NCBI RefSeq assembly: GCF_017888745.1
Contig: NZ_JAGHFM010000149.1
Location: forward strand, 1-41,807
Direction: 5' to 3'
Origin: Terrisporobacter sp.
GTDB taxonomy: Bacteria > Bacillota > Clostridia > Peptostreptococcales > Peptostreptococcaceae
Length of the DNA stretch: 41,807 nt
Numbering within the stretch: the first letter of the stretch is position 1; the number at the start of each line of letters is the position of its first letter. Position numbers and translations under genes: made by a program. The notes beneath the pieces were generated by a model that was not told the DNA's origin, searched no databases, and worked only from the letters and a program-made list of their open reading frames with translations. Positions 1 through 41,807 of the stretch are shown piece after piece.

Positions 1-2
1 AT

Positions 3-146
3 TTTTTAATTTTTTTAACAATATTTATAGTATTATTAAGCTTTTTATTTATTTTTTTATCACCTAAAAAATTTAATTCTACTAAACACTTAAGATTATT
101 ATCTTACATTCTTATAATTGTCATAGCCTTATTACCTATATCATAA
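3..146 (+). CDS. C-terminal fragment of a hydrophobic (membrane) protein, truncated by window start
   Basis: Open frame with no start in the window, reading ...LFLILLTIFIVLLSFLFIFLSPKKFNSTKHLRLLSYILIIVIALLPIS-stop; strongly hydrophobic. Confidence 0.4.
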   Translation, partial: FLIFLTIFIVLLSFLFIFLSPKKFNSTKHLRLLSYILIIVIALLPIS

Positions 147-222
147 AAGGTGCTTAATTTGAACGACTTGATAATTTTCTTAAGTTAATAAGTTATAAAT
201 TATGTTTATCCATAAAACAAAT

Positions 223-285
223 AAAAAATTCGCTTCGCTCATGTCGCCAACGGCTTTGCCCCGTTGCTCAAAATTTACTTTTTTA
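223..285. repeat. Dispersed hairpin repeat, copy 1
   Basis: GC-richer segment 'aaaaaattcgcttcgctcatgtcgccaacggctttgccccgttgctc' in AT-rich DNA; contains hairpin caacgg-ctttgcc-ccgttg; similar to 14881-14942. Confidence 0.5.
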
Positions 286-370
286 CAATTTTTCAAGTGT
301 ATTGATAATACTTTAGCCTAGAAGTTTTCCACAGGTTTGAAGTCAATATAATGTCCTTGTAAGTAAAAAA

Positions 371-401
371 TAAAACCTGTGAATACTATCCACAGGTTTT
401 A
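371..401 (-). terminator. Intrinsic terminator of the glutamine synthetase gene
   Basis: Stem taaaacctgtg / cacaggtttta with a T-rich tail when read on the minus strand; just downstream of the stop at 412. Confidence 0.75.
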
Positions 402-411
402 TTTTCATTTA

Positions 412-2319
412 TTAGAATATATTTTTTGAGTAATCTAAGTATAATTCTTGTAATTTTTTCATATCATTGCTAAGTTCTAACTGAAGTGTCGATACTAATT
501 CATAGTCTTTATTTTCAATTGCTTCAATTATTTTTGTAAATAAAGATTTATTAGTTAGTGTATCTTTCATAACTTTTACTTTTAAATCCGATATTGCATT
601 CCAGTTAACTTCATCTAGTGCATCCATATTCTCTTTTGTATGAAGTTTCACATAACTTCTTAGTCTATCCATATGCTCATGTATTATTCTAAATCTTAAT
701 TCTTTTTTCCATTTATCTATTGCTCCTGTTTTAAAAGAATCAATTATACTATCACTAAACACATCTCCATGCTTTAAAGATACTAATTTTTCTTTGTATT
801 TTTCAAAGTTTTGCATATTCTCATATACAGTAGCTGGTGGTAGACCAAATCTTTCATTTCTTTCTACTTCATTATAATATTCAAATACATCATTTTCATC
901 TCTATACATTCTATCTTTTTCTAAATAAAAACTTTCGTCTCCAATTCCTTTAGAAATTTCTTTTTCTAATTCTTTTGTAGTTAATTCACTTTTAGCAGTA
1001 GCTATTATTCCATCTAGCATAGTTTGGTAACACCCAGCTATAACTAAATAAGTATTAGATAAAGGATTCGGCGATCTAAGTTCAAATCTTAAAGTTTTTG
1101 GGTTTTTAGCATCTCTAATCAAACCAACTAAGACAGATCTATTTCTAGAAGGTATTTGATATGTATGACCTAATGAAGTTACTATACATATAGGAGCTTC
1201 AAATCCAGGTACTAACCTTTCAAATCCATCATTACTGCAAGTTACTATTGGATTTAATACCTCATAATTGTGAAGTATTCCCATTAATGCTCCATATCCA
1301 ATTTCACTTAAATAATCCTCTTTCATATCTATTGGAGCAAATAAATTTTGTAATTTTCCATTTTTTAATTTTACACTTGCTCCCACATGAGTATGACCAC
1401 CACTACCAGCTACGCCATAAATTGGTTTAGCTTTAAATGTAACCTCTAATCCATTCATTGTAAATATGTCTTCGATTACCTCTTTTACTATAAGTTGATT
1501 ATCTGCAGCTCTTAAAGGTGTATCAAATTTCCAAGATACCTCTAACTGCTCCATAGCATGATTAGTTTTTCCTTCTATACTTATAGAACTTTGTATTCCC
1601 CCAACCTCTTTATGAGCCATTTCTGGACATATACCTAAATTTTGTAATTTTATTAAAGACTTTTCTAAACAAGTTCTTATTAGACCATGTGTTCTTTTCC
1701 AATATTGCTCTTTTAAACTTTGCGAAACTGCTAATTTTTCTAAATCTGCTTTATCTTCTGGTGTATTCACCCAGAATTCCAACTCTGTAGCAGATGTTAA
1801 TATTATCTCTTCTATATCATCTATACTATTTATTCCGATATTATTTATCATATGTGGATATTCTTTAAATATTTCAATTAAAGACTTTTTAAAATTCTTT
1901 TCAGCTTTTTGTAAAATCCCTCTTGAACATACTTTTTTATTATTATGAATTAAAAACGCTGGTATTTTTAATGTTCCTATAGGAAGATTCGTAGATTCAT
2001 CTATATGATCTAAATTGTAATCTACATACCATTTAGAATTTACATCTGGCATTAAATCTACTTTAGCATTATTTAATGTAGCTATATTATACAACTCAAC
2101 ACTTGATCCATCAGTTTGAATAGCAGATTTTAAAAATCCATCTACATCCTCTAAGAAAAGCTCTATGGGTATCTTTTCATCTGTAGCATTCCCTCCTAAA
2201 TCTACCCCAACTAAAGAAACAAATCTTATATTTTTATGTTTTAATATTAATTCTTTAAATTCTTCATTTTTATAGTCTTTTTTGTTAACATAATATAACA
2301 TATCATTATTGCAATTCAT
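412..2319 (-). CDS. Glutamine synthetase family protein (long form, 635 aa)
   Basis: GS motifs such as ELEFW, GSGGHTHVGAS, VLNPIVTCSNDGFERLVPGFEAP, RNRSVLVGLIRD and LRFELRSPNP; long helical C-terminal extension. Confidence 0.85.
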   Translation of the reverse strand: MNCNNDMLYYVNKKDYKNEEFKELILKHKNIRFVSLVGVDLGGNATDEKIPIELFLEDVDGFLKSAIQTDGSSVELYNIATLNNAKVDLMPDVNSKWYVDYNLDHIDESTNLPIGTLKIPAFLIHNNKKVCSRGILQKAEKNFKKSLIEIFKEYPHMINNIGINSIDDIEEIILTSATELEFWVNTPEDKADLEKLAVSQSLKEQYWKRTHGLIRTCLEKSLIKLQNLGICPEMAHKEVGGIQSSISIEGKTNHAMEQLEVSWKFDTPLRAADNQLIVKEVIEDIFTMNGLEVTFKAKPIYGVAGSGGHTHVGASVKLKNGKLQNLFAPIDMKEDYLSEIGYGALMGILHNYEVLNPIVTCSNDGFERLVPGFEAPICIVTSLGHTYQIPSRNRSVLVGLIRDAKNPKTLRFELRSPNPLSNTYLVIAGCYQTMLDGIIATAKSELTTKELEKEISKGIGDESFYLEKDRMYRDENDVFEYYNEVERNERFGLPPATVYENMQNFEKYKEKLVSLKHGDVFSDSIIDSFKTGAIDKWKKELRFRIIHEHMDRLRSYVKLHTKENMDALDEVNWNAISDLKVKVMKDTLTNKSLFTKIIEAIENKDYELVSTLQLELSNDMKKLQELYLDYSKNIF

Positions 2320-2614
2320 CTTAAAACTCCCTCCAAATTTGCCCTAAACATTTCCGTATATTATCATATTCAAGTATTTTATAATTCGTATTTTTACTTA
2401 CTTTATTATAATCAATAGAATTATTTTTCGCAATGTTTTTTTAACCATTCTATGAATATTTTGACAATATAGTAAATAGCATAAAAAAGCCTTTTACTTT
2501 TATAAAAAGTTTAACTTTTTATAAATTATAGGTTATACTTAGAAATAGATATTATAATTTAACTTCATTTTAAATTATAGTATTGGCATAATTAATAGTT
2601 TAGGAGAAAAAATT

Positions 2615-3376
2615 ATGGAGTATATAGTTTTTGATTTAGAGTTTAATCAAGGATTTGATAAAAAACTAAACAAAACAGTTTCTGATGAAAAATGTCCTTT
2701 TGAAATTCTTCAAATTGGAGCTGTTAAACTTGATTCAAATCTTAATATTATTGATACATTTGACACATTTATCAAACCTAATATATATAAGGAAATTCAT
2801 CCTTTTATAAAAAAAATGACTAATATTAGCAATGACGATGTCAAAGATGCCCCAGCATTTGTAGATGCCTTCGAAATGTTTAAAAGTTTTATGAACAATG
2901 AAAACAATAATGTTTTATGTGTTTGGGGTAATGGTGATTTAAAGGAATTATATAGAAACATTAGGTACTATAATTTATCTATAGATAATATATCGAATGA
3001 TTATATTAATGTACAACAACATGCATCGGTCTATTTTAACAATCCAACAGGAAAAAGTATAGGTCTTCAAAATGCAATTACTTTATTAGAGTTAAATCAA
3101 GATAAATCTTATCATAATGCATTAAATGATGCTTATTATACCTCTCTAGTATTTAAGCAAATTTATAGTGATGCAATAGAAATTAAACACTATGATTTTG
3201 ATGCATTAAATAAAACTAAAAAAACTTCTACTAAAAGAAAAATTAACTATGATAATATTTTCAAAGAATTTAAAAAGATCTTAAATAGAGATCTAAATAA
3301 AGAAGAAAAGAAAATAATCCATCTAGCCTATAAAATGGGTAGAAAAAGTAAGTGTCAAAATGATTACAAAGAATAA
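2615..3376 (+). CDS. 3'-5' exonuclease, DEDDh/RNase T family
   Basis: YIVFDLEFNQG (DxE motif), ILQIGAVKLD, HNALNDAYYT (HxxxxD motif). Confidence 0.85.
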   Translation: MEYIVFDLEFNQGFDKKLNKTVSDEKCPFEILQIGAVKLDSNLNIIDTFDTFIKPNIYKEIHPFIKKMTNISNDDVKDAPAFVDAFEMFKSFMNNENNNVLCVWGNGDLKELYRNIRYYNLSIDNISNDYINVQQHASVYFNNPTGKSIGLQNAITLLELNQDKSYHNALNDAYYTSLVFKQIYSDAIEIKHYDFDALNKTKKTSTKRKINYDNIFKEFKKILNRDLNKEEKKIIHLAYKMGRKSKCQNDYKE

Positions 3377-3377
3377 G

Positions 3378-3407
3378 AAATCCTTCCTCTATGATATGGA
3401 AGGATTT
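3378..3407 (+). terminator. Intrinsic terminator
   Basis: aaatccttcc-tctatgatat-ggaaggattt followed by ttttatt. Confidence 0.8.
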
Positions 3408-3412
3408 TTTTA

Positions 3413-4165
3413 TTATTTTATTATAAGCTCTACTGGACAGTGGTCTGAACCTAATACTTCAGTATGAATTGTAGCACCTTCAAGTCTGTCTTTTATTTTT
3501 TCAGATGCACAGAAATAATCGATTCTCCAACCAGCATTTTTTTCTCTAGCTTTAAATCTATAAGACCACCATGAATAAATATTTTCTTTATCAGGGTAAA
3601 AATATCTAAAAGTATCTATGAATCCTTCATCTAATAATTTAGAGAATTTTTCTCTTTCTTCATCTGTAAAACCAGCATTTTTTCTATTAGTTTTTGGATT
3701 TTTTAAATCAATTTCTTTATGCGCAACATTTAAATCTCCACAAACTATAACAGGCTTTATTTCGTCTAATTTCTTTAAGTAGGCTCTAAAATCATCTTCC
3801 CACTTCATCCTATAATCTAGTCTTTTTAATTCGTTTTGAGAATTAGGTGTGTATACTGTTACAAGATGGAAATCTTCAAATTCTAAAGTAATTACCCTAC
3901 CTTCTTGATCATGTTCTTCCATACCTATTCCATATGACACTCTTAGTGGCTCAACTTTTGTAAAAATAGCAGTTCCTGAATATCCTTTTTTCTTAGCATA
4001 ATTCCAGTATTGATAATAACCATCTAATTGTAAATCAATTTGGTTTTCTTGAAGCTTTGTTTCTTGTAAACAAAACATATCTGCATCTACTTTATTAAAA
4101 AATTCCATAAAATTTTTATTTACACAAGCTCTAATTCCATTAACATTCCATGATATAAGTTTCAT
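3413..4165 (-). CDS. xth: Exodeoxyribonuclease III / AP endonuclease
   Basis: [50 protein letters not shown]. Start moved to MKLISW because GGAGG precedes it (ORF track starts at 4177). Confidence 0.92.
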
Positions 4166-4177
4166 TTTGTCCTCCAT

Positions 4178-5131
4178 TTAATCAAATCTATATTTTGATG
4201 CTAATTCTTCAGCACTAACCGAAGAAACATACATACCTGTACTTAATTCAAATCCCCCTAAATTAAATTTTCTAGGAACTATATGAATATGTACATTGAA
4301 TATATGTTTATAGTCTTTTTCCTCATTTATTGGATGTGTATGAATGTATATATTAAAGGGACAATTTCCTTCTTCTTCATACATTTTATTAAAATATTTT
4401 TTTAATATTATAGATAGTTCTTTTAATTTTTCATTAGTAATATCTTCAAAATATATATTGTCTTTAAAAACAATTATAGTGTCTCCAGCATATTTGCTAA
4501 TTTCTGGTATATATACCAAATAGCTCTCACTGCTATGTATAACTCTTTTTCCATAGTTTATCTCTTCTGCAATCAGATTACTATAAATATTTATACCCAT
4601 TTTTTTATAAAACTCACTACAAACTTCATATTCTCTCTCTAATTCTGGTGGTATAAGAGGAAGAGATATTATTTGTGAATGAGGATGCATTAAAGATGCT
4701 CCAGCCTTTCTCATATAGTTTTTAAATATGCAAATATACTTAATATCACTATCTTTCAAATTTATATATCTATTTTTATAAGTTAAAAGTAAATTATAAA
4801 ATTCTCCTTCTTCCATATTATAGAAACTGCTATTATGCTTATAAGTATCTATAATTACTTCGTGAGTTCCTTTTATCTTATTTTCAGAATTTTGATCTAT
4901 TATAGGATATTTATTTTTAACAGACTTTACTAACCAATTATTATTTTTACTCATAATAAAAGTTTCTTCTGATATTAATTCTTCATTTCCTCTACAAAAA
5001 GGACAGAGCTCGCTATATTCCCCAAAAGCCTCATAATCATTAGTTGTGTTTTTGTCCATTGGTCTTTTTCTTCTATCATTTGCAATGATTACTTTAGCAT
5101 TATTTAATTTATCTATACCAAGTTCTTTCAT
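4178..5131 (-). CDS. Galactose-1-phosphate uridylyltransferase-like (HIT superfamily)
   Basis: CPFCRGNE putative Zn motif; MHPHSQIISLPLIP (HxHxQ active-site-like); FNVHIHIVPRKF. No galK or galE nearby. Confidence 0.75.
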   Translation of the reverse strand: MKELGIDKLNNAKVIIANDRRKRPMDKNTTNDYEAFGEYSELCPFCRGNEELISEETFIMSKNNNWLVKSVKNKYPIIDQNSENKIKGTHEVIIDTYKHNSSFYNMEEGEFYNLLLTYKNRYINLKDSDIKYICIFKNYMRKAGASLMHPHSQIISLPLIPPELEREYEVCSEFYKKMGINIYSNLIAEEINYGKRVIHSSESYLVYIPEISKYAGDTIIVFKDNIYFEDITNEKLKELSIILKKYFNKMYEEEGNCPFNIYIHTHPINEEKDYKHIFNVHIHIVPRKFNLGGFELSTGMYVSSVSAEELASKYRFD

Positions 5132-5414
5132 TATAAACTCCTTTATTATATTTTTTAATTTTCTCGAAAATTTATTATATCTTAGTATAAGTTTATTATC
5201 TTAATTATATTTAAAAAAATGTATTATGTAAATGTATCAAAGTTAATGACAATAAGTTTAATTATCTTTATAAATAGTTTAATATTCATATAAAATTAAT
5301 TAAAGATATTATTATATTTTTTTATCATAATGCAAGTCATATTCCTTTGTGCTAATATTAAATTAGAATAAGATTTTGCAATCATTTCACATTTATTTCA
5401 AGGAGGAATATTTA

Positions 5415-6614
5415 ATGAAATTTTCAAAAAGACTTAGTTCTATGCAAGAATCACCAATAAGAAAATTAGCTCCATTCGCTACAGCTGCTAAAGCTGAGGG
5501 CGTAAAAGTTTATCATTTAAATATAGGCCAACCAGATATAATTACACCAACAGGATTTTTTGACAAAGTAAAAAGTTTTGACAATAAAGTATTAGAATAT
5601 GCAGGTTCTCAAGGCATACCTGAATTAATCGAAGCAATAAGAAAGTATTATACTACATATAATATGGACTTTGCTAAGGAAGATATAATAGTAACTAATG
5701 GTGGTAGTGAAGCTTTATTATTCTCTTTCATGGCTGCTTGCGACCCAGGAGATAATATACTAGTCCCAGAGCCATTCTACACTAACTACAACGGTTTTGC
5801 ACAATGTTTAAATATTGAAGTAAAATCTGTAACTACTCTAGCAGAGGAAGGTTTCCATCTTCCTTCAAAAGAAGAAATCCTTGCTAAAATAGATGATAAA
5901 ACATCTGCAATATTAGTAGTTAACCCTGGTAATCCAACAGGATGTGTTTACACTAAAGAAGAAGTTCAGATGTTAGCTGATATAGCTAAAGAAAAAGACT
6001 TATGGTTAATAGCTGATGAGGTTTACAGAGAGTTTGTTTACGAAGGATTAGAATATACTAGCTTCGGAAATATGAAAGAAGTTGAAGATAGGGTAGTTAT
6101 AATAGACAGTGTTTCTAAAAGATACAGTGCTTGTGGAGCTAGAATAGGATCTATTGCTTGTAAAAATAAAAAATTCATGGCTGAAGTCATGAAAGTATGC
6201 CAAGGAAGACTTTGTGTTGCTACATTAGAACAGTTAGGTGCGGCTGCTTTATATAACACTCCAACTTCTTACTTTAAAGAAGTTAATGATGAATATAGAA
6301 AAAGAAGAGATACTTTATATGGTGAATTAATGAAGGCTGAAGGTGTAATTTGTGAAAAACCTATGGGTGCATTCTATATTGTAGCTAAGTTACCTGTTGA
6401 AAACGCTGAAGATTTCGTTGCATGGACCTTGAAAGAGTTCCGTAGAAATGGAGAAACTGTAATGTGTACTCCAGCAGAAGGATTCTACTCTACTCCAGGC
6501 CTTGGTAAGAATGAAGTAAGACTTGCTTATGTATTAAAAGAAGAAGATTTAAGAAAAGCTGGTCAATTATTAAGAGAGGCTTTAGAAGAATACAATGCAT
6601 TAGCTCATGCTTAA
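5415..6614 (+). CDS. PLP-dependent aminotransferase (aspartate aminotransferase family)
   Basis: LNIGQPDIITP, VVNPGNPTGCVY, LIADEVYREF, SVSKRYSACGARIG (PLP Lys). RBS aaggagg precedes the ATG at 5415. Confidence 0.93.
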   Translation: MKFSKRLSSMQESPIRKLAPFATAAKAEGVKVYHLNIGQPDIITPTGFFDKVKSFDNKVLEYAGSQGIPELIEAIRKYYTTYNMDFAKEDIIVTNGGSEALLFSFMAACDPGDNILVPEPFYTNYNGFAQCLNIEVKSVTTLAEEGFHLPSKEEILAKIDDKTSAILVVNPGNPTGCVYTKEEVQMLADIAKEKDLWLIADEVYREFVYEGLEYTSFGNMKEVEDRVVIIDSVSKRYSACGARIGSIACKNKKFMAEVMKVCQGRLCVATLEQLGAAALYNTPTSYFKEVNDEYRKRRDTLYGELMKAEGVICEKPMGAFYIVAKLPVENAEDFVAWTLKEFRRNGETVMCTPAEGFYSTPGLGKNEVRLAYVLKEEDLRKAGQLLREALEEYNALAHA

Positions 6615-6633
6615 TAAAAATATTATAAATTAT

Positions 6634-6661
6634 AAATCCATCTTATGTATAAGATGGATTT
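6634..6661 (+). terminator. Intrinsic terminator
   Basis: aaatccatctta-tgta-taagatggattt followed by a T run. Confidence 0.85.
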
Positions 6662-6669
6662 TTTTATTA

Positions 6670-7122
6670 TTATCTTAATTCTTCTTTGCTTAATATGTAC
6701 TGAAGGGTTTCTAATGCTTCTTGATATCTTAATCTATCACATTCATCTAACTTAAATAGCTTTTCCTCTAATTGTCCACTTAATTTATTAGTAAAGTCTA
6801 CAGCTAATTTATCTCCTTCTTCTGTTATCATTATCATATATTTTCTTCTATCAGACAGATCTTTTTCCCTGTAAACGTATCCCTTTTTAGTTAAATCGTC
6901 TATCATGCTTGTTAAGCTACCTTTTTCAATGTTTAATTTAGCACATAATTCCGTCATACTTATACTACCGTGATTTTTTATAAATACCAATGCTCTTAAT
7001 TGAGTCTTATTAACATTACATAATGCCGAATATTTCTTTAGGTATTCTAAATATAAACTAGAATAAATTTTAGGAAAAGTTTTTGATAAAAAACCTATTG
7101 TATTTGTTACTATACAGTTCAT
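6670..7122 (-). CDS. MarR family transcriptional regulator
   Basis: Winged-helix pattern ALVFIKNHGSISMTELCAKLNIEKGSLTSMIDDLTKKGYVYREKDLSDRRKYMIMITEEG. Confidence 0.92.
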   Translation of the reverse strand: MNCIVTNTIGFLSKTFPKIYSSLYLEYLKKYSALCNVNKTQLRALVFIKNHGSISMTELCAKLNIEKGSLTSMIDDLTKKGYVYREKDLSDRRKYMIMITEEGDKLAVDFTNKLSGQLEEKLFKLDECDRLRYQEALETLQYILSKEELR

Positions 7123-7321
7123 TTAATCACCTCAGATGCTTAATTTATTGACTTTTACTCCATTATAGTTTACAATAAAAACTTTTTAAGTACAATACTT
7201 TTCATGAATATATCCACTATATCCAAAGTATTTGTTTTTATTTTTTATGATAAAACTCGACTTTAATTTTCTATATTTTTAAATATAATAAATAAAAATT
7301 TTAATTATGCAAAAATAAAAA

Positions 7322-7347
7322 ACGAAGAGTCTATTTTGACTCTTCGT
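7322..7347 (-). terminator. Intrinsic terminator of purB
   Basis: acgaagagtc-tatttt-gactcttcgt; T-rich tail on the minus strand. Confidence 0.85.
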
Positions 7348-7367
7348 CTAATTTCTAATTTATGAAA

Positions 7368-8813
7368 CTATACTCTTAAATCTACTTGTAAACCTATACA
7401 ATCTTTATATTCACTTATAGCTGGCTCTAGATATTCTTCCACGAATTCTACCACTTGTTCAGGAGCTCTACCAACAAAGTTAATTGGATCTAGTATAGAT
7501 AATATCTCTTCTTTATCGATCATGCTAAATGCTTCATCTTCTATTATAAGGTCTATTAAGTTATTATTTAAACCTTCATGTTTTACTCTATATGCAGCTT
7601 TCATAGATAATTCTCTTATTACTTCGTGTAACTCTTGTCTATCTCCACCTCTTTTTACAGCTTCCATAAGTATATTTTCTGTAGCCATGAATGGTAGTTC
7701 TTCATCTATATGTTTTCTTATCATATTTTCATATACAACTAAACCATCAGTTACATTTATACCTATTTCTAATATAGCATCAGCTGCCATGAATGCTTGA
7801 GGTATAGCTAATCTCTTATTAGCTGAATCATCTAAACTTCTCTCTAGCCACTGTGTAGCTTCAACTAATGCTGGAGAAATTGATTCAGATATTATGAATT
7901 TTGATAAAGATGCTATTCTTTCACTTCTCATAGGATTTCTTTTATAAGCCATAGCAGATGAACCTATTTGATTTTTTTCAAATGGCTCTTCTAATTCTTT
8001 TAAACTCTGCAATAATCTTATATCGTTTGTCATCTTATGCATACTTTGTGCTATTCCGGCAAGTACATTTAATACTTGAGAATCTAACTTTCTAGTATAA
8101 GTTTGTCCACTTACTTTATATGATTCTTTGTATCCCATCTTTTGACATACTATTTTATCTAATTCTTTTATTTTATCATTGTCACCTTCAAATAAACTAA
8201 CGAAACTTGCTTGTGTTCCTGTTGTACCTTTTACCCCTCTAAGTTTCATATTATCAAGTCTGTAATTTAAATCTTCTAAGTCTATTATTAAGTCTTGAGC
8301 CCAAAGAGTCGCTCTTTTACCTACAGTGGTTAATTGAGCTGCTTGGAAATGAGTAAATCCTAATGTTGGAACATCTTTATATTTCAAAGCAAAATCTTTT
8401 AAATTATTTATTAAATTAACAAGTTTAACTCTTATTAATTTTAAAGCTTCATTCATTTGTATAACATCTGTATTATCTCCAACATAAGCTGAAGTTGCTC
8501 CAAGATGTATTATACCTTTTGCTTTTGGGCATTGAAGTCCATATGCTTTAACATGACTCATAACATCATGTCTAACTTCTTTTTCTATTTTTTTTGCTTC
8601 TTCGAAATTTATGTCATCTATGTGAGCTTTTAATTCTTCTATTTGCTCATCACTTATATTTATTCCTAATTCTTTTTCTCCCTCTGCTAATGCAATCCAT
8701 AATTTTCTCCAAGTTGAAAATTTGAATTGTGGAGAAAATATATAACTCATATTTTTACTACAGTATCTCTCTGTTAAAGGATTTGAATATGTTGTATATT
8801 TGTTATCTATCAT
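7368..8813 (-). CDS. purB: Adenylosuccinate lyase
   Basis: GSSAMAYKRNPMRSERI signature, HLGATSAYVGDNTD, FTHFQAAQLTTVGKR. Confidence 0.95.
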   Translation of the reverse strand: MIDNKYTTYSNPLTERYCSKNMSYIFSPQFKFSTWRKLWIALAEGEKELGINISDEQIEELKAHIDDINFEEAKKIEKEVRHDVMSHVKAYGLQCPKAKGIIHLGATSAYVGDNTDVIQMNEALKLIRVKLVNLINNLKDFALKYKDVPTLGFTHFQAAQLTTVGKRATLWAQDLIIDLEDLNYRLDNMKLRGVKGTTGTQASFVSLFEGDNDKIKELDKIVCQKMGYKESYKVSGQTYTRKLDSQVLNVLAGIAQSMHKMTNDIRLLQSLKELEEPFEKNQIGSSAMAYKRNPMRSERIASLSKFIISESISPALVEATQWLERSLDDSANKRLAIPQAFMAADAILEIGINVTDGLVVYENMIRKHIDEELPFMATENILMEAVKRGGDRQELHEVIRELSMKAAYRVKHEGLNNNLIDLIIEDEAFSMIDKEEILSILDPINFVGRAPEQVVEFVEEYLEPAISEYKDCIGLQVDLRV

Positions 8814-8904
8814 CTTTGCACCATCCCTAAATCTTTTTCTATTCCAAAGAATATTATATATAATTTAACGAACAATAACAATATTTTTTATCAATTTGTT
8901 CATA

Positions 8905-9813
8905 TTATTTTTTATTTATCTTTAGATTATCTTTACCTAACATAAAATCTATACTTTCACTATCTACAAAATTTAATACATGTTTGTATCTTATAGCATA
9001 ATATTTGTCACTCCAACCAAGTTGTTTTTTTATATCTTCTTTATCTGCACCAAGCATAAGGCTTATAGCTGCATAAGAATGCCTTAAGTCTTTTGCAGAG
9101 TATTGAGATAAACCTGCCATATCAAAAGCTTTTTTTACTATCATCCTTACATTTCTATCAGTAATAGACTGACTTTTTTGTGTTGTAAAAATATAATCGT
9201 CTGTAGGTATTATTATTTCACTAAGACCAGAAAAATATCTATAACTTTCAATCAATCTGAAACAATAAGGATGTAATTTAACTACTCTTTCTTTTTTACC
9301 TTTGCCTAATCGTACATAGAAATTACTTTCTTCATCTACTATAAGATCTTTCCACTTAACTTTGACTAGTTCATTTAATAAACATCCCGTAGTTACTAAG
9401 AATATCATTATAAGACGATCCCTAGCATTCAATTTATCTAATGAGTCTACTAATTGATTTATTTCTTGTATACTCAAAACATCCTTCTTGCCTTTTTCCC
9501 TTGTTACAACAGGCTTCTCAACAGATGTAAAAGGATTAACCTCAATATATTTTTCTCTTTTCATAAATGCATAAAAACTATGTAGATAACTAAATATTTT
9601 TTCACAAGTAGACTTAGCATATTCATCGTCTATGTATTCTATAAAGTCTCTACATTCATTTTTAGTGACTTCCAATAAATTTTCTATTTTTAAAAATTCT
9701 TTGAAAGATATAATTTTACTTAGGTAATCTTTTTTTGTAGAAGGCGCCATTTTTATAGAAAATAGTTGAAATATTTCATATTCTTCTTTTGTTAATATAA
9801 ATTCTTGATCCAT
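8905..9813 (-). CDS. Tyrosine recombinase-like (XerC/D/integrase fold) protein, possibly catalytically atypical
   Basis: SAM-like N-terminal domain; GKGKKERVVKLHP, KDLRHSYAAISLMLGADKEDIKKQLGWSDKYYAIRYKHV. Start at MDQEF preceded by aaaggag. Confidence 0.85.
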   Translation of the reverse strand: MDQEFILTKEEYEIFQLFSIKMAPSTKKDYLSKIISFKEFLKIENLLEVTKNECRDFIEYIDDEYAKSTCEKIFSYLHSFYAFMKREKYIEVNPFTSVEKPVVTREKGKKDVLSIQEINQLVDSLDKLNARDRLIMIFLVTTGCLLNELVKVKWKDLIVDEESNFYVRLGKGKKERVVKLHPYCFRLIESYRYFSGLSEIIIPTDDYIFTTQKSQSITDRNVRMIVKKAFDMAGLSQYSAKDLRHSYAAISLMLGADKEDIKKQLGWSDKYYAIRYKHVLNFVDSESIDFMLGKDNLKINKK

Positions 9814-9890
9814 AATTACTCCTTTCATCTTTATTTTTATAAATTTTATAAATTAAAATTTAACTTCCTATGGTATTTTATTTTATAAAT

Positions 9891-9922
9891 TAATTAAGAA
9901 GCACATAAGTGCTTCTTAATTA
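9891..9922 (-). terminator. Intrinsic terminator of the helicase gene
   Basis: Perfect 14-bp stem taattaagaagcac-ataa-gtgcttcttaatta overlapping the stop codon. Confidence 0.75.
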
Positions 9923-11704
9923 TTCTTTTGTAGAATCAACTATTATTTTTATTAATTCACTTGAATTTTCATTAAATGTTGTTATTATAGTTAAATATTC
10001 ACTAGATCTATTTATAGCCATATATATTTTATTTAGATCTCCAACAAAGTCATTAATTTGATAATCTTGATACTCTTCATTTATAGTTTGATTATATAAC
10101 ATTTCTAACTCACAAAATACAACCGCTTTATATTCTAAGTTTTTTATAAAATACAAATTAGATATTGTTACTCCACCGTCTTTATCGTATTTAGTTAAGT
10201 TATCATCACCTTGTATAAAAGGAATATTCCCTTCACTTAAAGCTTTTTTCAATAAGTATTGGAAATATATAGTTTTTCCATTTTTAAGTCTTTTTTTATT
10301 ATACGGATATACTATAGCTATGTCACTATAATTCAATCCTTTATTACTTATTAAATATTTTATTTCCCATAATATGGCACTTATTTGATCCTCTAAGTCA
10401 TCTACTTTTATTACTTGAGCATTTATTCCTTCATTAATAATATTATTCGATTCTTTATATATATCTCTATTAATATTCTTTCTTAGATTTTTTATATATT
10501 TATTTGCATTTCTACAAAATTGATTTGAAAAATCTACAATATATTTTCCTTCTCTTAAATTATTATCCAACATAATTTTTTCATCAAAACTTATATAACT
10601 AAAGGGTTCTTTAAAAATATTTACGTTATTATAAATATTTAGACATTCACAGTAAAAAATATTAAATATATACTTCTTTTCATACAGAAAATCTTGTATA
10701 AATTCTATGTCTTTTTGTTCAAAACTTTCGCTTTCATCTATAAATATACCTTTAAAGATTTTTTTGTTTTTTATGATATTTTTCGCTTGTTTTATTAAAT
10801 TATTAAAAGTTCTTTCGTAATCTTGCTTTAACATAGCATAATCTAGTATTAAATTATATTTTTTAGCCAACTTGAATACAAAAGATGATATAGTATGAAC
10901 TTCTAAATTATTATTTTCTTTATATAGTAATTTTATAGTTTCTCTCAATTGATTACATAATTGCTTAGTATGTGTGAATATAATAAAGTTATGATGAGGG
11001 TAAATACGTGCTAATTTAATAGCTCTAGACATCATCAAAGATGTTTTACCGCTACCTGTAGGTCCTTCTATTAAAGTCTTACCATAATTAATTGAAATAG
11101 TTTTTTCTAATTGTTCATCTGTTAACATAGAAGCACTATAATTATAATCACCTTGAGAAAAAGTAATTTTTTTAAATTCTTTATTAAGATGATATTGTCC
11201 ATTAAGTTCATAATATTCAGGACATATATCTAATATATAAAGATTTAATTCAATTTCATTATTAACTTCTTTAAGATAGTTATCTAACTTATCACGATTT
11301 CCTATTATCTCTTCTAATTTATTCTTATCTATAATATTATTTTTCACAAAACTTTCAAATCCATAATAATCTTCAATCTCTACATATGGCATAATAAAAA
11401 CATAATTAAAGCTAATATTACTATGAAATTGAGCCATTTTAAACTTAAGTAGTTCATACTCTTCATTCATTACTTCAATTAGTTCTTCATCTAGGATTGA
11501 AAATATTTCTTCGCTTGTATCCATAAATTTTATAAAAAGTATTTTATTATCTTTTATATATAATAGATCTGTATTTATACCTCTAAATGGAGTTACTTTG
11601 GGTATTATATTAGTATTATCAGATATTTTTTTATAAAAAATCTTTTCTACTTCTTTTATTTTTAATGCATCTAATTGTGAGTTGATATTTATCTTTTGTC
11701 TCAA
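9920..11704 (-). CDS. SF1 (UvrD/PcrA-like) helicase-type ATPase with uncharacterised N-terminal domain
   Basis: Walker A GPTGSGKTS, motif Ia FTHTKQLCNQL, Walker B FIDESES, VTISNLYFIKNLEYKAVVF, IYMAINRSSEYLTII. Confidence 0.82.
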   Translation of the reverse strand: MRQKININSQLDALKIKEVEKIFYKKISDNTNIIPKVTPFRGINTDLLYIKDNKILFIKFMDTSEEIFSILDEELIEVMNEEYELLKFKMAQFHSNISFNYVFIMPYVEIEDYYGFESFVKNNIIDKNKLEEIIGNRDKLDNYLKEVNNEIELNLYILDICPEYYELNGQYHLNKEFKKITFSQGDYNYSASMLTDEQLEKTISINYGKTLIEGPTGSGKTSLMMSRAIKLARIYPHHNFIIFTHTKQLCNQLRETIKLLYKENNNLEVHTISSFVFKLAKKYNLILDYAMLKQDYERTFNNLIKQAKNIIKNKKIFKGIFIDESESFEQKDIEFIQDFLYEKKYIFNIFYCECLNIYNNVNIFKEPFSYISFDEKIMLDNNLREGKYIVDFSNQFCRNANKYIKNLRKNINRDIYKESNNIINEGINAQVIKVDDLEDQISAILWEIKYLISNKGLNYSDIAIVYPYNKKRLKNGKTIYFQYLLKKALSEGNIPFIQGDDNLTKYDKDGGVTISNLYFIKNLEYKAVVFCELEMLYNQTINEEYQDYQINDFVGDLNKIYMAINRSSEYLTIITTFNENSSELIKIIVDSTKE

Positions 11705-11823
11705 TTTGCATTCCCCCTTTATAGTAATTATATCATTTAAACATATATTTTACTATATTATCAAATATATACATTTTGCATAATTTTTTTACAATTAAGA
11801 TACTCTATAATATAATAGTACAT

Positions 11824-11853
11824 AAAAAAAGAGAGGTTATACCTCTCTTTTTT
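11824..11853 (-). terminator. Intrinsic terminator of rny
   Basis: aaaaaagagaggt-tat-acctctctttttt. Confidence 0.85.
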
Positions 11854-11855
11854 AT

Positions 11856-13394
11856 TTATTTAGCATATTCAATTGCTCTTGTTTCCCTTATTATACTTAC
11901 TTTTATTTGACCTGGATATTCAAGCTCGTCCTCAATTTGTTTAGTCATCTTTCTAGCTAATAAATGAAGTTCTTCATCATTTATGCTGTCAGGCTTAACC
12001 ATTATTCTAATTTCTCTACCTGCTTGAATTGCATAAGATTTTTCTACACCTTCATAAGAGTTAGCAATTTCTTCAAGCTTTTCTAATCTCTTAATATAAG
12101 CTTCTAAAGTTTCTCTTCTTGCCCCTGGTCTTGCTGCAGATATTGCATCTGCTGCTGTAACTAATACAGCTTCAACTATTTGTGGCTCATAATCCCCATG
12201 ATGAGTACTCATAGCATGTATAACATCTTTAGATTCTTTATATCTTCTAAGTAAGTCCATACCTATATCAACATGAGTCCCTTCCATTTCATGGTCCACA
12301 GCTTTTCCTATATCATGTAATAAACCTGCTCTTTTAGCTAGCTTTATATCAGCTCCTATTTCAGCAGCCATTATACCAGCTATATGAGCTACCTCTATTG
12401 AGTGTTTTAATACATTTTGACCATAACTAGTTCTGTAGTTTAATCTTCCTAATAATTTAACTAATTCAGGATGTAGTCCATGTACACCAGTTTCAAAAGT
12501 TGCTTGTTCACCAAATTCTTTTATGATGTTTTCAACTTCTTTTCTTGATTTTTCAACCATTTCTTCTATTCTTGCTGGATGTATTCTTCCATCAGATATC
12601 AGCTTTTCTAAAGCGATTCTTGCTACTTCCCTTCTAATAGGGTCAAAACCTGATAAAATAACAGCTTCTGGAGTATCATCAATTATAAGATCTATACCTG
12701 TTAAGGTTTCTAGTGTTCTTATATTTCTTCCCTCTCTACCTATTATTCTCCCCTTCATTTCGTCATTAGGTAAATTAACTACCGTTACAGTAGTTTCTGC
12801 AACATGATCTGCTGCACATTTTTGGATAGCATAGCCTATTATTTCTCTTGATCTCTTATCAGCTTCTTCTTTTGCTTGAGATTCAATATCTTTAATCATT
12901 ATTGACATTTCATGTCTTACTTCTCTTTCTGCATTTGTAAGTATTATTTCTTTTGCTTTTTCAGAAGTAACCCCTGATATATCCTCAAGCTTTTCAAGCT
13001 GCTTTGTTTTGATTTCTTCTACTTCTTCTTCTTTTCTTTGTACAGCTTTTAACTTATCATTTAAGTTTGATTCTTTGTTTTCTAAGCTTTGTTGTTTTCT
13101 TTCAATAGCTTCTTCTTTTTGAAGAACTCTTCTTTCGTATTTTTGTAATTCGTTACGTCTTTCTCTTTGCTCTTTTTCAGCATCAGTTCTCCATTTGTGT
13201 ATCTCTTCTTTTGCTTCTAATAGCTTTTCTTTTTTAATTGTTTCTGAGTCTTTATTTGCTTTATCTATTATATCATTGGCTAAGTCTTTAGCTTCACCAA
13301 TTTTAGTTTCAGATATATTTTTTCTAACAAAATATCCAACTATAATACCAATAGCTAAACCAATTATTATGGCTATAATTTCTATGACATCCAC
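11856..13394 (-). CDS. rny: Ribonuclease Y
   Basis: N-terminal TM plus coiled coil, KH domain [17 protein letters not shown] domain [20 protein letters not shown]. Confidence 0.97.
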
Positions 13395-13640
13395 CTCCTT
13401 TGTTATAATCCCAAAATATCAATATTATTCTTTAACGTAATTTAAAATTATGACTATTATGACAATTGGTCTTAATTTTTAAAATATAATAAAGTTTCTT
13501 TATCTATAATCTTGGAATACTTTAAATAAAATCATCTTAATTTAAAATATTTTATCCTCACTTAATTTTATAATTTTTTCTATTTCATGTCAAGTTTATA
13601 GGAGGGGTGTATGCATTTTATTATTCAATTTCTCTATATT

Positions 13641-14672
13641 TTATTCAATTTCATCATTTTCTTCTGATACAACTGCCTTATCAAGATTATAATGTTCTCT
13701 AACCTTTGCATTTATTTCATCTGTTAAGTCCATATTATCAGCTAAGAACTTCTTAACATTTTCTCTACCTTGTCCAAGTTTTATATCGTTGTATGCATAC
13801 CATGAACCTGATTTTTTAACTATTTCTATGTCAGCTGCTATGTCTAATAAATCACCTATTTTAGATATACCTTCTCCATACATTATGTCAAATTCAGCTT
13901 GTTTAAATGGAGGGGCAACTTTATTTTTTACAACTTTAACTCTAGTTCTATTTCCTAGTACTTTATCACCTTGTTTTATACTATCTATTCTTCTTACATC
14001 AAGTCTTACTGATGAGTAGAATTTAAGAGCACGACCACCAGTAGTAGTTTCTGGATTCCCAAACATTATCCCAACTTTCTCTCTTAATTGGTTTATAAAT
14101 ATTGCAACACAATTAGATTTCTTAATTGAACCTGTTAATTTTCTTAAAGCTTGAGACATAAGTCTTGCTTGAAGGCCAACATGAGAATCCCCCATTTCTC
14201 CTTCTATCTCTGCTTTTGGTACTAGTGCTGCTACAGAGTCCACTACTATTATATCTATTGCACCAGATCTTATTAGTGCTTCTGTTATTTCTAATGCTTG
14301 TTCCCCTGTATCTGGTTGAGATATTATTAAATTATCTATATCAACTCCTAAAGCTTTCGCATACACTGGATCTAAGGCATGCTCTGCATCTATGAATGCA
14401 GCTATTCCACCATTTTTTTGTGCCTCAGCTACTGTGTGTAAAGCAACTGTTGTTTTACCTGAAGATTCTGGTCCGTATATTTCAATGATTCTACCTTTTG
14501 GAAGTCCTCCTATTCCAACGGCAATGTCAAGTCCTATAGATCCTGTAGATATTACATCTATTGCCATTGATGTGGCTTCCCCAAGTCTCATAACTGATCC
14601 TTTACCAAAATCTTTTTCTATCTTTCCTAAAGCCTGATTAAGAGCTTGTAACTTTTCTTGTTCTATACTCAT
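13641..14672 (-). CDS. recA: Recombinase RecA
   Basis: [48 protein letters not shown]. Confidence 0.98.
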
Positions 14673-14697
14673 GTTATTTCATCCTTTCTCTAAAAAC

Positions 14698-14709
14698 AAA
14701 CACCTGTTC
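14698..14709 (-). promoter_or_regulatory. LexA (SOS) box-like site upstream of recA
   Basis: Minus strand reads GAACAGGTGTTT, matching the GAAC-N4-GTTY Gram-positive LexA core. Confidence 0.6.
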
Positions 14710-14722
14710 TATTTACTATATT

Positions 14723-14751
14723 ATTATATCCTATAAAACTTTCATCGTCAA
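14723..14751 (-). promoter_or_regulatory. Sigma-A-like promoter for recA
   Basis: Minus strand: TTGACG (14746-14751), 17-nt spacer, TATAAT (14723-14728). Confidence 0.7.
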
Positions 14752-14880
14752 TTGAAAATACCCTTATTTATAAAAACCCATGAAATTATTAAAAATAAAG
14801 ACTTATACTTATATTTATAAACTTTTATTAATTCTTTTATACGATTTTATTTATTTTTATAGCAACAAATTTGTAAGTAA

Positions 14881-14942
14881 TAAAAAAATTTACTTTGCTC
14901 ATAGCCTCAACGGCTTTGCTCGTTACTTAGGTAACAAAGTTG
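14881..14942. repeat. Dispersed hairpin repeat, copy 2
   Basis: 'aaaaaaatttactttgctcatagcctcaacggctttgctcgttacttaggtaacaaagt'; shares exact caacggctttgc with 249-260; ends form actttg / caaagt. Confidence 0.5.
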
Positions 14943-14991
14943 AAAATTATACATTCTCCAAAGATTAGATAACATATAATTTCCTTACAAT

Positions 14992-15030
14992 AAAAAACCT
15001 CCCTAGAATCAAATTCCAGAGAGGTTTTTA
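14992..15030 (-). terminator. Intrinsic terminator of pgsA
   Basis: aaaaacctccct ... agagaggttttta just past the pgsA stop. Confidence 0.7.
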
Positions 15031-15031
15031 G

Positions 15032-15574
15032 TTATTTACTATTCATAAATAAATCTCTATTTTTATATAAATAATCTATTCCTGAGTATAAAGTAAAAAA
15101 TGTTGCTATTAAAATAAATATACTTCCTGTATTTATTAATAAGATATTATTAAAGTTTGCACCAATTAATAATATTATTATAGCTAGCATTTGACTTATT
15201 GTTTTTATCTTACCACCGCCACTAGCAGCTATAACTTTTCCATCAGCTGCAGCAATAGCTCTTAAAATACTAACGGTAAGCTCTCTAGATACTATTATTA
15301 TAACCATCCATCCAGCAACTAAATCAGACTCTATCATGCATATAAGTGCTGATATTACTAATAATTTATCTGCTAAAGGATCCATAAATTTTCCAAAGTC
15401 TGTTACCAGATTATTTTTTCTAGCAATATGACCATCTAGTGCATCTGTTATTGATGCTATTACAAATATTAAGCAAGATATTAAGTAATGATTTTGTATA
15501 TTAGACATCATTACTAATATAAATACCGGTATTAACAAAATCCTAAGTAATGTTAATTTATTTGGTAAATTCAT
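15032..15574 (-). CDS. pgsA: CDP-diacylglycerol--glycerol-3-phosphate 3-phosphatidyltransferase
   Basis: CDP-alcohol phosphotransferase motif DALDGHIARKNNLVTDFGKFMDPLADK. Confidence 0.95.
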   Translation of the reverse strand: MNLPNKLTLLRILLIPVFILVMMSNIQNHYLISCLIFVIASITDALDGHIARKNNLVTDFGKFMDPLADKLLVISALICMIESDLVAGWMVIIIVSRELTVSILRAIAAADGKVIAASGGGKIKTISQMLAIIILLIGANFNNILLINTGSIFILIATFFTLYSGIDYLYKNRDLFMNSK

Positions 15575-16895
15575 CTTGTATATCCCCCATTAAATCATAC
15601 TCTAGGGCTTTATCAATTTTTACCTTAACAAAATCTCCCGCCTCTAGATCTGTATGTGATTTTACATATACTATACTATCAATTTCTTCTGCATCATATT
15701 GAGTTCTACCCATATATACGTTGTCTTCAATTTGCTCTTCTATTAGTACTTCATAAATATTTCCAACTTTATTTTGATTTATTTCTTCAGAAATACCTTG
15801 TTGTACCATCATTAAAACATCTCTTCTTTCTGCCTTAACCTCTTCTTCAATATGATTAGGTAATTTATCAGCAGCTGTACCTTCTTCTCTTGAGTAAGTA
15901 AATGCTCCCAATTTATCAAACTTAACTTCTTTAACAAATTCCACAAGTTGTTCAAAATCATCTTCATCTTCTCCTGGGAATCCAGTTATTATTGTAGTTC
16001 TAAGTGTAGCATCTGGTATATTCTTTCTAATCATTTCTATTTTAGACAAAATATCTTCTTTAGTAGTTTTTCTATTCATTAATTTTAATATTTTATTACT
16101 TGCATGTTGTATTGGCATATCAAAGTAATTACAAATATTATCATGTCTTTTTATAACATCTACTAGCTCTTCAGTTATTGATTCTGGATATGAGTACATT
16201 ATTCTTATCCATTTTAAACCTTCAATTCCTGCTAATTGATCTAATAATTCAGGTAAAACAGGTTTTCCATATATATCAGAGCCATACATTGTACTATCTT
16301 GTGCTATAACTACAATTTCTTTAACACCATTTTGTGCTAAAGTCTTAGCTTCAGATATTATATCTTCCATTTTTCTACTTCTTTGTTTCCCTCTTAACTT
16401 AGGTATTATACAATAAGTACAATGCTTATCACATCCTTCACTTATTTTTAAGTATGCCATATAGCTTGGTGTAGAAACATATCTTGGAAGATCTTCATTG
16501 TATACAAATTCTATATCATTTAAACTTACAATTTGCTTTTCTTTTTGTAATCCTTCTAATATTTCATCTATATTTTGATAACTTCCAGTACCAACTATAG
16601 CATCAATTTCAGGAATTTCTTCTTTTAATTCATCTGAATATCTTTGAGCTAAACAGCCAGTAACAATAAGTAATTTTAAATTACCAGTTTCCTTAAGATT
16701 TGCAAACTCAATTATTGTATCTATAGATTCTTGTTTTGCTGACTCTATAAATCCACATGTATTTACTAAGATTACATCTGCTTCTTCAAAATCCCCTGTT
16801 AATTTGTATCCCTTTTTATTTAATATACCCATCATTATTTCTGCATCAACTAGATTTTTAGAACAACCTAATGATTCAAGTGCTATTTTTAACAT
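15558..16895 (-). CDS. rimO: Ribosomal protein S12 methylthiotransferase
   Basis: SLGCSKNLVDAE, radical SAM EGCDKHCTYCIIP, TRAM-like C-terminus. Confidence 0.95.
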   Translation of the reverse strand: MLKIALESLGCSKNLVDAEIMMGILNKKGYKLTGDFEEADVILVNTCGFIESAKQESIDTIIEFANLKETGNLKLLIVTGCLAQRYSDELKEEIPEIDAIVGTGSYQNIDEILEGLQKEKQIVSLNDIEFVYNEDLPRYVSTPSYMAYLKISEGCDKHCTYCIIPKLRGKQRSRKMEDIISEAKTLAQNGVKEIVVIAQDSTMYGSDIYGKPVLPELLDQLAGIEGLKWIRIMYSYPESITEELVDVIKRHDNICNYFDMPIQHASNKILKLMNRKTTKEDILSKIEMIRKNIPDATLRTTIITGFPGEDEDDFEQLVEFVKEVKFDKLGAFTYSREEGTAADKLPNHIEEEVKAERRDVLMMVQQGISEEINQNKVGNIYEVLIEEQIEDNVYMGRTQYDAEEIDSIVYVKSHTDLEAGDFVKVKIDKALEYDLMGDIQDEFTK

Positions 16896-17947
16896 TGTTT
16901 AACTCCTTCCACTGCTGCCTTATGAAAACTCATTAATTCTTTTAATGTCTCATTAATTGCTTTAAAGTCTATTGTTTTATCATATTTATATTGTTTTATA
17001 GAATGCATATATAGTGGGTCATAATATGAAATTAAGTAATTTCCTACAAGCTCTTCATATTTACCTTTTTCTAGTAAATCTAAATATTCGTCAACTTGCT
17101 TATTACCCAGCCTTTTTCTAAATGTATTTATGCATTTTTTAAGTTCTTCAATATTTAGTTCATCTCTATCATAAATATATTCTTTACAAAGTCTTTTTAC
17201 TCTTTCATTTATATCACATTCTATAAGAATATGATATCCATCTCTTATGATAGCATCATATATATCATTTGGAACTAATACAGTTCCAACTCTTTTACTT
17301 TCACTTTCTATGAATAAAAAATCTGTTTTTGAAAAATATAGTGATTCAAAAATTCTAGTTTCAAAAGTTTTCTGTGATGGTGGTTTTTCATCATAAGTAA
17401 TAAATCCAAAAACTGAACCAGTATTTCTTGCCATTTGCTCTAAATCAACTATATCTATATTATTTTTTTTAAGTTCTACTAATAATTCTGTTTTTCCAAC
17501 TCCAGTAAGCCCATGAAGTACTATAAATTGTTTTTCATTCATTATATTACTTAAGTAATCTAATACATAATTTCTATAGGCTTTATATCCACCTTCAAGT
17601 TTATATAAATCTATTCCTATGGAACTTAACATATTCGCTACACTGCTACTTCTCATGCCACCTCTAGCACAATATATAATTATATGCTCATAATTCAATG
17701 ATAAGTCTTTTACTACTTTATACATATCTTTTAGTTTCGGCGATACAAAATCAAAACCTTTATCTATTGCTTCATGTTTACCTTCTTTTTTATAAATAGT
17801 ACCAATTTCATGATACTCATCATTATCAAATAAAGGTAAGTTATAAGCATTTAATATATGGTCATCTACATACTCTTTTTCAGTTCTAACATCTATAAAA
17901 ATTGTTTTTTCAAGTTTTAATGCATCTTCTATTTTTATTGTTTTCAA
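16889..17947 (-). CDS. mnmH: tRNA 2-selenouridine synthase
   Basis: Rhodanese domain with IIYCARGGMRSSS, followed by P-loop LHGLTGVGKTELL. Confidence 0.9.
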   Translation of the reverse strand: MKTIKIEDALKLEKTIFIDVRTEKEYVDDHILNAYNLPLFDNDEYHEIGTIYKKEGKHEAIDKGFDFVSPKLKDMYKVVKDLSLNYEHIIIYCARGGMRSSSVANMLSSIGIDLYKLEGGYKAYRNYVLDYLSNIMNEKQFIVLHGLTGVGKTELLVELKKNNIDIVDLEQMARNTGSVFGFITYDEKPPSQKTFETRIFESLYFSKTDFLFIESESKRVGTVLVPNDIYDAIIRDGYHILIECDINERVKRLCKEYIYDRDELNIEELKKCINTFRKRLGNKQVDEYLDLLEKGKYEELVGNYLISYYDPLYMHSIKQYKYDKTIDFKAINETLKELMSFHKAAVEGVKQC

Positions 17948-17950
17948 ATT

Positions 17951-20368
17951 CTATTCACCTTCTAAATTCGCCAATTCTTCCATAGTTATTAATACCTTTC
18001 TAGGTTTACTTCCTTCACTAGGGCCAACTATCCCTCTTTCTTCCATAGCGTCTATTAACCTAGCAGCTCTATTAAATCCTATTTTATACTTTCTCTGCAA
18101 CATAGAAGATGACCCCTGTCCACTTTGTACTACAAATGCTATAGCATCTTCTAAAAATTCATCCACATCATTATTTTTAATATTAGCTGTTTTTGAGATA
18201 GTTTGTATTATTTCTTCTTCGTATTTAATTTCTTCTTTTACTTGGCCTTTTACAAAATCTATAACTTTATCAGAATCATTTTCTGAAATATATGCACCTT
18301 GTAATCTAACTGGCTTAGAAGCTCCTAAAGGATAGAATAACATGTCACCTTTACCAAGTAGTTTTTCAGCTCCACCCATATCTAATATTGTTCTAGAATC
18401 TGTTTGAGATGAAACTGCAAATGCTATTCTTGATGGGATATTTGCCTTTATTACCCCTGTAATTACATCAACAGAAGGTCTTTGTGTTGCAATAATTAAG
18501 TGCATACCTGCTGCCCTTGCCATTTGCGCTAATCTACATATATAATCTTCTACTTCATTTGCACATGCCATCATTAAGTCAGCAAGCTCATCTATTATTA
18601 TTACTATTTTACAAAGTTTAGTTTCACTTTTTTCATTATAACTTGTAATATCTTTTACTCCAAGCTCAGCAAATAATTTATATCTCTTATTCATTTCTAC
18701 TACTGCCCAATTTAAAGCATTTGCTGCTTTTTTCGGATCAGTTACAACTGGAGATAATAAATGTGGTATTCCATTATAATTTGCTAATTCAACAACTTTA
18801 GGGTCTATAAGTAATAATTTTACTTCTTGTGGAGTAGCTTTGAATAATACACTATTTATTATTGTGTTTATACAAACACTCTTACCAGATCCTGTAGCCC
18901 CTGCAACAAGTAAATGAGGCATTTTCCCAATATCAGCCACAACAGGATTACCACTAATATCTTTCCCTAGTCCTATAGATAATACAGAAGAGTTATCCTT
19001 AAATTCTTTACTTCCAAGTACATCTCTAAGACTAACAACTTGTGGTTCATCATTTGGAACTTCTATACCTATTGCACTCTTTCCTGGTATTGGTGCTTCT
19101 ATTCTTATACTTTTCGCAGCTAGACTAAGAGCTATATCATCAGACAAGTTTACAATCTTGCTCACCTTAACTCCCGGATTTGGTTGAACTTCATATCTAG
19201 TGATTGTAGGCCCTAAAGTAACTTGGCCCATCTTAGTATCTACACCAAAGTTAGATAATGTTTTAATTAATAGTGAGGCATTTTCTAAAGCCTTTCTTTT
19301 ATCACTTTCATTACATTTATTACCTATTTTAGTCAATAAATCTAAACTAGGTTTTTGATAATTATAAAAAGTTGATTGATTATTAAATTCTAATTCAGTA
19401 GTTCTATCTAATGTAATTTCAGTAGTCTTATCCAGATTTACATTAGTCCTACTTAAATTTGGATTTGTATTTTGAAGATCTTTAAGTACATCTAATTCTG
19501 GCATTGAACTTGTACCTTCAAGTATTTCTAAATAATCATCATCACTTTTATTAAATCCTACTATTTTTATAGTTTTGTCTTCATCTTCTACATTTGAATC
19601 TATATTTGTATTAGTTAATTCATCTTTATTCTCATTTTTATGAAGGATATTTTTAAATAATCCTTTTTTATTGTTACCTAGTTGAGTAGTTTCATCAACC
19701 TCTTCAGTAACCAGATTAATTGCAGATTCCTTTAAATTTGACATCTTATCTTTCATACTCATATTACCATTTTTAATGTTATTAGATTTTTCTTGTATAC
19801 CTAAAATTAAATCTTTTAGAGATATATTAAATGTATACATAATCGTAATAAATAATACGAATAATGAAATTAACCATCCACCTGTTAGACCAAATACTGA
19901 TTTGATGAAATATGCAATTGTAGATGTAACAAGTCCACAACCACTTCCTTCTATTCCCATTTGCATAACATCTCTATACATATTTGGTTTTAGAGGATTT
20001 TCTACTGGAATTCTCCTTGCATTAATTAATCCATAAAATATGAATAAAAATAATATGAATATGTAACCAGCTTTACTCCTTTTCATTCTATAAACATATT
20101 CATTTCTTTCAAAAAATCCAAGAATACCTATTATGATTATTAGAACTGGAATAATTATGGAAAGAGCTCCAAACAACCCTTTAAAAGTGTCTTGTATAAA
20201 TTGTCCTATAAGGCCCATTGAGTTTGAATTTAAACTATATAATAAAAATATACCTATGAATATTGTAACTAAATTAGAATACTCTCCAGAGATAATCATA
20301 CTCTCTTTATTTTTTTTGTACTTTTTATTATTAGAGCCTTTACTTTTTTTCTTAGCCACCAATCTCAC
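17951..20368 (-). CDS. ftsK: DNA translocase FtsK/SpoIIIE
   Basis: N-terminal TM segments, low-complexity linker, [39 protein letters not shown]-terminal gamma-like winged helix. Start is GTG at 20368 or 20359. Confidence 0.94.
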
Positions 20369-20402
20369 CTCTTATTTCTCATACCTTTTCAATTCAAATT
20401 AA

Positions 20403-20429
20403 AAGTGTTAATGGATTACATTAACACTT
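20403..20429 (-). terminator. Putative terminator downstream of the tepA-like gene
   Basis: aagtgttaatg-gatta-cattaacactt; only moderate T tail on the minus strand. Confidence 0.5.
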
Positions 20430-20474
20430 GACTATTAAAACATTATATCACATTTTATTAATTTTAAACAAATC

Positions 20475-21320
20475 TTATTTATTCTCTTGATTTTGATCAT
20501 CTTTTATTAATTGTCTAAGTTTAGCTAAAGCTTCTTTAAGCCCTCCAACTTCATCTATAAGTCCACACTCAACGGCCTCTTTACCAATTAGAACACTTCC
20601 CACATCACTTACTAGTTCATCTTTAGCATGCATAAGCCTTTCTAATTCTCCTCTTTCTATATTAGAAGTCCTTGTTATAAATTCAACTATTCTCTCTTGC
20701 ATCTTTTTAAAATATTCAAAAGTTTCATTTACACCTATAACAAGTCCATTAGTTCTTATAGGATGAACTATCATAGTAGCTGTTGGTGCTATATAAGAAT
20801 AATCACCTGCAGTTGCAAGAGGAACACCTATTGAATGGCTTCCACCAAGGACTAAAGTTACTACTTTTTTTGAAATACTATTTATTAACTCTGCCATAGC
20901 AAGGCCTGCTTCCACATCTCCTCCTACTGTATTTAAAATAACAAGTATTCCTTTTATTTCACTACTTTCTTCAACAGAGTATAATAAAGGTATTATATGT
21001 TCATATTTTGTAGATTTTTTTTGCGGGTTACCAACAAAATGTCCTTCTATTTCGCCTATTATTGTTATGCATTGAATTTCTTTTGAGGCATTAGACGGCA
21101 TATTGCTAACCCCCATTTGTTTTATATCTTGTATTTTTTCATCATCATTGTCTTGATCTTCATCTGAGTTATCATTACTATTTGCATTATTCCTATTTTC
21201 TGCTTTATTTACTTCTTTTTCTTCTACATTTGATTCATCATAATTTAAATCTTCTAATTCATTATCACTGCCACTATTATCATTTATGTATTGATTAGTA
21301 TTATCTTGATTTTTTATCAT
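20475..21320 (-). CDS. tepA: ClpP-like serine protease (translocation-enhancing protein TepA family)
   Basis: ClpP fold: ILNTVGGDVEAGLAMAELI, GGSHSIGVPLATAG (Ser), MIVHPIR (His). About 80-aa acidic N-terminal extension. Confidence 0.85.
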   Translation of the reverse strand: MIKNQDNTNQYINDNSGSDNELEDLNYDESNVEEKEVNKAENRNNANSNDNSDEDQDNDDEKIQDIKQMGVSNMPSNASKEIQCITIIGEIEGHFVGNPQKKSTKYEHIIPLLYSVEESSEIKGILVILNTVGGDVEAGLAMAELINSISKKVVTLVLGGSHSIGVPLATAGDYSYIAPTATMIVHPIRTNGLVIGVNETFEYFKKMQERIVEFITRTSNIERGELERLMHAKDELVSDVGSVLIGKEAVECGLIDEVGGLKEALAKLRQLIKDDQNQENK

Positions 21321-21397
21321 TTATTTCACCTCATAGAATATATTTATTTTTATATTTCCCAATGAGTCTAAAATAAATTCTTACTTACAATAAACAC

Positions 21398-21427
21398 AAA
21401 AAGCAAGATAAAATTATCTTGCTTTTT
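21398..21427 (-). terminator. Intrinsic terminator downstream of ylmC/ymxH-like gene
   Basis: aaaaagcaagata-aaat-tatcttgcttttt. Confidence 0.8.
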
Positions 21428-21536
21428 AGCTATAAATTTGAACATTGATTATGAATATAATTCATTGTATTTATTCTTTATTATGATACTACTATCATAC
21501 CACAAAATTTTATACTAGTATTGTCGTAGGCTCTTC

Positions 21537-21782
21537 CTAATATATTCCTTCATATTCAATAATAATCATATCATTTCCAATTTTTTTCACATTTCTCCAA
21601 GGAATTTCTAAATCCCCTTTATCCCTTCTTATTCCAAAAAAACCTCTTTCTCTTGGTATAGATAATGCTAATATTTTTCCAGAACTTTCATCTATGATTA
21701 TGTCACACTCTCCAATTACACCTAGTCTCTCTCCAGTAACTAAATTCACAATTTCTTTACCAGCCAATTCAGATAAATTCAT
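21537..21782 (-). CDS. ymxH: YlmC/YmxH family (PRC-barrel) sporulation-associated protein
   Basis: MNLSELAGKEIVNLVTGERLGVIGECDIIID; position next to the M16 peptidase gene matches the B. subtilis order. Confidence 0.85.
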   Translation of the reverse strand: MNLSELAGKEIVNLVTGERLGVIGECDIIIDESSGKILALSIPRERGFFGIRRDKGDLEIPWRNVKKIGNDMIIIEYEGIY

Positions 21783-21818
21783 ATTTTTTCCCCCAATATA
21801 AATTAAATATTAATTATT

Positions 21819-23060
21819 TTATATCTGAACACTTTCTACATCTTTTCCTACAATACAGACTCCTAAATTTTCTATGTTAAATACTTTGTCAATAATCGCC
21901 TTAACTTGTTCCATATTAACGCTATTTATATGTTCTATTATTTCATCCTCATCTTTTATTTTATTATTAAGCAACATTGATTCACCCATAGATAACATTT
22001 TAGAATCAACGCCTTCTAAACTTAATATATAATTACCTTTTAATTGTTCTTTACTTTCCTTTAGCTCTTCTTCCGTAACATAATTTTCTCTTATATATTT
22101 TATTTCATTTATTATGCTTTCATATACTTCTTTCAAATATTCTTCACTTGTACTCGCAAATATACCTAATTCCCCACATTTTCTATATAATGTCTGAGAT
22201 GAGTATATTGAATATGCTAGACCTTTTTCTTCTCTTATATGTTGGAATAATCTTGAGCTTGTGCTTCCCCCAAAAATATTATTAACAACTGCTAATGCAT
22301 AAGATTCTTCTTCATTCTCTTCTGGTATTGCCTTTAAGTTGATAGCAATATTTACTTGCTCGCTATCTTTATTTTTTCTTACTATACAAGAGTGGAACTT
22401 AGCTTCTTCAACATCAGTACAAACTTCTTTTGTTTGCCACTCTCCAAATTTCATTTCTAACTCTTTTACTAGATTATCAAATTTAAAATTACCACAAACT
22501 GAAATTACAGCATTATTTGGTACATAATACTTATTAAAATAACTTAATATTTGCTCTTTAGTAATATTTTTGATAGTTTTTCGATTTCCTAATATATTCA
22601 TCCCCAATCCATTGTCAGGGTAAATATTTTCTAATAATAAATCATAGGATAGGTCTTCTAAAGAGTCCTCATACATTTTTAACTCTTCTAATATTACAAA
22701 TCTTTCTTTATTTATATCTTTTTTATCAAAAGTTGAGTTTAGTATCATATCACTTAGTACATCTATCCCCACATTAATATGCTCATCTAAAAGATGAACG
22801 TAATAGCATGTACACTCTTTATTTGTGAAAGCATTTATTTGTCCCCCCAGATTATCTATATCCCTCGCTATATCTTTTGCACTTCTATTTTTAGTCCCTT
22901 TAAATAACATGTGCTCTATAAAATGAGATACACCACTTTCATTTTGTTTTTCCATTCTAGAGCCTGTATTTATCCAAATACCTAGAGATACGGATTTAAA
23001 ATATGGTATTTCCTCACCTACTACAGTAAGACCATTTTTTAAGGTTTGACATTTATACAT
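21819..23060 (-). CDS. M16 family zinc peptidase
   Basis: HFIEHMLFKGT (HxxEH), GGSTSSRLFQHIREEKGLAYSIYS. Start at MYKCQTL preceded by GGAGG. Confidence 0.92.
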   Translation of the reverse strand: MYKCQTLKNGLTVVGEEIPYFKSVSLGIWINTGSRMEKQNESGVSHFIEHMLFKGTKNRSAKDIARDIDNLGGQINAFTNKECTCYYVHLLDEHINVGIDVLSDMILNSTFDKKDINKERFVILEELKMYEDSLEDLSYDLLLENIYPDNGLGMNILGNRKTIKNITKEQILSYFNKYYVPNNAVISVCGNFKFDNLVKELEMKFGEWQTKEVCTDVEEAKFHSCIVRKNKDSEQVNIAINLKAIPEENEEESYALAVVNNIFGGSTSSRLFQHIREEKGLAYSIYSSQTLYRKCGELGIFASTSEEYLKEVYESIINEIKYIRENYVTEEELKESKEQLKGNYILSLEGVDSKMLSMGESMLLNNKIKDEDEIIEHINSVNMEQVKAIIDKVFNIENLGVCIVGKDVESVQI

Positions 23061-23144
23061 ACTATCCTCCAATTTTTTCTTTATTCTTTATATTTTCTTT
23101 ATCCATAAAAACATATAGTATTAATTATAGTTTAGTAAGATAAT

Positions 23145-23894
23145 TTATTCAACAACAAACACATCACTAAGTCTACCAGGCTTAAGATTTTTCTCCCTTA
23201 TAATCTGTATTATATCATCTATACATTCAGTTGTAGCCTCTGTAGGGTGCATAAGAACTATACTTCCGTCTACTATATCTTTCTTTTTCACTCTTTCTAT
23301 TATCTTTTCTGGATTATGTTTATCTTGCCAATCAATAGTATCCACATCCCACTTAAAGCATATGTAATTTAAACTTTCTGCTGCTTTTACTGTATTTGAT
23401 CCAAAAGAGCCTGCTGGTGCTTGAAAGAATTTAGTTTCTTCACCTAAAGCATTATCTATTATTTTTTTAGATGTAGTTATTTGCTCTAGATTATCATCAT
23501 AAGATAAGGTTGCATAATCTAAATGCTTATATCCATGATTCCCTATCTCATGACCTTCATTTTTTATTTTTAATAATAAGTCTTTATTTTTTTCTACCCA
23601 TTTGCCAGTTACATTAAAAGTTATATTTACTTTTTCTTTCTTTAGAGTTTCTAATATAGATTCAACATACTCACTTTCCCATCCTAGGTCTATGTTGCAT
23701 GTTAATGCAACATAGCCACTGTCCTTTTTAGTGCCCTGGGTATAGGGTTCTTTTGCTAAGTCTAAAATATTTATAGTTGGTGTAGGTTCGTTCTTTTTTA
23801 CAGTAAATACAATCCCTCCTACAATTAGCAAGATAATTAAGATAAACATTATTATCTTTTTTAACTTACTTTTGTTAAGTACCATCATTATCAT
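23145..23894 (-). CDS. Polysaccharide deacetylase family protein (membrane-anchored)
   Basis: N-terminal TM; HEIGNHGYKHLDY, FQAPAGSFG, GSIVLMHPT. Confidence 0.9.
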   Translation of the reverse strand: MIMMVLNKSKLKKIIMFILIILLIVGGIVFTVKKNEPTPTINILDLAKEPYTQGTKKDSGYVALTCNIDLGWESEYVESILETLKKEKVNITFNVTGKWVEKNKDLLLKIKNEGHEIGNHGYKHLDYATLSYDDNLEQITTSKKIIDNALGEETKFFQAPAGSFGSNTVKAAESLNYICFKWDVDTIDWQDKHNPEKIIERVKKKDIVDGSIVLMHPTEATTECIDDIIQIIREKNLKPGRLSDVFVVE

Positions 23895-23991
23895 AAGCTT
23901 CTCCTCCTAATATGTACAAATTACTTCTTAATTAATTTTATTAGGATACCTCTTAAATTATTCTTTATTTAGGACTTGCTAAAAATAAAAA

Positions 23992-24010
23992 AACGAGACA
24001 ATGTCTCGTT
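23992..24010 (-). terminator. Intrinsic terminator of pnp
   Basis: aacgagac-aat-gtctcgtt with T-rich tail on the minus strand. Confidence 0.75.
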
Positions 24011-24031
24011 CACTTATATAATAATTAATTA

Positions 24032-26137
24032 CTATTTATTTTTTCTTTCTGGTTTAGGTAATAAAACTTTTCTAGATAAGTTTACTCTTCCTTTTTCATC
24101 TATTTCAGTAACTTTAACTTCTACTTCATCTCCAACATTTAAAACATCTTCAACCTTTTCTATTCTTTCATGAGCAATATTTCCTATACGAAGAAGACCT
24201 TCTTTTCCTGGAAGTAATTCAACGAAAGCACCAAAATTAACTATTCTAGTTACTTTACCTTTATAGACAACTCCTAATTCAACTTCTGCAACTATATCAT
24301 TTATTTTCTTTTCTGCAAGTCTTATCATATCCATATCAACTCCAGCTATGAATACTTCACCATCTTGTTCTATATCTATTTTAACACCTGTTTCATCTAT
24401 TATCTTAGTTATTACTTTACCACCAGCTCCTATAACATCTCTTATTTTGTCTGGATTTATTCTCATAGTAACTATTTTTGGTGCATATTTAGATAACTCT
24501 TCACTTGGCTTATCTATGCATTTTTTCATTTCATTTAAGATATGTAATCTACCAACTCTCGCTTGAGCTAGGGCAGTAGTTAATATCTCTTTATCTATAC
24601 CAGCTATTTTTATATCCATTTGTATAGCAGTTATACCTTTTTCAGTACCTGCAACTTTAAAGTCCATATCTCCTAAGTGGTCTTCCATACCTTGTATGTC
24701 TGAAAGTATAGCCATCTTCCCATCATGCTCTATAAGTCCCATTGCGATACCTGCAACCATATCTTTTAAAGGTACACCAGCATCTAATAAAGATAATGTA
24801 GAACCACAAACAGAACCTTGAGATGTAGATCCATTTGAACTTAATACTTCAGATACAAGTCTTATAGCATAAGGGAATTCTTCTTTTGATGGTATTACTG
24901 GAAGTAATGCTCTTTCAGCTAAAGCTCCATGACCTATTTCTCTTCTTCCTGGCCCTCTTGATGGTCTAGCTTCACCAACAGAGTATGCTGGGAAATTATA
25001 GTGATGCATATATCTCTTATTTTCTTCTTCATCAAGTCCATCTAATATTTGAACATCACCTAATGCTCCAAGAGTTGTAACTGTCATTACTTGAGTTTGT
25101 CCTCTAGTAAATAACCCTGAACCATGAGCTCTTGGTATAAATCCATGATCACACCAAATTGGTCTTATTTCATCAGTTTTTCTAGCATCTGGTCTTCTAC
25201 CTTCATGAACTATAGCTTTTCTAACTTCTTCTTTAATAATCGCATCTAAAGTTGCTATTATATCATTTCCAAATTCCTCCAAAGTTTCTTCGTCAAAGCT
25301 ATTTATAGTTTGCTCTTTAACCGCATCCATAGCCTCTTGTCGTTCTAATTTTTCAACTACTCTAACAGCTTCTCTCATTCCTTCAGTAGCTATTTCTCTA
25401 ACCTTAGCTTCTATTTCAGGATTCGGTTTAATTTCTTCAAATTCCATTTTTTCTTTTCCAACTTCAGATTGGATTTGTTCTATAAATTCAACTATTTTCT
25501 TAATTTCTTCATGCGCTTTTAATATAGCCTCAAGCATTAATGATTCTGGTACTTCATCTGCTCCTGCTTCAACCATCATTACAGCATCTTTAGTTCCTGA
25601 TACTACAAGATGTAATGAACTTTTTTCTCTCTCTTCAGCTGTTGGGTTAACAACAAGCGCTCCATCTACTAAATCTATACATACAGAACCTGTTGGGCCA
25701 TTAAAAGGTATTTCAGATATAGAAAGAGCTACTGAAGAACCTATCATAGCAACTATGTCAGGAGTACAGTCTTGATCTACAGATAAAACTGTAGCAACTA
25801 CTTGTACATCATTTCTAAAAGTTTTTGGGAATAAAGGTCTTATAGGTCTATCTATAAGTCTAGATGTAAGTATAGCTTTTTCTGATGGTTTACCTTCTCT
25901 TTTTAAAAATCCACCTGGTATTTTACCAACTGAATATAATCTTTCTTCATAGTCAACACTTAGTGGGAAGAAATCAACACCTTCTCTTGGTTGAGCTGAT
26001 TTTGATACATTAACCATAACCATAGTCTCACCGTATCTAAGTATTGCACTTCCACTAGCAAGTTGTGCTATTTTTCCTATTTCAACAGAAAGTTCTCTTC
26101 CTGCTAAATCCATTGTAAAAATTTTATGTTCAAACAT
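24032..26137 (-). CDS. pnp: Polyribonucleotide nucleotidyltransferase
   Basis: Two RNase PH domains, KH ([27 protein letters not shown]) and S1 ([20 protein letters not shown]). Start at MFEHKIF. Confidence 0.97.
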
Positions 26138-26269
26138 TAATGCTTGTACCTCCTCTTGTACTAAAACCACTATTTCTTCTATGTACTATATTAACAAAAT
26201 TACTACTAATTAACAATATAATTATATCATGTACATTATTAGGGCTTTTAGTCATATGTTTATTATTAA

Positions 26270-27136
26270 CTATTTCGAAGAACTTATTGCTAAAATTTCA
26301 GGTCCTGTATGTGAGCATATACTAGAACCTCCCCTTGTAATAAAAACATTTTTAGCTTTTATTCTTTTATCTACTTCTTCTTTTAACTTTTTAAAATCTT
26401 CTTCATTTGATCCATATCCTATAGTAATAGTTTTTGATTCTAAGTCATTATTATTAACTTCTAAAATCATGTCTACTAACTTAGATGCTATATGTTTTGT
26501 ACCTCTAACTTTTGTTACTATTTTATTTTTTCCATCTTCCATAGTACATATAGGCTTTATATTTAACATATTTCCTACAAAAGATACAATACTAGGAAGT
26601 CTTCCACTCTCCTTTAAATATTCAAGTGTAAAAGGAACAAAAAATAAATTTACACTATCTCTAATTTCTTCTAGTTTATCAATTATCTCATTAGCACTTA
26701 ATTTATTTTCTTCAATTAATTCACAAGCTTTTATTACATATTGACCACTACCTAGTGATAAAAATAATGAATCAAATAAATAAATATTTTCACTTACATC
26801 ATTTTTAGCTAAAGTAGCGCTTTGATATGTTCCAGATGTCTTTGAAGATCCTGTTATGCATATAACATCATATCCTTCATTAACATACTTTTCAAAAGCT
26901 TCTTTAAATTGAATATATGTAGCTTGAGATGTTTTAGGTAAAATATCACTATTTTTTAAAACATCATAAAATTCTTCTTTAGTAACATCTACACCATCTT
27001 TATAATCTTTTCCACCTATGTTTATAGTAAGTGGAATCATCTCTAGAAAATCTTTTTCTTTTATTTCATCAGGAATGTCGCACATGCTATCGCATAATAG
27101 TTTAATTTTCACTGCTACTGCCCCCTTATAGAACAT
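26270..27136 (-). CDS. DegV family (fatty-acid-binding) protein
   Basis: LLCDSMCDIPDE, TSQATYIQFKEAFEKY, TGSSKTSGTYQSA. True start may be GTG near 27112. Confidence 0.92.
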   Translation of the reverse strand: MFYKGAVAVKIKLLCDSMCDIPDEIKEKDFLEMIPLTINIGGKDYKDGVDVTKEEFYDVLKNSDILPKTSQATYIQFKEAFEKYVNEGYDVICITGSSKTSGTYQSATLAKNDVSENIYLFDSLFLSLGSGQYVIKACELIEENKLSANEIIDKLEEIRDSVNLFFVPFTLEYLKESGRLPSIVSFVGNMLNIKPICTMEDGKNKIVTKVRGTKHIASKLVDMILEVNNNDLESKTITIGYGSNEEDFKKLKEEVDKRIKAKNVFITRGGSSICSHTGPEILAISSSK

Positions 27137-27166
27137 AGTATTTAAATTTCTTTATTATAAAATACA

Positions 27167-27198
27167 AAAAAACAGGTATTATAGTATACCTGCTTTTT
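27167..27198 (-). terminator. Intrinsic terminator of rpsO
   Basis: acaggtat ... atacctg stem with flanking A/T runs. Confidence 0.75.
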
Positions 27199-27214
27199 AA
27201 ATAAAGTAACAAGA

Positions 27215-27469
27215 TTATTTTCTTAATCCTAATTTAGCTATTAATGCTCTGTAACCTTCTAAGTCTTTTTCTTTTAAGTAAGCTAATAAGTTTCTTCTTC
27301 TACCAACCATTTTTAATAAACCTCTTCTTGAGTGGTGGTCTTTTTTGTGAACTTTTAAGTGATCGTTTAATTCGTTTATTCTAGCTGTTAATAATGCTAT
27401 TTGAACTTCTGGAGAACCAGTATCTCCTTCTTTTCTTCCGAATTCTTTTATTATTTCTGTTTTATTCAT
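27215..27469 (-). CDS. rpsO: 30S ribosomal protein S15
   Basis: [49 protein letters not shown]. Start at MNKTEI preceded by ggagg. Confidence 0.98.
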
Positions 27470-27567
27470 TTGTTTTACCTCCAAATATTTAATAATCGCC
27501 ATTTACTAAGCATTGATTGGAGTATTCATATGCCGAGTAATGGTTACTTTGATTATTTTATCACAAC

Positions 27568-28497
27568 TTAGTTACTTTTGCAAATATACTTTTTATATAT
27601 ATAATTAATATCCTTCTTCAATTGTACTTTTAATTCATTTAAATCTTTAAACTTCTTTTCATCTCTTATTCTTTCCAAAAATTCAAGTTTTATAGTTTCT
27701 CCGTAAATATCCTTATCAAATTCTAATATATTTGTTTCTATAGACATTTTATTTCCATTAACAGTTGGATTATATCCAACATTTGTAGCTCCTATATAAA
27801 CTTCATTATCTATATATACCTTTGTAGCATATATACCTCTTTTAGGTATTACCAAACTTTCTTTTAACTTAAGATTCGCTGTAGGGAATCCTATAATTCT
27901 CCCTACTTGTTTAGCCTTAATTACTTCACCTTCTATTGTATAATTTCTGCCTAAGTATTCTTGTATTCCATCTACCTCTCCAGTTTGAACTAATTCCTTA
28001 ATAAAAGTACTACTTATTCTTTTTCCTTTAACTCTTACTGGTCCTATAACATCCACATCAAAACTATATTTTGAACCTAATTGTTTTAAAGTTTGTGCAT
28101 TTCCCTCTCTATTCCTTGCAAAAGCAAAATCATGTCCTACAATAACCTTTTTGGCATGCAAACCTTCTATTAAAATGTTCTTTACAAAGTCTTCAGCCGA
28201 TATTTCAGCCATACTTTTATCAAAAGGTATATCAATTACTATGTCTACTCCTAAAGATTTAAATAAATTCATTTTATCCTCTTCTGTAATTATTTCTTTT
28301 GTTTCTCTATTAAAGAAATAACTTAAAGGACTATTTTTAAAAGTAATTACTACACTTTTAAAATCTTGTTCTTTTGCAATAGAAACTGTTTTTTCTATAA
28401 GAACTTTATGACCATTATGTATACCATCAAATTTGCCTATAGTAACAACACTTTTATCAAAACTTTTTATTTCTTCTAAAGAATTTATAATAATCAT
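27568..28497 (-). CDS. ribF: Bifunctional riboflavin kinase/FAD synthetase
   Basis: IGKFDGIHNGHK, VGHDFAFARNREGN, GRIIGFPTANLKL. Confidence 0.95.
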   Translation of the reverse strand: MIIINSLEEIKSFDKSVVTIGKFDGIHNGHKVLIEKTVSIAKEQDFKSVVITFKNSPLSYFFNRETKEIITEEDKMNLFKSLGVDIVIDIPFDKSMAEISAEDFVKNILIEGLHAKKVIVGHDFAFARNREGNAQTLKQLGSKYSFDVDVIGPVRVKGKRISSTFIKELVQTGEVDGIQEYLGRNYTIEGEVIKAKQVGRIIGFPTANLKLKESLVIPKRGIYATKVYIDNEVYIGATNVGYNPTVNGNKMSIETNILEFDKDIYGETIKLEFLERIRDEKKFKDLNELKVQLKKDINYIYKKYICKSN

Positions 28498-28521
28498 GTC
28501 TTTTCCCCACTGATATAATAT

Positions 28522-29430
28522 TTATTCTATAAAAAGTTTATCACTCTTTATACTAATAGTGTTATTATTTTTTAATATTTTTCCTATTCCTATAAATTTA
28601 TTATTACAGTATACTCTAACATACTCATCTTCATTATCTAGATTATCTGTAGTAAACCTTCTAGAATCTATTATGCCACCATTACTATAATATTTTAGTG
28701 CACTTTCAACTAATTTAACTGGCTTAAACTTATCTAATACATAATCAATGTCATATAAGTAATTTTCTAATATGTTGTCACAATAATATTGTTCTAATTC
28801 TTCTAAAGTTATTGAGTTTTCTAAGTTAAATTTTCCTGAAGACGTCCTAAGTAAAAATGACATATGTCCACCACATCCTAAATATTCTCCAATATCATGG
28901 CAAATACTTCTGACATAAGTTCCTTTTGAGCATTTTACTAAAAATAAAATTTTATTATCCTTTATGCTTAAAATTTCATTATGTTCTATTTTTACTTTTC
29001 TAGGTTTAATTTCTATACTGTCTGCTTTACCTTTTCTAGCTAAATCACACATTTTTTTACCATTTACTTTTAGAGCTGAGTATATTGGAGGATATTGATC
29101 AATTTCTCCTCTTTGACTCTCAAATGCCTTATAAATATCTTCTTTCGTGATTTTTGAAGTATCTCCTTCTTTTAAAATAACTCCAGAAGAATCATACGTA
29201 TCCGTACTTGCTCCTAAAGTCAATTCACATATGTATGATTTTTCTTTATTTAATATAAGCTCGCTTACTTTAGTAGCCTTTCCTATACAAATAGGAAGTA
29301 CACCTGCCGCATCAGGGTCTAATGTACCTGTATGACCAACCTTTTTTATATTTAAAATTCTTCTAACTCTACTGACAACATCATGAGATGTCATTCCAGT
29401 AGGTTTTAATATATTTATTATCTTATTCAT
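28522..29430 (-). CDS. truB: tRNA pseudouridine(55) synthase
   Basis: LKPTGMTSHDVVSRVRR, KVGHTGTLDPDAAGVLPICIGKATK, CSKGTYVRSICHDIGE. Confidence 0.96.
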   Translation of the reverse strand: MNKIINILKPTGMTSHDVVSRVRRILNIKKVGHTGTLDPDAAGVLPICIGKATKVSELILNKEKSYICELTLGASTDTYDSSGVILKEGDTSKITKEDIYKAFESQRGEIDQYPPIYSALKVNGKKMCDLARKGKADSIEIKPRKVKIEHNEILSIKDNKILFLVKCSKGTYVRSICHDIGEYLGCGGHMSFLLRTSSGKFNLENSITLEELEQYYCDNILENYLYDIDYVLDKFKPVKLVESALKYYSNGGIIDSRRFTTDNLDNEDEYVRVYCNNKFIGIGKILKNNNTISIKSDKLFIE

Positions 29431-29442
29431 TAAAAATCATCC

Positions 29443-30423
29443 TTAAATTTCTTTTAATGCTTCTTGTATTATCTTTTCTTTTGCATTTTCTATTGTATCA
29501 TATATAGTACATCCAGCAGCTCTTATATGACCACCTCCACCAAATACTTTTGCTATCTTACTTACATCAGCATATGATTTGGATCTTAAGCTTACTTTAA
29601 TTTCATTATTGCCTTTTTCTTTAAGTAAAATTCCAATTTCCACATTTTCTATATCTCTAGCATAAGGAGTTACACCGTCTGTATCTTTAAAATCTACACC
29701 AGTTCTTTTTAACATGTCTTGGGTTACACACATTGTAGCTATTTTAATATTTGTTATTTCTAAGGAATTTAAAGCTTCACCTAATAATTTATAAAAATTA
29801 AAAGGATTGCTACCAAATACACTTTGTACAACTAATTGAGTATCAGCACCTGCAAGTAATAGATTTTTAGCCATATCAAAACTACTTGCTTGAGTATTTG
29901 AGTAGGTAAGTTTGCCTGTATCTGTCATCAAACCTGTATAAAGACATGTAGCTATTTTTTCATCAATAGTTTTTACTTTAGTTATTTCTTCATTTCTTTT
30001 TAGTAGATTATATACTAATTCACAAGTTGATGATGCATCTTTAACTACATAATAATAATCTCCATACAAATCGTTACTATCATGATGATCTATATTGATT
30101 AGTTTATTACAGTTAGACATTATATTGTCATCTAAGCATATTCTATTTTTATCTCCACAATCTAAAGCAACCAAATTATAATCATTTATGTTCATCTCTT
30201 TAAATTCTTGAGAGCTTATTCTGTTTATATCATTTACTAGAAATTGAAGATTTAAAGGTGCACTATCATCTAAAACATAGTAAACCCTCTTGTTAAGATT
30301 TTTTAAGAAATAATACATTGAAAGAGTTGAACCAATATTGTCTCCATCTGGATTAATATGAGAAGTAACGATAAAATCGTTACTTCCATTTAAATAATTT
30401 ATAATATTGTCTATATTATTCAT
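29443..30423 (-). CDS. nrnA: DHH/DHHA1 phosphoesterase (NrnA/oligoribonuclease type)
   Basis: SHINPDGDNIGS, VALDCGD, NIDHHDSN, FGGGGHIRAAG. Start at MNNIDN preceded by gagg. Confidence 0.9.
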   Translation of the reverse strand: MNNIDNIINYLNGSNDFIVTSHINPDGDNIGSTLSMYYFLKNLNKRVYYVLDDSAPLNLQFLVNDINRISSQEFKEMNINDYNLVALDCGDKNRICLDDNIMSNCNKLINIDHHDSNDLYGDYYYVVKDASSTCELVYNLLKRNEEITKVKTIDEKIATCLYTGLMTDTGKLTYSNTQASSFDMAKNLLLAGADTQLVVQSVFGSNPFNFYKLLGEALNSLEITNIKIATMCVTQDMLKRTGVDFKDTDGVTPYARDIENVEIGILLKEKGNNEIKVSLRSKSYADVSKIAKVFGGGGHIRAAGCTIYDTIENAKEKIIQEALKEI

Positions 30424-30799
30424 TATCAGTTTCCTCATTTTGAGATCTTTGATTATCTTTTTCAGATACTTTTTTTATAAGGCTGTCCATATACATACCT
30501 TTGATTAATGAATCGTCTACTTTAAATATGATTTGTGGGATATGTCTTATTTTTATACTTCTTCCTATTTCTCTTCTAATGTAACTTTCAGCACTGCTTA
30601 AACCTTGTAAAGTAGATTCTTCATCTCCACCTAAAATGCTTACATATACATAGGCATAGCTTAAGTCATTAGTCACTTCTACATCTGTTACACTTACCAT
30701 AGAATTTATTCTAGGGTCTTTTATTCCATTAATAAGCATTGTACTTACTATTTTTCTTATTTCTTCGCCTATTCTACGTGTTCTATTATACGATGCCAT
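30416..30799 (-). CDS. rbfA: Ribosome-binding factor A
   Basis: RTRRIGEEIRKIVSTMLINGIKDPRI; position in nusA-infB operon. Confidence 0.95.
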   Translation of the reverse strand: MASYNRTRRIGEEIRKIVSTMLINGIKDPRINSMVSVTDVEVTNDLSYAYVYVSILGGDEESTLQGLSSAESYIRREIGRSIKIRHIPQIIFKVDDSLIKGMYMDSLIKKVSEKDNQRSQNEETDNE

Positions 30800-30831
30800 A
30801 ATATCAACCTTCTTTACTTTTCGTTAATTAT

Positions 30832-32772
30832 TTATTTTAATTTTCTTTCTACTTCTTTTGTTATATATGCTTCTACTATATCTCCAACCTTAATATCGTT
30901 GTAGTTTACAAAGCTCATACCACATTCGTATCCATTATTAACTTCTTTTACATCATCTTTGAATCTCTTAAGAGCTTGTATTTCACCTTCGTGAATTATT
31001 ATTCCATCTCTTACGATTCTAACTTTACCACTTCTGAATATTTTCCCAGATGTAACATAACATCCTGATACAGTTCCTACACCAGATATTTTATAAACTT
31101 CTCTTACCTCTGCTTTACCTGTATCTTCATCTTTATATTCTGGATCTAACATACCAGTCATAGCTGCTTGTATATCTTCTATAGCTTTATATATTATAGT
31201 ATAACTTCTGACATCTACACTTTCTTTTTCTGCTAATGATTCAGCACTAGGTACTGGTCTAACATTGAATCCTATTATTATTGCATTTGATGCAGCAGCA
31301 AGCATAACATCTGATTCATTTATAGCTCCAACACCACCGTGAATTACTCTTACACCCACTTCTTCGTTAGATAGTTTTTCAAGTGATTGTTTAACCGCTT
31401 GAACAGAACCTTGAACATCTGCTTTTATGACGATATTAAGTTCTTTCACTTGACCATCATTCATGTGATTAAAGAATTCATCAAGTGACATTCTTTGACT
31501 AGATTTTAACATTTCTTCTCTAGCTATTAATTGTCTTTTTTCTGCTATACTTCTAGCAACTTTATCTGAAGGTACAGCTACAAACTGGTCTCCACCTTGT
31601 GGAACTTCAGAAAGACCTAGTATCTCTACTGCCATTGATGGTCCAGCAGTTTTAACTCTTTTTCCTTTAGAGTTTATCATCGCTCTTACTTTACCACAAG
31701 CAACACCACAAACTATTGGGTCTCCAACTTTAAGAGTACCACCTTGAACTAATATAGTTGCAACAGGACCTCTTCCTTTATCTAATTCAGCTTCTATAAC
31801 AGTACCTACTGCTCTTTTATTTGGATTAGCTTTTAATTCTTCTACTTCAGCAACTAAAAGTATCATTTCAAGTAATGTATCTATACCTGTTCTTTGTCTA
31901 GCTGAAACTGGAACTGCTATAACATCCCCACCCCAGTCTTCAACAAGTAATCCTTGTTCTGATAGTTCTTGCTTAACTTTATCTGGGTTAGCTGATGGTT
32001 TATCTATTTTGTTTATAGCTACTATTAGTGGAACTTCCGCTGCTTTAGCATGGTTTATTGCTTCTATTGTTTGAGGCATTATACCATCATCAGCTGCAAC
32101 AACAAGTATAGCTATATCTGTAACTTGTGCACCTCTAGCTCTCATTGATGTGAAAGCCTCATGTCCTGGAGTATCTAAAAATACTATTTTTTGTCCATTT
32201 ATTGATACTTCAGATGCACCTATATGTTGAGTAATTCCACCTGCTTCACTATTTGTAACATGTGTACTTCTTATTGCATCAAGTAAAGAAGTTTTACCGT
32301 GGTCAACGTGTCCCATAACTGTAACAACTGGTGGTCTTGGTTTTAAATCTTCTTCAGCATCTTCTTGTATGTCCATTAATGCTTCTATTTCTTCTTCAGC
32401 ATCTTCTTCATTTGAAGACATAGTTAATGTAAATCCATATTCACTTGCTAAGTGAGAAGCTATTTCAAAATTAACTTCTTGATTTAATGAAGCCATAGTT
32501 CCCATTTTCATAAGTTTCATTATAACTTCTGTAGCTGGTCTTCCTAATGCTTCTGCTAAATTTTGTACTGTTAAATTTCCTTCAACAGCTATAGTATTTT
32601 CATTATTACCTTTTTCTTCTTTTATTAAGTCTAGTAATAATTCAACATCTTCTTCTTCTATTTCAGATTTTTCGTTTTGCACTTCAATTCCTAATTCTTT
32701 TAATTTTGCTAGAATATCCTTATTTGACATTCCCTCTTGCTCTGCTATTTGGTATACTCTTGTTTTTTTCAC
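30832..32772 (-). CDS. infB: Translation initiation factor IF-2
   Basis: [42 protein letters not shown]. Confidence 0.98.
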
Positions 32773-32796
32773 AAGATCACCCCCTATAATTATTTG

Positions 32797-33105
32797 TTAA
32801 TCCATTAATTGTACAATTTTATTTGTAAATCCTATATCTTTTATTCCTATAACAGCTCTAGAATCTTTTCCAATGGATAATCCTAAACCTTCTTTTGTAG
32901 AAAAGTGAATACACTTTACATTTCTAAATGAAGATTTGTCTTTAAAAAGTTTTTTTGTATTATTTGATGCATCTTCTGCTACAATAACTAAATTTAACTT
33001 ACCTTTTTTTAAATCTAATAATGTAGCATCTTCTCCAGATACTAATTTACCAGCTCTCATAGCAATTCCTAGTAATGAGTGTATTTGATTATTATTATTT
33101 TTCAT
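32797..33105 (-). CDS. L7Ae/L30e-like ribosomal protein (YlxQ family)
   Basis: LLGIAMRAGKLVSGEDATL, LVIVAEDASNNTKK. Confidence 0.9.
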   Translation of the reverse strand: MKNNNNQIHSLLGIAMRAGKLVSGEDATLLDLKKGKLNLVIVAEDASNNTKKLFKDKSSFRNVKCIHFSTKEGLGLSIGKDSRAVIGIKDIGFTNKIVQLMD

Positions 33106-33370
33106 AAGATTCTAACTCCGATAATAATTTTTCATATACCTCATTAGGAACTTCCATTTTAAATGCTCTATTTAAAGCTTTGCTTTTTATAGCTTTTTTT
33201 AAACACTCAGAATCCTTGCATATGTATGCTCCTCTTCCATTAGCTTTGCCAGTTAAGTCTATAAAAATTTCGCCTTCTTTATTTTTAACGATTCTAATAA
33301 GCTCTTTCTTATTATCTCTATCTTGACATGAAATACATTTTCTCTGAGGTACTTTTTTTATTTTTGTCAA
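33095..33370 (-). CDS. YlxR family RNA-binding protein
   Basis: PQRKCISCQDRDNKKELIRIVKNKEG, GRGAYIC. Confidence 0.93.
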   Translation of the reverse strand: MTKIKKVPQRKCISCQDRDNKKELIRIVKNKEGEIFIDLTGKANGRGAYICKDSECLKKAIKSKALNRAFKMEVPNEVYEKLLSELESYEK

Positions 33371-33382
33371 ACTTATCCCTCC

Positions 33383-34435
33383 TTATTCTTCGTCTAGTTG
33401 AGATTCGCTTTTTATATCTATTTTCCAGTTCGTAAGTTTTGCTGCAAGTCTAGCATTTTGCCCTGCTTTACCTATAGCTAAAGATAATTGATAATCAGGA
33501 ACTACAACTAAAGCTGATTTTTCTTCCTCATTAACTTCTACTTTAACTACTTTTGATGGGCTTAGTGATGCTGATACATATTCAGCTGGATTTTCACTAT
33601 AGTTTATTATATCAATTTTCTCTCCACCAAGTTCATCAACTACATATTTTACTCTAGTTCCTTTTGGTCCTACACAAGCACCTATTGGATCTATTTTTTC
33701 ATCTATAGAATGAACAGCCATTTTTGTTCTTGAACCAGCTTCTCTTGATACAGATTTTATTTGAACTATACCTTGGTATATTTCTGGAACTTCTGATTCA
33801 AATAATCTTTTTACTAAACCTGGATGACTTCTAGAAACTACTATTTGAGGTCCTTTATTAGTTTTCTTCACTTCTAATATATATACCTTTATTTTATCAC
33901 CAGCTTTAAAGTGTTCTCCTGGTATTTGTTCAGTTTCTGGCATAGAAGCTTCTATTTTCCCTAGTCTTACATAAACTATTTTTTTATTATCAGATACTCT
34001 AGCAACTTCTCCTGTTACTAATTCTCCTTCTTTTTCTATAAATTCATTGTATATTATTTCTCTTTCAGCTTCTCTTATTCTTTGAACAACTACTTGTTTA
34101 GCTGTTTGAGCTGCTATTCTACCAAAATCTTTTGGAGTTACTTCATTTTCTAATATGTCTCCTAATTCATATTTTGGATTTATTTGTCTTGCTTCATCTA
34201 ATTCTATTTCTAAGAAATTATCATATAAATCAGATTCATCAACTACTCTTCTTTGTGAATATACTTTAACATCACCTTTTTCTCTATTAAAATCTATTCT
34301 AACATTTTGAGCAGAACCAAAGTTTTTCTTGTAAGCAGTTAAAAGTGCTTGCTCAATTGTATCTATAAGTACATCCTTATCAATACCTCTATCCTTTTCT
34401 AATTCATCTAAAGCTTCCATGAATTCATGATTCAT
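33383..34435 (-). CDS. nusA: Transcription termination/antitermination protein NusA
   Basis: S1 and KH domains; DPIGACVGPKGTRVKYVVDELGGEKIDII, AIGKAGQNARLAAKLT. Confidence 0.97.
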   Translation of the reverse strand: MNHEFMEALDELEKDRGIDKDVLIDTIEQALLTAYKKNFGSAQNVRIDFNREKGDVKVYSQRRVVDESDLYDNFLEIELDEARQINPKYELGDILENEVTPKDFGRIAAQTAKQVVVQRIREAEREIIYNEFIEKEGELVTGEVARVSDNKKIVYVRLGKIEASMPETEQIPGEHFKAGDKIKVYILEVKKTNKGPQIVVSRSHPGLVKRLFESEVPEIYQGIVQIKSVSREAGSRTKMAVHSIDEKIDPIGACVGPKGTRVKYVVDELGGEKIDIINYSENPAEYVSASLSPSKVVKVEVNEEEKSALVVVPDYQLSLAIGKAGQNARLAAKLTNWKIDIKSESQLDEE

Positions 34436-34467
34436 TTTATTATCCTCCCTATATTAATATGTTACCA

Positions 34468-34929
34468 CTAAAATTTAATTGCTAATCTAATAAGTGCAAC
34501 ATCTTTTTTATTAAATTCAACTTCTTCATTATCTATTATAACTTTAATATTTTTATCTTCAGTTAAACCAACTAATTCACCTTCATGTTGTTTTGAACCA
34601 TTCATTGGTTTATAAAGCTTTATTTCCACATCTCTACCTTGGTATTTTATAAAGTCTTTATCTTTTTTTAACGGTCTATCAAGTCCTGGAGATGATACTT
34701 CTAAGTAGTAATTATCCTTTATTGGATCTTTCTCGTCTAAAATTGGATTTAATGCTCTTGTTACAACCTCACATTCATTTAAAGATACTCCGCCTTCTTT
34801 ATCAATGTAAACTCTAAGGAAGAATTCTCCTCCTTCTTTAACATACTCAACATCAACTAATTCTAAATTATTAGCATCTGTTATTGGTAACACTAATTGT
34901 TCAATTTCAGCAGCTATGCTTTTTTTCAT
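34468..34929 (-). CDS. rimP: Ribosome maturation factor RimP
   Basis: LELVDVEYVKEGGEFFLRVYIDKEGG, YYLEVSSPGLDRPL. Confidence 0.96.
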   Translation of the reverse strand: MKKSIAAEIEQLVLPITDANNLELVDVEYVKEGGEFFLRVYIDKEGGVSLNECEVVTRALNPILDEKDPIKDNYYLEVSSPGLDRPLKKDKDFIKYQGRDVEIKLYKPMNGSKQHEGELVGLTEDKNIKVIIDNEEVEFNKKDVALIRLAIKF

Positions 34930-34975
34930 ATTGATTACCTCCTATTCAGTTGTACTTATATATTATTTAAAACAA

Positions 34976-35002
34976 AAGAGTGAGAAGCTATGTCTCACTC
35001 TT
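34976..35002 (-). terminator. Intrinsic terminator upstream of the rimP-nusA operon
   Basis: aagagtgaga-agctatg-tctcactctt, followed by TTGTTTT on the minus strand. Confidence 0.7.
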
Positions 35003-35106
35003 AGTTTCTGCAAATATACTATTTTATATATCACTATATCATAAAAATCTTATATTTACAAGCTTTTGTGGTTTTTTTGTATTATATAAGTAGTTAAACG
35101 TAATAA

Positions 35107-35337
35107 TTATTGGTTTTGACTTTTTAACTTATATAAATTATAAAAATTAATAAGTATAATTGCCATATTGGATAAAGCTACAGGATATGCACCTACGGTT
35201 AAACCATATATAACAAACATTAAACATCCAATAGAATTTATTATTCTTAACTTAGTAATATCAGTCATCATAAGTGATATTACTAGCAAAATAGATGCTC
35301 CATAACCTACCCATTCAATAAGCTCTGAACTAAACAT
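35107..35337 (-). CDS. Small multi-pass membrane protein (YgjV-like)
   Basis: 76 aa with three hydrophobic segments; WVGYGASILLVISLMMTDITKLRIINSIGCLMFVIYGL. Confidence 0.7.
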   Translation of the reverse strand: MFSSELIEWVGYGASILLVISLMMTDITKLRIINSIGCLMFVIYGLTVGAYPVALSNMAIILINFYNLYKLKSQNQ

Positions 35338-35459
35338 AGCAAATCCTCCTTTTCTCTATTACACTTGATGTCATATTTACTATTTTTTCAAAGTATAAAT
35401 TTTCATTTACCAGTCCTTCCATTATATTATATATTTTGTCCCGAATCTATAATAATATT

Positions 35460-38400
35460 TTAAAACAAGGAAAGCTGATTTTTGTCACTCATATTGGATA
35501 ACGAGCCATGATTTGTTAAAGTCTCAATTACTGTTTTTGAAATTTTAGTCCTTCTTCTTAAATCTTCTTTTGAAATAAATTCACCATTTTCCCTTTCTTG
35601 TTGAATATGGATGGCTGCATTTTCACCAACCCCTTGCAATCCTATCATTGGTGGTAAAATTGTTTTATCATCAATAACCCTAAACTTAGTAGCATCAGAC
35701 TCATATATATCAACAGGAATTATCTTTATATCTCTAGCGTACATTTCTAATGCAACTTCAAGTACTGTAAGCATATTTTTTTCCTTTGCACTGGCATCAT
35801 TTCCAAGAGATTGTATTTCATCTATTTTGTCCCTTATAACATCTAACCCTTTAACTATTAAGTCAGCATCAAAATCTTCTGCTTTTGTAGTAAAATATGT
35901 TGCATAAAAAGCTGCAGGATAATGTACCTTATAATATGCCAATCTAAAACTCATCATAACGTATGCTACGGCATGAGCTTTCGGGAACATATATTTTATC
36001 TTTTGACATGAACCTATATACCATTCTGGAACATTATTCTTATTCATTTCTTCTATGAATTCCGGTTTTAACCCTTTACCTTTCCTAACACTCTCCATTA
36101 TTGTGAATGCCAACTTCGGTGCTAATCCTTTAAATATAAGATAGTTCATTATGTCGTCACGAGTAGTTATAACTTCTTTGAATTCAACAGTCCCTTCAAC
36201 AACTAAATCTTGTGCATTGTTTAACCACACATCTGTCCCGTGCGAAAGACCAGATATACGTACTAATTCGTCAAATGTCTTAGGCTTTGTATCTAAAAGC
36301 ATTTGTCTAACGAACTTGGTCCCAAACTCAGGTATAGCAAGAGATCCTATTGGGCAATTAATTTCTTCTGGTGTAACTCCCAGTGCATCTGTAGATGTGA
36401 ATAATGACATAGTTTCCTGGTCATCTAAAGGTATTTCTGTAGCTACAGTACCCGTAATATCCTCAAGCATTCTTATAATAGTCGGAACGTCGTGCCCAAG
36501 TATATCAAGTTTTAGTATCCTACCACTTATAGAGTGATAGTCAAAGTGAGTAGTAATTACTCCACAGCTGGTGTCATTAGCTGGATATTGTATTGGTGTA
36601 ATATCATATACATCTTTATAGTTAGGAATAACCATAACACCACCTGGATGTTGACCAGATGTCCTTTTCACACCTGTACAACCATTGGCCAGTCTTAACA
36701 CCTCTGCACTTGTTGAGTTTAAATCATTTTCTTCCACAAATTTTTTCGCATATCCATATGCTGTTTTCTCTGCTACTGTACCTATAGTACCAGCTCTGTA
36801 TACATATCCTTCTCCGAAAAGTTCTTCCGTATATTTATGAATTACAGGCTGATAACTTCCTGAGAAATTAAGGTCTATATCTGGCTCTTTATCACCTTCA
36901 AACCCAAGGAATGTTTCAAAAGGTATATCATGACCATCTTTTTTTAATTTTCTACCACACTTTGGACAATCTTTATCTGGTAAATCTACTCCAGAACCCC
37001 ACTCACCAACTTCATAGAAATAAGAATATTTACATTCTTCGTTTTCACAAATATAATGTGCTGGTAGCGGGTTAACCTCTGTTATATCACTCATCGTAGC
37101 AGCTAATGATGAACCAACAGATCCCCTAGAACCAACTAGATATCCATCTGATAGAGATTTAGTAACTAGTTTTTGTGCAATTATATACATAACTGCATAT
37201 CCATTGCTAATTATAGAATTTAGTTCTCTGTCCAACCTTTTTCTAACTACATCAGGTAGTGGAGAACCATATATCCTCTCTGCCTTAGCATTGCACATAT
37301 CTCTAAGCTCTTTGTCAGACCCTTCTATTACTGGAGGGAATGTTTCATTAGGTATTGGCAATATACTTTCCACCATATCTGCTACTTTATTAGTATTTTC
37401 AACTACTACTTCATAAGCCAATTCCTCACCTAAATAACTAAATTCTTCTAACATTTCATCTGTAGTTCTAAAATGAAGATATGTTTCTTCTTCATCTACT
37501 TTAAATCCTTGAGAATATTTTAATACCTTTCTAAAAATTGCTTCATGTTTCTCTATAAAGTGAACATCTCCTGTAGCTACAGGTAATTTTTTAAACTTTT
37601 TAGCAATTTCTATAAGTCTTTTATTTATTTCTCTTAGCTCTTCTTCATCCTCAACTTCACCTTTATCAATCATAAATCTATTATTATCTATAGGCATTAC
37701 TTCTATATAATCATAGAGATGAATAATTTTTTCTATTTCTTCATCACTCTTATTTTGTTTTACTGCTTGAAAAACTTCCCCTGCTTCACAAGCTGATCCT
37801 ACTATAATACCTTCTTTAAATTTTTGAAGAACACTTTTCAATATTCTTGGCGCTCTATAAAAATGATTTACATGAGCATCGGATACTATTTTATATAAGT
37901 TTTTAATCCCAACTTGATTTTGAGCAATTAAAGTAACATGATTTGTTCTTAGTTTTGTATAGTCTATATCTCCTAATATGGAATTTACATCACTTAATTT
38001 TTCTCCGCCTTTTTTTCTTATCATTTCTAAAAACCTAATAAATATATGAGCTGTAGCTTCAGCATCATCTACTGCTCTATGGTGATTAAGTAGAGGTATA
38101 CCAAGTTCTTTAGCTATTATATTCAGTTTAAATCTTTTTAGATGTGGTAAAAGTGTTCTAGCAAGAGTTAGTGTATCTATACTTATATTCTTAAATTCAA
38201 TATTTTGTTCTCTACATTTTTGTTTCATAAATCCCATATCAAAATCAGCATTATGAGCAACTAAAACGCTGTCTCCTATAAAATCTACAAATTTAGGCAA
38301 TACTTCTTCTATTGTGGGCTTATCTTTTATTAGGTCATTCGTTATACCCGTTAGTTCTTGAACTTTGTAAGAAATATCTTTTTGTGGATTAATTAATTGA

Positions 38401-39752
38401 CTAAATCTATCTACCACTTTGAAATTTTCTACTTTAACTGCACCAATTTCAGTTATTTTGTCATTTTTATTAGAAAAACCTGTAGTCTCTAAGTCAAATA
38501 CTACAAAAGTTTGAGATAAATCTAAATCATTTGCATCTTCAACAATATGAGCATTATCTTCTACTAAATACCCCTCCACACCATAAAGTATTTTTATATT
38601 ATTTGATTTTCCTGCATCCATAGCTTCTGGAAAGGCTTGTACAACACCATGATCTGTTATGGCTATGGCTTGATGTCCCCAAGTGGCTGCTTGTTTTACT
38701 AACTTTTTAGTAGAACATATGGCATCCATAGAAGACATTTGAGTATGAGCATGAAGTTCTACCCTTTTTTTATTTCCTTTATCTTTTCTAAGAGGCTTTT
38801 CTTCTTCTCTGATACCACTTATTGTCATAGTTAGTTCTCTTTGATAAGTATCATATAAAACATCTCCTTTGATTTTTACATAAGAACCTTCTTTTACTTT
38901 ATCTAATACTTTATCTTTATTTAAGTCATTTAAGAATAGTTTACAGTTAATGGAACTTGTGTTATCTGTAATAGACATTATTAAAAGAATTTTACCATTT
39001 CTTAATTCTTTTATTTCTATATTAAATACATCACCTACTACTGCCACTGTTTTAGAGTTTTGATTCAAGTCTTTGATTGAACAAACTAAACTATTTACAT
39101 CTTCACCATATATTAGGTGTGTATCATGTTCATCGTCTTTGATAACATATCCTTCCTCTTCAACTTCTTCAACAGTATCAAACTCTAGCTCTTTAATTAA
39201 TTCTTCTATTTCTTTATCTGTTCTTTCCATTAATTTTTTTCTGTCTATTTTTTCACTTACAGCTTTTTCAACTTTAACATCAGCTTCTATAGATAATTCT
39301 TCAATTAATATATTTTTTATTACTTCTTCTATATTATTCTTTTTTAATTTTTCATAAAAAATATCTTTAGGTATTTTAATTTTTAAAAGATTATCTAAAT
39401 ACATATATTCAACTTGTTTTTTCCATCCTTCTATTGCTGGACATATTTTTTTTAATATATATAAAATATTATGCCAATAAGCTTTTATAATATCTTTTTC
39501 TGATTTTCTACCAAAGCCTATATATTTAATCTTTATTCTAATATTTTTAAAGTAATTTAATTTACCTAGTAATTCTTCTCTAAGTTCATCTAAAATCTCA
39601 TGAGATATCATTTCCTTTGATGATAAATACATATAAAATATTCTGTCTTCTTTAAAATACACAACTTTAGACACTTGCACATCTCCTAGTTGCTTTGATA
39701 ACCTATTATTATTTATTTCTAATTTGCTTAAATAATCTTTAATATTATCCAT
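35460..39752 (-). CDS. polC: DNA polymerase III PolC-type alpha subunit (Gram-positive)
   Basis: PHP domain RVELHAHTQMSSMDA, exonuclease FVVFDLETTGFSNK, GSRGSVGSSLAATM, EPDIDLNFSGSYQ. Confidence 0.98.
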   Translation of the reverse strand: MDNIKDYLSKLEINNNRLSKQLGDVQVSKVVYFKEDRIFYMYLSSKEMISHEILDELREELLGKLNYFKNIRIKIKYIGFGRKSEKDIIKAYWHNILYILKKICPAIEGWKKQVEYMYLDNLLKIKIPKDIFYEKLKKNNIEEVIKNILIEELSIEADVKVEKAVSEKIDRKKLMERTDKEIEELIKELEFDTVEEVEEEGYVIKDDEHDTHLIYGEDVNSLVCSIKDLNQNSKTVAVVGDVFNIEIKELRNGKILLIMSITDNTSSINCKLFLNDLNKDKVLDKVKEGSYVKIKGDVLYDTYQRELTMTISGIREEEKPLRKDKGNKKRVELHAHTQMSSMDAICSTKKLVKQAATWGHQAIAITDHGVVQAFPEAMDAGKSNNIKILYGVEGYLVEDNAHIVEDANDLDLSQTFVVFDLETTGFSNKNDKITEIGAVKVENFKVVDRFSQLINPQKDISYKVQELTGITNDLIKDKPTIEEVLPKFVDFIGDSVLVAHNADFDMGFMKQKCREQNIEFKNISIDTLTLARTLLPHLKRFKLNIIAKELGIPLLNHHRAVDDAEATAHIFIRFLEMIRKKGGEKLSDVNSILGDIDYTKLRTNHVTLIAQNQVGIKNLYKIVSDAHVNHFYRAPRILKSVLQKFKEGIIVGSACEAGEVFQAVKQNKSDEEIEKIIHLYDYIEVMPIDNNRFMIDKGEVEDEEELREINKRLIEIAKKFKKLPVATGDVHFIEKHEAIFRKVLKYSQGFKVDEEETYLHFRTTDEMLEEFSYLGEELAYEVVVENTNKVADMVESILPIPNETFPPVIEGSDKELRDMCNAKAERIYGSPLPDVVRKRLDRELNSIISNGYAVMYIIAQKLVTKSLSDGYLVGSRGSVGSSLAATMSDITEVNPLPAHYICENEECKYSYFYEVGEWGSGVDLPDKDCPKCGRKLKKDGHDIPFETFLGFEGDKEPDIDLNFSGSYQPVIHKYTEELFGEGYVYRAGTIGTVAEKTAYGYAKKFVEENDLNSTSAEVLRLANGCTGVKRTSGQHPGGVMVIPNYKDVYDITPIQYPANDTSCGVITTHFDYHSISGRILKLDILGHDVPTIIRMLEDITGTVATEIPLDDQETMSLFTSTDALGVTPEEINCPIGSLAIPEFGTKFVRQMLLDTKPKTFDELVRISGLSHGTDVWLNNAQDLVVEGTVEFKEVITTRDDIMNYLIFKGLAPKLAFTIMESVRKGKGLKPEFIEEMNKNNVPEWYIGSCQKIKYMFPKAHAVAYVMMSFRLAYYKVHYPAAFYATYFTTKAEDFDADLIVKGLDVIRDKIDEIQSLGNDASAKEKNMLTVLEVALEMYARDIKIIPVDIYESDATKFRVIDDKTILPPMIGLQGVGENAAIHIQQERENGEFISKEDLRRRTKISKTVIETLTNHGSLSNMSDKNQLSLF

Positions 39753-39938
39753 GAGATTATCACTTCCTTTCTAGATAAATTATTATATCACATCTCAAAA
39801 ACAATTAATATTGAGTATAATATATATTCTTTTTTATTTTTATTTACTAATAAAAAAATTTTTTAGGATTAGCTTCGAATTCATCTTTAATTAATATTAT
39901 ATAATATGACGACTATTCAAATTAAGGCGGTGTTTAAT

Positions 39939-40619
39939 ATGACATGCAAGAACATCCTTGATATAAATTATTTATCAACCTACTACGACAATCTTGGAGG
40001 TAAAAAACTATTTAAAGACTGTATAAAAGACTTTAATTCATATATCAATAAAAAAGTATATCTTTATTATTCTAATAAAAAAGATACACCCGTATGTGCA
40101 CTGCCAAAATTTAAAATTTTGTTAGTTACTAGATTGGGTTTCTTGTCATTTTGCTATAACTTTTATTTTTATGTTAATGGATTCGATTATTATAATATAG
40201 ATATTTCACAAGATAACTTAAAGATAATTGCTAAATGTGTTTGTTCCCATGAAATTGGTCATATATTAGATGATAGTATTAACAGTAATAGATGGGAACA
40301 ATCAAAAGTATTGACAGATATTTTAGAAAAGATGCTTCATTATAATATTGATTTTTCCAATATTGATTTTCATAAAAAAAATCTTCCGCAAGATTTAGAA
40401 AATAGTGTTTTAATTTTCAAGAAAAATTTAGTAGGTAGGGAGGCTATTGCCTGGGAAATAGCTAGAAATATTATGCATTTTCACACACCTAAAGAAAGAT
40501 TCATTTTTGATAAGGTTAGAGAATATGCTTTAGCAACTTATAATTATGGTGATTTAAAATCTATCATAAAAGAAAATAATTTAGAATCTTTTTTTAAATA
40601 TAAGAAATACTTTGCTTAA
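39939..40619 (+). CDS. Uncharacterised HExxH (zincin-like) protein
   Basis: CSHEIGHILDD motif plus REAIAWEIARNIM downstream helix; RBS aaggcgg precedes the ATG at 39939. Confidence 0.65.
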   Translation: MTCKNILDINYLSTYYDNLGGKKLFKDCIKDFNSYINKKVYLYYSNKKDTPVCALPKFKILLVTRLGFLSFCYNFYFYVNGFDYYNIDISQDNLKIIAKCVCSHEIGHILDDSINSNRWEQSKVLTDILEKMLHYNIDFSNIDFHKKNLPQDLENSVLIFKKNLVGREAIAWEIARNIMHFHTPKERFIFDKVREYALATYNYGDLKSIIKENNLESFFKYKKYFA

Positions 40620-40620
40620 C

Positions 40621-40653
40621 AAAAAATCCTACTTATAAAAAGTAGGATTTTTT
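40621..40653. terminator. Bidirectional intrinsic terminator
   Basis: aaaaaatcctact-tataaaa-agtaggatttttt between convergent genes. Confidence 0.85.
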
Positions 40654-40656
40654 ATT

Positions 40657-41807
40657 TTATTTATATTTTGGAACTTCATATTTCATAGAAGTTGAGCTAT
40701 ACATAGAAGTTATTTTTGTCATAACAGACCCTATAAGTTTTGCCCAGTTTACATCTGTTGCATATTGATGATTAGGATTTTCATAACTCCATCTCATCTT
40801 ATATAGAGTATTTTGGTTATACCTTGAATTTTTTATATAATTATCAGCTATCCATTTAGCTGAACCTTCCAAAGTTTTTTCAACACTTGTCCACCCCATC
40901 TTATAGGCATAGTTTTTCCCTGAAGAATCTGCTGTTCCATCAAAAGCTGCTATACCAAAGAAATTATATACTTTTACTTGTCCATTTGGAGTACTCACAT
41001 ATTGACCTTTTGCTAATGTGGATCTTCCATAACCAGTCTCAACCATAGCATGTGCCACAAAATAAGCTAAGTCTATATCACTTTTCTTAGCTGCATTTAT
41101 AAATGCTTCACCTTTGTTATAAAAAACATTGTTTCCATTAGAGTCAGGAGCTAAACTATTTAAATAAGAGTTTAACTGACTTACAGTTACACCACCTTTA
41201 TAACTATCAAGCCTTAAAAATTGGTTCATTCCACTTTTAGATGAAGTAAATGTATCTGGATTTAAATATTTTTTCAAGTCAGCTCTTGTAGCATTTATAT
41301 ATCCTCTATTTCCACTTCCTCCAGTAGATGAAGATGCATCTATTTTATTTCCACCTTTTAAGGCTTTACTATACTGTACTTCTACATGTTGATCTAATGT
41401 GTACGATAAAGGCTTATAGTTTGTACCTGCTGAAGATGAGTTATTAAATCCATTTATGTTTTCACTTTCAGATGTATTAGTTAAATATGTATCAGAGATA
41501 TATCCTGTAGTATCATTAAGTTTTATTTTAACCCATCCATTATCTTGTGATAAAGGCTTTACTACATTTCCTTTATATAAAGTCCCTATAATCGAATGTG
41601 ATGTTGATGGGCCACTTCTTACATTCAAAGTACTTGCTGTAACTTTTTTATTAGATACTTTTACTTCTTCGTCCTTATCATCTTCTACTTTTTTATCAGA
41701 CAGATACTGACTACTTACATAGGCTGTACTTCCTTTGTAATTTATTTTACTCCATGATCCACTTTCTGATATCACTTCTACTTTATCATCTTTATTTAAT
41801 TTTCCAA
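40657..41807 (-). CDS. Cell-wall glucosaminidase with bacterial SH3 repeats, 5'-truncated by window end
   Basis: SH3 repeat TLNVRSGPSTSHSIIGTLYKGN...GWVKIKLNDTTGYIS; glucosaminidase-like FVAHAMVETGYGRSTLAKG, YNFFGIAAFDG. Frame stays open to the window edge. Confidence 0.88.
   Translation of the reverse strand, partial: GKLNKDDKVEVISESGSWSKINYKGSTAYVSSQYLSDKKVEDDKDEEVKVSNKKVTASTLNVRSGPSTSHSIIGTLYKGNVVKPLSQDNGWVKIKLNDTTGYISDTYLTNTSESENINGFNNSSSAGTNYKPLSYTLDQHVEVQYSKALKGGNKIDASSSTGGSGNRGYINATRADLKKYLNPDTFTSSKSGMNQFLRLDSYKGGVTVSQLNSYLNSLAPDSNGNNVFYNKGEAFINAAKKSDIDLAYFVAHAMVETGYGRSTLAKGQYVSTPNGQVKVYNFFGIAAFDGTADSSGKNYAYKMGWTSVEKTLEGSAKWIADNYIKNSRYNQNTLYKMRWSYENPNHQYATDVNWAKLIGSVMTKITSMYSSTSMKYEVPKYK

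Follow-up and report, generated by a model that had tools for sequence, protein, structure and literature searches.

What role can be played by a protein with the fold of a tyrosine recombinase, if the first arginine of the active site (Arg I) is replaced? This question is raised by a Xer-like protein encoded in the window, which denotes the whole stretch of 41,807 nucleotides that was analyzed and represents an entire contig of a Terrisporobacter-like genome. The protein is here given the working name XERX. Its start at position 9813 is preceded by a ribosome-binding site (AAAGGAG) and its closest orthologs, with 85–86% identity, are found in Terrisporobacter petrolearius and T. mayombei. The Pfam family Phage_integrase (PF00589) matches residues 113–279 with an E value of 1.4e-22, which places XERX within the tyrosine recombinase fold. 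The gene is flanked by a gene for a UvrD-like NTPase and by purB, with rny and recA located upstream. The relevant features are:

8905–9813, complementary strand: XERX, Arg-I-less Xer-like protein of the tyrosine recombinase fold, 302 amino acids
9514–9792, complementary strand: core-binding (SAM-like) domain of XERX, residues ~8–100, with a Pfam PF02899 match at residues 21–88
9352–9393, complementary strand: box I of XERX, TTGCLLNELVKVKW, residues 141–154, with Leu145 in the Arg I column
9301–9303, complementary strand: Lys171 of XERX in the catalytic lysine column, which is K, Q, N, S or T among the Peptostreptococcaceae orthologs
9145–9165, complementary strand: ITDRNVR of XERX, residues 217–223, clade-specific
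9082–9093, complementary strand: box II of XERX, KDLR, residues 241–244, with Lys241 at the His II position and Arg II kept as Arg244
9013–9021, complementary strand: LGW of XERX, residues 265–267, with tryptophan at the second histidine position as in Cre
8986–8991, complementary strand: Arg275-Tyr276 of XERX, with Tyr276 at the position of the nucleophile
9920–11704, complementary strand: SF1/UvrD-like NTPase upstream of XERX, a constant neighbor within Peptostreptococcaceae, by synteny alone
7368–8813, complementary strand: purB, downstream of XERX in most Peptostreptococcaceae loci read, by synteny alone

The absence of Arg I was confirmed by an alignment to E. coli XerD (1a0p), in which TTGCLLNELV of XERX is paired with ATGLRVSELV and Leu145 falls on Arg I. 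The codon is TTA at 9379–9381 of the complementary strand, exactly as claimed in the original prediction, which had also reported correctly that the box II histidine is a lysine (Lys241) and that the second arginine, the LGW motif and the tyrosine are intact (Arg244, Trp267 and Tyr276). Tryptophan at the second histidine position is known from Cre, for which W315 is given in Table 3 of PMC10516654. Compared with the canonical set R-K-H-R-H/W-Y, XERX thus deviates at Arg I and at the box II histidine and agrees at Arg II, His/Trp III and Tyr. The assignment of the Arg I column is secure, since in an alignment with ~30 other clostridial Xer-like proteins nearly all canonical ones carry arginine in the column of Leu145 (97%, the exception being lysine). 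A further point was missed in the original prediction: judged from the aligned sequences, the catalytic lysine column is not dependably kept either, being lysine in XERX, glutamine in the five remaining Terrisporobacter-like genomes and asparagine, serine or threonine elsewhere. A neighboring lysine might replace it.

An AlphaFold2 model of XERX, built from six sequences, reached a pLDDT of 62 and a pTM of 0.53, and its PDB match had a TM-score of about 0.25. Because of this poor quality, the model served to confirm the fold class alone. Among PDB sequences, chain 14 of 9i5v (401 amino acids), deposited as the ribosome-associated inhibitor RaiA, matches both XERX and XerD over residues 17–282, which suggests a recombinase-RaiA fusion.

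The original prediction had proposed either a decayed enzyme or one repurposed for DNA binding or architecture, and the orthologs decide against decay. XERX is present in 52 of 71 Peptostreptococcaceae genomes, chromosomal and in single copy (two copies in one genome), and the Arg I column, the conservation of which had been left to be checked, is leucine in 34 and methionine in 2 of the 36 Peptostreptococcaceae orthologs read. The box II histidine column is lysine or arginine throughout these orthologs, and Arg II, Trp and Tyr are invariant. In three pairs with dS below 0.5, dN/dS is 0.05–0.06, the other within-genus pairs being near or beyond dS saturation. Furthermore, the motif regions are conserved to 87–90% in comparison to 61–80% for the remaining protein. 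A decaying integrase left behind by a mobile element would be in line with the missing catalytic residues only. It is contradicted by open reading frames, by strong purifying selection and by single-copy orthologs in a fixed gene order, and viral contigs gave one weak match with 24% identity. Decay or a prophage remnant is therefore ruled out by dN/dS, synteny and distribution, and this reading is hardly credible.

Most loci show the order UvrD-like gene, (divergent) bacA, XERX and purB, including those in which rny and recA are found at another place. Nevertheless, XERX and its UvrD-like neighbor do not represent an obligate functional pair, because the UvrD-like gene persists after the loss of XERX and is missing from the families with the threonine-type homologs described below. 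The neighbor itself, an SF1 NTPase of ~594 amino acids for which a PDB sequence match was not found, is present in most Peptostreptococcaceae and missing from the other families examined. Within the gap between the UvrD-like gene and XERX (~9885–9920, complementary strand), a hairpin followed by a T-rich run (TTAAGAAGCACTTATGTGCTTCTTAA) resembles a terminator and is found again in most genomes of this genus. The gap between XERX and purB (~8860–8905, complementary strand) contains an imperfect inverted repeat, GAACAA...TTGTTCG, judged by eye to be possibly a PurR-type operator. A search for an operator of XERX found that the regions upstream of its orthologs from other genera fail to align.

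How far the altered active site extends was seen in order- and class-wide searches, which revealed relatives of XERX in families coded f11, f5, f6, f3, f31 and f32. In a tree calculated without the catalytic columns, XERX and these relatives are split from the canonical clostridial recombinases by a branch with 100/100 support; f32 is a single and very long-branched row in this tree. Given in the order Arg I / Lys / His II / Arg II / His III / Tyr, the signature of nearly all canonical proteins is R-K-H-R-H-Y, and that of the Peptostreptococcaceae family is L-(K,Q,N,S,T)-(K,R)-R-W-Y. Elsewhere in the clade T-(T,I)-R-R-W-Y, R-K-K-R-W-Y and K-Q-K-R-W-Y are found, as well as the deeper losses K-K-S-R-Y-L, without the tyrosine, and S-S-K-F-F-Y, without both arginines. 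The Arg I column holds leucine or methionine in Peptostreptococcaceae, threonine in f11 and f5, lysine in f3 and f31, serine in f32 and arginine in f6 alone. An ordinary arginine at this column in orthologs, which would speak against the original prediction, was seen only in two distant relatives from one genus of another family (L091 and L092). In f31 (L115 and L116) leucine replaces the nucleophilic tyrosine, and in f32 (L126:1498-2394) phenylalanine replaces Arg II, with a gene for a canonical recombinase adjoining.

Since the residue at Arg I differs by lineage, either several independent changes took place at this position or arginine was regained in f6. Normal recombination chemistry is impossible in the lineages without the tyrosine or without both arginines, and therefore a non-catalytic role appears to be the simpler view for the clade. 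This is not a proof for the lineage of the Peptostreptococcaceae, whose members keep Arg II, Trp and Tyr without variation. Indirect support for the repurposing put forward in the original prediction comes from the variety of ways in which the active site was altered inside a single conserved clade, with the tyrosine lost in one lineage, and from the solved precedent of MrpR.

MrpR (YopR), the master repressor of the B. subtilis prophage SPbeta (PDB 8A0A), has the recombinase fold, has lost Arg I and performs no recombination; it represses SPbeta genes by binding to a repeated element (PMC10516654). Both proteins consist of a core-binding and a catalytic domain, and both have lost Arg I and the box II histidine and kept the tyrosine. 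In contrast to MrpR, which is phage-borne and has a known DNA site, XERX is chromosomal and keeps Arg II and Trp. The structure 8A0A was not among the PDB profile matches of XERX at an E value of 0.01. A homology to MrpR is seen at the level of the fold, and an MrpR-like DNA binding and repression is a prediction by analogy.

The best-scoring named families are XerC and XerD (TIGR02224/TIGR02225), which share the two-domain layout and the order of motifs with XERX, whereas Arg I and His II are replaced in the latter. Here, XERX stays far below the NCBIfam cut-offs, with 122.5 vs. 329.6 bits for XerD and 118.6 vs. 335.2 bits for XerC. In Firmicutes, the Xer-like protein of the streptococcal XerD-like family NF002685 (PRK02436) is not known to act at dif. 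XERX gave no NCBIfam match to this family at an E value of 0.001.

Taken together, XERX is probably a vertically inherited, Xer-derived and recombination-deficient protein, which no longer carries out the usual chemistry of a recombinase and has been retained to bind DNA, as a site-specific regulator or an architectural factor. Mechanistically, a specific DNA would be bound by the core-binding domain together with the active-site cleft, which is preserved with Arg244, the ITDRNVR helix and Arg275-Tyr276; both domains would grip the site, and by analogy with MrpR the bound protein would act as a regulator or an architectural factor on targets that may matter to the life of a sporeformer.

The complete conservation of Arg II, Trp and Tyr argues against a non-catalytic reading, since a purely structural role would not need these residues. 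The main rival holds that XERX remains an active tyrosine recombinase whose active site was rebuilt, in which another arginine, as in IntDOT of CTnDOT, or the lysine or arginine at His II would provide the charge and Tyr276 would cleave a fixed chromosomal site. In its favor, Tyr276, Arg244 and Trp267 are invariant in Peptostreptococcaceae. In the IntCTnDOT subgroup, Arg I sits at either of two places, the second one being further downstream (PMC8138268), and Cre and Flp mutated at Arg I are able to react once the phosphate charge is neutralized (PMC4499138). A candidate for a substitute is Arg220, which is found in every leucine- and threonine-type member read and is missing from f6, where Arg I is kept. 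Together with Arg223 and Arg275 it is invariant in the leucine and threonine lineages and rare among the canonical set; Arg223 occurs in every clade member, Arg220 in these two lineages only. This pattern fits a compensation for the lost Arg I and may also be due to chance. However, Arg220 lies outside box I, the catalytic lysine column varies even inside the genus, and sister lineages have lost the tyrosine or both arginines. IntDOT, which likewise has no Arg I at the canonical position, differs as well, being an arm-binding integrase of a mobile element with a known substitute, while XERX is devoid of an arm-binding domain. An active enzyme is therefore considered unlikely, yet it is the alternative with the best claim.

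Still less probable is a non-catalytic partner in a mixed Xer complex, in which XERX would pair with another chromosomal recombinase and set the choice of site or the timing. This idea draws on the use of two recombinases for Xer recombination in most bacteria, as stated in PMC5357621. In f11, a conserved tyrosine recombinase of 181 amino acids, consisting of the catalytic domain only (L083:7837-8382, L082 and L084–L088), is encoded near XERX in all loci read, together with another integrase gene. The genome of the window has a 65% identical copy of it, which is located at L109, away from XERX. On the contrary, the two genes are not adjacent in the Peptostreptococcaceae loci read, and many genomes harbor other Xer proteins without XERX. 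Among these proteins, the vertically inherited XerD-like protein of the Peptostreptococcaceae (G000:C170:5788-6687, L103; orthologs L154–L183) has an altered active site of its own. In 30 orthologs, Arg I is lysine in 24 and arginine in 6, the box II histidine is serine or threonine and the second histidine is asparagine in all 30, and Arg II and Tyr are kept. It may be asked, then, by which recombinase the dimers of the chromosome are resolved in Peptostreptococcaceae.

A lead for the role of a DNA-binding XERX comes from its distribution, which largely coincides with that of spoIVA (PF09547). This gene is present in 54 of the 71 genomes; XERX was found in 52 of these 54 and in none of the 17 genomes without spoIVA (Fisher's test, 2e-14, with kinship ignored). 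The exceptions are two genomes of genus g11, which have spoIVA and no XERX. According to a tree of the UvrD-like neighbor, XERX was lost separately in g6, in g23 and in one genome of g11. In the latter, the UvrD-like gene and purB are still 1.3 kb apart, and in two asporogenous lineages the neighbor persists without XERX. In the genera g4, g16 and g19, XERX, spoIVA and the UvrD-like neighbor are all missing. Since two lineages are certain, in addition to g4, g16 and g19, the number of independent co-losses of XERX and spoIVA is small. Genome size as the cause is ruled out, as XERX is present in genomes of 1.5–2.0 Mb and missing from some of 3.1–3.3 Mb. The XerD-like protein described above persists in the asporogenous genera g23, g4, g16 and g19. 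Outside the family, spoIVA was found in 10 of 10 genomes with a threonine-type homolog, and in f11 the gene lies near spo0A in all three loci examined, with spoIVB confirmed in two. The f6 genomes, which keep Arg I, are missing spoIVA. The link to sporulation rests on few independent events with g11 as the one exception, and the association is a lead and not a proof of a function in sporulation. Nevertheless, the role of XERX is probably to be sought in sporeformer biology.

On a larger scale, we tentatively propose an old, vertically inherited clade of clostridial pseudo-recombinases, in which the active site decayed lineage by lineage and the fold was kept. Within this scenario, XERX of the Peptostreptococcaceae would be a dedicated DNA-binding factor of sporeformers, lost with each loss of sporulation, and its scope would include Clostridioides, if the genus coded g17 is Clostridioides.

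XERX is real and conserved, and with its clear precedent in kind it is not a new category of protein. It would represent a chromosomal, vertically inherited case fixed across a bacterial family, which is at present scored merely as a weak match to XerC/XerD. If the link to sporulation is true, XERX would be a DNA-binding protein, so far unstudied, of gut clostridia that form spores.
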